DNA of 46,316 nt from Candidatus Omnitrophota bacterium (GTDB lineage: Bacteria > Omnitrophota > Gorgyraeia > Duberdicusellales > 4484-171): contig JAMXCX010000008.1 of the NCBI GenBank assembly GCA_024542985.1, positions 1 to 46,316 on the forward strand, read 5' to 3'. Below, piece after piece: positions 1-46,316 of this stretch. Made by a program: the position numbers and the translations under genes. The notes beneath the pieces were generated by a model. That model saw only the letters and a program-made list of their open reading frames with translations. It was not told the DNA's origin and searched no databases. Positions within the stretch are counted from its first letter, which is position 1; each line of letters opens with the position of its first letter.

Positions 1-8
1 TATATTAA

Positions 9-82
9 GGGCCCGTAGCTCAGTCGGTTAGAGCAGTTGACTCATAATCAATTGGTCCGGGGTTCGAGTCCCTGCGGGCCCA
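9..82 (+). tRNA. tRNA with CAT anticodon (Met, or Ile2 if lysidine-modified)
   Basis: A full cloverleaf can be folded by eye. The acceptor GGGCCCG (9-15) pairs with CGGGCCC (75-81), the anticodon stem GTTGA/TCAAT closes the loop CTCATAA, and the T arm is CGGGG-TTCGAGT-CCCTG. The discriminator is A82 and the next bases are CAT, so CCA is not encoded. The CAT anticodon alone cannot separate elongator Met from the lysidine-modified Ile2 tRNA; the GACTCATAATC context occurs in both. Confidence is high for a tRNA and moderate for identity. Confidence 0.93.
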
Positions 83-158
83 CATGTAGAACGAGAAGGC
101 CGGATCAACAAAGGGAGTTTGAGAGAAAAGAGTTTCCCCTCAAATTACTTATTCTTTC

Positions 159-178
159 CCTGCCTGGCGGCAGCCAGG
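159..178. repeat. CCTGCCTG-type palindromic repeat, copy 1
   Basis: The sequence contains an inverted repeat CCTGGC-GGCA-GCCAGG. It belongs to the same loose family as the copies at 37027-37046 and 41160-41180, which share the CCTGC(C/T)T..CGGCAG..AGG layout. Confidence 0.55.
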
Positions 179-261
179 TTTGTATGGAAAGGGAGCGTCA
201 GAGAGGGAAAGCGTAGGTTTCCCTTTATGAGGAGCGAGTCTGGCAATAGACAGGCGAAGCG

Positions 262-293
262 ATTGGTCCGGGGCTTTAGTCCCTGCGGGCCCA
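262..293 (+). repeat. Partial duplicate of the tRNA(CAT) 3' end
   Basis: These 32 bases match the 3' end of the upstream tRNA (51-82) at 29 positions, covering the variable loop, T stem and 3' acceptor strand. The only differences turn the T loop TTCGAGT into CTTTAGT. There is no 5' half, so this is not a working tRNA. Such 3'-end copies are typical att scars of integration into a tRNA gene, but no integrase lies in the 180 bp between the copies. Confidence 0.75.
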
Positions 294-327
294 GCAATAA
301 AAAGTTTTTTAGTTACAGTAAAAATCT

Positions 328-401
328 GGGCACATAGCTCAGTTGGTTAGAGCACTACGTTCACATCGTAGGGGTCGCCCGTTCGAATCGGGCTGTGCCC
401 A
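328..401 (+). tRNA. tRNA-Val (CAC)
   Basis: The acceptor GGGCACA (328-334) pairs with TGTGCCC (394-400). The anticodon stem CTACG/CGTAG encloses TTCACAT, giving anticodon CAC (362-364), which reads GTG valine codons. The T loop is TTCGAAT and the discriminator is A401. No CCA follows, so the tail must be added by a CCA-adding enzyme. Confidence 0.95.
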
Positions 402-440
402 TATAGACTTATCGAAGCAAATATAAAATAAGAGAGGTAA

Positions 441-1163
441 ATGAGTCTCAAAGATGAAATCCCAAAGATAGTCCAATTACAGGAAATAGATTCGCGTATA
501 TATAATTTTGCTCAGGAAAAGAACATAAAAATCCCGCAAAGTTTAGAACAGATAAAAGATGAATCCGAGCAAATCAAACAAACTCTTTCTTTCTTTGAGG
601 ATAAAATTAAAAATATACAATTAGCGAAAAAGAATAAGGAACTTGACCTGGCTGCCAAAGAAGAAAATATGAAGAAAAACCAGGCCCAGCTTTATCAACT
701 AAAAACCAACAAGGAGTATAAAGCCAAGCTTAGCGAGATAGGATCTCTAAAGGCGGATATATCGACAACTGAAGATGATTTACTGACGATTCTTGATGAA
801 ATAGATTCAGTCGAGAGTGACTTCCAAAAACAGAAGAAAGAAATTGATGGAAAAGAAAGAGAGATTAAAAACAAAGAAGCTCAGCTAAGAAACGCAATAA
901 AAGATATCGAAGCGCAAATGCATAATTTAGAAGCCAAGAGACAGAGGTTTTGTGGCCAAATCGATAAAAAAGTTCTCGCGAAGTACGAACAGTTATTGCA
1001 ATGCCGTAAGGGATTGGCGCTAGTCCCAGTAAGTAACAGTAATTGCGGGGCCTGTCATCTGGCGCTTACGCATCAGAAGATAAATGAAATAAAGATGTTC
1101 AATAATTTAGTCTTTTGCGAAAACTGCGTTCGGATTTTATATATACCTGACGATATATGCTAA
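441..1163 (+). CDS. Coiled-coil protein with C-terminal C4 zinc ribbon (CdsZ/CT398-like)
   Basis: The 240-aa product is a long coiled coil rich in Lys, Glu and Gln (about residues 20-185) ending in a four-cysteine zinc ribbon, CGACH followed by CENC. This is the layout of the zf-RING_7 family, whose chlamydial member CT398/CdsZ has a coiled-coil hairpin plus zinc ribbon. The exact function is not settled: roles as an adaptor or a nucleic-acid-binding factor have been suggested for the family. The start is an ATG behind AGAGAGG. The gene overlaps the RNase H gene by 7 nt, and this pairing of zinc-ribbon protein and RNase H is common in bacteria. The family is clear, the role is not. Confidence 0.85.
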   Translation: MSLKDEIPKIVQLQEIDSRIYNFAQEKNIKIPQSLEQIKDESEQIKQTLSFFEDKIKNIQLAKKNKELDLAAKEENMKKNQAQLYQLKTNKEYKAKLSEIGSLKADISTTEDDLLTILDEIDSVESDFQKQKKEIDGKEREIKNKEAQLRNAIKDIEAQMHNLEAKRQRFCGQIDKKVLAKYEQLLQCRKGLALVPVSNSNCGACHLALTHQKINEIKMFNNLVFCENCVRILYIPDDIC

Positions 1164-1552
1164 AGGTTTATATTGACGGTTCATCAATCGGAAATCCCGG
1201 CAAAATAGGGATAGGCTATGCGATTTATCGCGACGATACCCTTCTCAAAAAGAATAGTATTGCTTTGGGTATTCAGTCAAATAACTTTGCCGAATACATG
1301 GCATTAATATTTTCTCTCATCGATATTTTAGAAATGGGTGAGAAAAATATCAGAGTTTTCTCTGACAGTAAGTTGGTGTGTGAGCAGATTAGCGGTAAGT
1401 TTAAGGTAAAGAATAATAACATTTACCCCTTGTTTGTTCTGGCGAAAAATATTATCGCAAAGTTTGATAATTTTAAATTGGCGCATATTGATAGAGAGAA
1501 GAATAAAGAGGCTGATGCCTTGGCAAGAAAGGCTACGGGATTTTTAATTTAA
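1157..1552 (+). CDS. Ribonuclease HI family protein
   Basis: This 131-aa protein has the RNase H fold signature with all four acidic catalytic residues in place: D7 (YIDGSS), E46 (NNFAEY), D70 (FSDSK) and D120 (NKEADALARKA). These residues bind two metal ions to cut RNA in RNA-DNA hybrids. The protein is shorter than E. coli RnhA (155 aa) and lacks its basic protrusion, placing it with the short RNase HI-like group (YpdQ/ArfB-like) that may be paralogous to the main housekeeping enzyme. It overlaps the upstream zinc-ribbon gene by 7 nt, which suggests translational coupling. The yebC gene follows after 17 nt, so all three are probably one transcript. Confidence 0.88.
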   Translation: MLKVYIDGSSIGNPGKIGIGYAIYRDDTLLKKNSIALGIQSNNFAEYMALIFSLIDILEMGEKNIRVFSDSKLVCEQISGKFKVKNNNIYPLFVLAKNIIAKFDNFKLAHIDREKNKEADALARKATGFLI

Positions 1553-1569
1553 TTGAAAGGGGGTAAGAT

Positions 1570-2325
1570 ATGAGTGGTCATTCAAAATGGGCGAGTATAA
1601 AGCACAAAAAAGGCGCTGCTGATGCCAAGCGCGGGCGTCTTTTTAGCAAATTAATTCGTGAGATTACTGTCGCCGCAAAGGATGGCGGAGGAAACCCCGA
1701 CATGAATCCTGGCTTACGAACTGCTATTTCCCGAGCCAACGAAGCTAATATGCCTAAGGACAATATCACGAAAGCTATTAAGAAAGGTACTGGGGAGTTA
1801 CCCGGGGTTAGTTACGAGAGTTGTACTTTTGAAGGATACGGTCCGGGAGGAGTTGCGATTATAGTCGATACCCTTACCGATAACAAAAATCGAACCTCGG
1901 CCGAGATCAGAAACATATTTTCCAAAAGAGGCGGGAATCTGGCTGGTTCTGGTAGTGTAGCCTGGATTTTTTCCTCAAAAGGTTACATTTTAATTGATAA
2001 AACTCAAGCCAACGAGGATGATTTATTTTCCATATGTGTTGATGCTGGCGCAGAGGACGTTAAAGTCGAAGGTCATAACTATGAAATCCTTTGTGAACAA
2101 AAAGATTTGGAAAATATCAAAGCAGCACTTAAAAGTAAAAATATCAAATGGGAGACAGCAGAGTTGACAAAATTACCTAATTCTACAATCAAAGTAGCAG
2201 GAAGCGCGGCAAAGCAACTTCTCTCATTGGTGGAGACTTTAGAAGACCACGATGACGTTCAAAAGGTTTACGCCAACTTTGATATTCCCGAGGAAGTATT
2301 AGAGGAAATAGCCCAGGAAATTTAG
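1570..2325 (+). CDS. yebC: YebC/PmpR (TACO1) family protein
   Basis: The N-terminus MSGHSKWASIKHKK is the family hallmark, and the 251-aa length is the usual one. Members have been described as DNA-binding regulators (PmpR) and, more recently, as ribosome-associated factors that help translation through proline stretches, like mitochondrial TACO1. Further conserved stretches include NMPKDNI, the YEGYGPGG-like FEGYGPGG, and a central GNLAGSGSVAW segment. A strong GAAAGGGGG ribosome-binding site precedes the ATG. It lies one base upstream of ruvC, the common yebC-ruvC-ruvA arrangement. Confidence 0.95.
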   Translation: MSGHSKWASIKHKKGAADAKRGRLFSKLIREITVAAKDGGGNPDMNPGLRTAISRANEANMPKDNITKAIKKGTGELPGVSYESCTFEGYGPGGVAIIVDTLTDNKNRTSAEIRNIFSKRGGNLAGSGSVAWIFSSKGYILIDKTQANEDDLFSICVDAGAEDVKVEGHNYEILCEQKDLENIKAALKSKNIKWETAELTKLPNSTIKVAGSAAKQLLSLVETLEDHDDVQKVYANFDIPEEVLEEIAQEI

Positions 2326-2326
2326 A

Positions 2327-2821
2327 ATGAAAATCCTCGGCGTAGATGTCGGTTTACGAACCTGCGGGTATGCTCTTTGTAAAGTAAGAAATCTTGAAAT
2401 CAAGCTGATAGGAGAAGGTGAGATAAAGCCTAACCCCAAGAATTCTCTTCCTCAAAAGCTTGATACTATATTTGAGGGATTAGAGAGCCAGATAAAGGCG
2501 CACAATTCAACTGCGATTGTTGTTGAAAAACTCTATTCGCATTATCGCCATCCTACGACTTTAGGAGTATTGGCCCAAGTAAGGGGAATTGTTGCTCTTC
2601 TAGCTCATAAAATGGGGATAGGTTTTTTTGAATATTCGTCAACCCGGGCAAGAAAGTCCTTTCTCGGAATAGGCAGTGCTAGTTCGGATCAAGTAAAAAG
2701 AATGGCCGAGAATGTAATCGGAAGGAAGTTTAAATCTATCCATACTGCGGATGCGTTTTCTTTGGTGGTTGCATTTTCACATGCCCAGAAATTAGCGCGT
2801 ATTATAGGAAAAAATAGATAA
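2327..2821 (+). CDS. ruvC: Crossover junction endodeoxyribonuclease RuvC
   Basis: RuvC resolves Holliday junctions made during recombination, acting with the RuvAB motor. The 164-aa protein keeps the acidic catalytic residues D7 (GVDVG), E67 (VVEKLY) and D142 (HTADAF), with H139 next to the last. The spacing matches E. coli RuvC (D7, E66, D141). The start ATG is one base after the yebC stop. ruvA follows 20 nt later. No ruvB lies in the run; scpB takes its usual place, so RuvB must be encoded elsewhere. Confidence 0.96.
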   Translation: MKILGVDVGLRTCGYALCKVRNLEIKLIGEGEIKPNPKNSLPQKLDTIFEGLESQIKAHNSTAIVVEKLYSHYRHPTTLGVLAQVRGIVALLAHKMGIGFFEYSSTRARKSFLGIGSASSDQVKRMAENVIGRKFKSIHTADAFSLVVAFSHAQKLARIIGKNR

Positions 2822-2841
2822 TTTAAGGATTTTTGCTAGCG

Positions 2842-3453
2842 ATGATTTATCGAATTAAAGGTAGGCTTATAAAAAAAGCGGAAAATTCTCTGATTATTGA
2901 TGTGGGAGGAATAGCTTATGAAGTCAATTCTCCCCAAGCCGTAATTAGGCAGATAAACAATGATGGCCAGCAAACAGTAGATTTAGTTATCTACCACTAT
3001 TTGAATATTGACAAAAATAAAGGCATTCCTGTGCTGGTGGGTTTTTTGGATGAACTTGAGAGAGATTTCTTTGAAAAATTCATTAGTGTTACTGGGGTTG
3101 GGCCCAAAGCTGCCCTCAAGGCCTTTGATAAGCCTATACCAGCAATTGCCCGTGCCATCGAGGAAGGCAATGTAGATTTTTTAATGACACTTGCCGGCAT
3201 AGGAAGGCAAAGAGCAAAACAAATCATTGTTCATTTGCAGGGCAAGGTAGGCAGGTTTGCCTTAATCAAGGAAGGAGAAGCGGGAAAAGAACATCCCAAA
3301 GGCGAAATTGTTGCCCAGGCAAAGAAAATCCTAAAAAGATTGCAATACAATAGCAAAGAGGCTGAAAGTATGATTAAAAAAGCTTCTGCAGCCAGGTCTG
3401 ATGTTGACACTGTGGAAGAGCTTCTTAATGAAATTTATCGGCAGAGAAAATAA
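2842..3453 (+). CDS. ruvA: Holliday junction branch migration protein RuvA
   Basis: RuvA binds four-way junctions as a tetramer and loads the RuvB helicase. The protein begins MIYRIKGRLI, the typical family start, so I place the start at the ATG at 2842 rather than the TTG at 2833 in the ORF track. The AAGGAT ribosome-binding site also fits the ATG better. The product is 203 aa, a normal length. An OB-fold N-terminus is followed by helix-hairpin-helix motifs (TGVGPKAALK and LAGIGRQRAKQI, about residues 80-130) that grip the DNA backbone, then a C-terminal RuvB-binding domain from about residue 150. Confidence 0.95.
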   Translation: MIYRIKGRLIKKAENSLIIDVGGIAYEVNSPQAVIRQINNDGQQTVDLVIYHYLNIDKNKGIPVLVGFLDELERDFFEKFISVTGVGPKAALKAFDKPIPAIARAIEEGNVDFLMTLAGIGRQRAKQIIVHLQGKVGRFALIKEGEAGKEHPKGEIVAQAKKILKRLQYNSKEAESMIKKASAARSDVDTVEELLNEIYRQRK

Positions 3454-3490
3454 AGAGTGCTCCTTTAAGGGAAAAAAATATTTTTGAAGT

Positions 3491-4090
3491 ATGGATAATA
3501 AACTAATAAAATCAACAGTCGAATCATTACTGTTTATTAATGAAAAGCCTATTGAAATGAATGAGCTGCGCCAAATTCTCGAAACTGACAAAAAAGAAAC
3601 AGTCCAAGCTTTAGAGGAGCTAATTCAGGAATATAAACAGCGCAAATCAGGAGTATGCATTGTAAAGGTAGCTGGTGGGTATCAAATGTGTTCTGCACCC
3701 GAGAATGAGCCTTGGGTTAAAAGAATGTGCCAAGAGCGGAGTAAACAGAAACTTTCCATAGCCTCTTTAGAAACCTTAGCGATAGTTGCTTATAAGCAGC
3801 CGATAACCCGCATAGAAATAGAAGCAATAAGAGGAGTTAATATTGATGGAGTTATGCGTAAACTTTCTGAACTGGGGTTGGTAAAAATTATCGGCCGCAA
3901 AGATGTTGTGGGCAAGCCTTTTCTTTACGCAACCACACGAAAATTCTTGGAATATTTCGGTATTAATTCATTAATGGATTTGCCGAAATTAGAGGATTTT
4001 ATTGCCTTAGCAGAAAAAGAAAAAATACCCAGTAATTGTGAAAATAATAGTGATGAAAATGTTGCGGCTAAGGAGGAGGTAAAACAATGA
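3491..4090 (+). CDS. scpB: Segregation and condensation protein ScpB
   Basis: ScpB is the winged-helix dimer that, with the kleisin ScpA, bridges SMC heads in chromosome condensation. The 199-aa protein has the two winged-helix domains of the family. The most recognisable stretch is [23 protein letters not shown] (quoted in part: [11 protein letters not shown]), followed by RGVN and a [15 protein letters not shown] segment. scpA is not adjacent, which is unusual because scpA-scpB pairs are common. The 3' end overlaps metK by 4 nt (ATGA), so the two are translationally coupled despite unrelated functions. Confidence 0.93.
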
Positions 4091-5223
4091 AAACTTATTT
4101 CGCATCTGAATCAGTTACCGAAGGGCATCCTGATAAGGTATGCGATCAGATATCAGACGCGGTATTAGATGAGATATTAGCTAACGATAAAAATGGCCGG
4201 GTAGCTTGTGAAGCCTTGGCAACGAGAGGATTGATAGTCGTGGCCGGGGAAATAACCACTGATTGTTATGTTAGTATTCCTAAAGTTGTCCGTAAACTGC
4301 TCAAAACTATTGGTTACGATGATCCAGCCGGAGGCTTTGATTATGAAAGCTGCGGAGTCGTAACTGCCATTCAAGAACAGTCGGCTGACATTGCTCTAGG
4401 CGTTGATACCGGCGGAGCCGGAGACCAAGGCCTAATGTTTGGTTTTGCTAATTCTGAGACTCCGGAGCTTATGCCTCTTCCAATTATGCTATCGCATCGG
4501 CTCGCGCAGCGTTTATCGGAGTTGCGCAAAGATGGTACCCTTGCCTATTTGAGACCGGATGGGAAATCTCAGGTTTCGATTGAGTATGAAGCCGGAAAGC
4601 CCCGGCGGGTAGATGCGGTAATTATTGGCGCACATCACAGCAAAGATGTGAAAACAGAAGATTTACGGGCGGATATAAAAAAACTGGTAATAGATTGCAT
4701 TGTTCCTAAAGATATGCTAGACAAAAACACAACAATTTTTATCAACGGAACAGGCCGTTTTGAAATCGGCGGGCCAGTTTCGGATACCGGAATAACCGGC
4801 CGTAAGATTATAGTGGACACTTATGGCGGTTATGCTCGTCATGGCGGAGGAGCTTTTTCCGGGAAAGATCCCTCAAAGGTTGATAGGTCTGCTTCCTACA
4901 TGGCGCGGTACATTGCAAAAAATATTGTTAAAGCCGGGATTGCTAAAACCTGCGAAATACAGCTATCTTATTGTATTGGTATTGCTGAACCAGTATCGAT
5001 AAATGTAGATACTTTTGGAACTTCGCAAGTTGATGAAGCTAAGATTTCTAAAGTCATAAGAGAGGTTTTCAAACTTACTCCCGGAGGGATTATCAGCGAA
5101 CTTGATTTGCTTAAGCCCATATATACCAAAACCGCCGCTTATGGTCATTTCGGAAGGGAAAATGAAGGTTTTGCTTGGGAAAAAACCGATAAAGTTGATA
5201 TTTTGAAGAAAGCACTTAGTTAA
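4087..5223 (+). CDS. metK: S-adenosylmethionine synthetase MetK
   Basis: MetK makes S-adenosylmethionine from methionine and ATP. The 378-aa protein has the ATP-binding [12 protein letters not shown] segment near residue 15, the signature [12 protein letters not shown] near residue 112, and the second signature [17 protein letters not shown] near residue 255. Length and domains are those of a normal bacterial MetK. It has a strong AAGGAGGT site inside the end of scpB. ahcY follows 85 nt downstream, pairing SAM synthesis with removal of its by-product. I looked for a SAM riboswitch in front and saw none, as the gene overlaps scpB. Confidence 0.97.
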
Positions 5224-5308
5224 TTGATAAAAGTCTAAATAGTTTAAAGTTTAAAAACAGACAGGCTTAGATATCAGTTTCGAATCTTTAAAAGGAGCAA
5301 AAAGAAAA

Positions 5309-6577
5309 ATGGAATATGATATAAAAAATAAAAGTCTTAAAATTGCCGGAAAAAAAAGAATTGAATGGGCTATAAAGCGAATGCCTGTTTTAGAGCAAGT
5401 GCGTCAGCGATTCAGCAGGGAGAAGACTCTTAAAGGTCTAACTATTGGTGCCTGTTTACATGTTACCACAGAAACTGCCGCTTTAGCTATTACTCTAAAG
5501 GCTGCAGGAGCTCGTCCGCTTATCTGCGCTTCTAATCCTTTGTCTACTCAAGATGACACCGCTGCTTCTTTAGTGTTTGATTATGGCATAGAAGTGTTTG
5601 CTATAAATGGCGAAGATACAAAAACATATTACAAGCATATTAATTCGGTTTTAAAGAATAAGCCTCAGATTACTCTTGATGACGGAGCTGATTTAGTATC
5701 AACAATTCATAAACAATTTGCGGCCGGTAAAAATAATAATATTGCTTTACCTTGGGCCAGCACAGAAGAAACTACAACCGGGGTAATACGCTTAAAAGCC
5801 CTAGAGAAAGAAGGAAAACTTCTTTATCCAATCATCGCCGTAAATGATGCTTACACTAAACATCTATTTGATAATCGTTATGGCACAGGCCAGTCTACAC
5901 TTGACGGAATAATTAGGGCTACTAATAAATTGATAGCCGGAACTACCTTGGTTGTGGCTGGATATGGCTGGTGCGGAAAGGGCTTGGCTCGCAAGGCCCA
6001 AGGCTTAGGGGCAAATGTGATTATTTGTGAAGTCAATCACCTCAAGGCTCTGGAAGCTGTTATGGATGGCTTCCGGGTGATGCCCATGAAGGAGGCAGCC
6101 AAAATAGGCGATATTTTTATTACTGTTACCGGCGATATAAATGTCATATCCAGGCAATGTTTTCCTCTTATGAAAGATAGGGCGATAGTCGCCAACTCCG
6201 GGCATTTTGACGTTGAAATTCAGATCAAGGCTTTAGAAGAAATGGCAGTAACAAAAAAAGAAGTTAAGCCTCTTGTGCGTGAGTACACGTTTAAAAATAA
6301 AAAAAGGATTTATCTTTTAGGGGAAGGCCGGCTGGTCAATCTCGCCTGTGCTGAAGGGCACCCGGCCGAAGTAATGGATTTAAGTTTTGCCAACCAGGCT
6401 CTAAGTTGTGAATATGTTAAGAAATTTAAGGCAAAACTGCAGAAAAAGGTCTATAAAGTTCCGGACCAAATAGATTTTAAAATTGCCGAACTTAAATTAA
6501 AATCTCTGGGCATAAAAATTGATAAATTGACCGGTGAGCAAAAAGAATATCTTAGCACTTGGCAGTCGGGAACTTAA
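5309..6577 (+). CDS. ahcY: Adenosylhomocysteinase (SAH hydrolase)
   Basis: The enzyme splits S-adenosylhomocysteine into adenosine and homocysteine using tightly bound NAD, relieving product inhibition of methyltransferases. The 422-aa protein shows the substrate-binding HVTTETAAL segment near residue 50, the E-TTTG motif (STEETTTGVIR), and the NAD-binding Rossmann loop GYGWCGKGLA near residue 213. It ends with EYLSTWQSGT, lacking the longer C-terminal KPDHYRY tail of many bacterial and eukaryotic enzymes and resembling the shorter thermophile/archaeal type. An AAAAGGAG site precedes the ATG. With metK it forms a methyl-cycle pair. Confidence 0.94.
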   Translation: MEYDIKNKSLKIAGKKRIEWAIKRMPVLEQVRQRFSREKTLKGLTIGACLHVTTETAALAITLKAAGARPLICASNPLSTQDDTAASLVFDYGIEVFAINGEDTKTYYKHINSVLKNKPQITLDDGADLVSTIHKQFAAGKNNNIALPWASTEETTTGVIRLKALEKEGKLLYPIIAVNDAYTKHLFDNRYGTGQSTLDGIIRATNKLIAGTTLVVAGYGWCGKGLARKAQGLGANVIICEVNHLKALEAVMDGFRVMPMKEAAKIGDIFITVTGDINVISRQCFPLMKDRAIVANSGHFDVEIQIKALEEMAVTKKEVKPLVREYTFKNKKRIYLLGEGRLVNLACAEGHPAEVMDLSFANQALSCEYVKKFKAKLQKKVYKVPDQIDFKIAELKLKSLGIKIDKLTGEQKEYLSTWQSGT

Positions 6578-6686
6578 AATTTATCCGCCTTCGGGGCAGA
6601 GTCGGCTTCGGCGAATTTCGCTAAAGACCAACAGAGATACTAGGGGTGCCAGTCCGTAAAGGTTCATTTAAAAAAAGGGGGGGGCG

Positions 6687-8363
6687 ATGAAAAGAATTCT
6701 CATTTTGGCTATTTTTATTTTTTCCTGGGTAAGCCCGATTTTTTGCCAAAACACAATTTCTTCCGAAATAAAGGAAGTAGTCTTATTCACCAATCAAGCC
6801 CTGATAACGCGCACAGCTACCACCAAAGTCAAGGCCGGCCTGAACGAAATACTTATTGAAACCAAAAGTTTTAACCTAGATCGTGATTCTATCCAGGCCG
6901 TAGTCTATGGTAAAGGAGAAGTCTATAGTGTGCAGTTTCGGGAAGTTCACCTAAAGGAGCAGCCTCAACTGAACATACGAGAACTAATATCAAAATTAGA
7001 AGGCTTTCAGGATAGACGCAAGAGCCTAGTGAATAAAAAGGAAGTGTTAGATAGAAAGAATGATTTTTTAAATTCATTTATTGACTTTGCCCAATCGCAA
7101 GTTCCTCAGGATTTAAAAACCCAATTTCCAAAGTTAGAGAATTTGAAGAAAAGCCTCAATTTTTTAGATGAGAGTTATGATAACATTAATAAAGACGATG
7201 AGGACTTAAGCCGCAGAATTCGCGAGCTGGATAAAGAAATAGCCCTTGTTAAGCAGAAATTATCGGCAGTAAGAGGAGAGGGAAGAAAAACAAAAAAGGT
7301 TATTGAGATTTTGTTTAATTCTGCAAAAGCCCAGCGAATCAAAATTGAGGCCGCTTATTTGGTTTACAATGCTTATTGGAGCCCTTTTTACAAGGTAAAT
7401 GTGCCCAAAGGCCTAAAAGATGTTAATTTGGCTATGTTTGCGAAAGTTCGTCAAAAAACCGGCGAAGATTGGGAAAATGTACGGCTTTCAATTTCAAATA
7501 TTATCCCTTTGAAAGGCGTGAGGTTGCCGGAATTAAATAGCTGGCATTTAAATTTGTCGAGACCTCAAGCTAAAGCTCCCTCATATAGAAAACGAAAAGG
7601 GATGTTTTTTGGCAAGGCAGATAAAAAGCGACCGATGCGATTAGAAATAGCCGGTGGGTTAAATCGCGAAGCCCTTTATGAAGCAGATCAGTTTTCAGAA
7701 AAGGCAGATTTTGCCTCAGCCCAGGCTAAAGAACTTCCTCTTTCTTTTGAATACGAGTTGCCTCAGGCCTTTAGCCTGGAGTCAAAAAAGATAGAGGCAA
7801 TTTTGCCGATATTTTCAAAGACCCTAAAAGGGGAATTTTCCTACTATGCTATTCCCAAAATAAGTGCCTTAACTTTTTTGGTTTGTAAAACATCTGCTGA
7901 TGAAGAATTTTTAAGCGGCCCTTTAAATGTTCATTTTGCCGGCCGCTTTATCGGTAAAACGCATTTGAGCGAGAAAAAGGCCGGTGAGGAATTTAATTTA
8001 AGTTTAGGTGCAGACCGGCAGATAAAAGTTAAGCGCGAGAAAATAAAGGACAAAGTTAAAGAAACATTCTTTAAGAAAATTAGCCGTCAGACTATAATCC
8101 GGGATGTAGTGCTAAAAATAACTGTTGAGAATTTAAAGAGTAAGACCGTTAAAATTAAGATTCTGGATAATATACCGGTATCGCAGACTGATAGAATTGA
8201 AGTAAAAAATTTGCAAATCAATCCTGAGCCGAATAAGAAAAACTATCAAGATAAAGAAGGGGTTAATCTTTGGAATTTGAAATTGAAACCTAAGGAAAAG
8301 AAAGAGATTGCCATCAAATTTACTCTTACTTACCCTAAGGGTACGTTTATCTCAGGCCTATGA
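6687..8363 (+). CDS. Secreted DUF4139 domain protein (mucoidy-inhibitor A-like)
   Basis: The 558-aa product begins with a clear signal peptide (MKRILILAIFIFSWVSPIFCQ). It then has the DUF4140 N-terminal segment (VVLFTNQALITRTATTKVKAG), a coiled-coil middle (about residues 95-205) and the DUF4139 domain: YNAYWSPFYKV followed by a beta-rich C-terminus with the QKTGEDWENVRLSIS motif. These proteins are exported; their biochemical role is not established. The start follows a long G-run (AAAAAAAGGGGGGGG). The stop overlaps the pfkA start (ATGA). The family call is firm, the function unknown. Confidence 0.87.
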   Translation: MKRILILAIFIFSWVSPIFCQNTISSEIKEVVLFTNQALITRTATTKVKAGLNEILIETKSFNLDRDSIQAVVYGKGEVYSVQFREVHLKEQPQLNIRELISKLEGFQDRRKSLVNKKEVLDRKNDFLNSFIDFAQSQVPQDLKTQFPKLENLKKSLNFLDESYDNINKDDEDLSRRIRELDKEIALVKQKLSAVRGEGRKTKKVIEILFNSAKAQRIKIEAAYLVYNAYWSPFYKVNVPKGLKDVNLAMFAKVRQKTGEDWENVRLSISNIIPLKGVRLPELNSWHLNLSRPQAKAPSYRKRKGMFFGKADKKRPMRLEIAGGLNREALYEADQFSEKADFASAQAKELPLSFEYELPQAFSLESKKIEAILPIFSKTLKGEFSYYAIPKISALTFLVCKTSADEEFLSGPLNVHFAGRFIGKTHLSEKKAGEEFNLSLGADRQIKVKREKIKDKVKETFFKKISRQTIIRDVVLKITVENLKSKTVKIKILDNIPVSQTDRIEVKNLQINPEPNKKNYQDKEGVNLWNLKLKPKEKKEIAIKFTLTYPKGTFISGL

Positions 8364-9313
8364 AAAAAATCGGTGTTTTAACTAGAGATTGCGCCGGAGT
8401 TAATGCGGCTATCCGGGCCGTAGTAAGAAGCGCATCTTGTTATAATATCGAAACACTAGGAATATTGCGGGGTTATCAAGGTCTTATCCAGGGAGATTTT
8501 AAGATTTTGAGCCGGAGTTCTGTATCCGGAATAATCAATCGGGGCGGAACAATTCTCAAAACTGCCCGCTCAAAAGAGTTTTTCACCGGTAAGGGCCAGC
8601 TGAAGGCAGTTATGAATATTAAAAAAAATAAGATAGACGGTTTAATAATTATTGGTGGGAACGGCTCTTTAGCAGGCGCGCATATACTGGCTTCAAAATA
8701 TTCGGTACCTGTTATGGGAGTTCCTGCGACTATTGATAACGACGTAAATGGCGTAGGCATGGCAATTGGAGCAGATACGGCGATAAATGTAGCGCTAGAT
8801 GCTCTAGATAAGATACGGGATACCGCGACATCCTTAGAGAGAATTTTTGTGGTAGAAGTTATGGGCCGCGATTGCGGATACATTGCTTCGAGAGTTGCCC
8901 TGGCTGGTGGTTGCGAAGATGTCATATTGCCGGAGAGGCATTTTGATATCAGAAAAATGTCCGCTGAGATAGCCGAAGGCAACAGGCGAGGCAAGGTGAG
9001 TTGGATAATTGTTGTTGCTGAAGGAAAAGCAAAGGCCGGGGATATTGCAAAGAAAATCAGGAAAAACACCCGACTCGAAACCCGGGAGCTTGTTCTTGGG
9101 CATATACAGCGTGGGGGTTCCCCTTCGGCTTTTGATAGAATACTCGCTGCCCGTTATGCAACTTATGCGGTTGAAAAATTAAGAAAGGGTGAGACTGATA
9201 AATGTGTAACATTAAAAAATGAAAAATTAGATACTCTACCTTTAGCTAAAGCAATTCAACCTAAGGATATTGAAATTAATAGTTATTATAAACTCATAAA
9301 AATCTTAACATAG
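8360..9313 (+). CDS. pfkA: 6-phosphofructokinase family protein with altered donor-binding motifs
   Basis: The 317-aa protein aligns along its length with bacterial PfkA. It keeps the catalytic TIDND (T124-D128), MGR (168-170), E221 and the fructose-6-phosphate-binding GHIQRGGSP. Two donor-site motifs differ. The canonical LTSGGDAPGMN is LTRDCAGVN, two residues shorter and without GGD; and GGDGS is GGNGS, with Asn101 at the place of the Mg-binding Asp103 of E. coli. The glycine after it is the ATP-type, not the PPi-type Asp. The phosphoryl donor therefore cannot be read from sequence. Overlaps the DUF4139 gene by 4 nt and precedes an aldolase gene, so a glycolytic role is likely. Confidence 0.87.
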   Translation: MKKIGVLTRDCAGVNAAIRAVVRSASCYNIETLGILRGYQGLIQGDFKILSRSSVSGIINRGGTILKTARSKEFFTGKGQLKAVMNIKKNKIDGLIIIGGNGSLAGAHILASKYSVPVMGVPATIDNDVNGVGMAIGADTAINVALDALDKIRDTATSLERIFVVEVMGRDCGYIASRVALAGGCEDVILPERHFDIRKMSAEIAEGNRRGKVSWIIVVAEGKAKAGDIAKKIRKNTRLETRELVLGHIQRGGSPSAFDRILAARYATYAVEKLRKGETDKCVTLKNEKLDTLPLAKAIQPKDIEINSYYKLIKILT

Positions 9314-9349
9314 ACTCGTGGTAATTTTTTATTTTTGAGGAGGTATAAA

Positions 9350-10753
9350 ATGGTATATAGGAATGAGGCAGAGTTCATAAATGGAAACATTTTAGCTATC
9401 GAAGGCGAAAACATAACAATAAAAAATGTCAGGACTTTTCAAGATGAAGTCATTGATAATATAGTCGATACCATAGTCGTGGGTGATTCTGCCTACTTAA
9501 AGAAGATTTGTTACTGGGCAGCTTATAGCTGTGGAATTCAGCTAGGGGTAATTCCGGCGTCGATTCAAGAATTGTATAGTGCTATGGGCAGGGGTGAAGT
9601 TAAAGGATTTTGCGTACCGGCTATAAATATTCGAACCCTCACTTTTGATTCAGCCAGGGCGGTTTTTCGGGCTGCAAAAAAAATAGAAGCCGGAGCCTTT
9701 ATTTTTGAAATTGCCAAAAGTGAAATAGGCTACACAAACCAGCGGCCGCAAGAATATACTTCAATTATTATTTTAGCGGCAATGAGGGAAAACTATCGGG
9801 GCCCGGTATTCATTCAAGGGGATCATTTTCAAGTCAACGCCAAGAATTACCGCAATGATAAAGAGAAAGAAACCAGCCAGCTTAAAAGTGTAATCAAGGA
9901 GGCTATTGAAGCTAACTTTTACAATATTGATATTGATTCATCTACTCTGGTAGATTTATCAAAGCCCACACTGGATGAACAGCAAAGACTTAATTACGAG
10001 GTATGTTCGTTTTTCACTGACTACATACGGCGGTTGCAACCGAAAGATATAGAGATATCTATTGGCGGAGAAATAGGAGAAGTCGGCGGGAAAAATTCTA
10101 CAGCTAAAGAGCTGCATGCCTTTATGCGCGGATACCGTGATAACATCAGAGCCTTAAAAGGTATTTCGAAAATAAGCATTCAGACCGGAACTAGCCACGG
10201 CGGTGTAGTTTTGCCTGATGGCTCCATGGCTAAAGTTAATATAGACTTCGCTACCTTAAATGATCTTTCGGAAATTTCCCGAAAGGATTATTCAATGGCT
10301 GGTGCTGTTCAGCACGGTGCATCTACTTTGCCCAATGAGGCTTTTCATCATTTTAGAGAGGCTGGCTGTGCAGAGGTCCATCTGGCTACGCAATTCCAGA
10401 ATATGACATATGATTACTTACCTTTGCGCCTGAAAGAAAAAATTTATGCCTGGTTGCATCAAGAATGTTCCGGAGAGAAAAAAGAGGGTTGGACTAATGA
10501 TCAGTTTATATACAAAGTTCGGAAAAAAGCCCTCGGCCCGTTTAAAAAAGAAATACATTCACTTGCCACAGAGGCGAAAAATAAAATTTCCGGCGTTTTA
10601 GAACAGGAATTTTCTTTTCTTTTTGAACAACTCAACATCAAAGATACTAAAGCTGTAGTCGAGAAGTATATCAAGAGAGTAGTGATAGAAAAAACGAAAG
10701 ACGATTTTATAAAAGAAGATAGAGATTTAGGGGTGTTAGAAGGCGCCGACTAA
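9350..10753 (+). CDS. fba: Class II (metal-dependent) aldolase, long form; probable fructose-bisphosphate aldolase
   Basis: I start the gene at ATG 9350, behind GAGGAGGT, because the TTG in the ORF track lies upstream of that site. The 467-aa protein carries the class II ligands: H159 (QGDHFQ), the Glu of IGGEIGEVGG, H283 (GTSHGG) and H322 (AVQHGAS), plus the DIDSST segment. An N-terminal extension of about 65 residues and a C-terminal region of about 100 residues flank the barrel, making it longer than E. coli FbaA (359 aa). Placement directly after pfkA supports cleavage of fructose 1,6-bisphosphate, but a tagatose- or other ketose-bisphosphate substrate cannot be excluded. Confidence 0.85.
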   Translation: MVYRNEAEFINGNILAIEGENITIKNVRTFQDEVIDNIVDTIVVGDSAYLKKICYWAAYSCGIQLGVIPASIQELYSAMGRGEVKGFCVPAINIRTLTFDSARAVFRAAKKIEAGAFIFEIAKSEIGYTNQRPQEYTSIIILAAMRENYRGPVFIQGDHFQVNAKNYRNDKEKETSQLKSVIKEAIEANFYNIDIDSSTLVDLSKPTLDEQQRLNYEVCSFFTDYIRRLQPKDIEISIGGEIGEVGGKNSTAKELHAFMRGYRDNIRALKGISKISIQTGTSHGGVVLPDGSMAKVNIDFATLNDLSEISRKDYSMAGAVQHGASTLPNEAFHHFREAGCAEVHLATQFQNMTYDYLPLRLKEKIYAWLHQECSGEKKEGWTNDQFIYKVRKKALGPFKKEIHSLATEAKNKISGVLEQEFSFLFEQLNIKDTKAVVEKYIKRVVIEKTKDDFIKEDRDLGVLEGAD

Positions 10754-10784
10754 ACACTAATTTATAAAACCTAAGGGGGAAAGG

Positions 10785-12440
10785 ATGCGTTCAGACAAAA
10801 TTAAAAAAGGATTAGAAAGAATGCCTAACCGGGCCCTTCTTTACGGAGTGGGTTTGCACCCTTCGCATATGAACAGGCCGTTTATCGGTATTGCCAGCAG
10901 TTATACTGATATTATTCCCGGCCATATTAATATGCGGACTTTGGAAAGATACATCGAGCGGGGAGTAGAAAATGGCGGCGGAACGCCTTTTATATTTGGT
11001 GTTCCGGGGATATGTGACGGCATTGCCATGGGCCATAGCGGCATGAGGCAGTCTTTGCCTTCGAGAGAGTTAATCGCAGATATAATTGAAAATATATCCA
11101 ACGCCCATGCTTGGGATGGTCTGATATTGCTTACCAATTGTGACAAAATTACCCCAGGAATGATAATGGGAGCTTTAAGAATAAATTTGCCCACTATCGT
11201 GGTTACCGCCGGGCCCATGCTTTCCGGACATTTCGGCAAAAAGAAGCTTTCCTTAGTAAGGGATACTTTTGAAGCCGTGGGAAGATTCAAGGCTGGTCAA
11301 ATATCTGAAGACCAAAGGCAAGTTTTAGAAATCGAAGCTTGTCCTTCTTGTGGATCTTGCCAGGGGTTATATACTGCCAATACTATGTCTTGTTTGACTG
11401 AAACCTTAGGGCTTTCACTGCCCTATTGCGCTACGTCTCCGGCTGTTTTAAATAAGAAGGTAAGAATTGCCTATGAAAGCGGGCAGAGAATAGTGCAACT
11501 GGTTAAAGGAGACCTAAAGCCTAGAGATATTGTAACTAGGAAATCTCTTGAAAATGCGATTAGAGTTGATATGGCTTTAGGTGGTTCAACTAATACAGTT
11601 TTGCATTTGATGGCAATCGCTAATGAGGCCAAAATAAGCCTGAATCTTAATGATTTTGATAGGATAAGTCGAAGTACGCCGCATATCTCAAATTTAAGAC
11701 CAGGCGGTGAATATTTTATGGAAGATTTAGATTATGCCGGAGGTATCCCTGCAGTTTTAAAAAGGCTGATAACTAAGTTGAATGAGAATCCGACTGTAGT
11801 TGGTAAAAAAATAAAAGAAATAGCCAGAGATGCGCAACTGTACGACGAGGATGTAATCAGGCCTCTAAATAATCCTTACCATGAGCAAGGTGGCATTGCT
11901 ATTCTTTATGGAAATTTAGCTCCTGATGGCTGTGTAGTTAAGCAGTCAGCCGTTGATTCCGATATGCTAAAATTTTCTGGGAAAGCCCGTGTTTTTAATT
12001 CGGAAGAGGAAGCGATGAAGGCTATTTTAGAGAAAGAAATAAAAAGAGGACAGGTAATAGTGATAAGATATGAAGGTCCTAGAGGAGGCCCTGGTATGCG
12101 TGAAATGCTGTCTCCTACAAGTGCAATTGTAGGAATGGGCTTGCACAAACATGTGGCTTTGATCACTGACGGCCGTTTTTCCGGAGGAACTCGCGGCCCT
12201 TGCATCGGACATATTTCTCCTGAGGCGTCACAAGGAGGTTTACTTGCTTATTTGAAAGATGATGATATGATTACCCTAGATATCCTGAAACGAAAAATAG
12301 AAGTTAGATTAAGTAAACTTGAAATCGAAAGGAGAAAAAAAACTATTAAGATTTTACCTCCCAAGATTAAGACCGGGTATTTGTCGCGTTATTCAAAAAT
12401 GGTAACTTCTGCATCTGCGGGGGCAGTATTTGAACAATAA
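10785..12440 (+). CDS. ilvD: Dihydroxy-acid dehydratase IlvD
   Basis: IlvD dehydrates 2,3-dihydroxy acids to 2-keto acids in valine, leucine and isoleucine synthesis, using an Fe-S cluster. The 551-aa protein has the two cysteine signatures [12 protein letters not shown] (near residue 115) and [16 protein letters not shown] (near residue 190), and the C-terminal GHISPEA segment. The first cysteine found in 2Fe-2S-type enzymes is replaced by glycine here (IIPGH), as in the E. coli type. A related sugar-acid dehydratase is the main alternative, but the motifs and length favour IlvD. An AAGGGGGAAAGG site precedes the ATG. No other ilv gene is in the window. Confidence 0.93.
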
Positions 12441-12500
12441 ATACGCATTTTTTCAACCTTAACCCTAGCCTAAACCTTGGCCTTTTTTAGAAACTTATTA

Positions 12501-12528
12501 TTGACAATATATAGGTCTTTGGTATCAT
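12501..12528 (+). promoter_or_regulatory. Sigma-70-type promoter for mreB
   Basis: TTGACA (12501-12506) and TATCAT (12523-12528) are 16 bp apart. A start point about 7 bp after the -10 box would fall near 12535, only about four bases before the mreB ATG at 12539. The mRNA would then be almost leaderless. Confidence 0.65.
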
Positions 12529-12538
12529 TAAACTTAGG

Positions 12539-13597
12539 ATGAAAATACTAAGCACATTCCTGAAAAGAATTATCAATTTGTTTGGCGCTTTCTCCACCGA
12601 TATCGGTATTGATTTAGGCACGGCCACTACCCTTGTGTATTTACGAGGAGAAGGAATTGTTTTGTGCGAGCCCTCAGTAGCTGCAATTTATAGAGACACC
12701 GGTGTTCCTTTGGCAATTGGGGAAGAAGCTAAACGCATGCTCGGGAAGACGCCAGGTAGTATAATTGCTATTAGGCCTATGAAGGATGGGGTGATAGCTG
12801 ATTTTGATGTGACTGAGGCCATGCTTAGATATTTTATTAAAAAAGCTTATCCCCGAAAAGTATTGTTTGGGCCGAGGATAGTAGTTGCGGTTCCTTCCGG
12901 TATTACCGAAGTAGAAAAAAGAGCGGTAAAAGATTCTGCTCTTCGCGCCGGCGCGCGTGAAGTTATACCTGTTGAAGAGCCTATCGCCGCTGCAATAGGT
13001 GTAGGGCTTCCTATAGCTGAGCCGCAAGGCAGCATGATAATTGATATCGGAGGCGGAACTACGGAAATAGCCGTAATTTCTCTAGGGGGAATAGTCTATT
13101 CTCGTTCAATCCGCATTGGTGGTGATGAGATGGACGCAGGAATTATTGAACATATGAAGAAAAATTACAACCTTCTGGTCGGTGAACGAACCGCTGAGGC
13201 AATAAAGATAAAAATGGGTTCTGCTTGGCCGATTGATGAGAAATTAACGATAGAGGTAAGAGGCCGCGATTTAATCACCGGTCTTCCTAAATTTATCAAA
13301 GCCAAATCAGAAGAAATTAGACAGGCCTTAGAGCCGGCCTTAAAAGAGATTCTTGAAGCAACGAAAGCTACGCTCGAGCGAACACCGCCGGAGTTAGCTG
13401 CAGATTTGATTGAAAGAGGTATCGTACTTTGTGGAGGCGGCGCCTTATTAAGAGGGCTGGATAGGTTAATTTCTGAAGAGACAGGCCTAGCTTGTTTTGT
13501 TGCCGAAGATCCTTTGACTGCCGTGGCCTTGGGAACAGGAAAAATTTTAGAAGAACCGAAATTCTTAAAGAAGCTTTCCCTTGTATCTTCCTTCTAA
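12539..13597 (+). CDS. mreB: Rod shape-determining protein MreB
   Basis: MreB is the bacterial actin that guides sidewall peptidoglycan synthesis. The 352-aa protein has the actin-fold phosphate loops [11 protein letters not shown] (near residue 24) and [12 protein letters not shown] (near residue 168), the connecting segment and the adenosine motif [13 protein letters not shown]. The N-terminus [16 protein letters not shown] looks like the amphipathic helix that anchors MreB to the inner membrane; no in-frame ATG offers a shorter start. It leads the cluster mreB-mreC-mreD-mrdA-rodA and has its own promoter just upstream. Confidence 0.97.
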
Positions 13598-14306
13598 AGC
13601 AAAATTCAAATACACTGCGCTGCTTGTTTTAGCTGCGTTGCTTGTTTTGGTCCCCTTTAAACATGTTATAAAAAGTTTGTCGATTTCTTTCCCGAAAAAT
13701 ATTCACCTTGCCCCTAAAAGACTCCATCAAAGAATAAAAGAGTTAGAAAAGATAAATCTTTCGTTAAGTCTCGAAATTGAAAAATTTAAACGTTTGAAGA
13801 AGGAAAATCAAACTTTGAGAAAAGTTTTTAACTTTAAAAACGAAAAAGGGTTCGACCTCGTAGGCGCTGATGTTGTTCTCTTTTCACCATCGAGTTGGCG
13901 CAGATTTGTTGAAATAAATTCCGGAAAAAATAAGGGCCTAAAAAAAGGCCTGTTTGCGATTGATGAAAATGGCAAACTAATCGGAAAGATAACGCAAGTT
14001 AGTGAGGATTCTGCACAGGTAATTTTAGTTAATGATCCCGACTTTAACCTATCAGTTTTTATTGGTGAAAAAGGCTTTGGCTTGCTTAAAGGAGCTTTGA
14101 GCGGAGCAAAAATATTATACGTAGAAGATGGTAACGAAATGCACCCCGGTGATAAGGTCTGGCTTAAAAATCCTTCCTTAGTTGTGCCGGTCGAAGTCGG
14201 GACAATTGCGAAAGTCCGCAGAAATCCTAACAATCTGTTTTGGGATGTTGATGTTGAGCTGCCCTTAAAAAATTCTTTTTTTGAAAAACTTTTTATCATT
14301 AAATGA
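13581..14306 (+). CDS. mreC: Rod shape-determining protein MreC
   Basis: MreC links cytoplasmic MreB to the periplasmic elongation machinery and activates PBP2. The 241-aa product has one N-terminal membrane helix (about residues 10-28), a coiled coil with a leucine-rich heptad pattern (about 48-78) and the beta-barrel domain seen in the family ([20 protein letters not shown] onward, quoted in part: [10 protein letters not shown]). The start codon is TTG and lies 17 nt inside the end of mreB. The mreD start overlaps its stop by 4 nt. The coupling suggests tightly linked translation of the three genes. Confidence 0.93.
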
Positions 14307-14785
14307 GAAAAATAAACATAAAATTATTTTTCATTTTAACCGCCTTGTTTATGTTAGACATAATAAAACCCTTGGGCCATTCTTTAACTGTAGAGTTTGT
14401 TTTTTTGGGAATAGTTTTTATTTCCTTGGATAATGATACTTTGCAATCTTTTATTTTTTGCATATTTTTCGGGTTTCTCAAAGATTTTTTTATCGCAAAA
14501 TCACCCCATTTCAGTTTCATCGAATTTCCCCTTATTTGCCTCCTTGTGCGCTATCTCTTATTTTATTTTGTCTTTGTAAGCCAGCAAACATATGTTTTTA
14601 TCGTGCGGGCCCTAATACCGGCTCTGGCGATTTTCATCCATATTATTTTTAATTCTATATATGCCGGAGCATTTTTCCCGCTATTTTCATTAACTTTTTT
14701 TATCCAGTCATTTTTAGTTTTCTTTCTGATGATGAATTTATTAAAAAAGTGGGTGAGGATTAACCTGCCAAGAGCAATTAGCTGA
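14303..14785 (+). CDS. mreD: Rod shape-determining protein MreD
   Basis: The 160-aa protein is almost entirely hydrophobic, with about five to six predicted membrane helices, and occupies the canonical place after mreC with a 4-nt ATGA overlap. MreD is an inner-membrane partner of MreC in the elongasome. Its sequence is weakly conserved across bacteria, so the call rests on position, length (typical for MreD) and topology. A palindromic repeat and a gap of about 190 nt separate it from mrdA. Confidence 0.87.
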   Translation: MRKINIKLFFILTALFMLDIIKPLGHSLTVEFVFLGIVFISLDNDTLQSFIFCIFFGFLKDFFIAKSPHFSFIEFPLICLLVRYLLFYFVFVSQQTYVFIVRALIPALAIFIHIIFNSIYAGAFFPLFSLTFFIQSFLVFFLMMNLLKKWVRINLPRAIS

Positions 14786-14822
14786 TTTTGATATGCCGCT
14801 TTAGCAAGCGTTAGGATTTATC

Positions 14823-14872
14823 CCGCTGCGATAAAACCGCGGTCTTTAGCCCGCGGAACTTCATTGCAGCGG
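14823..14872. repeat. CCGCGG/CTTTAG palindromic repeat, copy A, with outer stem
   Basis: The core CCGCGG-TCTTTAGC-CCGCGG forms a hairpin. It is flanked by a second inverted repeat, CCGCTGC (14823-14829) and GCAGCGG (14866-14872), so the whole unit can form a nested stem. It sits between mreD and mrdA. Related copies occur at 20482, 20549 and 36943. Confidence 0.75.
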
Positions 14873-14974
14873 CGTTTAAAGCCGGGGTGATATTAATTAA
14901 AAGAACAGCAACCAACCACTCATTTGAGGGTAATATTTTTGTTAAAGGCTACCTAGATAGAGAATAAGGTTGTG

Positions 14975-16732
14975 ATGAAAAAATCAATCTTCTTGCTGCA
15001 AAAGTATAGCTTTATTTTTTCGGTTGAAACAATCCAAAAAATATATTTTGGAGGTTTCATTGTACTTATACTAGCTCTTTCGTACTATCAAATCATCAAG
15101 GGTGATTATTACTTTAAACGTGCCAAGAACAATTATGTGCGGCTTATTCCTTTAAGAGCAATCCGCGGTTCGATTTTAGACCGTAACGGTAAGCTAATTG
15201 CCGATGATAAAGCGTCATTTAATATAAGTGTTATACCTTACCAAATAAAACGAAAGAAGGATCCATTATTTAGAGAGATAGCTAAATTTTTGAATCTAGA
15301 TGTAAAATCTCTCTATCGAAATTATAATAAAAATTTGAGGAGTCTTTTTATTCCCGTAGATATTCTTATCGGCTCGGATAAAATTACCGCCTTGGCTCTA
15401 AAGGAAAAATTTGCTGATGCAATTTTAATTAATACTCAACCTCAGAGATATTATCCTTATACCTATCAGTTTGCGCACATTCTGGGATATGTTAAAAAAG
15501 CTACCGCCCGCTATGAAGAGCTTAAGAAATATGGCTATCAGCCCTTAGAACGGATTGGTTTTTCCGGAATTGAGCAGCAGTACGATGCTTATCTTAAGGG
15601 TGAGGATGGGGGAGATTCAATTGAAGTTGATGCAAAAGGCAAAATGGTAGGTTTTTTGGGTAAGCAAATTCCCAAAAAGGGTAAATCTATCCAGCTTACC
15701 ATAGATAGCCGTATCCAAAACGCCGCTTATCAATCGCTAGAGGGTGAGAAAGGTGCAATTATTCTTATGAATTCAGACAACGGAGAAATTATAGCTTTAT
15801 GCTCTGCACCTTCTTTTGACTCAAATCATTTCGTTAAAGGTAAAAACATCGCTAAACTCTTGAATCATAAAGATAGCCCCATGCTTAATAGGGCTATTCA
15901 GGCAAGTTATCCCATAGGTTCTGTTTTCAAACCTATATTAGCTCTCGCTGCCCTGGAAACAGGCAAAAGCAGGCTAGGCACGCAAAAAATAACTTCAGCT
16001 ACAACTTTTTTTTGTAGCGGAGAATTGCGATTGGGGCTTGCAAAGTTCCGCTGTTGGGCTACGCATGGAAGGCAAAATTTACACCAAGCCCTGATTCATT
16101 CTTGCAATATTTATTTTTACAATTTAGGCTTGTTATTGGGTCCGAATATAATGTCAAAATGGGCAAAAAAAATTACCTTAGATTCACTTACGAATATAGA
16201 TTTACCATATGAGAAAAAAGGTTTCATTCCGACTGTTAAGTGGAAACGAAAAAAACTAAAGACTGCTTGGTTTCCGGGCGACACTTTTAATTTTTCCATT
16301 GGGCAAGGTTTTATAACTTCAACACCGCTAGAGGTTGTAACCGCAATTAACGTTTTTGCAAATAACGGCTATCTAGTCGTACCGCATATCTTGAAAAACG
16401 TCGCCGGGCTTAACTCCGAGCTAGCTACGAGGACCTATCTAGGAGCAAGCGAGAGGAATATAAAAAAAATAAAAAAAGGATTAAGGGGGGCAGTTTCCGA
16501 GCCCGGTGGTACCGCTAGCATGCTTAGAGCTTTGAATTTACAAATTTCCGGCAAAACTGGGACCGCTCAGACCAGGGGGGAGTCTCACGGTTGGTTTGTG
16601 GGCTATTTTCCTTACCGGAACAAAAAATACACAATTTGCGTGTTTTTGGAAAATGTTGGCTCAAGTTATGTGGCCTTAAAAGTAACTTATAATTTTTTGG
16701 AGAAAATCACCAAGGACAACGATTTTCTATAA
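14975..16732 (+). CDS. mrdA: Penicillin-binding protein 2 (peptidoglycan transpeptidase)
   Basis: PBP2 cross-links sidewall peptidoglycan with RodA as glycosyltransferase partner. I choose ATG 14975 over GTG 14972 because the AAGGT site is otherwise too close; this gives 585 aa. There is one N-terminal membrane helix (about residues 22-42), then the dimerisation domain with RGSILDRNGK, then the transpeptidase domain. The active-site motifs are SVFK (Ser near 316), SCN and KTG (near 527, SGKTGTAQ). Length and motifs are normal for the PBP2/MrdA class. Position between mreD and rodA confirms the assignment. Confidence 0.95.
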   Translation: MKKSIFLLQKYSFIFSVETIQKIYFGGFIVLILALSYYQIIKGDYYFKRAKNNYVRLIPLRAIRGSILDRNGKLIADDKASFNISVIPYQIKRKKDPLFREIAKFLNLDVKSLYRNYNKNLRSLFIPVDILIGSDKITALALKEKFADAILINTQPQRYYPYTYQFAHILGYVKKATARYEELKKYGYQPLERIGFSGIEQQYDAYLKGEDGGDSIEVDAKGKMVGFLGKQIPKKGKSIQLTIDSRIQNAAYQSLEGEKGAIILMNSDNGEIIALCSAPSFDSNHFVKGKNIAKLLNHKDSPMLNRAIQASYPIGSVFKPILALAALETGKSRLGTQKITSATTFFCSGELRLGLAKFRCWATHGRQNLHQALIHSCNIYFYNLGLLLGPNIMSKWAKKITLDSLTNIDLPYEKKGFIPTVKWKRKKLKTAWFPGDTFNFSIGQGFITSTPLEVVTAINVFANNGYLVVPHILKNVAGLNSELATRTYLGASERNIKKIKKGLRGAVSEPGGTASMLRALNLQISGKTGTAQTRGESHGWFVGYFPYRNKKYTICVFLENVGSSYVALKVTYNFLEKITKDNDFL

Positions 16733-16789
16733 GCACAAAATAATAATTTAGAAACTTCTAGAAAAAAATTAAAAACATATTTTTGTACC

Positions 16790-17878
16790 ATGCCTAGCTT
16801 ACGAATTAGATTGAGTGATTTAAAGACTATTATAGTGTGTTTGCTTATTTTGAATGTACTAAGCTTGTTATCGATTTATAGCAGTCTGCACCAGGAGGGA
16901 GAATTTATTAACAAGCAGATTTTATATAAACAGATTACTTGGATAATAATTTCCTGGGGTTTTTTAATTTTCATTTCCTTCGTAAATTACCGTATTTACT
17001 ATTATTCCGGATATTTACTTTACGGGATAAATTTAATTTTGCTTGTTGCTGTTTCCTTTTTTGGGAAGACCATAATGGGGGCACAGCGCTGGCTACATAT
17101 TTTTGGAATAAGCTTCCAGCCTTCGGAGTTATCGAAAATTGCAATTATTATTCTTCTGGCGAAATTTTTTTCCCAAAGTTCCCGTAAGGGTGTAGTTAGA
17201 GATTTTCTTCTTCCCTTTGTCTTAGTTGCTTTTAACGCTTTAGTTATTGCAAAACAGCCGGATTTGGGCACTGCCTTTTTGCTTATTTTTCTTTTTTTCG
17301 CTATGGGATTATTTTCGAATGTGAGTAAAAGATATTTTGTTTATTTTATAATAAGCGGTCTCCTGCTTTCTCCTTTTCTCTTAAGCCAGCTCAAGGATTA
17401 TCAGAAAAAACGCTTAACAGTTTTTATTAATCCTAATGTTGACCCCTTGGGATCGGGATACACAATTATCCAATCTAAAATAGCCATTGGGTCGGGAAAA
17501 TTTTCCGGTAAGGGTTTTCTTGCCGGCACCCAGAATCAGTTTAATTTTTTACCCGAAAGGCATACCGATTTTATATTTACGGTGGTTGCAGAGGAATGGG
17601 GGTTTCTGGGAGGATTATTTCTCTTATTCATCTACTGGATGATTATAAAAAAAATTTTGGATAAAACCAAAGAGCTAAAAGACTCATTTGCTTATTTTCT
17701 GTGTTTAGGCATAAGTTTGTTGTTTTTTATCCATGTATTTATAAACGTAGGTATGACTCTCGGCATATTGCCGGTTGTGGGATTACCATTGATTTTTCTA
17801 AGTTACGGAGGAAGTAACCTTCTAATCGCTTCTGTGCTTATAGGTATATTTTTTAATATCTGCAGAAGCAGCCGCTAA
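16790..17878 (+). CDS. rodA: Peptidoglycan glycosyltransferase RodA (SEDS family)
   Basis: RodA polymerises lipid II into glycan strands during elongation, paired with PBP2. The 362-aa protein has about ten membrane helices and the SEDS signatures: GAQRWLHIFGISFQPSELSK (quoted whole at 20 residues), KQPDLGTAFL, NPNVDPLGSGYTIIQSKIAIG (in part: DPLGSGY), LPERHTDFIF with the catalytic-loop Asp, and the terminal GLPLIFLSYGGSNL. The ATG lacks a clear ribosome-binding site. It sits 57 nt after mrdA. FtsW is the alternative SEDS member, but the context settles it as RodA. Confidence 0.95.
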   Translation: MPSLRIRLSDLKTIIVCLLILNVLSLLSIYSSLHQEGEFINKQILYKQITWIIISWGFLIFISFVNYRIYYYSGYLLYGINLILLVAVSFFGKTIMGAQRWLHIFGISFQPSELSKIAIIILLAKFFSQSSRKGVVRDFLLPFVLVAFNALVIAKQPDLGTAFLLIFLFFAMGLFSNVSKRYFVYFIISGLLLSPFLLSQLKDYQKKRLTVFINPNVDPLGSGYTIIQSKIAIGSGKFSGKGFLAGTQNQFNFLPERHTDFIFTVVAEEWGFLGGLFLLFIYWMIIKKILDKTKELKDSFAYFLCLGISLLFFIHVFINVGMTLGILPVVGLPLIFLSYGGSNLLIASVLIGIFFNICRSSR

Positions 17879-17967
17879 AGCTATAAGTCGTAAGCCGTAA
17901 ACGCGAAATATAGTGCGATTTTTAAATTTTAAAACTTATAGCGTAAAGCTCAAAGTTCTTAACAGTT

Positions 17968-19623
17968 ATGATTGATTTTAAAAACTTCAAAAGACCTCAG
18001 AGGTATATCGGGAATGAGTGGAATGCGATTGTCAAAAGAAAAAAGGCTAAGTTGAGAATCTGTATCTGCTATCCGGATATTTATGAAATAGGAATGAGTA
18101 ATCTTGGGATAAAAATAATATACAGTTTGCTTAATAAATATCCCCATGTTGCCTGCGAACGAGTATTCATGCCTGCAGATGACATGGCCGAATTTATATC
18201 TCAGGGTAGGAAGAAATTGTTTTCACTAGAGACAAAAACCCCCTTGAATGAATTTGATGTCTTAGGTATTCATCTCGGGTATGAGTTGAATTTTACAAAT
18301 TTTCTTAACATACTTGAGCTGGGGGGCATACCTTTAAAGGCAAGCGACAGAAAAAAAACAATCGTTATGGGGGGAGGAATTGTTAATCCTGAGCCTCTGG
18401 CAGAATTTGTAGATTTATTTTTTCTGGGTGAGTTTGAAGAGGCAGCAGATGAATTTATCGGAGTTTTAAAGAAGTATAGAACCAAAGAAGAACGCTTAGC
18501 AGCGCTTGCTCAACTAGATGGTTTCTATGTGCCGAAATTCTACGAGGTGAGTTTTTTGAATAATACTTATCATTTTGAAAAAAAATATGCACAGGCACAA
18601 TTACCTATAAAACGTGTTTATGTAAAAGATCTTAACAACTCTCATTATCCTCAAAAGTGGCTTACTCCTCATACCCAAATAGTTCATGACCGGGCCCAAA
18701 TTGAAATAGCTCGTGGTTGTCCTAACCAGTGTAACTTTTGTCAGGCCAAAGCAGTATATTTTCCTTACCGGGAGAAGAAACTAGCTAGTATCACTCAACT
18801 AATAACAAAAATTTATGAAACTAGCGGATATGAAAATTTCTCTTTGCTTTCCCTTTCAGCTTCGGATCATTCAGAGATTGCAGAAATTATTGACTCCAGT
18901 TACGACTTCTTTAAAAGCAAACGCATCGGTTTATCTCTGCCTTCTTTAAGGATAGATGATGTTGTGGGCAGGCTTTATAGTAAACTTTTGCTTTTAAAAA
19001 AGACTTCTCTTACTGTTGCTGTTGAAGCCGCAAATGACCCCTTGCGCCGCAGCTTAAACAAAAAAATCGATATAAAAAAACTATTTGAAGCGGCAAAAAT
19101 TATTAAAAATCTAGGCGTAAGATACATGAAAATATATTTTATGTTTGGGTTTAGCCAAGAATCCGAAGAAGACCTGAGCGCCATCGGACAGTTTTTGAAT
19201 GCGCTGAATAAAAGCAGCGGACTTGCGCTTAAGGCTAGCATAAATATATTTATACCAAAACCGTTTTCCTGCTGGCAAAATTTCCCTATGGAGGAAGAAA
19301 AAATTTTAGAAAACAAGCGAAAGATTATTCTAAGTTATATTCCGAGAAGGAGAAATATCAAGATTTCTTTAGCTTTTTTAAAAAAAAGTATTTTAGAAGC
19401 AGTTATTTCTAGGGCTGATAGGAAATTTTCCTCCGTTATTTACCGCGCCTATACTAAGGGGGCAAAATTTGACGGTTACAGAGAAAATTTCTCTTGGAAT
19501 ATTTGGGAGGATTCGATGAAAGAGGAAGGCATTGACTATAGATTTTATCTTGATGCAAGAACAGATAATTTTCCCTGGTCGTTTATCGAGACAGCGAATA
19601 TGCACATGTCTAGTAATTCCTGA
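17968..19623 (+). CDS. Radical SAM protein, TIGR03960-like (B12-binding N-terminus)
   Basis: The 551-aa product has an N-terminal B12-binding-like region (ICYPDIYEIGMSNLGIKI, FDVLGIHLGYELNFTN) and a radical SAM core with the CxxxCxxC cluster motif RGCPNQCNFCQAK near residue 250. The start is an ATG. Members of this family are widespread and usually sit beside or are fused to a DUF2344 protein. In this window a short DUF2344 gene follows 54 nt downstream. The substrate of the family is not known to me, although ribosome- or tRNA-related modification is often proposed because of genomic context with RNase G. The class is firm, the reaction unknown. Confidence 0.88.
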   Translation: MIDFKNFKRPQRYIGNEWNAIVKRKKAKLRICICYPDIYEIGMSNLGIKIIYSLLNKYPHVACERVFMPADDMAEFISQGRKKLFSLETKTPLNEFDVLGIHLGYELNFTNFLNILELGGIPLKASDRKKTIVMGGGIVNPEPLAEFVDLFFLGEFEEAADEFIGVLKKYRTKEERLAALAQLDGFYVPKFYEVSFLNNTYHFEKKYAQAQLPIKRVYVKDLNNSHYPQKWLTPHTQIVHDRAQIEIARGCPNQCNFCQAKAVYFPYREKKLASITQLITKIYETSGYENFSLLSLSASDHSEIAEIIDSSYDFFKSKRIGLSLPSLRIDDVVGRLYSKLLLLKKTSLTVAVEAANDPLRRSLNKKIDIKKLFEAAKIIKNLGVRYMKIYFMFGFSQESEEDLSAIGQFLNALNKSSGLALKASINIFIPKPFSCWQNFPMEEEKILENKRKIILSYIPRRRNIKISLAFLKKSILEAVISRADRKFSSVIYRAYTKGAKFDGYRENFSWNIWEDSMKEEGIDYRFYLDARTDNFPWSFIETANMHMSSNS

Positions 19624-19677
19624 TAGGCAAGACTTTTTTAAGAAAATAGGATTGTTAGCCATTTAGAAGCTTAAAAC

Positions 19678-19989
19678 ATGCAGAATACAAGATTCTTGCT
19701 CAAATTAGGCTTGTATAAATCTGGTGAAATGATTTATTTTTCCCAGCTTGATTTAATACATATTCTTGCGCGGGCCTTGAGAAGAACCAACTTACCGCTT
19801 TACTATACTCAGGGGTTTAACCCTCGGGTCAAAATAAGCTTCTCAAGCGGTTTGAAACTAGGCACACAAGGCAGGGTAGATACAACTTTTTATTTTACTG
19901 AGCAGATTTCGCATGAGAAGCTGAAAACAGAACTTCAACCTCAGTTACCAGAGGGTTTAGAAATTATTAAAGATGATGTGAAATGTTAA
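19678..19989 (+). CDS. Short DUF2344 (TIGR03936, radical SAM-linked) protein
   Basis: This 103-aa protein matches the N-terminal half of DUF2344 proteins: FLLKLGLYKSGEMIYFSQLD (20 residues), then ARALRRTNLPLYYTQGFNPRVKIS (in part: YYTQGFNPR). Family members are generally about 200 aa or are fused to the radical SAM partner; this one stops after the LPEGLEII segment. Downstream DNA to the convergent speD-like gene is only 36 nt, so no second half can be present nearby. It may be a naturally short form or a truncated one. It probably works with the preceding radical SAM protein. Confidence 0.72.
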   Translation: MQNTRFLLKLGLYKSGEMIYFSQLDLIHILARALRRTNLPLYYTQGFNPRVKISFSSGLKLGTQGRVDTTFYFTEQISHEKLKTELQPQLPEGLEIIKDDVKC

Positions 19990-20025
19990 AAAAGCAAGGT
20001 AAGGATGTGTGTTTTTTTGAGGTAC

Positions 20026-20385
20026 CTAGCGGATCAGAAAATTTGCTTTTAGTTTTTTTGCCTTGAAGAATTTGCGAGTAAATTTTTTGGCGAGAACCTG
20101 GTTATATTTTTTGCACGAAAAAATATTAATATAGGCCGTTTTCCAATAATCAGAGAAGTGGCCGGTTATGGAGCTGGTTTCGATTAGTTGCACTAAGGAG
20201 TAGCCTTTAGTAAATTCTTCCTTTTCCCCGAAATAAGGGAGAAGAGTTTTGCCGTATTTTTTCATTTTTATTAATTTACATAATTTATCTATGTACTCTT
20301 TCAGTTTTTCCCTCGAGCCAATAATTTTTATATCGCAACCGCTAAGGTCCATAACTAACTCATAGCCAAAGATTTTCTTAGTCAT
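20026..20385 (-). CDS. Short SpeD homologue; pyruvoyl-dependent decarboxylase of uncertain substrate
   Basis: The 119-aa protein aligns with class 1b AdoMet decarboxylase proenzymes. Taking S71 as the pyruvoyl serine, H76 and C91 fall exactly where Thermotoga maritima S63, H68 and C83 lie (spacings 5 and 15). So autocleavage between T70 and S71 is expected. The highly conserved HTWPE is HFSDY here (ETSSITGHFSDYW), and VD-x-FTC is INIFSC. SpeD homologues that lost AdoMet specificity have been shown in other bacteria to be ornithine or arginine decarboxylases. Here the neighbours are the carboxyspermidine genes and no spermidine synthase gene is seen, which favours a diamine-producing role. A GGAGGTG site precedes the ATG. 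Confidence 0.8.
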   Translation of the reverse strand: MTKKIFGYELVMDLSGCDIKIIGSREKLKEYIDKLCKLIKMKKYGKTLLPYFGEKEEFTKGYSLVQLIETSSITGHFSDYWKTAYINIFSCKKYNQVLAKKFTRKFFKAKKLKANFLIR

Positions 20386-20734
20386 TTTTCACCTCCTTCA
20401 AGTAGCTGGGAAACTGCCTACCTGTAGAATTAGTTTGCAGATTGCAATAGCGCGTTTTCGTTTCTAGCTTTTTATCCCCCACGATAAAACCCCGGTCTTT
20501 AGGCCGGAGATGAAAGCAGGTACAGGCTCTGCAAGGAACGGAATACAGGAAACCGCGGACTTTAGCCCGCGGAGCTTCATATTTGAAATCAGATAATATT
20601 TTTTCTACTTTTGGAAGGAGATTAAGGTTGGCAATGTACAAAGGTTCTATTCCAATTTGAACTCTTGTGCGTTTCATGTGTCCATTCGTACAGAAATATA
20701 CCCTTTCCATTTGTTTTGCTGAGTGATTCTTCAT
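20378..20734 (-). CDS. Doubtful 118-aa ORF in the speD leader, carrying two palindromic repeats
   Basis: I do not recognise this ORF. The first 48 residues could be a genuine peptide (IGIEPLYIANLNLLPKVEKI), but from there the frame translates two copies of the CCGCGG/CTTTAG repeat (EAPRAKVRGF and LRPKDRGF). None of its ATGs has a good ribosome-binding site. It ends 8 nt inside the speD homologue, so its translation could couple to or compete with that gene. It may be a repeat-invaded remnant, a leader ORF or chance. Confidence 0.25.
   Translation of the reverse strand: MKNHSAKQMERVYFCTNGHMKRTRVQIGIEPLYIANLNLLPKVEKILSDFKYEAPRAKVRGFLYSVPCRACTCFHLRPKDRGFIVGDKKLETKTRYCNLQTNSTGRQFPSYLKEVKND
20482..20514. 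repeat. CCGCGG/CTTTAG palindromic repeat, copy B
   Basis: GATAAAACCCCGGTCTTTAG, then GCCGGAGATG. The stem is shorter (CCGG/CCGG around TCTTTAGG) than in the other copies, but the flanking GATAAAA and the CTTTAG loop are shared. Confidence 0.6.
20549..20580. repeat. CCGCGG/CTTTAG palindromic repeat, copy C
   Basis: The core CCGCGG-ACTTTAGC-CCGCGG is followed by AGCTTCAT, closely matching copy A (AACTTCAT). It lies in the leader of the speD homologue about 170 nt upstream of its ATG. Confidence 0.75.
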
Positions 20735-20756
20735 CTACTTGCATATCGTTACTCTT

Positions 20757-20785
20757 ATAATAAGGCAAATTCGCGGATTTTGCAA
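20757..20785 (-). promoter_or_regulatory. Promoter candidate for the speD homologue, with shared -35 motif
   Basis: Read on the minus strand, TTGCAA (20785-20780) and TATTAT (20762-20757) are 17 bp apart. The -35 lies in AAATCTTGCAAAAT, which matches the nspC promoter's AAATCTTGCAAGAT at 13 of 14 bases and in the same position. Confidence 0.55.
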
Positions 20786-20853
20786 GATTTTTTTTTAATT
20801 TTTACGATAGTTTTCACGATAAGGAAATATTTTTAGGCTTTGTCCGATTATAA

Positions 20854-22086
20854 TCATACCAGTTGGGCAATTTTAGTTTCCTGAATCTCTGTAGGCAACC
20901 CCAAGGTATTCAATGAGTCAATGAAGGGATCAGGGTCTAGCTCTTCAACATTGACCATGGTTTTGGTATCCCATATACCTTTGGCTATGAGCATAGCGGC
21001 TGCAACCGGCGGAACGCCGGCAGTGTAGGAGATAGCCTGGGATTCTACTTCTTTGAAGCAAGCGGCGTGGTCGCAGCTGTTATAGATAAAAATTTCTTTA
21101 TCCTTGCTGTTTTTTTTGCCTTTGATAAGATTCCCGATGCATGTTTTTCCTGTATAGTTAGGCGCCAGCGACAGCGGCTCAGGCAGAACAGCTTTTATAA
21201 CTTTCAAAGGTACTACCTCAATTCCCTCTGCGGTCTTTACGGGTTTTACTGAGGTGAGTCCTAGTTTAGTGAGAACAGTAAAAATATTTATATAGTGATC
21301 ACTGAAACCCATCCAGAACCGAATACTGTTTGCATCGATATTTTTTGATAAAGAATGAATTTCATCATGTCCGCTCAGATAGATAGTCTGTTTGCCTACG
21401 ACCGGAAAGTCATAAGTTTTTTTTATTGAATGGATATCTTTTGTTACCCATTTTCTGTCAATCCAGGTCAAAACTTTTACGAATTCTCTGAAGTTTATTT
21501 CAGGATCAAAATTGGTTGCAAAATATTTGCCGTGGTTGCCGGCGTTAACATCCATTATATCGATGGTATCGATTGTGTCAAAATGGTGCTTTAGGGCCAA
21601 AGCGCAGTAGGAGTTTACAACGCCGGGATCAAAGCCCACACCCAGAATAGCAGTAATTCCTTTTTCTTTACAGATATCTTTGCGCTTCCATTCATAGTTT
21701 GCATACCAGGGCGGGCTTTCACAGGGTTCCTCGGGCTCTTCGTGTACGGCAGTGTCCATGTAAGCCACTCCTGATTGGATGCAGGCTTCGAGAAGGGACT
21801 TATTTATATATGGCGTGGCAAGATTAATTACTATATGTGAATTAGTTTTTTTTATGAGTTTTATCGTAGCGCTGATATCAAAGGCATCTATTTGGCGGGA
21901 GTACAGTTTTTTTATTTTATCTTTTATATTATTTTTTCTTTTGACGCTTTCGATGATTGAATCGCACTTATATTGTTTTCTGGATGCAATACAGATATCA
22001 CCTAAAATATCATTGTTTTGAGCGCATTTGTGTGCAGCCACATGGGCAACGCCGCCAGCACCGACTATCAGTACATTTTTTATCAT
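20854..22086 (-). CDS. Carboxynorspermidine/carboxyspermidine synthase (saccharopine dehydrogenase family)
   Basis: The enzyme (CASDH) joins aspartate semialdehyde to putrescine or diaminopropane with NADPH, giving carboxyspermidine or carboxynorspermidine. The 410-aa product has the N-terminal Rossmann loop VGAGGVA (residues 8-14), the AxPYxNxxLLEACI segment (ATPYINKSLLEACI), and the central LGVGFDPGVVNSY motif typical of this dehydrogenase family. The length matches. An AAGGAG site precedes the ATG, and nspC ends 30 nt upstream, so both form an operon. The family also contains lysine-pathway saccharopine enzymes; the adjoining decarboxylase settles the polyamine role. Confidence 0.92.
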   Translation of the reverse strand: MIKNVLIVGAGGVAHVAAHKCAQNNDILGDICIASRKQYKCDSIIESVKRKNNIKDKIKKLYSRQIDAFDISATIKLIKKTNSHIVINLATPYINKSLLEACIQSGVAYMDTAVHEEPEEPCESPPWYANYEWKRKDICKEKGITAILGVGFDPGVVNSYCALALKHHFDTIDTIDIMDVNAGNHGKYFATNFDPEINFREFVKVLTWIDRKWVTKDIHSIKKTYDFPVVGKQTIYLSGHDEIHSLSKNIDANSIRFWMGFSDHYINIFTVLTKLGLTSVKPVKTAEGIEVVPLKVIKAVLPEPLSLAPNYTGKTCIGNLIKGKKNSKDKEIFIYNSCDHAACFKEVESQAISYTAGVPPVAAAMLIAKGIWDTKTMVNVEELDPDPFIDSLNTLGLPTEIQETKIAQLV

Positions 22087-22116
22087 TTTTATTCTCCTTC
22101 TTATTTAAATTTAAAG

Positions 22117-23220
22117 TTACGCTAAACTGTTTAGAAAATCTTTATATTTAAAATTACGGATTAACTTTATAGATCCGTTTAGTTTTTTAATTACGATTGA
22201 AGGCATTTTAAGGCCGTTGAACCAATTTTTTTTAACCATTGTATATCCTGCCGCATCAGCGATTTTTATAATTTTGCCTATTTTTAGCTTAGATTTAAAT
22301 TTATATGTTCCGAAAATATCTCCGGCTAGGCATGACCGGCCGGCAATTATATATTTAAATTTGCCTCGACCGCAGTTTTCGATTTTAGCATTTTCTCGGT
22401 AAATTAACAAATCTAACATATGCGCCTCTGTTGAAGCATCGACTATGGCGATGTCAGCATCGTTATGAACAATATCCAGTACCCTTGTTATAAGTTGTGC
22501 TGATTCAGTAATCGCTGTTTCACCGGGCTCGAGATATATCTGTATTTCAAACTTTTTGCTAAAATCTTTTAATTTTTTGCAGAATTTCTTTAAGGGATAA
22601 CCTTTTTTTGTAAAATAAATACCACCACCTAAACTGACCCATTTTAATTTTTTTAATAAATCACCGTAATTGCGCTCTATTAGTTTCAAGTTAGAGGAAA
22701 AATTACCGAAATCCTTATTTTCGCAATTATAGTGAAACATCACTCCTTTCAGCAGAGGTGCTATGTTAGATAAGGATTTCTTATTTGCTACGCCAAGCCT
22801 TGAATATTTTCTTGCCGGGTCTGCCAAGTCAAAATGCGAATAGCTTATTTGAGGATTTATTCTTAATCCAATTTCTAAATTTCCAGTTTCTTTGCGGAAT
22901 CTTTTTAGCTGCGCTATTGAATTAAATATTATTTTATCAGCATATTGTCGCACTTTTTGTACTTCTTCTTTTGAGAATGCCACGCTGTAGGCGTGAGTTT
23001 CCTTGCCAAACTTTTCTTTTCCTAAGCGGGCTTCGTATAATGAGCTGCTCGTTGTGCCGTCCATATATTTTTTCATGAGATCAAAAACACACCAGCTAGA
23101 GAAGCACTTTAGAGCTAGTACAGACTTTGCTCCTGAAAGATTACGGACCTGTTTTATGGTTTTTAAGTTTTTTAGGAGTTTACGCTCATCAATTAAATAA
23201 TAAGGTGTTTTTAACTTCAT
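22117..23220 (-). CDS. nspC: Carboxynorspermidine/carboxyspermidine decarboxylase
   Basis: NspC removes the carboxyl group from carboxy(nor)spermidine to make spermidine or norspermidine. This 367-aa fold-III PLP enzyme has the Schiff-base lysine K38 (LALKCF), H163 (FHYNCE), the phosphate-binding glycines SLGGG (196-200), E231 (YLEPGE), and the dimer active-site CLAGD (C297-D301). It is the first gene of the operon nspC-CASDH. The ATG lacks a clear ribosome-binding site. A strong promoter and a palindrome lie just upstream. Diaminopimelate decarboxylase is a relative but has a different length and signature. Confidence 0.93.
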   Translation of the reverse strand: MKLKTPYYLIDERKLLKNLKTIKQVRNLSGAKSVLALKCFSSWCVFDLMKKYMDGTTSSSLYEARLGKEKFGKETHAYSVAFSKEEVQKVRQYADKIIFNSIAQLKRFRKETGNLEIGLRINPQISYSHFDLADPARKYSRLGVANKKSLSNIAPLLKGVMFHYNCENKDFGNFSSNLKLIERNYGDLLKKLKWVSLGGGIYFTKKGYPLKKFCKKLKDFSKKFEIQIYLEPGETAITESAQLITRVLDIVHNDADIAIVDASTEAHMLDLLIYRENAKIENCGRGKFKYIIAGRSCLAGDIFGTYKFKSKLKIGKIIKIADAAGYTMVKKNWFNGLKMPSIVIKKLNGSIKLIRNFKYKDFLNSLA

Positions 23221-23255
23221 TATCGTTTTTGTATGGAGGTTTAAAAATTTTGCTT

Positions 23256-23284
23256 ATATTATCAATATTCAATAAATCTTGCAA
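23256..23284 (-). promoter_or_regulatory. Promoter of nspC
   Basis: Minus strand TTGCAA (23284-23279) and TAATAT (23261-23256) are 17 bp apart. The start would be near 23249, about 29 nt upstream of the nspC ATG. The -35 box is the centre of a perfect palindrome. Confidence 0.65.
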
Positions 23285-23292
23285 GATTTATT
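23271..23292. promoter_or_regulatory. Perfect 22-bp palindrome over the nspC -35 box (operator candidate)
   Basis: The inner 16 bases are AAATCTTGCAAGATTT and the symmetry extends three bases further on each side. It covers the -35 element, the usual place for a repressor operator. The stem is AT-rich and there is no gene that it would terminate, so I favour a protein-binding site. Confidence 0.6.
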
Positions 23293-23338
23293 TTTAAAAC
23301 TGTTCTTTCAGCTTAGCTTAAGGTTAAATTAAAATAAA

Positions 23339-23380
23339 CTTGAGAAAGAGCTTTATTTTTGTTAAAATCTAGCTCTCAAG
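23339..23380. repeat. Imperfect inverted repeat upstream of tRNA-Thr
   Basis: CTTGA (23339-23343) and GAGCT (23348-23352) pair with AGCTC-TCAAG (23371-23380), a ten-base-pair stem with a four-base bulge and an AT-rich loop. The role is unknown. Confidence 0.4.
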
Positions 23381-23423
23381 TAAAAAAGATGCATATATTA
23401 TTTATGGCCCTAAGGCTAAAAAC

Positions 23424-23497
23424 GCCCGCGTAGCTTTAGTTGGTAGAGCAGGGCATTCGTAATGCTCAGGTCGGGGGTTCGAATCCTCTCGCGGGCT
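23424..23497 (+). tRNA. tRNA-Thr (CGT)
   Basis: The acceptor GCCCGCG pairs with CGCGGGC (23490-23496) with discriminator T. The anticodon stem GGGCA/TGCTC encloses TTCGTAA, so the anticodon is CGT (23458-23460), reading ACG. The T arm is GGGGG-TTCGAAT-CCTCT with two G-U pairs. CCA is not encoded. The MFS gene begins only 16 nt after it. Confidence 0.94.
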
Positions 23498-23513
23498 TAT
23501 AAATCGCTACGAA

Positions 23514-24809
23514 ATGGTTAAACAATATTTAAGACTGCTTAAAGAGCGGAATTTTTTCTTATTGTGGCTTGGTCAAATTATCTCACAGTTTGGAGATAGG
23601 CTGACCCAAATTGCTCTTTTAGGGTTGGTTTCAAAAGTTTCTTTAACGGCAGCCGGTTCATCTGTATCTACGTCCAGATTGGCTTTTGTTATGAGTCTTG
23701 CTATTGTGCCGGTTTTTATAATTTCACCTATATCAGGGGTCTATATCGATCGCTGGAGTAAACGCAAGACAATGTATATCAGCGATGCCGTTCGAAGTAT
23801 TTTTGTTCTTCTGATACCCTTCGCCTTTATAAGATTTAATTCCTTAGTATCTGTGTATGTGCTTGTATTTTTATCTTTCTGTATAGGCAGATTTTTTATA
23901 CCGGCTAAAATGGCTTTTATACCTGAAATCGTAGACAAAGAAGATATTTTTCTTGCAAATACGTTAATTTCTACAACTGCAGCAATAGCTGCGCTTATTG
24001 GTATTGGATTTGGGGCAATTATATTTGAAACTTATGGTGCAGCAACGGCATTTACCTTAGATGCGGCAACTTTTCTTATATCAGCTTTGGCCGTGTTTTT
24101 TATAACAACAACTAACGGCGGTTCTTTTATCTTTCGTGATATTGTTGATATTGGCAAAGATGTTGTCAGCACAGCAAAAAAATCCTTCATTGCTGAGTTT
24201 AAGGAAGGGATAAAATATATTCGGACATCAAATGAAACACGCTATGCTTTTAAAATGTTTTTCTTTGCTTTTTCTTATATCGGAAGCTTATACGTTGTCT
24301 TTATACGTTTTATCCAGGAGACGCTGACTACTCTGGTTAAAGATGTCGGTTTTACTGTTGTTGCTTTAGCTGCAGGTATATTTTTTGGTTCTTTATTCTA
24401 TGGAAGAATTGCTCATAAAATCGATGTTAAAAAAACAATTAATGCTACGATGTTTATTGCCTCTTTGTATCTAATATTTTTTGTTATTTTTTTAAGGATT
24501 CATCCCACACCTTTAAATGCAGTCATCTTGGGTTTTATTTTAGGCTTAGTGGCTTCACCGATAGTCGTCGGCATAAATACTTTAATACACCAAAAAAGCG
24601 ACGGAAATCTTTTAGGCAGGATTTTTAGCGGGTTAGAATTTATTTCGCATTTAGGGTTTTTAGTCTTTATGTTTATATTTTCATTTTTAGCTGACATTTT
24701 CACTCCCTTTACAATTATAATTTCTGTTGGTATAATTGGTGCTTTCATTTCGCTAATATTTGTTTTAAAAAATGATTCTAGTAGCCGAACACAAAAAACC
24801 CCAGCATGA
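23514..24809 (+). CDS. MFS transporter (EntS/MFS_3-like exporter)
   Basis: The 431-aa integral membrane protein has about twelve predicted helices. The N-terminal FLLWLGQIISQFGDRLTQIA is the usual start of the MFS_3 efflux group, and the loop motif GVYIDRWSKRKTMYI corresponds to the conserved GxxxDRxxRR sequence of the major facilitator superfamily. The group includes enterobactin and macrolide exporters, but substrate cannot be read from sequence. Its ATG is 16 nt after tRNA-Thr with no clear ribosome-binding site. Its 3' end overlaps rnfC by 38 nt, so it may be co-transcribed with the Rnf genes. Confidence 0.87.
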   Translation: MVKQYLRLLKERNFFLLWLGQIISQFGDRLTQIALLGLVSKVSLTAAGSSVSTSRLAFVMSLAIVPVFIISPISGVYIDRWSKRKTMYISDAVRSIFVLLIPFAFIRFNSLVSVYVLVFLSFCIGRFFIPAKMAFIPEIVDKEDIFLANTLISTTAAIAALIGIGFGAIIFETYGAATAFTLDAATFLISALAVFFITTTNGGSFIFRDIVDIGKDVVSTAKKSFIAEFKEGIKYIRTSNETRYAFKMFFFAFSYIGSLYVVFIRFIQETLTTLVKDVGFTVVALAAGIFFGSLFYGRIAHKIDVKKTINATMFIASLYLIFFVIFLRIHPTPLNAVILGFILGLVASPIVVGINTLIHQKSDGNLLGRIFSGLEFISHLGFLVFMFIFSFLADIFTPFTIIISVGIIGAFISLIFVLKNDSSSRTQKTPA

Positions 24810-26058
24810 TTTAAGGGCAGAGAAGTATCTTAACCCAAAAAAGCTCTACGTTCCTTTAGCGCAGCATACCGGGGCTCAATCTGTGTCTTGTGTTAAAAGG
24901 GGCGATGTAGTAAAAGAGGGGGATTTGATTGCCAAAAAAGGCGGTTTTGTTTCTGCTGATATTCATGCGCCTTGTGGGGGAAAAATAGTAAATATTGATC
25001 GGTGGTTCCATCCCAACCTAAAAAGATCTCCAGCCATCGTTATCCAGTGTGACGGTTCTAAGAAAGAATATAGTTTGCGTGCTGGCATCAAGGATTTAAA
25101 GAAAGAAAAACTTCTTGAGATTATTGCTAACAGCGGGATTGTAGGCCTGGGAGGGGCGGCATTTCCTACTCACATAAAGTTAAGCCCGCCAAAACCAATC
25201 GATACCTTAATAATCAATGGCTGCGAATGTGAACCTTATTTGGCAACTGATTATCGGCTGATGATGGAGAATCTTGAGGAGATATTCAAAGGAATTGAAA
25301 TAATCTCTAAACTCATAAATCCCAAAGAGTTTATATTCGCAATTGAGGAAAATAAACATGAGGCTGTGAAAAAGATAAATTTACTTATAAATACTAAAAA
25401 ATTTAAATTACCGAAGGCAAGATCGGTAATTTTAAAAAGTATTTATCCTCAAGGAGGTGAAAAGCAACTTATCTATGCGGCTCTGCAAAGAAAAGTTCCT
25501 AGCGGTAAGTTGCCCTTTGACGCCGGGTGTCTTGTCCATAATGTGGCAACTGCCTTTGCCATATATGAAGCTGTCTACTTTGACAAGCCATTGATTGAAA
25601 GGCTGGTTTGTTTCTGCGGAGATGCTCTGGTTAGCCCTAAAAATATTTGGGTAAAAACCGGCACGCTCCTTTCCGAGCTTTTTGAGGCCAAGATTTTAGA
25701 GTTTAAAACTGACCCAAAAAAAATTGTCTGCGGAGGCCCTATGATGGGGGTGAATTTAGATTGCCTTGATTATCCTATATTAAAAGGAAGCGGCGGTTTT
25801 CTTTTTTTGAATAGGCCCGTAGTCGACTTAAGAGAAACTCCTTGCATACGTTGTGCCCGCTGTGTTGATACTTGCCCCATGAATCTTTTACCTCTTGAAT
25901 ATGCAAAGCTGGTAAAAAAAGAGCAATACGAATTTTTGGCTGATTTTCATATAAGCGATTGCATTGAATGCGGTTGTTGCAGCTACGGATGCCCGGCGAA
26001 AATACCTATCGTCCAATATATAAAAATTGGGAAGAAATATGCACCTAAAAATAACTAG
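24772..26058 (+). CDS. rnfC: Electron transport complex subunit RnfC
   Basis: RnfC is the peripheral NADH-binding, FMN- and 4Fe-4S-bearing subunit of the Rnf complex, which couples electron flow between ferredoxin and NAD to ion pumping. The 428-aa protein has the NADH-site GLGGAAFPTH near residue 125 and two 4Fe-4S motifs: CIRCARCVDTCP (C358, 361, 364, 368) and CIECGCCSYGCP (C397, 400, 403, 407). It lacks the long C-terminal repeats of the E. coli RsxC. The start lies 38 nt inside the MFS gene. It opens the order C-D-G-E-A-B. Confidence 0.95.
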   Translation: MILVAEHKKPQHDLRAEKYLNPKKLYVPLAQHTGAQSVSCVKRGDVVKEGDLIAKKGGFVSADIHAPCGGKIVNIDRWFHPNLKRSPAIVIQCDGSKKEYSLRAGIKDLKKEKLLEIIANSGIVGLGGAAFPTHIKLSPPKPIDTLIINGCECEPYLATDYRLMMENLEEIFKGIEIISKLINPKEFIFAIEENKHEAVKKINLLINTKKFKLPKARSVILKSIYPQGGEKQLIYAALQRKVPSGKLPFDAGCLVHNVATAFAIYEAVYFDKPLIERLVCFCGDALVSPKNIWVKTGTLLSELFEAKILEFKTDPKKIVCGGPMMGVNLDCLDYPILKGSGGFLFLNRPVVDLRETPCIRCARCVDTCPMNLLPLEYAKLVKKEQYEFLADFHISDCIECGCCSYGCPAKIPIVQYIKIGKKYAPKNN

Positions 26059-26965
26059 CTCGCCTCATCTAAGTTCAAAAATAAATACCTCCTATATAAT
26101 GCTCCAGGTCATGGTGGGCCTTCTGCCGGCAACTGTCTGGGCAGTGTATCTTTTTGGCCAACGCGCTATATTTCTCATTGTGAATTGTATACTAAGCGCG
26201 GTAATATCAGAGGTACTGATTTTATGGCTCAGAAAAAAGCCCATTGTTATTGGCGATTGCAGTGCAATACTTTCCGGATTACTTCTTGCTTTAATCTTGC
26301 CGCCTTCTACTAAATGGTATGCTGCTTCTCTAGGGTCTATATTTGCTATTTTAGTCGGTAAACATATCTTTGGAGGGTTAGGTTCGAATATTTTCAATCC
26401 GGCTTTAATCGGCCGGGCTTTTCTTATGGCAGCTTATCCTAAGATGTTAACAACATTTATTGCCCCTAACTCTATCAATGCCCTCACAGCAGCTACGCCT
26501 TTGGCCCTGCGAAAATTCAGTCAAGCAATTACCTTGAATAAGGATTTGTTTTTCGGGAATGTAGCTGGAAGCTTGGGGGAAACTTCAAGCCTGCTTTTGA
26601 TTATCGGCGGTTTATATATACTCGTAGTGAGAATCGCCGACTGGCGCATACCCTTGAGTTTGCTTTTGACTACAGCTGTTATTTCTATTATTGGATTTAG
26701 ATTTAATCCCCTAAACGGGGATATCTTCTTTCATTTGCTCAGCGGAGGGCTCTTGATGGGTGCTTTTTTTATGGCTACTGACCCGGTTACTACTCCGATT
26801 ACTAAAAAAGGGCGATATATTTTTGGAGTGGGTTGCGGGATTTTCATTATGCTCATAAGATATTTTAGCGGGTTGCCGGAAGGTGTTATGTATTCAATAC
26901 TTTTCATGAATGCCTTTACGCCTTTAATAAACCGTTATAGTGCTCCTAAACCCTTTGGGGGTTAG
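26039..26965 (+). CDS. rnfD: Electron transport complex subunit RnfD
   Basis: RnfD is a membrane subunit that carries covalently bound FMN. I take ATG 26039, behind GGGAAG, instead of the upstream TTG at 26027, since MHLKITSSPHLSS matches the usual family start. The 308-aa product has about nine or ten membrane helices. The likely FMN-attachment threonine lies in ALTAATPLA near residue 148. ATDPVTTPIT, near the C-terminus, is a conserved family segment. It overlaps the end of rnfC by 20 nt. Confidence 0.94.
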   Translation: MHLKITSSPHLSSKINTSYIMLQVMVGLLPATVWAVYLFGQRAIFLIVNCILSAVISEVLILWLRKKPIVIGDCSAILSGLLLALILPPSTKWYAASLGSIFAILVGKHIFGGLGSNIFNPALIGRAFLMAAYPKMLTTFIAPNSINALTAATPLALRKFSQAITLNKDLFFGNVAGSLGETSSLLLIIGGLYILVVRIADWRIPLSLLLTTAVISIIGFRFNPLNGDIFFHLLSGGLLMGAFFMATDPVTTPITKKGRYIFGVGCGIFIMLIRYFSGLPEGVMYSILFMNAFTPLINRYSAPKPFGG

Positions 26966-26976
26966 TTTATCAAATC

Positions 26977-27531
26977 ATGAAGGAAATGTTTAAAATAGTC
27001 GGAGTTTTAACCTCAGTTTGTATTATATGTGCTTTTTTTCTTTCATTTGCGAATAGCACCACTAAAGTAAAAATCGAGCTAAATGCAAAAACAAAAATAG
27101 AAAATGCTATAGCTATTCTAGCCCCGGCTACAAGTTCAATCAAAAAAGTTGCCTTTGATGGAGGTACTTTATATCAGTTATCAAATAATCAAAAAAAGTT
27201 ATTGGGCTTTGCTTTTTTAGCGCAAGGGCAAGGCTATCAAGGCCTAATAAAAATACTAACAGTAATCAACCCTTCATTAGGGAAGTTGGAAGGCATAGAA
27301 ATTGTGGAATCAGTTGAAACTCCGGGGTTAGGCGCAAAAATAATAGAGGAAGGTTTTAAAAGCCAATTTCAAAATCTTAACGTATCCGATAAAATCCTCT
27401 GTATAAAAGATGACCTGTCCCAGAATAACCAGATAAAAGCTATTACCGGCGCAACAGTATCATCAATGGCAGTAGCGAATATTTTAAATAAAAAAATCGC
27501 TAAGTTACGAGAAATGTTGAGGTCTAAGTAG
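26977..27531 (+). CDS. rnfG: Electron transport complex subunit RnfG
   Basis: RnfG has one N-terminal membrane helix (about residues 5-26) and an outward-facing FMN domain. The FMN is attached to a threonine in the motif S/T-GAT-x-S/T, seen here as ITGATVSS near residue 163. The SVETPGLGAKI segment is also conserved. At 184 aa it has the normal length. It starts 11 nt after rnfD and ends 3 nt before rnfE, as expected for a single transcript. Confidence 0.94.
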   Translation: MKEMFKIVGVLTSVCIICAFFLSFANSTTKVKIELNAKTKIENAIAILAPATSSIKKVAFDGGTLYQLSNNQKKLLGFAFLAQGQGYQGLIKILTVINPSLGKLEGIEIVESVETPGLGAKIIEEGFKSQFQNLNVSDKILCIKDDLSQNNQIKAITGATVSSMAVANILNKKIAKLREMLRSK

Positions 27532-27534
27532 AAT

Positions 27535-28125
27535 ATGAAGGATTTTCTAAAAGGTTTATGGAAAGAGCACCCTGTATTTAGGCAATTGCTGGGGATGTGT
27601 CCGCTCCTGGCTGTTACCACCTCAGTAATAAACGGGATTTCTATGGGACTGGCCGTTGTGTTTGTTCTATTTTTTTCTTCCTTAGTCGTGGCCTTAATTA
27701 AAAAAATCGTACCGCATCAGGTGCGAATTGCTGTTTACACTGTAATAATTGCCACTTTTGTAACAATTGTTGATATATTTTTAAAAGCGCAACTTCCCGA
27801 TATCAGCCGCTCTTTAGGCCCCTACATACCTTTGATAATAGTTAATTGCATTATTCTCGGCAGATGTGAGGCTTTTGCATCTAAGCACACGTTAAAAAGG
27901 TCACTATTAGATGCCTTGGGCATGGGTTTAGGTTTTAGCTGGGGCTTGCTTCTTCTGGGGGCAATTCGGGAATTATTTGGCACAGGAACTATTTTAGGAG
28001 TAACAATTATGCCGAAAATATACAATCCTTTAATTATCATGATTTTACCGGCCGGCGCTTTTTTAGTGCTGGGCTTTTTAATAGCTATAATGAATAAAAT
28101 TGAGCAATCCCAGGAGAAAAAATGA
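27535..28125 (+). CDS. rnfE: Electron transport complex subunit RnfE
   Basis: RnfE is one of the two related six-helix membrane subunits (A and E), with inverted topology relative to each other, that hold a buried iron-sulfur cluster between them. The 196-aa protein begins FLKGLWKEHPVFRQLLGMCP, a typical RnfE start, and has the conserved NCIILGRCEAFA segment that includes one of the cluster cysteines. The last codons overlap the rnfA start by 4 nt. Confidence 0.95.
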   Translation: MKDFLKGLWKEHPVFRQLLGMCPLLAVTTSVINGISMGLAVVFVLFFSSLVVALIKKIVPHQVRIAVYTVIIATFVTIVDIFLKAQLPDISRSLGPYIPLIIVNCIILGRCEAFASKHTLKRSLLDALGMGLGFSWGLLLLGAIRELFGTGTILGVTIMPKIYNPLIIMILPAGAFLVLGFLIAIMNKIEQSQEKK

Positions 28126-28703
28126 AAGATTTAGTTTTAATATTTATATCCACGCTCCTGATAAATAATTTAGTGCTCTCGTATTTTTTGGGGATATGTC
28201 CTTTTCTGGGTGTATCAGGGAAGATTGAATCCGCATTCGGTATGGGCATGGCAGTCACCTTTGTTATGACTTTAGCTACTAGTATCGGCTGGCTTATATA
28301 CAATCTTATTTTAGTTAGATTCGATTTATTATTTTTAGAATATGTAGTGTTTATCCTAGTTATTGCCGCATTAGTTCAGATAGTTGAGATGTTTATACGA
28401 AAATATTCATCGGCCCTTTACCAGTCTCTAGGCATATATTTACCGCTTATTACGACTAACTGTGCGATATTAGGTGTTGCACTTTTTATGGTTACAAGAA
28501 ACTATAAGTTTTTAGAGGCAGTTGTGTTTGGATTTTCCGGCGGTTTGGGTTTTTCTTTAGTACTTTTAATAATGGCGGGAATACGCCAGGACTTAGAGTT
28601 CGCCGATATACCGCGTGTGTTTAAAGGTGCTCCTCTAACTTTAATAACCGCGGGGTTACTGGCACTTATATTCATGGGTTTTTCCGGTTTAGTCAGCTCT
28701 TAA
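28122..28703 (+). CDS. rnfA: Electron transport complex subunit RnfA
   Basis: The 193-aa protein has six predicted helices and the two conserved cysteine segments LGICPFLGVSG and TTNCAILGVALF. These supply cysteines to the cluster shared with RnfE. The start overlaps rnfE by 4 nt (ATGA), suggesting equal synthesis of both subunits. A 93-nt gap separates it from rnfB. Confidence 0.95.
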   Translation: MKDLVLIFISTLLINNLVLSYFLGICPFLGVSGKIESAFGMGMAVTFVMTLATSIGWLIYNLILVRFDLLFLEYVVFILVIAALVQIVEMFIRKYSSALYQSLGIYLPLITTNCAILGVALFMVTRNYKFLEAVVFGFSGGLGFSLVLLIMAGIRQDLEFADIPRVFKGAPLTLITAGLLALIFMGFSGLVSS

Positions 28704-28796
28704 AAGACGCACTATAGAGACAAATTTGAAGAAACGCGAATCAATGCGAATATTCATTTGCCTAAATTAGGGTGAGATTAGCACGAATTAGCATTT

Positions 28797-29600
28797 ATGA
28801 ACGAAATCCAGATTGCAATATTAACTTTAGGTTCAATTGGATTAGTATTTTCAGTGCTCTTAGCTTTTTTAAGTAAAAAGTTAAAAGTCCAAGAAGACCC
28901 TCGGGTAGAAAAAATTGTCAACATTCTTCCGGGAACAAATTGCGGAGCTTGCGGATTCAGCGGCTGTAAAGTTTTTGCTGCGGCAGTAGCAAAAGAATGT
29001 AACCTATTTTCAGGGTGCCTGCCCGGCGGGGCGGAGGTTAATAACAGCATAGCTCAAACTCTGGGCATTGCTGTAAATACCGAGACCAGCCGCCGAGTAG
29101 TTGTCTGCAGGTGCGGGGCCGAGCTGGATGCAAAAATAATAAGTTTATTATATCAGGGGCCTCAAACCTGCCTGGCTGCTGATATTACCGGAGGTGCAAT
29201 TGATTGCGTCTATGGTTGTATTGGCTTTGGCGATTGCCTAGAAGTATGTCCGGTCGGGGCTTTGTCGCTAAGAGAGCGAAAAATCTATGTTGATATTGAT
29301 AAATGTATCGGGTGCGGGCATTGTGTAAAAAAATGTCCCCGCGACTTATTTGAATTAGTCCCGAGAAATTCTAGCTTCGGCATTTATTATGTTGCCTGCA
29401 GGAATAATGACAATGCTGTCTTGGTTAAAAGAGTCTGCGCCAGAGGATGCATAGGCTGCGGGATATGCGTACGTGTCCCTAATTCGCCGTATTATTTAAA
29501 AGATAAACTTTCCTCCCTAGATTACAGCAAAGCTACTCAAAAAGCCCCCTTAGAAGAAGCAAGAGTAAAATGTCCCACAAAGTGTATTTTTATTGCCTGA
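28797..29600 (+). CDS. rnfB: Electron transport complex subunit RnfB
   Basis: RnfB accepts electrons from ferredoxin. The 267-aa protein has an N-terminal membrane helix (about 5-25), then the NCGACGFSGC motif whose cysteines C49, C52, C57 and C74 bind a 4Fe-4S cluster, then two ferredoxin-type motifs, including CIGFGDCLEVCP and CIGCGHCVKKCP. A further cysteine group, CARGCIGCGICVR and KCPTKC near the C-terminus, suggests an additional cluster beyond the minimal type. No NQR-like paralogue is seen, which supports Rnf identity. Confidence 0.95.
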   Translation: MNEIQIAILTLGSIGLVFSVLLAFLSKKLKVQEDPRVEKIVNILPGTNCGACGFSGCKVFAAAVAKECNLFSGCLPGGAEVNNSIAQTLGIAVNTETSRRVVVCRCGAELDAKIISLLYQGPQTCLAADITGGAIDCVYGCIGFGDCLEVCPVGALSLRERKIYVDIDKCIGCGHCVKKCPRDLFELVPRNSSFGIYYVACRNNDNAVLVKRVCARGCIGCGICVRVPNSPYYLKDKLSSLDYSKATQKAPLEEARVKCPTKCIFIA

Positions 29601-29683
29601 ATGTGATTTCTAAAACTTGGGCTAAAGCCTTGCATCTAGTTGTCGAGCCTAGATAAGAGTTAAATGATAAGTATATAACGGTT

Positions 29684-30076
29684 ATGTTTAAAGAAGTGGT
29701 GGAAGTAATCGAGGTATTAGATAAAAAAGTTAAGGTGAGGTTTGAAAAAAATAAAGCTTGCGTGTGCTGTAACGTAAGCCAAATTTGTAATAGAGGAGAC
29801 GGAATTTTGATTATACCGAAGAGGGCCTGGGATTTAAAATCCGGAGGTAGAATTGAAATTTCAATTGATGAAAGAAAGATGTTTTTAGCTAATTTGCTGC
29901 TCTTTCTTCTGCCCATGGTTATTTTTATAACAACATTAATACTCACTAAAGGAAGCCAAGAGTTCTTTAGTTTTCTTTATGGATTCCTGGCTATTTTTAT
30001 TTATTACGTGCTCGTCAAAATAATCCTTAAAAAGTACGGCAATAAATTTGATGTGAAGATTTTAAAAAAAGTGTAG
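29684..30076 (+). CDS. RseC/MucC family protein (SoxR-reducing-system component)
   Basis: The 130-aa protein has a cysteine-rich N-terminal segment (KACVCCNVSQIC), a beta-rich part, and two membrane helices (about residues 68-115). This is the layout of RseC, which in E. coli works with the Rnf homologue Rsx to keep SoxR reduced. Its location 83 nt after rnfB supports a link with Rnf, though no soxR is present in this window. An accessory role in electron transfer or cluster assembly is inferred only. Confidence 0.82.
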   Translation: MFKEVVEVIEVLDKKVKVRFEKNKACVCCNVSQICNRGDGILIIPKRAWDLKSGGRIEISIDERKMFLANLLLFLLPMVIFITTLILTKGSQEFFSFLYGFLAIFIYYVLVKIILKKYGNKFDVKILKKV

Positions 30077-30083
30077 AGTCTCT

Positions 30084-30683
30084 ATGAACCTAGCGATATT
30101 AGCTTCAGGAAGGGGGAGTAATTTCACAGCTTTAGTTAAAGCGGTGCAGAAAGGCCGTATAAAGGCCCGGATAAAGCTGCTTATCTGCGATAAAAGTAAA
30201 GCCTTTGTGCGCAAAAGGGCTAGAAAGTTAGGGATAAAAGAGTGCTTAGTTGAACCTAAGTATTTTAAATCACGATTGGATTTTGATAAAAAATTAGTAA
30301 AAATATTACGGAGTGAAAAAATAGATCTTGTTATTTTGGCCGGGTATATGAGGATATTAACGCCTTATTTTGTCAAAAGTTTTAAGAATAAGATTTTAAA
30401 TATTCATCCGGCTATTCTGCCGGATTTTAAAGGAGCTAATTCGATTAAACGCGCTTTTGATTGCGGATGTAAATTAACCGGAGTTACGGTTCATTTTGTA
30501 GACGAAAAAGTGGACCATGGGCCGATAATTTTACAAGAATCCATAGCCTTAAAAAAAGAGGTGGGCTTAGTAAAGCTAGAGCAGAGAATACATAAACTTG
30601 AGCATAAATTATACCCTTTAGCTGTGAAATTATTTGTAGATAAACGCCTAAAAGTAAAAAAAAGGAAAGTTGAAATTATCTAA
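30084..30683 (+). CDS. purN: Phosphoribosylglycinamide formyltransferase PurN
   Basis: PurN transfers the formyl group of 10-formyltetrahydrofolate to GAR, the third step of purine synthesis. The catalytic triad sits at N106, H108 and D144, the same numbers as in E. coli (NIHPAILP and VDHGPI). The phosphate-binding loop is SGRGSNF (8-14). The 199-aa length is normal. No other pur gene is adjacent. It follows the rseC-like gene by 7 nt and overlaps the next gene by 14 nt. Confidence 0.94.
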   Translation: MNLAILASGRGSNFTALVKAVQKGRIKARIKLLICDKSKAFVRKRARKLGIKECLVEPKYFKSRLDFDKKLVKILRSEKIDLVILAGYMRILTPYFVKSFKNKILNIHPAILPDFKGANSIKRAFDCGCKLTGVTVHFVDEKVDHGPIILQESIALKKEVGLVKLEQRIHKLEHKLYPLAVKLFVDKRLKVKKRKVEII

Positions 30684-31119
30684 GCTAATTCTAGTACTTT
30701 TTTTGTGTTTTTCCTTCCTGGGATTCTTCCCTTTCAATTTGTTTTCCGGTGGAAAAGTTGTCGTAACAACCGTGGATAAAAGAAGGGTTCAGGCCGGAGA
30801 AGTTTTTACCTATGAGGTGAAAATTGAAGGAATTTTTTCCAAGCCTACGCTGAGCCTGCCGGAGTTTAAAAATTTTAAAATAATTTCCCAAGTGCAATCC
30901 AAAAGTTATTCTTTTGTAGGGAGAAAAGTAAAAACAAAAATCAATTTAACTTATAGACTTTTTGCTCAAAAATCCGGAGTTTTTACTATCGGGCCGGTAA
31001 TTTTAAATGACCGGAAAAAAAGGTATAAAAGCGTTTCGGTAAAAATAAGAGTTGAAGGAAAACCTTTAAGGCAAAAAAAAGGTCTACGGCCTTACATCGC
31101 CGAAGGAACTGATTTATAG
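30670..31119 (+). CDS. Short secreted protein resembling the BatD N-terminal domain
   Basis: The 149-aa product, started by TTG behind AAGGAAAG, has a signal peptide (ILVLFLCFSFLGFFPFNLFS) and one beta-sandwich domain. Its VDKRRVQAGEVFTYEVKIEG and FTIGPVILNDRKKRYKS segments (quoted in part: QAGEVFTYEV) resemble the first domain of BatD, the 'oxygen tolerance' periplasmic protein. BatD is normally about 500 residues with a membrane helix; here only this domain exists and no batA/B/C genes are near. It may be a stand-alone domain or a shortened copy. The function is unknown. Confidence 0.6.
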   Translation: MKLSKLILVLFLCFSFLGFFPFNLFSGGKVVVTTVDKRRVQAGEVFTYEVKIEGIFSKPTLSLPEFKNFKIISQVQSKSYSFVGRKVKTKINLTYRLFAQKSGVFTIGPVILNDRKKRYKSVSVKIRVEGKPLRQKKGLRPYIAEGTDL

Positions 31120-31153
31120 TATTAGTTGTTTTTTGCGGAATTAGTTACTGGAG

Positions 31154-33136
31154 TTATTGAATTAAACGCAGGTATTCTTCTATTTCCTGTCTGGCTTCGC
31201 GATTATTCTGTTTTCTGAATAATTCTTTTGCTTTTTTAAAGTTATCTCTAGCCTTTTCTTTTTGGTTTGAATGAAGATAAGACCTGCCTAGACCGACATA
31301 GGCGTCGGCAAAATCGGGATTTACCTTTATGGTTTTTTTAAAATACAGCAGCGCTTTATCAAATTGCGCCAGTAAGAGATAGGTTTCGCCAAGATAGTAT
31401 TGGGCCAGGAAATTTTCAGGGTCCAACCTTAAGGCCTTTTTGAAATAAACTATATCGGCTTTCTGCGGGTCTAGACGGTTATGGGCAACACCAAGCATGA
31501 TATAAGTTTGAGGAAAATCCGGGCTTACTTTTATTGCTTTTTTACAATAGGTAATTGTTTTTTTATATTGTTTGGTAAGAAAGTATATTTCAGCAAGGGA
31601 ATAATGAGCCGTGAAAGAATCAGGGTCTATTGCTAGTGTTTTCTCATAGTTGATTATTGCCTTAGATAAATCGCCCAGAGATGTATATGTCTCGGCGATA
31701 TCAAGATAAATTCCGGGATAATCAGATTTTATAGCTAAGGCCTGTTTGTAATAGGTCAGCGCTAGAGCATCCTGATTTAGCTTGTGATAGGTTTCACCTA
31801 TGGCCTGATAGATTTTTTCTTTGTGGGGATAGCGGGGAAGCGATTTTTGAAAATAGTCTAGGGCCTTTTTGTACTGGCCTAATCCGCTATAGGCAAAACC
31901 GGCGATATAATATATGCCTATATAGTCAGGTTTAATTTTGAGTATTCTTTCAAGATAGCTCAATCCTTTTTCATGTTGGCCGAATATAATGTATAAACGC
32001 CCCAAATTCTCATAGGCGGTAAGGTTATCCGGGTCAACGGTTAAGGTTTTTTCAAAATACACTAAGGCTTTTTTCGTCTCATTAATTTCAAGGTAAAATA
32101 ACCCCAGGGTATTAAGAGCGTCGACGTATCCCGGGAGTATTTTGACTGTTCGTTTATAAAATTCCTCAGCTTTTTTAAATTTTTTTTCTTTATAATAATC
32201 ATCGCCTAATGAAAAATAAAAAATCGCCCGGTGAAGATTAGCCAGAGTTTTTGTTCCGGGATCTATTCTTTTTGTATCTGAGGAGTAATTTTTAGGCTTG
32301 GGGAATTTGAGAGTCTGTTGTTTATCGTTAAATACATCGCTTATTCTAACTTCGGTGATACCGGCAAATTCCGGATAAGCTGAATGCAGTTCTTTAATAA
32401 TTTCTTCGGCTTTTTCTAGCGGCAGGGGAAGTTCTTCTTTGTATTTTTTAATCATAATATCTAAAATTACATTTAACTTATTGTCGGTATAATCGACAGC
32501 TAAATCCCGGATACGGAAGTTTTCGCTTACCTCAATAGACGCAAAGGCCTGGGCTAATTTCTGCTCAGCGAGTAAAGAAATAAATTCGCCCATAGGAATG
32601 TCGTAAGTATGTATATGTGCTCCTGTTTTATCGCCCAAAGCCTTAGAATCTCTAAAATTGAAAGAAACAATTCTTTGGTTAATCTGCTGGCTGGAAATAT
32701 ACCCGACTGCCGACTGCATAGTGTATTTTCGTTCATCATCAAGAAATACTAGTGTATACCAATCCAATCCGATTTTTTCGATGTCTGAAGTGATAAGGCA
32801 ATAGAATTTAGGCGGCCGGTCAATGCTTAACAATACTTTGTTTATGGCTGAATATATTTTTCGCATATCTTTTAGGAGATCGTCATTCCAGCGCTTGTTT
32901 TTTTCATCATAATTAAACTGGCCGCTTTCATCAATGAGCTTAACCGGAGCATAAATCCAGAGAGTTTCGCCTGAATCCCAAGCATTGATTTCAATGTCAA
33001 GGTCAAATTCTTTACGGCAAATTTCTTTTAATGTTTTTGCTATTTTTTTACGGGAGTAGGTTGGAGGGATGGAGCAAGAGGTGAGCAGAATAAGTGAGAT
33101 GCTAACCAGAAGACTCTTGAGCGCGTTCTTTGCCAT
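31154..33136 (-). CDS. TPR-repeat lipoprotein
   Basis: The 660-aa protein begins with a lipoprotein signal (ILLTSC, modified Cys21). Residues about 30-290 form a domain I do not recognise. Residues about 300-640 carry roughly ten tetratricopeptide repeats with the usual pattern (for example ALNTLGLFYLEINETKKAL and KALDYFQKSLPRYPHKEKIY, both within 20 residues). It probably scaffolds protein contacts at the envelope. The start overlaps the ftsH-like gene by 35 nt, so expression and possibly function are tied to that protease. Charge-rich helices make up the last 30 residues. Confidence 0.85.
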   Translation of the reverse strand: MAKNALKSLLVSISLILLTSCSIPPTYSRKKIAKTLKEICRKEFDLDIEINAWDSGETLWIYAPVKLIDESGQFNYDEKNKRWNDDLLKDMRKIYSAINKVLLSIDRPPKFYCLITSDIEKIGLDWYTLVFLDDERKYTMQSAVGYISSQQINQRIVSFNFRDSKALGDKTGAHIHTYDIPMGEFISLLAEQKLAQAFASIEVSENFRIRDLAVDYTDNKLNVILDIMIKKYKEELPLPLEKAEEIIKELHSAYPEFAGITEVRISDVFNDKQQTLKFPKPKNYSSDTKRIDPGTKTLANLHRAIFYFSLGDDYYKEKKFKKAEEFYKRTVKILPGYVDALNTLGLFYLEINETKKALVYFEKTLTVDPDNLTAYENLGRLYIIFGQHEKGLSYLERILKIKPDYIGIYYIAGFAYSGLGQYKKALDYFQKSLPRYPHKEKIYQAIGETYHKLNQDALALTYYKQALAIKSDYPGIYLDIAETYTSLGDLSKAIINYEKTLAIDPDSFTAHYSLAEIYFLTKQYKKTITYCKKAIKVSPDFPQTYIMLGVAHNRLDPQKADIVYFKKALRLDPENFLAQYYLGETYLLLAQFDKALLYFKKTIKVNPDFADAYVGLGRSYLHSNQKEKARDNFKKAKELFRKQNNREARQEIEEYLRLIQ

Positions 33137-34787
33137 ACTTTTTAAATATTTCTACAATATCATCATATTCGAGCTCACCTTGCTTGAGAAGTTCTTGAGC
33201 AAAATGTTCAAATAAATCGTTCTCTTTAACTAAAATTTCTTCAACTTCCTTTAGGCAGTCATGTAATATTTTTTGAATATCTTTATCAATCAAACGCTTT
33301 GTTTCTTCAGATATATTCAATTGTGAACCAAATCCGGTGCAGTCGAACATAGCATCAAAATCGCCGAGAATTCCACTAGGACCCATGCCGTAATTAAATA
33401 CCATTACCCGGGCAAGAGCCATTGCATTTTTGAAATCATTGCCAACGCCGGAGGTTGTCGTGCCGAATTTTATTTTTTCCGCAGCATATCCGGCTAAGCC
33501 GGTTTTAATATTAGCTAGATACCAGTCTTTTGCCGGAGCGTGAATTTCTTCTTTAGGCCGGGGCGCAATAAAACCCAGCATTCCTTTACGGGGAATGATA
33601 GAAGCTTTTACTACATCGTCTGTGGGGTGGGTAAGATAAGCTATTATCGCATGTCCGGATTCATGATAAGCGGTCCAAACTTTTTCTTTCGTGCTCAAAG
33701 TCATATGGCTTTTAAGGCCAAAAAGAACCCGGTCGTAGGCTTCGGAAAGATCCTTGTAAACTACTTGCTTGCGTTTATCGCGTACAGCAACCAGGGAAGC
33801 TTCCTTTACCATATTCGCTACATCGGCAGCGGAAAACATAACGCTTCTTCTTGCTAAAACATTAGTATCTATCGAAGAGTCATGCTGAATTTTTTGGAGA
33901 TAGAAATCGAATAATTGTTTCCTGTCTCCTAGAGTCGGCCTTCCTACGTAGATTTTTCTATCAAAGCGGCCGGCCCGCATCAAAGCCGGGTCAAGATCAT
34001 CTTCTGAAAGATTAGTTGCGGCTAGAATAACAATATTAGAAGCGCTTTGTTTAATTCCATCCATATCAGCAAGAAGCTGGTTTATGGTGGCATTGTGCGC
34101 AGTTTCGGCACCGACGTTTCCCATTCTGTCACTTTGCCGGGGCCGGGCAAAGCTATCTATTTCGTCAATAAAAATAAGGCAGCCGCCGTGAATTTCTGCC
34201 AGTATCCTGGCTTTTTTGAATAAATTTTTCATGGCCATAGTGCCTGAACCTACGAACATACCTACAAAGTCACTGCCTACTGCCGGCAGGAAAGGAAGCT
34301 TGGTTTCGGTGGCAATAGCTTTAGCGAGATAGGTTTTTCCGCAGCCAGGAGGCCCAACCATTAAAATTCCTTTTATTATCTGGCCGCCGATTTGTTTTAA
34401 ACGGGCCCGGTCTTTTAATAAAGTTATAGCTTCCCAAACTTCTTTTTTCACCGTCTCCATGCCTATTACATCCGGCCAGCTGACATTAGTTTCACCTTCC
34501 TTAATTCGTTTATAGGTTAATTTGGCAAAACCCCCGCCAAAAACGAAGTAAACCCAAATAACGGTATGGATAACTCCGGTAAGTGAGCCCACAACCAGCC
34601 AAAGAAAAATATAAGAAGACATGCCGGCTAAAACAGACTTTTGAAAATTAGAGTCCATATGAAAAAAATGGAAGAGGCTTAGGGAGGTAACTCCAATAAT
34701 TAGGAGAATAGTGCCGGCGAATGAACCTATTACCAGAATGGTTATCCAGTTCAAACGGATAGATTTTTTCAATTCTTGTAGAGTCAT
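33102..34787 (-). CDS. FtsH-like membrane AAA+ metalloprotease
   Basis: The 561-aa protein has two N-terminal membrane helices (about 14-38 and 55-84) and an AAA+ module with Walker A GPPGCGKT (145-152) and Walker B CLIFIDEID (203-211). The second region of homology is ATNLSEDDLDPALMRAGRFD, and the zinc protease site is HESGH (375-379). The pore loop MFVG is kept, but the following GVGASRVRDLF of standard FtsH reads SGTMAMKNLF. It is shorter than E. coli FtsH (644 aa). FtsH degrades membrane and cytoplasmic proteins. Divergent hflK-hflC, its usual inhibitory partners, lie next door. It may be a paralogue of the main FtsH. Confidence 0.88.
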   Translation of the reverse strand: MTLQELKKSIRLNWITILVIGSFAGTILLIIGVTSLSLFHFFHMDSNFQKSVLAGMSSYIFLWLVVGSLTGVIHTVIWVYFVFGGGFAKLTYKRIKEGETNVSWPDVIGMETVKKEVWEAITLLKDRARLKQIGGQIIKGILMVGPPGCGKTYLAKAIATETKLPFLPAVGSDFVGMFVGSGTMAMKNLFKKARILAEIHGGCLIFIDEIDSFARPRQSDRMGNVGAETAHNATINQLLADMDGIKQSASNIVILAATNLSEDDLDPALMRAGRFDRKIYVGRPTLGDRKQLFDFYLQKIQHDSSIDTNVLARRSVMFSAADVANMVKEASLVAVRDKRKQVVYKDLSEAYDRVLFGLKSHMTLSTKEKVWTAYHESGHAIIAYLTHPTDDVVKASIIPRKGMLGFIAPRPKEEIHAPAKDWYLANIKTGLAGYAAEKIKFGTTTSGVGNDFKNAMALARVMVFNYGMGPSGILGDFDAMFDCTGFGSQLNISEETKRLIDKDIQKILHDCLKEVEEILVKENDLFEHFAQELLKQGELEYDDIVEIFKKYGKERAQESSG

Positions 34788-34831
34788 AACGTCATATAAT
34801 GGAAATACTTACTATATATAATACTCGTATA

Positions 34832-34860
34832 AAGATACCACATTTTTTGTAGTTTGTCGA
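34832..34860 (-). promoter_or_regulatory. Weak promoter candidate for the ftsH-like gene
   Basis: Minus strand TCGACA (34860-34855) and TATCTT (34837-34832) are 17 bp apart, about 45 nt upstream of the ATG. The match is partial, and other AT-rich -10 options occur closer to the gene. Confidence 0.3.
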
Positions 34861-34950
34861 GATTTGGCTATTCTTGAAAAAGATAACGTTTTCAGTAAAG
34901 AGAGTTAGTTTCCAAGAAAACATACCCGTAATTCTTTTTAAAAAAATAGC

Positions 34951-34978
34951 TTGCCAAAGTTAATTTATGTGCTACAAT
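34951..34978 (+). promoter_or_regulatory. Promoter for hflK-hflC
   Basis: TTGCCA (34951-34956) and TACAAT (34973-34978) are 16 bp apart. The start point would be near 34985 and the hflK ATG is at 34987, so the transcript would be leaderless or nearly so. Confidence 0.55.
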
Positions 34979-34986
34979 TTCAACCT

Positions 34987-35979
34987 ATGGAATTTGAAGG
35001 TCGAAATCCCGACGAAATTATTCAAAGCATCAAAGACAAATTTAAATTTAAAGGGCGTAACTCTTTCCCTTTGCATATAATAATTATTATCGCCGTGATT
35101 CTCTTTCTTGGCAAAGGAATGGTTTATACGATCCAGCCTGATGAGGTAGGAGTGCTTTTACGTTTCGGTAAATTCATAAAAACCACTAACCCCGGTTTGC
35201 ATTTTAAGTTACCCTTCGGAATTGACAACGCTATTCCGGTTAAGGTAGAAAAAGTTTACACCAGCGAATTTGGTTTTCGGACTAAATCCGCAGGCGTGAG
35301 GACTCTTTATAGCCAGAAATCATATAATGATGAATCTTTGATGCTTACCGGTGATTTAAATGTGTTGGACTTAGAGTGGATTGTCCAGTTTAAAATTAAA
35401 GACCCTTTTAAGGTTTTGTTTATAATAAGGAATATTGATAAGACCATCCGCGATATTTCAGAATCAGTGATGCGGAGGATTGTAGGAGATTATGCCTTTA
35501 GTGAGGTTCTTACCACTAAGCGTATCGAAATAAATATACAGGCTCAAAAAGAAATGCAAAAGGTACTTGATGAATACGATTCCGGTATTCAAGTGGTTAA
35601 AGTTAAGTTGCAGGATGTCAATCCGCCGGAGAGCGTAAAGCCGGCCTTTAATGCAGTTAACCAGGCAAAACAGGAACGGGAAGAGTTGAAAAATAAAGCC
35701 TGGAAAGTATATAACCAGAAGATACCTCAAGCTAAGGGTGAAGCCTCAAAAGTAATTCAGCAAGCCCAGGGTTATGCTTTGGAAAAAATAAATATGGCTA
35801 AAGGTGATTCTAAACGGTTTCTTTTGCTCTGGGAGGAGTATACACGCGCCAAGGAGATAACTTCAAAACGTTTGTACCTTGAATACATGAACGATATTTT
35901 ATCCGGAAGCGGGAAAAAGTATATAGTCGACTCTAAAGAAAAAGGTATTTTACCCTTATTAAAATTGAATCAAAAATGA
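34987..35979 (+). CDS. hflK: Membrane protease modulator HflK (SPFH family)
   Basis: I place the start at ATG 34987 (MEFEGRNPDEIIQSIKDKF) because the ORF-track start at 34951 overlaps a good promoter and adds twelve residues with no family counterpart. The product is 330 aa. It has one membrane helix (about residues 32-52, HIIIIIAVILFLGKG) followed by the SPFH/prohibitin domain starting at VYTIQPDEVGVLLRFGKF and a coiled-coil tail. HflK and HflC form a large cage around FtsH in the inner membrane and restrict its access. hflC overlaps the 3' end by 4 nt. Confidence 0.93.
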   Translation: MEFEGRNPDEIIQSIKDKFKFKGRNSFPLHIIIIIAVILFLGKGMVYTIQPDEVGVLLRFGKFIKTTNPGLHFKLPFGIDNAIPVKVEKVYTSEFGFRTKSAGVRTLYSQKSYNDESLMLTGDLNVLDLEWIVQFKIKDPFKVLFIIRNIDKTIRDISESVMRRIVGDYAFSEVLTTKRIEINIQAQKEMQKVLDEYDSGIQVVKVKLQDVNPPESVKPAFNAVNQAKQEREELKNKAWKVYNQKIPQAKGEASKVIQQAQGYALEKINMAKGDSKRFLLLWEEYTRAKEITSKRLYLEYMNDILSGSGKKYIVDSKEKGILPLLKLNQK

Positions 35980-36923
35980 ACAAAAACACACCTATAATTT
36001 TAGTAGTTGTAGTCCTGGCTGCTTTATTGTTTGCTAACCCCTTTTATATTGTCAAAGAAGGCCAACAGGCAATAATCACCATGTTCGGTGAACCTAAGCG
36101 GCAAATCCGGTCAGCCGGCCTGAAATTTAAAATTCCCTTAGTCGAAAAGGTGAATTACTTTGAGCAAAGGATATTAGAATGGGACGGCTATCCTACTGAA
36201 ATTCCCACTAAAGATAAACGTTATATTTGGATAGATACTACTGCCCGATGGAAAATAGTTGACCCGTTGAAGTTTTTTCAGTCAGTTTCTAATGAGCGCG
36301 GTGCCCAGGCGATTCTTGACGGCATAATTGATGCTTCAGTACGCGACGCTGTTACTTCTCAGAAATTAATAGAATTTGTTCGAAGCTCGAACCGTTTAGT
36401 TGAGCGCCAGAAAGACCTAAAGAAAGATAAAGAATTTATTGATGCCGGAGCTTTTGAAATAATTAAAATGGGCCGTGATGAAATTCGTAAAGAGATTATC
36501 CAAAAAGCCCAGGGCGATCTAGGCCCGCGTTACGGTATTGAACTTCTTGATTTAAGAATTAAACGAGCCAATTACGTGGAGGACGTCAGACGTAAAGTCT
36601 ACGACCGGATGATTGCTGAACGTAACCGGGCTGCTGCCCAATACCGCTCGGAAGGAAGGGGTATTAGGGCTGAAGTTGAGGGAAGAACTCAAAAAGAACT
36701 AAAAGCAATCCAGTCTGAGGCTTATAGACAAGCTCAGGAAATTAAAGGAGAAGCTGACGGCAAAGCGGCAAAAATTTATGCCGATGCCTACAGCCGCGAT
36801 CAGAATTTCTATTCCTTTTTAAAAACCTTAGATACTTATAAAAATACAATTGATAAGGACACCGTGATTATTATGACTACTGAGGGCGACTATTTTAAAT
36901 ATTTAGATCAAATTTCTCCCTAG
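35976..36923 (+). CDS. hflC: Membrane protease modulator HflC (SPFH family)
   Basis: The 315-aa protein starts with a membrane helix (about residues 6-24) and continues with the SPFH domain (VKEGQQAIITMFGEPKRQIR, 20 residues), the IERANY-like IKRANYVEDVRRKVYDRMIA segment (in part: KRANYVEDVRR) and an alanine/glutamate-rich coiled coil including RSEGRGIRAEVEGR. These features are typical of HflC. It overlaps hflK by 4 nt. A palindromic repeat followed by T-residues lies just after the stop and may end transcription. Confidence 0.94.
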   Translation: MNKNTPIILVVVVLAALLFANPFYIVKEGQQAIITMFGEPKRQIRSAGLKFKIPLVEKVNYFEQRILEWDGYPTEIPTKDKRYIWIDTTARWKIVDPLKFFQSVSNERGAQAILDGIIDASVRDAVTSQKLIEFVRSSNRLVERQKDLKKDKEFIDAGAFEIIKMGRDEIRKEIIQKAQGDLGPRYGIELLDLRIKRANYVEDVRRKVYDRMIAERNRAAAQYRSEGRGIRAEVEGRTQKELKAIQSEAYRQAQEIKGEADGKAAKIYADAYSRDQNFYSFLKTLDTYKNTIDKDTVIIMTTEGDYFKYLDQISP

Positions 36924-36942
36924 AAGTACTTTTTTTAAAAAT

Positions 36943-36974
36943 ATGAAGTTCCGCGGGCTAACGCCCGTGGTTTT
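36943..36974 (+). repeat. CCGCGG/CTTTAG palindromic repeat, copy D; possible terminator
   Basis: CCGCGGGC-TAAC-GCCCGTGG forms an eight-base-pair stem with one mismatch and is followed directly by TTTT. It starts about 20 nt after the hflC stop, so it could serve as a factor-independent terminator as well as being a member of the dispersed repeat family (opposite orientation to copy A). Confidence 0.6.
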
Positions 36975-37026
36975 CTATATCTGTGCTTACTTGCACAGGA
37001 GCCTGTTCCGATTTATCGGGAAAATC

Positions 37027-37046
37027 CCTGCTTACCGGCAGGTAGG
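37027..37046. repeat. CCTGCCTG-type palindromic repeat, copy 2
   Basis: CCTGCTTACCGGCAGGTAGG is an almost complete inverted repeat in the gap between hflC and purU. It shares its pattern with the copies at 159 and 41160. Confidence 0.6.
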
Positions 37047-37102
37047 CCGACCACGCTTGTAAAGGCCGGAGTTTTACCGGGCCGGGATAAATAAATCTCC
37101 TA

Positions 37103-37954
37103 ATGAGTACCGCTATTCTTTTAGTATCGTGCCCCGATCAAAAAGGCATTACTGCCAGGATTACCGATTTTATTTTTAAAAACAATGGAAATATTGAGCA
37201 TGCTGATCAGCATATAGACTCCCAATCTAACACTTTTTTCATGCGTGTCGAATGGTCGTTAGCCGACTTTGCTATTGTGAAAGAAAAAATATCCCAAGAA
37301 TTTACATCTTTAGCCGAAGAATTCAATATAGGCTGGAATCTTTACTTTAGCAGCGATATTCCTCGTATGGCAGTTTTTGCTTCCGGGCAGACTCACTGTT
37401 TATATGATTTGCTTCTTAAGCAGAAACAGGGCCTCCTAAAGTGCCGGATACCTCTAATTGTTAGTAACCATTCTGAAGTTTCAGAGGTTGCCAAAAGCTT
37501 TGGCATAAAATTTTTCCACTTTCCTAAAACTGCCAAAAATAAAAAGGTTGCTGAAAGAAAGGAGATAGAGCTTCTCAAAAAAGAAAATATTGAACTAATT
37601 GTCTTGGCCAGATATACTCAAATTTTAACTAATCAATTCGTTAAAGAATTTCCCAACCGGATTATTAATATTCATCATTCGTTTTTACCGGCCTTTATAG
37701 GCAGTAAGCCTTATCAGCGGGCCTACTCCCGTGGGGTAAAGATTATTGGAGCAACAAGCCATTATGTGACTGATGAGCTTGACGCCGGCCCGATTATTGA
37801 ACAGGATATAGTAAGAGTGAATCACCGTTGCTGCTTGGAGGACCTTAAAAGAGAAGGCCGGGAACTGGAAAGGATTGTTTTAAATAGGGCTATCCGCTGG
37901 CATCTAGAACGAAAAATACTTATCTATAACAACAAAACAGTGGTTTTCGATTAG
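37103..37954 (+). CDS. purU: Formyltetrahydrofolate deformylase PurU
   Basis: PurU hydrolyses 10-formyltetrahydrofolate to formate and tetrahydrofolate, balancing one-carbon pools. The 283-aa protein has an N-terminal ACT domain (ILLVSCPDQKGITARITDFI, 20 residues) that senses small ligands such as methionine/glycine in E. coli, and a C-terminal formyltransferase fold with NIHHSFLPAF and the Asp of DELDAGPI. The ACT domain distinguishes it from PurN, which is also present in the window. No neighbour shows a shared pathway. The ATG has a weak ribosome-binding site. Confidence 0.93.
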   Translation: MSTAILLVSCPDQKGITARITDFIFKNNGNIEHADQHIDSQSNTFFMRVEWSLADFAIVKEKISQEFTSLAEEFNIGWNLYFSSDIPRMAVFASGQTHCLYDLLLKQKQGLLKCRIPLIVSNHSEVSEVAKSFGIKFFHFPKTAKNKKVAERKEIELLKKENIELIVLARYTQILTNQFVKEFPNRIINIHHSFLPAFIGSKPYQRAYSRGVKIIGATSHYVTDELDAGPIIEQDIVRVNHRCCLEDLKREGRELERIVLNRAIRWHLERKILIYNNKTVVFD

Positions 37955-37957
37955 AGA

Positions 37958-37986
37958 TTGCATTAATTTTAAATTCATGTTAGAGT
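37958..37986 (+). promoter_or_regulatory. Weak promoter candidate for the sugar ABC operon
   Basis: TTGCAT (37958-37963) and TAGAGT (37981-37986) are 17 bp apart, leaving a leader of about 78 nt ahead of the binding-protein gene. The -10 match is poor, so confidence is low. Confidence 0.3.
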
Positions 37987-38070
37987 AGACATTCGTTTAG
38001 CGGTAAGCTGTTCCAATCCGCAGCCAGAACTCCTTTTCTAGAATTAAAAATTACCTTTAAGGGAGGAAAA

Positions 38071-39384
38071 ATGAAAGTGGCATTTAGGATTATTGCCTTT
38101 GCAATAGCTGTATCTGTTTTTGCTGGAATAGCTGTATCTGTTTTTACTAGCTGCGCTTTTAAAAAAGCTCCGGATAATAAAATAACTGTTTGGCATTGGA
38201 TGAATGACCGCAGAGATGCTTTTAAGGAGCTGGCTAAGCAGTATGAACAGATAGCAGGAATTCAAGTTGAATTTAAACTTTTTTCCCCTCCGGATATTTA
38301 CGCCCAAAAAGTTATTGCTGCTGCCCGAGCCGGACGCCTGCCGGATGTGTTTGGTATCTTAGGCGAAAAAAAGACTCTGGCTGCCTTCATAAAAGCAAAA
38401 TACGTTTTGGATTTAACTCCTTACATGGATGAAGAAGAAAAAGCTTGGCAAAAAAGTTTTTATCCTCAAGCCTTAGGTGTGATTAGGTTTAAAAGTGGTA
38501 ATGAGTATGCTGTGGAGAAAGGGATATACGGCGTGCCTATAGATATCACAGTGATGGAGTTTCTTTATAATAAAAAACTCTTTGTCCAGGCCGGATTAGA
38601 TCCTCAGAGCCCGCCTAAGGATTTTGATGAGTTTATAGCTTATGCCCAGAAAATAAAAAAGTCTTCCGCTGCCGACGGTTTTGTTTGTGGTTGGGGTGAG
38701 GGCTGGCTTCTTAACGCCCTGGCTACAGAATGGGCTTTTAACTTAATGGGTGAAAAAAAGTTTTTCCAAACAATCGAAGGAAAAGTTCCCTATACTGATA
38801 AAGATTGGGTAGAGGTATTTTCAAAATTTGCTGATATGGAAAAGGCCGGGATTCTAGCTTCAGATATTACTACTATGATAAATAAAGAGGCTGAAGATGC
38901 CTTTTCAAGGGGCAATGCTGCTTTTTCTTTTAACGGCAGCTGGTCTATAAATGTATATAAGCAGCTTTCGCCTGACTTGGAATATGCATTTTTCCCTCTG
39001 CCGAAAATATCCCAACGATTTCCAGTCAAAATTTGGGGTGGAGCCGGTTCTTCTTTTATGGTGAATGCAAAATCTCCCCGGAAAGAAAAAGTTATAAATT
39101 TTCTCAAGTGGCTTACTGCCAAGAAGCAGCAAGAATTCCTGGCACTTGAGACTAATAATCTTCCGGCAATTAAAAACTGCGAGAGCGGTTTTTCCGATAT
39201 TCTTCTGAGCCTTCTAGAGGACTTAAACATTTTGACTCATCCCAATATCTGGCCTCAAAATGAAGATTCTAGGGTTCTGGAAGTAATGAATACCGGGTTG
39301 CAGCAAATTATTATGGGGATAAGAACCCCCCAGGAAGTTGCCCAAAAAATACAGAAGATAAAGCAGAGAATATTGAGGCAATGA
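38071..39384 (+). CDS. Sugar ABC transporter substrate-binding lipoprotein
   Basis: The 437-aa family 1 solute-binding protein has a lipoprotein signal with Cys28 (VFTSC). The mature part begins KITVWHWMNDRRDAFKELAK (20 residues), the usual first strand and helix of this family, and later shows the PDVFGILG and AAFSFNGSWSINVY segments. It captures an oligosaccharide and delivers it to the two following permeases. The secreted glycoside hydrolases in the same operon point to a beta-linked or similar glycan fragment, but no ligand can be read. A GGGAGGA site precedes the ATG. The signal peptide contains an internal duplication. Confidence 0.88.
   Translation: MKVAFRIIAFAIAVSVFAGIAVSVFTSCAFKKAPDNKITVWHWMNDRRDAFKELAKQYEQIAGIQVEFKLFSPPDIYAQKVIAAARAGRLPDVFGILGEKKTLAAFIKAKYVLDLTPYMDEEEKAWQKSFYPQALGVIRFKSGNEYAVEKGIYGVPIDITVMEFLYNKKLFVQAGLDPQSPPKDFDEFIAYAQKIKKSSAADGFVCGWGEGWLLNALATEWAFNLMGEKKFFQTIEGKVPYTDKDWVEVFSKFADMEKAGILASDITTMINKEAEDAFSRGNAAFSFNGSWSINVYKQLSPDLEYAFFPLPKISQRFPVKIWGGAGSSFMVNAKSPRKEKVINFLKWLTAKKQQEFLALETNNLPAIKNCESGFSDILLSLLEDLNILTHPNIWPQNEDSRVLEVMNTGLQQIIMGIRTPQEVAQKIQKIKQRILRQ
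38103..38150 (+). repeat. 24-bp tandem duplication inside a signal peptide
   Basis: Two copies of AATAGCTGTATCTGTTTTT(G/A)CT(G/A)G lie directly in tandem (38103-38126 and 38127-38150) and differ at two bases. They encode the repeated IAVSVF of the hydrophobic core and keep the reading frame. Confidence 0.85.
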
Positions 39385-40322
39385 TAGATAAGACAATAAA
39401 AGATAAAGTAGTTAACTTTTCCTTTGTTTTCCCCGCCTTCGTCATATTTTCGGTTTTTTATCTTTATCCGTTTTTTTACTCCTTTATTTTAAGCTTTCAG
39501 CAAACTGACGGAATTTACTACTCTAAATTTGTAGGCTTGCAAAATTTTAAAGAAGTTTTTGCTTCCGGCTTAGATTGGCAAAATTTCAAATGGTGGAGTA
39601 TAACCTGGTGGAAGGCTTCTTCCTGGTGGAATTCAATGTATAACGGAGTTTTTATCACTTTTTGGGCCCTCACTTTCCAAAATATTTTAGCTTTTGCATT
39701 GGCCCTGGGTGTAGATAAGGCAATAAAAACCGGAAAGATTTATCGAGTGATATTTTTTATATTACCGGTTCTTTCGGAAATAATTATCGGTTTATTGATG
39801 AGAGAGCTGCTCCTTACCAATCCCGGTATCTTGAACCAATGGTTGGAAAAAGTAGGCCTAGGTTTTATTAGCCATAATTGGCTGGGTAGAGAAAGTGTTC
39901 TTTTGACCACAGCTTTAGTGCATTCCTGGAAGGGTTTTGGCTGGGCCTTTATTATACTTTTGGCCGGCTTACAAACTATTCCCGAAGAATTGTATGAAGC
40001 AGCGCGAATTGACGGGGCAAACTACATGCAACGTTTTCACAGGATTACTCTACCGTTGTTAATGCCGGTTGTTTCATTGGTTATCGTCCTTACTCTTTTA
40101 GGCACAATGCAGGCCTTTGCGATGATTCTTGCCTTGACTAGGGGGGCAGCAGGCTTAACTGAGGTCCCGGTAATGAGAATTTATAATCATTTGCGGCTTA
40201 GCCAGGTTGGTTTAGCTTGTGCTGAGGGAATAGTTTTGGGGGCTGTTCTTATTGCTGTATCTTTTACTATGTTTAATCTTTCAAAATGGATAAGGAGCCG
40301 TTGGGGTGTATTACCGCGCTAA
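39381..40322 (+). CDS. Sugar ABC transporter permease (MalF/UgpA type)
   Basis: The 313-aa protein has about six membrane helices and the cytoplasmic EAA loop EELYEAARIDGANYMQRFHR (20 residues), which contacts the ATPase. It overlaps the binding-protein gene by 4 nt and the next permease gene by 17 nt. It is the first permease of the importer. No ATPase subunit is encoded in the operon, so a shared MsmX/MalK-like ATPase elsewhere in the genome is likely. Confidence 0.92.
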   Translation: MIDKTIKDKVVNFSFVFPAFVIFSVFYLYPFFYSFILSFQQTDGIYYSKFVGLQNFKEVFASGLDWQNFKWWSITWWKASSWWNSMYNGVFITFWALTFQNILAFALALGVDKAIKTGKIYRVIFFILPVLSEIIIGLLMRELLLTNPGILNQWLEKVGLGFISHNWLGRESVLLTTALVHSWKGFGWAFIILLAGLQTIPEELYEAARIDGANYMQRFHRITLPLLMPVVSLVIVLTLLGTMQAFAMILALTRGAAGLTEVPVMRIYNHLRLSQVGLACAEGIVLGAVLIAVSFTMFNLSKWIRSRWGVLPR

Positions 40323-41142
40323 AAAGATAATAGCTCTCATACTTTTGCATACTTTTCTTTTGAGTGTAGCCTTAAGCTGCGTATGCCCGTTGCTATGGAT
40401 GCTCAACGCATCTTTTAAGAGCGAGCAAGAATTCAGAGATGATTTTGGTTTAAATATAGCTGCGGCTTTTAATTGGGAAAATTACAAAAAAGTTCTTTTT
40501 GACGAGGGCCTGGGATATTATTTTCTTAATAGCGTTTTTTATACCTTTATTACTGTTTTTTCAATAGTAATTGTTTCTTCTCTGGCGGCCTTTGCCTTTT
40601 CGCGCCTGAATTTTCCCGGTAAAAATGCAATATTTTTCATATTTTTAACCGCGATGATGATACCCTTGCCGGCCGGTTTTGTGCCGGTATATATCTTGTT
40701 AAACAAACTAAACTTGGTCAATCGAATCGGCTATGTTTTAGCAATGTCAAACATGGGGCTTTCTTTGAGTATTTATCTCCTCAAAACTTTTTTTGACCAG
40801 TTACCGCGGGATTTAGAAGATGCGGCCCGTATAGACGGGTGCAATAAACTGCAAATATGGTGGAATGTAGGCATGCCTCTTATCGCTCCGGCTTTAGCGG
40901 TGGTAATTATATTTAATTCTTTAAACGTTTGGAATGAGTTTGTTTTGGCGTCTTTGATGTTTACGGATGACGCTTTAATGCCTCTCCAGGCTGGCTTGAT
41001 GGGTCTTTATAATAATAACGTAACTCAGCATACCCTTATTATGGCAGCTTTAACAGTAGCGGCTTTACCGATAATTCTTCTTTATCTAAAAATGCAAAAG
41101 CAGATTATTAAAGGTATCACTTCGGGAGCCATGGTAGGATGA
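40306..41142 (+). CDS. Sugar ABC transporter permease (MalG/UgpE type)
   Basis: The 278-aa protein starts with GTG 17 nt inside the previous gene. It has about six membrane helices, an N-terminal LWMLNASFK segment, and the EAA loop DLEDAARIDGCNKLQIWWNV (20 residues). These are standard for the second permease of CUT1-type sugar importers. Its stop overlaps the following glycoside hydrolase gene by 4 nt, which is strong evidence that uptake and glycan cleavage are one operon. Confidence 0.92.
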   Translation: MYYRAKKIIALILLHTFLLSVALSCVCPLLWMLNASFKSEQEFRDDFGLNIAAAFNWENYKKVLFDEGLGYYFLNSVFYTFITVFSIVIVSSLAAFAFSRLNFPGKNAIFFIFLTAMMIPLPAGFVPVYILLNKLNLVNRIGYVLAMSNMGLSLSIYLLKTFFDQLPRDLEDAARIDGCNKLQIWWNVGMPLIAPALAVVIIFNSLNVWNEFVLASLMFTDDALMPLQAGLMGLYNNNVTQHTLIMAALTVAALPIILLYLKMQKQIIKGITSGAMVG

Positions 41143-43469
41143 AGTTAAGAGCAAAAATACCTGCCTGTCCGGCAGGCAGGAAGAATCAAAGATTAAAGAT
41201 TAAAATTTTACTTTTTACTTTGTGTTTTCTGTATTTGCCATTTTGCGTCGCGGCACAGGATAGGCATTCTTCTCAATACGTAAGTAAGGCTTGGGCTTTA
41301 CAAGGCAAGAAACAATTTGAAGAGTTGTACAAAATAATCGATGAATGTATAAGTAAATTTTCGACAGAAGCTGAGCGGCTAGCGAAGCCTCTAAGAAATT
41401 TTCCATCCAAAGGGGATGAGAAAAATTTCAGCGTTATGAATGATGTGGCAACCTGTTATTTTATTAAGGCCGAATCTTTAAGAAGTGAGAAGAAAATAAA
41501 AGATGCCGAAAATAATTTTCAAATCATTATTGATAAATACCCCTATGCTCAGGCTTTTGATCCCAGGGGATGGTATTGGTCCCTAAAAGAAAAAGCCGAA
41601 CTCGCTATAATAAAAATTAAGAACCAAGGTTGTCTTCCGATACCTGTTGATACCCCGGATCAGGAAATAAAAGTAAAACTCTATGATTCGGGAAGCGAAT
41701 TTCCGGTAAACTACGCCAAATACGGAAAATTTAAAGGCCGAGGTACAAAAGACTATAAATATGTTATAAATGACCCCATTGGCTTAGCTAAGGCTACCGG
41801 AGAGGGGATTTATCCCAACACCACTTCCCTTAAATTTGACCCTGAATATGTTAGGCTTAAAAAGAAACTCTTTAAGATAAATCACTGGGAAATCTTAAAT
41901 AGCCGCGATTTTAATACTGCATTTTATAAATGGAATGTTGCTCCTGAGGCTTCGGCAGTTAAACAGTTTAATATTGCTGAGATTCTAGAAAAAAGCGGAT
42001 ATATAAAACAGGCCATCAAAGCTTATCATGCTATTTTAGTGCATTATCCCCAAAGCTATGGCTGGACATATTGGCATACTCCTTGGTATGTGGGTAAGGC
42101 GGCTATTTATCGAATCCAATACCTATTAAAGAATAATCCCGATTTAGGTTTTCGCTTAAAAAACGCTAGTATCCAATTGATAAACGGTTATGACAATAAT
42201 GTAAGAAATGACATTTTTGTTGTTAATCCCGGCGAGTTAGTGAAAATTCCTTTTTGGAAGAGGAATTTTTCTAAAAATATGAGATGTAATTTAAAAAGAA
42301 TGAAATTTAGAAAAATTGTTTATTCGCGGGGTGAGAAAATTAAACTAGTTAAATATAACACCGGTGATTGGCAAATGTTGATAAATAATAAACCTTTTAT
42401 TCTAAAAGCAATCACTTACTCTCCCAGCCGGGTCGGCGAATCACCGGATAATAGCACCCTTGAAAATTGGACCACTCAAGATACTAACGATAATGGAATA
42501 ATTGATGCCCCTTATGAAAGCTGGGTAGATAAAAACCGTAATAATGTTCAAGATCCAGACGAAAAAAAAGTTGGGGATTTTCAACTCATGAAACAAATGG
42601 GGGTAAATTCCTTGCGGCTGTATCACCAACCATTTGAATTAAATAAAAAAATTCTTGGACAAATGTACCAAAAATATGGTATATATATACTTCTGGGTGA
42701 TTTTCTAGGTAAATATACCTTAGGAAGCCAGGCTGACTGGGAAACCGGGACTGACTATGATAACCCCGAGCATCAAGAAAATATGCTCAAAAGCATAAAA
42801 AAGATGGTCCTGGAATTCAGGGATGAGCCTTATGTTTTAATCTGGCTCTTAGGTAATGAGAATGTATATGGATTAGGCTGTAATGCCGATAAAAAGCCGG
42901 CCAGCTTTTTTAAATTTGCCAATAAAGCTGCTCTTCTTATAAAATCCCTAGATCCGCAGAAGAGGCCAGTGGCAATAGTTTCTGGTGATACTTTATTCCT
43001 AGATGTTTTTGCTAAAAATTGCCCTGATATCGATATATATGGACTAAATGCCTATCGAGGGCGATATGGGTTTTCAGATGTTTGGGATGAGGTAAAACGC
43101 ACGGCTGATAAACCAGTAATAATAACCGAATACGGTGCCCCTTCTTATGGAATGGGTTATACCAATAAAGAACGCGAGCAATATCAAGCAGATTATCACA
43201 AAGCCTGCTGGTTAAATATTGAGTGCAATTCAGCTGGTTTTGGAGCCGGGAATTCTCTAGGTGGAATTGCCTTTGAATGGCTTGATGAGTGGTGGAAAGC
43301 CTATGAGCCGGATTGTCACGATTGGCACAGGCTTTCTGCAGGTCCGTTCTTAGACGGTTATTTTTATGAAGAATGGTTTGGTATATGCGGGCAAGGCCAG
43401 GGGAAAAACTCTCCATTTTTACGCCAATTAAAAAAGTCCTATTATACCTATAAAGAACTTTGGAATTAA
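41139..43469 (+). CDS. Secreted multi-domain glycoside hydrolase (clan-A TIM-barrel type)
   Basis: The 776-aa product has a signal peptide (about residues 20-40). An N-terminal part has helical, TPR-like character (about 45-170); a middle region (about 170-415) is not recognised. The C-terminal TIM barrel (about 420-776) opens with a GH2-like WQMLINNKPFILKAITYSP (19 residues). The predicted acid/base is E574 (GNENVYG) and the nucleophile E664 (ITEYGAPS), 90 residues apart. An acidic, calcium-loop-like insertion (DTNDNGIIDAP and DKNRNNVQDPDE) lies near residues 447-474. A palindromic repeat lies in the codons for the signal-peptide n-region. The substrate is unknown. The barrel is related to the 413-aa protein downstream. 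Confidence 0.8.
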   Translation: MKLRAKIPACPAGRKNQRLKIKILLFTLCFLYLPFCVAAQDRHSSQYVSKAWALQGKKQFEELYKIIDECISKFSTEAERLAKPLRNFPSKGDEKNFSVMNDVATCYFIKAESLRSEKKIKDAENNFQIIIDKYPYAQAFDPRGWYWSLKEKAELAIIKIKNQGCLPIPVDTPDQEIKVKLYDSGSEFPVNYAKYGKFKGRGTKDYKYVINDPIGLAKATGEGIYPNTTSLKFDPEYVRLKKKLFKINHWEILNSRDFNTAFYKWNVAPEASAVKQFNIAEILEKSGYIKQAIKAYHAILVHYPQSYGWTYWHTPWYVGKAAIYRIQYLLKNNPDLGFRLKNASIQLINGYDNNVRNDIFVVNPGELVKIPFWKRNFSKNMRCNLKRMKFRKIVYSRGEKIKLVKYNTGDWQMLINNKPFILKAITYSPSRVGESPDNSTLENWTTQDTNDNGIIDAPYESWVDKNRNNVQDPDEKKVGDFQLMKQMGVNSLRLYHQPFELNKKILGQMYQKYGIYILLGDFLGKYTLGSQADWETGTDYDNPEHQENMLKSIKKMVLEFRDEPYVLIWLLGNENVYGLGCNADKKPASFFKFANKAALLIKSLDPQKRPVAIVSGDTLFLDVFAKNCPDIDIYGLNAYRGRYGFSDVWDEVKRTADKPVIITEYGAPSYGMGYTNKEREQYQADYHKACWLNIECNSAGFGAGNSLGGIAFEWLDEWWKAYEPDCHDWHRLSAGPFLDGYFYEEWFGICGQGQGKNSPFLRQLKKSYYTYKELWN
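41160..41180. repeat. CCTGCCTG-type palindromic repeat, copy 3, inside a CDS
   Basis: CCTGCCTGTCCGGCAGGCAGG has arms CCTGCCTG and CAGGCAGG with near-perfect symmetry. It lies within the first 15 codons of the glycoside hydrolase gene and is read as PACPAGR. No in-frame ATG downstream offers a clean alternative start. Confidence 0.75.
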
Positions 43470-43507
43470 GGATCGCAGGGAATACGCGATGAAAAAAGGA
43501 GGGAAAA

Positions 43508-44692
43508 ATGCGTAGAATAATCTGGTGTGCTTTTTGTTTAGTCGTTTTTACTTTTATTTGCTCAGCTACCGGCTTTTCTAAGGAAGCAATAAAAGATTTC
43601 TACATTTATTCTGATAAAAATTCACCATCTAATCATTTCATTCCTAGCGGTTGGATGGGTGACCATAATGATTTGAAGTTTAACGACCAGGCAACTGAAG
43701 AGTATGCTTCAGGGGCAACTTCTTTAAAAATAATTTATACCGCCAGAAAAACTCAAAATCAGGGCTGGGCCGGAATTTACTGGCAATCGGCCCAAAATAA
43801 CTGGGGCGTGAAAGATACCGGTTATGACTTGAGTGACTTCAACAAATTAGTTTTCAAAGCTAAGGGCGCTAAAGGAGGAGAGGTCTTAACTACTGTAAAA
43901 GTAGGTGGAATTACCACAAATGCAATTACCGGAAAAAGCGTGCCTTTCCCTGATAGTCTTAATGTTGAATATGGCCCCATACGTCTAACCCAGGACTGGG
44001 AACAATACTCAATAAATTTAGCCGGGAAAGACCTTTCTAATATTAATGGCGGGTTTGCCGTAGTTTTTAACGCAAACCATACCGGGGGTGAGCAGGCCGT
44101 GTATTTAGATGATATACGTTACGTCTATGACCCGGATTTACAAAAAGAAGACTCTGGCGTTAATTTGCCTTTCTTCGTTTATGCTGACAGCGGTTCTTTA
44201 GATAATCACTTTATACCCAGCGGCTGGATGCCGGCAACCGCAGCCAAGGATTTACGTCTAGATATTAATTGGAAGAATTATCCTTTTAGCGGCGACACCT
44301 GCATTAGAATTGAATACAAAAATGAGTCCGGAACTCGTTGGGCCGGAATTTACTGGCAGCAACCGGCAAATAACTGGGGCCAGATAGCCAATGTTGGCTA
44401 CGATTTGCAAGGTGCAGTTAAGTTAACTTTCTGGGCCAGAGGGGACGTGGGCGAAGAGGTAGTATATGAGTTTAAAATTGGGGGCATTTCCAGCGGCGAG
44501 CATATCGACTCTGACAGCGCGAGCATAGGCCCTATTCAGTTGACTAAAGAGTGGAAAAAGTATGAAATAGACTTAAGAGGCCGCGATTTATCCTATGTAA
44601 TTGGCGGCTTTGCTTGGGCCACAAATATTGATGTAAACGATCCTAAAGGTATTGTATTTTATCTTGACGAAATAAAATACGTTAAAGAGTGA
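43508..44692 (+). CDS. Secreted protein with two tandem carbohydrate-binding-like beta-sandwich domains
   Basis: The 394-aa product has a signal peptide (about residues 1-25) followed by two copies of a domain of about 180 residues. Each starts with YSDxxSxxNHFIPSGWM or YADSGSLDNHFIPSGWM, contains WAGIYWQ..NNWG, GYDL, KVGGI/KIGGI, and ends with a G-GGFA..N..YLDDIRYV-like strand. This layout resembles galactose-binding-like/CBM folds found beside glycoside hydrolases, but I cannot name the family. It has no catalytic motif. The gene follows a GGAGGG site, 38 nt after the hydrolase, so it likely binds the same glycan. Confidence 0.75.
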   Translation: MRRIIWCAFCLVVFTFICSATGFSKEAIKDFYIYSDKNSPSNHFIPSGWMGDHNDLKFNDQATEEYASGATSLKIIYTARKTQNQGWAGIYWQSAQNNWGVKDTGYDLSDFNKLVFKAKGAKGGEVLTTVKVGGITTNAITGKSVPFPDSLNVEYGPIRLTQDWEQYSINLAGKDLSNINGGFAVVFNANHTGGEQAVYLDDIRYVYDPDLQKEDSGVNLPFFVYADSGSLDNHFIPSGWMPATAAKDLRLDINWKNYPFSGDTCIRIEYKNESGTRWAGIYWQQPANNWGQIANVGYDLQGAVKLTFWARGDVGEEVVYEFKIGGISSGEHIDSDSASIGPIQLTKEWKKYEIDLRGRDLSYVIGGFAWATNIDVNDPKGIVFYLDEIKYVKE

Positions 44693-44695
44693 TTT

Positions 44696-44720
44696 AAGGT
44701 TAAGGCCACCTTATTTTTAA
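44696..44720 (+). terminator. Possible weak terminator between the binding-domain gene and the last hydrolase
   Basis: TAAGGT-TAAGGCC-ACCTTA forms a six-base-pair stem followed by TTTTT. The stem is short and the next gene is close, so it may only attenuate transcription. Confidence 0.3.
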
Positions 44721-44741
44721 CCTCAGCCTTTCTTATTCTGT

Positions 44742-45983
44742 ATGAAAAAAATTGCTGCGACTTCAAAATCAATAATTATTGGGATTGGGTTTTGTCTTTT
44801 AACTGCCAATGCTCTTTGTGCGCCGGCAAAGGTTGAAATAAGGACAAATAAACAAGGCGGTTATCTTCTTTATGTAAAGGGTAAGCCTTTTCTTATGAGA
44901 GGAGTCGGTTACAACCCCACACCTATAGGCCAAGGGTATGAATATGATGTTTTTACCGATCCTGCTAAGCCCTGGTTGGTTGACGGAAAACTCATGAAGA
45001 AAGCAAAGATAAATTGTGTGCGTATTTATTCCCCAAGCAAGGATTTAGAGAAAATGAAAGAATTTATTCGGGTTATGTATAAGAAGTTCGGTATTTATAC
45101 AATTGTGAGTGACTGGTTAGGTTTGTGGGATTTCCCCCGCGCCAATTATGCTGACAAAAATTTTCAAGCGGCAACAAAAGAAAGGATTTTAAAAATAGTT
45201 GAAGCCTTAAAAGATGAAGAGGGGCTGCTTATGTGGATACTGGGGAATGAGAATAATTATACTTTTTCCGGGAAAATTGGATTTTGGACCTCTCCGGAGA
45301 TAGAAAAAATAACTAGTCCTCGTCAAAAACAAGTAAGGCGTGCCGAAATTTACTATTCGTTTGTTAACGAGCTTGCCGCGGATATAAAAAAAATTGATAA
45401 AATTCATCCAATAGCCTTAGGTAATGGCGAAGGCACCTTTCTGGATGTTGCTGGGGAAATATGTGAAAATGTCGATCTGTTGGCAATAATTATCTATCGC
45501 GGTAAAAGATTTGGTAATCTATTTAATACCATACGAAATTCTTTTGATAAACCAATTTTACTGTCAGAATTTGGCTGTGATTCCTATGATGCCTATCAAG
45601 ATAAAGAGAACCAAGACGCTCAATCAGAATTCTTGCTCGCGCAATGGCAAGATTTATACAAGAATACTATTTTCAGCAAAAATAAAAAAGCTAATGTCCT
45701 AGGAGGTTGTCTATTTGAGTGGAGTGATGAGTGGTGGAAGCATAATGAAGGCTATACCGATGATTGGAAAGTCCATAACAAAGAAGCTGGCTGGTCTCAC
45801 GGCGCATATTTTTTCGACATTAGGGCAAAAAACAACCTAAATATGAATGAGGAGTGGTTTGGTATTGTATCGCTAAGCGAAGAAATAGAGAAGGGTATTA
45901 ATAAAAGAATACCCAAAAAGGCATATTATACTTTGAAAAAGTTCTTTAACCGCCCTAGTGCCTATACCTCAAATAGAAAATGA
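44742..45983 (+). CDS. Secreted single-domain glycoside hydrolase, paralogue of the upstream one
   Basis: The 413-aa product has a signal peptide (about 1-28, ending ANALCAPA) and a single TIM-barrel domain. It begins with GGYLLYVKGKPFLMRGVGYN (20 residues), with predicted acid/base E170 (GNENNY) and nucleophile E276 (LSEFGCD). The C-terminus shares the FEW-x-DEWWK and EEWFGI segments with the barrel of the 776-aa protein, which shows common descent. It lacks that protein's N-terminal half and the acidic loop. The ATG has no obvious ribosome-binding site. Substrate unknown. Confidence 0.82.
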   Translation: MKKIAATSKSIIIGIGFCLLTANALCAPAKVEIRTNKQGGYLLYVKGKPFLMRGVGYNPTPIGQGYEYDVFTDPAKPWLVDGKLMKKAKINCVRIYSPSKDLEKMKEFIRVMYKKFGIYTIVSDWLGLWDFPRANYADKNFQAATKERILKIVEALKDEEGLLMWILGNENNYTFSGKIGFWTSPEIEKITSPRQKQVRRAEIYYSFVNELAADIKKIDKIHPIALGNGEGTFLDVAGEICENVDLLAIIIYRGKRFGNLFNTIRNSFDKPILLSEFGCDSYDAYQDKENQDAQSEFLLAQWQDLYKNTIFSKNKKANVLGGCLFEWSDEWWKHNEGYTDDWKVHNKEAGWSHGAYFFDIRAKNNLNMNEEWFGIVSLSEEIEKGINKRIPKKAYYTLKKFFNRPSAYTSNRK

Positions 45984-46316
45984 ATATTAGAGCCTGCCGG
46001 TAAATATTTTTCTTATTAAAAAAGCCTATTTTTACGCATACCCTTCTGTTAGAGGAGCACCGATAAGCTTACCCTGCCTAGAGGGATGGATGCCTTGCTT
46101 GTGTCGAGTCAGATAAATTCCTGGCAATGAGTTTCTGGCTCAGCATTGATGCATTGCAGCAGCCTTGGCGACTTACCTGCCTACCGTGTACACCTTCAGA
46201 ATTTCGGTAACATTTGATAAAAGACCATGGATATGCATTAACAATTTTTTAGGACCGTCAAAATCCCCGGCGCGGATTTTGACTGGCGCTTCGGCCTTAA
46301 AAATCCATCCCTTCGG
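45984..46316. other. Intergenic tail of the window
   Basis: These 333 bases contain no supported gene. I see a half copy of the CCTGCCTACCG repeat near 46176 and, at 46257-46283, a perfect ten-base-pair hairpin GTCAAAATCC-CCGGCGC-GGATTTTGAC. That hairpin is not followed by a T-run. A gene could begin beyond the end. Confidence 0.5.
46257..46283. repeat. Perfect inverted repeat with a seven-base loop
   Basis: GTCAAAATCC (46257-46266) pairs exactly with GGATTTTGAC (46274-46283). It is not related to the two palindrome families above. Confidence 0.55.

Follow-up and report, generated by a model that had tools for sequence, protein, structure and literature searches.

Which phosphoryl donor, if any, serves a phosphofructokinase (PFK) whose donor loop has been shortened? 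The question is raised by a gene of Candidatus Omnitrophota lying in the window, by which we mean the whole 46,316-nucleotide stretch of DNA analysed, from a host genome of 1.57 Mb that is 88% complete. Published donor motifs of PFK-A enzymes are GGDGSxxG for ATP, GGDGSxxI for ADP and GG(D/E)D(S/T) for pyrophosphate (PPi) (PMC11609450), and the Lys of PKTIDND is a further, imperfect marker of PPi dependence (PMC12203962). A first-pass annotation had described a PfkA fold with altered donor motifs that fits neither standard class. The gene and its motifs are as follows.

8360..9313, + strand: pfk of the donor-loop-deleted clade, encoding a PfkA-type 6-phosphofructokinase of 317 aa (profile matches, alignment, fold model).
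8378..8404, + strand: shortened donor loop LTRDCAGVN, residues 7-15, with one Arg for S9-G10-G11 of the Bacillus enzyme.
8654..8668, + strand: GGNGS, residues 99-103, with the metal ligand Asp103 changed to Asn and Gly104 kept; a common variant.
8723..8743, + strand: PATIDND, residues 122-128, containing the catalytic TIDND (equivalents of Thr125, Asp127 and Asp129).

The open reading frame matched the superfamily profile PF00365 with 322.7 bits (gathering cut-off 30.9) over profile positions 2-275 of 277, and the ATP-dependent 6-phosphofructokinase subfamily PRK03202 with 360.2 bits, above its curated cut-off of 253. It narrowly missed the NCBI equivalog TIGR02482 (PFKA_ATP), with 359.1 bits against a cut-off of 371.35, which counts against an ATP-type reading. 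The closest solved structures are bacterial ATP-PFKs (B. subtilis 4a3s, G. stearothermophilus 4pfk, E. coli 1pfk; PRK03202), which are alike in fold and length and 44-49% identical. The AlphaFold2 model is a confident PFK fold (pLDDT 93.2) with a TM-score of 0.95 to 4a3s, in agreement with the fold claimed earlier. The bacterial ATP enzymes share with the window PFK the catalytic, fructose-6-phosphate (F6P) and core effector residues and the nucleotide-admitting glycines 104 and 108, but they carry SGGD and GGDGS where the window PFK has RD and GGNGS. Alignment with 4a3s placed a gap of exactly two residues in the loop (LTSGGDSPGMN versus LTR--DCAGVN), as the first reading had it.

The LTR--DC loop was found in 31 distinct sequences, comprising aligned family members and further fetched loci, all of which have R9 and the two-residue gap. 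It was absent from 59 other sampled Omnitrophota PfkA and from 78 PfkA homologues of other records; outside-clade rows with missing loop letters are sequences truncated or misaligned at their end. All the other PfkA-type and PPi-type sequences examined that have a complete loop keep the two deleted glycines, which means that the site for the donor phosphates is genuinely changed. The relatives were retrieved by an alignment-based scan of genome contigs, a single-protein scan having given none. The best matches among 285 sampled genomes of the phylum all came from the window's own GTDB family, and the clade is essentially this one family of uncultured Omnitrophota, in whose aligned members T-R-D-C and GGNGS are invariant. 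Because the loops of the sister orders read LTSGGDCAGMN or LTSGGDCSGMN, the change can be described as S-G-G to R, a net loss of two residues, and LTSGGDCAGMN of the sister-order locus L026 likely represents the precursor state.

Trees were built without the loop and GGNGS columns. In the 115-row tree the 31 short-loop sequences formed one clade with a single state change (SH-aLRT 96), and in a careful 61-row tree the clade was recovered with UFBoot/SH-aLRT values of 96/93 and in 95% of sampled bootstrap trees. The homologues with this motif, whose grouping the first-pass annotation had proposed to check, are thus a single clade in both trees, and the deletion arose once.

The two other motifs were present as first described, yet they are ordinary variants that say little about the donor class. 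At the metal position, Asn is carried by 38 of the 59 other Omnitrophota PfkA and by 13 of the 78 homologues of other bacteria, among which are cultured Bacteroidota, for example Allomuricauda and Pontibacter; relatives whose loop is normal widely tolerate the loss of Asp103. In the 115-row tree this position switches between D, N, E and G about 22 times. GGNGS as the mark of a new donor class was therefore rejected, being labile and also found in Bacteroidota; it is present, too, in the near-complete Omnitrophota genomes G191 and G010, for which no second close PFK gene turned up. The Ala of PATIDND (28/59 other Omnitrophota, 12/78 others) was likewise discarded as too common to be informative. 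Judged from the aligned sequences, the loop alone of the three motifs defines the clade. Other Omnitrophota PfkA carry odd donor motifs of their own, GGGGS in L107 and GGEGT in L196, and L185 and L186 have hybrids of GGNGS with PKTIDND or PKSIDND. Nothing usable on GGN-type PFK or on Asp103 or Gly11 mutants was found in the openly accessible literature.

Sites are numbered after the E. coli and Geobacillus enzymes, a numbering partly confirmed in PMC12203962 and PMC11609450. Throughout the 31 sequences the catalytic residues (TIDND, Arg171), the F6P-binding residues (R162, M169, G170, E222, R243, H249, R252) and the core of the effector site (R21, R25, R154, E187, G212, K213) are invariant, which upholds the sugar-phosphate site described at first reading. 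Gly104, Arg72 and Phe76 are likewise found in 31/31 and Tyr41 in 29/31, while position 108 is Gly in 26 and Ala in five. None of the 31 has the PPi-type Asp at 104, the PPi-type Lys at 124 or the ADP-type Ile at 108. Near-invariant in the clade but seldom seen outside it are R9, the deletion, C11, A12 and residues L104, V144, L159, K223, A264, C282 and Y309, the first five of which, up to residue L104, sit at the donor loops. Outside the clade, the otherwise invariant Arg171 position is Asn in five normal-loop Omnitrophota PfkA and His or Gly in two others.

Five close pairs within the clade gave dN/dS values of 0.022-0.061, a sixth (L017/L065) being left out of this range for its unusable dS, and on these values pseudogene decay was rejected. 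The mean root-to-tip distance was 1.91 for the short-loop clade and 1.70 for other Omnitrophota; the clade has not evolved markedly faster than other Omnitrophota PfkA. The neighbourhood of the gene is as follows.

4087..6577, + strand: metK (S-adenosylmethionine synthetase-like, by sequence reading) and ahcY (by profile match), upstream; synteny.
6687..8363, + strand: MuiA-family (DUF4139/DUF4140) gene overlapping the pfk start, only in some relatives.
9335..10753, + strand: divergent class II fructose-bisphosphate aldolase (fba), operon partner, the sole PF01116 gene found in the genome.
10785..13597, + strand: ilvD-like and mreB-like genes, downstream, named by reading the sequence; synteny.

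The order metK-ahcY-(MuiA)-pfk-fba-ilvD-mreB is class-wide, its pfk position being taken by normal-loop as well as by short-loop copies; at locus L104 a short-loop copy lies outside it. Same-operon Omnitrophota PfkA (L026, L021, L108) are orthologous by tree and by the order metK-ahcY-pfk-fba-ilvD, and many have GGNGS, but unlike the window PFK they retain a GGD or GGE loop. The partner that nearly always follows pfk in the class is a 472-aa aldolase-like protein scoring 61 bits to PF01116. It keeps across 53 homologues the Asp, His and Glu expected of a class II aldolase, presumably as ligands, and is probably an unrecognised fructose-bisphosphate (FBP) aldolase subfamily. The MuiA-family gene between ahcY and pfk is patchy (present for example in L074, L084 and L092) in an otherwise unchanged order, reflecting insertion or loss. 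A contig labelled as a Methanosarcinales archaeon (L110) bears an Omnitrophota-type pfk-fba pair and is probably misbinned. Taken together, the invariant catalytic, F6P and effector-core residues, the low dN/dS and the class-wide operon with an aldolase show the short-loop PFK to be constrained and lead us to predict that it is an active enzyme.

A second standard pfk had been suggested as a sign that this one is redundant. The host does encode a second PFK (L001), which is of the mixed or PPi type (GGEDT and PKTIDND) and not a standard ATP enzyme, so the redundancy argument does not cleanly apply. The short-loop variant occurs in 30 of the 37 family genomes, 28 of which also have a PPi-type PFK that resembles L001 or is a longer GGDD(S/T)/PKTMDLD form; three of the seven genomes lacking the variant are at least 90% complete. 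Given this companion in 28/30 genomes and the absence of the variant from 7/37, the short-loop PFK does not look essential. Since PFKs of the PPi type occur widely across the class, the pairing of the two types is probably older than the deletion. A membrane pyrophosphatase is encoded in the host genome, and neither GlpX nor a class I FBPase was detected in it at its 88% completeness. In another family member, 92% complete (G182:C176, L075), the PPi-type PFK is interrupted, with fragments in two frames, one of which contains an in-frame TAG; a PfkA variant was not detected in that genome.

Set against the published motifs, the window PFK has no clean match, which bears out the claim that neither standard class fits. 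Its GGNGSLAG departs from the ATP motif in the Asp alone, and LTSGGD, the ATP-type glycine loop that joins strand 1 to helix 1, is lost by the two-residue deletion in 31/31. GGNGS with PATIDND is not the PPi pattern, and the Gly (26/31) or Ala (5/31) at the xxI position is not that of ADP enzymes. The fold, the catalytic base and the F6P residues (TIDND, R162, MGR, E222, R243, H249, R252) are those of PFK-A with any donor. The PPi-type or mixed group III enzymes (TIGR02483, including L001) share the superfamily and the F6P site but keep a GGGD loop, with the GGEDT and PKTIDND signatures. The cyanobacterial ADP-dependent PFK-A, a precedent for a missed donor switch, have the same fold with GGDGSxxI, where the short-loop clade has GGNGSxxG or GGNGSxxA (PMC11609450).

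We consider it reasonably probable that the short-loop PFK works in glycolysis as an active, allosterically regulated 6-phosphofructokinase of the PfkA type with a remodelled phosphate loop and a nucleoside triphosphate as donor, most likely ATP and possibly GTP. The sequence still permits a nucleotide, because the invariant Gly104 gives the ATP alpha phosphate space and position 108 is a Gly or Ala at the adenine cleft. To judge from conservation, the residues that bind and deprotonate F6P would be the usual ones. In PfkA structures the main chain of Gly11 contacts the ATP phosphates. In the clade the glycine loop joining strand 1 to helix 1 would no longer hold them; in its place the invariant R9 may contact the phosphates, its charge replacing the Gly11 contact, together with the unchanged equivalents of Arg72, Ser105 and Gly104. 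The metal would be held without Asp103, probably by the Asp129 equivalent, so that donor affinity or specificity would be altered without loss of the reaction.

A further PFK-A donor class, in which the glycine loop was discarded and the Arg serves to bind some donor other than ATP (ADP, PPi, polyphosphate or a further one, or Pi in the FBP-to-F6P direction) in a mode unlike the known classes, seems to us rather unlikely. In its favour, the donor site is where the clade changes with least parallel elsewhere are concentrated (R9, the deletion, C11-A12 and residue L104 beside GGNGS), the host has its membrane pyrophosphatase, and ADP-dependent PFK-A were overlooked until 2024 (PMC11609450); against this, the enzyme has none of the known determinants for PPi or ADP, a PPi-type PFK is already in the genome and the nucleotide-permitting glycines are retained. 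Loss of both a near-universal phosphate-binding element and the metal Asp, with a companion PFK in most of the genomes, could instead point to a protein with little or no catalytic activity that binds F6P/FBP as a regulatory subunit or sensor, possibly in partnership with the PPi-type PFK and similar in this to the halves of eukaryotic PFK that are non-catalytic. We hold this improbable: the catalytic base and all of TIDND are invariant, whereas the C-terminal half of human PFK reads ATVSNN there in the alignment, purifying selection is strong, and the root-to-tip distances barely indicate relaxation.

Some PFK-A enzymes, such as C. thermocellum Pfp, accept sedoheptulose-7-phosphate (PMC10339645), and the first-pass annotation had suggested another sugar phosphate. 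A kinase for that sugar or for tagatose-6-phosphate is very unlikely here, as the residues checked in the F6P site do not vary and are those of canonical enzymes, and the alterations lie on the donor side. The source is a metagenome-assembled genome (MAG), in which a sequencing, assembly or frameshift artefact might be suspected; it is ruled out for practical purposes by the same in-frame loop in 31 clade sequences from independent MAGs, the others being about 64-73% identical to the window protein.

Fold, place and most likely reaction of this phosphofructokinase are ordinary; what is unusual is one well-defined, clade-wide change at the donor site. Prediction of the donor by motif would misfile such an enzyme. 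A clade that lost the loop once and kept everything else under strong selection offers a natural experiment on the roles of the loop and of the metal Asp, and on the evolution of donor specificity in PFK-A.

Follow-up and report, generated by a model that had tools for sequence, protein, structure and literature searches.

Pyruvoyl-dependent L-ornithine decarboxylases derived from SpeD (SpeDC), together with the gene clusters that encode them, have been described and assayed, and one of them comes from the Omnitrophota and has the same gene order as the locus analyzed here (Li et al. 2023, PMC10407285). Four residues, Gln, Thr, Phe and Tyr, were given in that study as diagnostic of SpeDC. The present analysis concerns a stretch of 46,316 nucleotides (the window) from a Candidatus Omnitrophota bacterium (contig JAMXCX010000008.1). 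Its enzyme module confirms, in another genus, the published pattern in which SpeDC feeds carboxy(nor)spermidine dehydrogenase (CASDH) and decarboxylase (CASDC); the new part is a gene relic. The window very probably holds a spermidine operon made up of SpeDC, CASDH and NspC, from which an older speD-speE pair seems to have been lost, with an open relic of that pair kept upstream of speDC.

The features of the locus are collected in Table 1. The preliminary description had placed a SpeD homologue of 119 aa on one strand with nspC and a gene for CASDH, and the corresponding ORFs are indeed found there, at 20026-23220 (-). The cut-off of NF043000, which is 800 bits, lies above the score of the CASDH of the window and is reached by none of the homologues from 21 relatives. 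The CASDH and NspC homologues are adjacent in a genome in which no genuine SpeE was found, the combination by which the CASDH/CASDC route to spermidine is recognized. The SpeD homologue matches PF02675 at 54 bits (cut-off 25), which makes its predicted membership of the fold clear; S71, H76 and C91 correspond to S63, H68 and C83 of the Thermotoga maritima enzyme, and Ser, His and Cys are invariant at these columns in 94 SpeDC-like relatives. A site similar to the putative promoter (cTTGCAAA...TATAAA) is present at the same place in most of the 12 related leaders compared. A search for repeats in 19900-23600 returned nothing of interest.

Table 1. Features of the spermidine locus and of the relic leader ORF, in window coordinates
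Feature	Position	Strand	Evidence
nspC, carboxy(nor)spermidine decarboxylase (PLP enzyme), 367 aa	22117..23220	(-)	TIGR01047, 432.7 bits against a cut-off of 409
casdh, carboxy(nor)spermidine synthase/dehydrogenase, 410 aa	20854..22086	(-)	NF043000, 484 bits, E 5e-145; PF03435 and PF16653 over cut-off
Putative sigma70-like promoter (TTGCAA, 17 nt, TATTAT), before the relic ORF	20757..20785	(-)	sequence
Relic leader ORF, 110 codons from ATG 20710 (118 from ATG 20734)	20378..20710	(-)	open frame, kept open in 12 relatives
Relic part matching canonical SpeD residues 1-41	20588..20710	(-)	SpeD N-terminal profile
Two GC-rich hairpins (CCGCGGGCTAAAGTCCGCGG; CTCCGGCCTAAAGACCGGGG)	20490..20572	(-)	sequence, leader alignment
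Relic part resembling the SpeE C-terminus (KTRYCN...FPSYLKEV)	20390..20473	(-)	SpeE C-terminal profile
Shine-Dalgarno of speDC (AAGGAGGTG), within the relic ORF	20390..20398	(-)	sequence
speDC, predicted SpeD-derived pyruvoyl L-ornithine decarboxylase, 119 aa	20026..20385	(-)	PF02675, residue comparison, tree
SpeDC Ser71	20173-20175	(-)	residue comparison
SpeDC His76	20158-20160	(-)	residue comparison
SpeDC Cys91	20113-20115	(-)	residue comparison

The space between casdh and speDC is occupied by an ORF, 20378-20734(-), that had been overlooked earlier; its stop codon lies 8 nt inside speDC. Judged from profile matches, the N-terminal part of this ORF is a remnant of a true AdoMet decarboxylase (AdoMetDC, SpeD). 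An N-terminal SpeD profile specific to this family, built from 13 relatives, ranks the relic as the top match among 5202 ORFs (E 2.5e-5) and gives it an E-value of 4.4e-5 among 9331 ORFs; a broad HMM of 39 SpeD proteins produced weak matches only. The presence of a SpeE C-terminal piece is suggestive but not proven: the C-terminal profile scores 9.2 bits against the relic, an E-value of 0.76 among 9331 ORFs that is not significant by itself and would be about 1e-4 if just this ORF were queried, and the order and place of the match are as expected. A clear SpeD-SpeE chimera is seen at L049, with E-values of 2.5e-13 for SpeD and 1.3e-5 for SpeE. A dedicated leader peptide had been considered for the upstream ORF, and that reading was changed to a gene relic because a model of the leader matched the start of canonical speD. 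When nine other leaders were modeled with the window left out, the model likewise found nothing but the beginning of canonical speD (E 2.3e-5 to 2e-3). It does not pick up the leader of the window, whose relationship is supported by its position and by the match at the protein level. The two GC-rich hairpins look like inserted repeats and lie in a stretch that the related leaders lack; the frame stays open through it.

Across the 12 leaders, the relic frame contains one stop in 757 codons, compared with 60 and 72 in the other two frames, and is open to speDC or fused with it. In five loci the leader is fused in frame to speDC, and in two (L106 and L130) it provides the sole evident start. The speE-speDC junction of intact operons is an ATGA overlap in 16 of 24 cases. 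We tentatively propose that the speD'-'speE relic has acquired a function in control: it would be translated as a leader (as an N-terminal tail in some species) and would set the translation of speDC, perhaps by responding to ornithine or polyamines. The frame may be kept since the ribosomes that translate it would deliver translation to speDC or free its start site; speDC has a good Shine-Dalgarno sequence of its own, so translational coupling would not be strictly required. It is somewhat doubtful that the ORF is instead a plain decaying pseudogene without a present role, open through recent inheritance or chance. The poor conservation of the relic sequence fits such decay, as do that Shine-Dalgarno sequence and three related loci (L098, L109 and L123) that do without the relic ORF. 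However, the frame is open while pairwise DNA identity among the leaders, at 0.66 compared with 0.64 after shuffling, is saturated, the probability of 12 open frames by chance was estimated by shuffling at about 1e-23, and the fusions, with the two loci that depend on the leader for a start, also argue against a pseudogene. If the control element is real, the genes of a lost pathway can be trimmed in frame, repeatedly, into a leader for the surviving enzyme. A remnant with a free sequence and an open frame is a clean case in which to test whether selection acts on the translation of an ORF and not on its product.

A leader that senses ornithine or polyamines in the manner of the enterobacterial speF leader, aided by a hairpin, is an unlikely version of such control. 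Over the 12 leaders, a hairpin 45-75 nt past the ATG is more stable than in shuffled sequences (Fisher p 5e-6), with weaker values on its flanks (0.18 and 0.04) and arms that vary between species. Nevertheless, the hairpin of the window itself is not special (z 0.24), an Rfam search of the intergenic region gave no match, and the peptide is barely conserved past its first dozen residues. RNAalifold found no consensus pairs in the leader alignment, and the hairpin is therefore reported as an excess of energy only.

As for the enzyme encoded behind the relic leader, the preliminary description had noted S71, H76 and C91, with HFSDY in place of HTWPE. All these residues are present as stated, but HFSDY is the ordinary SpeDC signature and no peculiarity of this protein. 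The four SpeDC-diagnostic residues, located as the Q/T/F/Y columns that are invariant in SpeDC-like proteins and absent from canonical ones, are all found (Q66, T70, F77 and Y85): the first three columns are invariant in 94/94 SpeDC-like proteins and the fourth is conserved in 93/94, and 43 canonical SpeD proteins have A, E, T/S and A, respectively. In a tree containing just one assayed protein identified with certainty, SpeDC and canonical SpeD are split at an SH-aLRT of 100, and the window protein lies outside canonical SpeD, on the side of that assayed protein, the ornithine decarboxylase of Candidatus Velamenicoccus archaeovorus, with which it is identical at 68 of 119 residues (57%). A tblastn search with the window SpeDC against phage records gave no match, which left no direct way of placing the phage enzymes that have been assayed; a search of the PDB by sequence gave chance matches only.

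The genome is 88% complete, so that a gene counted as missing may be unassembled, and the absences are based on family searches. Within these bounds there is one SpeD homologue, no genuine SpeE over cut-off, no match to PF00491, PF01276 or PF04371, and no PLP-dependent ornithine or arginine decarboxylase, agmatinase or agmatine deiminase; the other PF02784 protein is lysA. The earlier remark that the window lacks a spermidine synthase gene holds, and extends to this genome-wide search. Among 58 genomes, CASDH (21 genomes) and SpeE over cut-off (14 genomes) never co-occur, and full-length agmatinase is confined to six genomes, all without any SpeD homologue.

That the SpeD homologue supplies putrescine or agmatine to CASDH and NspC, as proposed in the preliminary description, is supported by all available lines of evidence, which agree on a diamine-forming enzyme, and ornithine as the probable substrate narrows the proposal to putrescine. 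SpeDA enzymes, pyruvoyl L-arginine decarboxylases, arose from SpeD several times (PMC10407285), and one of them here would leave the conversion of agmatine to putrescine to genes elsewhere; this is very improbable, since the protein has the SpeDC-diagnostic residues, its nearest relative with an assayed activity decarboxylates ornithine, and no enzyme for that conversion was found in the genome (PF00491 and PF04371 searched) or, as a full-length agmatinase or agmatine deiminase, in any SpeDC-bearing relative. On these grounds we consider the choice of ornithine over arginine settled by inference. Ornithine lies on an existing pathway, as argH is present. Least probable of all is a working AdoMetDC that serves an aminopropyltransferase elsewhere, such as a 622-aa SpeE-like membrane protein on another contig (C49), which matches PF01564 at 109 bits and NF002956 at 147 bits (below the cut-off of 472): TIGR03330, the AdoMetDC equivalog, gives the homologue just 20.7 bits against a cut-off of 75.65, the HTWPE typical of AdoMetDC is altered after the His, the C49 protein has GGGLSG and NLPEP as opposed to the GGGDGG and DSSDPIGP of SpeE, similar proteins of 700-800 aa occur also in relatives without any SpeD, and SpeE-bearing relatives carry a true SpeD as a second gene. 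A canonical AdoMetDC (SpeD class 1b) was rejected on the same score, on HFSDY and on the lack of a genuine SpeE in the genome.

In the pathway proposed for SpeDC, the enzyme would cleave itself at Ser71 to form the pyruvoyl group and decarboxylate L-ornithine to putrescine; CASDH would condense putrescine with aspartate semialdehyde to carboxyspermidine, which NspC would decarboxylate to spermidine, a flux that would need neither AdoMet nor SpeE. Whether spermidine or norspermidine is made would depend on the supply of putrescine or diaminopropane; a putrescine source appears to be present. The ancestor of the locus presumably carried speD-speE-speDC. The true AdoMetDC and spermidine synthase would have been lost by internal decay or deletion while speDC stayed, and nspC-casdh would have come to lie upstream. 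Of the lost genes, speD would survive by its 5' end, and speE probably by its 3' end, in one open leader ORF running into speDC. The SpeDC operon thus seems to have replaced an older speD-speE pathway, apparently several times: at least 10 changes in the type of module are needed on the tree, which is poorly resolved, and loci of Omnitrophota, Planctomycetota and Sumerlaeota have degenerate pieces of SpeD or SpeE next to speDC. The relic would be direct evidence on the origin of the module, with the speD-speE half decaying in place as CASDH and NspC take over spermidine synthesis, and with a neofunctionalized paralog, SpeDC, outliving its ancestor.

Of the known systems, the assayed SpeDC of Candidatus Velamenicoccus archaeovorus LiM (WP_128700171; PMC10407285) shares with the window protein its phylum, the diagnostic residues and 57% identity, and its locus has the same nspC-casdh-speDC order; unlike the window, genes of this type have no relic leader ORF that was found in front, and the enzyme was assayed there whereas the window protein is known by sequence. 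The speDC-casdc-casdh cluster of Candidatus Electrothrix aarhusiensis (PMC10407285) likewise combines an assayed SpeDC with CASDC and CASDH and needs no canonical AdoMetDC, but there speDC is upstream of the other two genes and in the window it is downstream. Related Omnitrophota of the same family (L068, L072, L074 and others) have speD-speE-speDC operons in which SpeDC is orthologous to that of the window; they possess intact AdoMetDC and SpeE without CASDH and NspC, whereas the window has a mere relic of speD-speE. The speF leader ORF of Salmonella and Escherichia coli (PMC6386406) resembles that of the window in being short and in preceding the gene of an ornithine decarboxylase, but it encodes a dedicated regulatory peptide of unrelated sequence, whereas the ORF of the window is a gene relic, of a kind that overlaps the enzyme gene or is fused to it.

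The genes for NspC, CASDH and a 119-residue SpeD homologue that the preliminary description placed on one strand lie on the minus strand at the positions tabulated here, and its reading of the homologue (S71, H76, C91 and the motif HFSDY) holds. In profile searches, NspC exceeds the curated cut-off of TIGR01047 and CASDH matches NF043000 across its full length, while the SpeD homologue contains the AdoMet_dc domain (PF02675, 54 bits) and falls far below the AdoMetDC equivalog TIGR03330 (20.7 vs a cut-off of 75.65 bits). The 800-bit cut-off of NF043000 is reached by the CASDH proteins of none of 21 genomes, and automatic annotation based on this model would overlook their CASDH branch. The window also encodes a DUF2344 (PF10105) protein of only 103 residues, which spans the first half of its family and may be truncated.

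Coordinates of features in the window and in other loci
Locus	Feature	Position	Strand
window	nspC	22117-23220	-
window	casdh	20854-22086	-
window	relic ORF, 110 codons	ATG 20710 to stop 20378	-
window	two palindromes	20490-20572	
window	speDC	20026-20385	-
window	DUF2344 gene	19678-19989	+
L048 (G038:C27)	two tandem CASDH genes	69800-73683	
L093	altered speD, fragmented speE, speDC	4296-5348	
L115	altered speD, fragmented speE, speDC	4274-5345	

According to Li et al. 2023 (PMC10407285), SpeD homologues without a SpeE partner are pyruvoyl decarboxylases of arginine (SpeDA) or ornithine (SpeDC). SpeDC proteins are marked by a diagnostic set of four residues, Gln, Thr, Phe and Tyr, and their genes are clustered with speD/speE, casdh/casdc or hss. 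We aligned 176 family members: 94 SpeDC-like, 43 canonical and 39 of other kinds. The window protein groups with the SpeDC-like proteins, all 94 of which have Q66, T70 and F77 and 93 of which have Y85; in the 43 canonical ones these columns hold A, E, T/S and A. The family tree, proposed earlier as a check, is built from 116 columns and resolves little, but it separates the SpeDC group, including the window protein, from canonical SpeD (SH-aLRT 100). That group contains the assayed Velamenicoccus enzyme (L094), the only assayed SpeDC identified with certainty among the loci. HFSDY is thus the ordinary signature of SpeDC rather than a departure peculiar to this protein.

The proposed genome search for speE, adc, odc and agmatinase genes returned no genuine match. 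The assembly (1.57 Mb, 88% complete) encodes one SpeD homologue, and family searches of it found no agmatinase/arginase, OKR-type decarboxylase or agmatine deiminase; its only other PF02784 protein is LysA, encoded beside argH and dapF, and its sole PF01564 match is a 622-residue membrane-type protein, far under the SpeE cut-offs, with GGGLSG and NLPEP where SpeE motifs are expected. Comparable PF01564 proteins of 700–800 residues occur in relatives without any SpeD. Among 58 genomes (this one and relatives, incomplete assemblies among them), 21 encode CASDH, 14 encode SpeE above cut-off and none encodes both; the six genomes with a full-length agmatinase all lack a SpeD homologue. This pattern of gene presence and absence favours a route that would run from ornithine through putrescine and carboxyspermidine to spermidine, the chemistry of the steps being taken from family knowledge. 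Of the two products suggested to feed CASDH/NspC, putrescine is thus preferred; agmatine is disfavoured by the lack of agmatinase and agmatine deiminase in this genome.

The 468-nt gap between casdh and speDC contains a sigma70-like promoter and an open frame, ending 8 nt inside speDC, that we read as a remnant of speD, probably with a piece of speE. It is the best of 5202 ORFs for a profile of 13 relatives' SpeD N-termini (E 2.5e-5), matching ungapped from the methionine to residue 41 (MERVYFCTNGHMKRTRVQIGIEPLYIANLNLLPKVEKILSD vs, for example, MGKEFCATNGHIKYAGVHLVIELWEACNLTSLPKIRKILKD from L072/L014). The last part of the ORF, KTRYCN...FPSYLKEV, is similar to the C-terminus of SpeE, KTKYYNP...LPEYIKK. 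By itself the match is weak (9.2 bits; E of 0.76 in a search of 9331 ORFs), but it lies where an internal speD–speE deletion would leave such a piece. Two GC-rich palindromes with TAAA loops lie within the ORF and not in related leaders, and CTAAAGNCC, with six copies in the window vs 2.2 expected, is perhaps a dispersed repeat.

Similar leaders precede speDC in 11 further loci, mostly of one family and with ORFs read from draft MAGs. A model of ten leaders, run over 37 family genomes, matches the leaders themselves and the canonical speD start in speD–speE–speDC genomes; a nine-leader model excluding the window matches the speD start in loci of six genomes (E 2.3e-5 to 1.7e-3) and has no other match under E 0.8. 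In L049, from the same taxonomic order as the window, the single ORF before speDC is a clear SpeD–SpeE chimera (SpeD N-terminus E 2.5e-13, SpeE C-terminus E 1.3e-5), and L117 looks by eye like a third case. Degenerate SpeD lies upstream of speDC in L096 (Sumerlaeota), L105, L110 and L059/L061, the last two judged by eye or weak scores. In L093 and L115 (Planctomycetota), the SpeD catalytic Cys is Gly and speE is in pieces before speDC, with casdh–nspC alongside on the opposite strand; this looks like the same SpeD/SpeE replacement at another stage. A literature search on Omnitrophota polyamine genes and related topics, with subscription papers mostly outside it, turned up no description of the relic leader, and the main text of PMC10407285 refers to no leader or uORF.

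In the 12 leaders taken together, a single stop, 15 nt upstream of a speDC start, occurs among the 757 codons of the relic frame, vs 60/750 and 72/748 in the other two frames; shuffling puts the chance of all 12 being open at about 1e-23. Descent alone does not explain this, because pairwise identity among the relic bodies (0.66) barely differs from that of shuffled sequence (0.64). Each relic either stops no more than about 30 nt from the speDC start or continues into speDC as an in-frame fusion (L106, L108, L114, L116, L130). Sixteen of 24 intact operons have an ATGA overlap between speE and speDC, and two relics (L102, L107) keep that exact junction. The simplest reading, we infer, is that the frame was retained for speDC translation: translation through it would aid that of speDC, as in the old speE–speDC coupling, and only losses preserving the frame would have survived. 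A hairpin 45–75 nt into the leader exceeds shuffles over the leader set (p 5e-6), though not in the window; a sensing role is a less likely alternative.

Other arrangements occur. L048 has two tandem CASDH genes, no NspC above cut-off is found in its 92%-complete genome, and the speDC of that genome sits elsewhere, behind the L049 chimera. In L050/L120 (G001), L071, L088, L121 and L124, speDC has no CASDH, NspC or SpeE gene in its neighbourhood; across the single contig of G001 (79% complete) no match to any of the three exceeds cut-off, and putrescine may be the end product there. L025 (G049) and L026 (G041), of the same class, carry a third SpeD-homologue type with ESSIVIHTLTP in place of either motif. 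In viral contigs L147, L150, L156, L160, L162 and L165 a SpeD-like gene adjoins a SpeDC-like gene, and the stretches retrieved show no SpeE.

The SpeDC enzyme and this type of cluster are already known (PMC10407285). The window SpeDC and that of Ca. Velamenicoccus archaeovorus share 68 of 119 aligned residues (57%), and the order nspC–casdh–speDC is the same in both.
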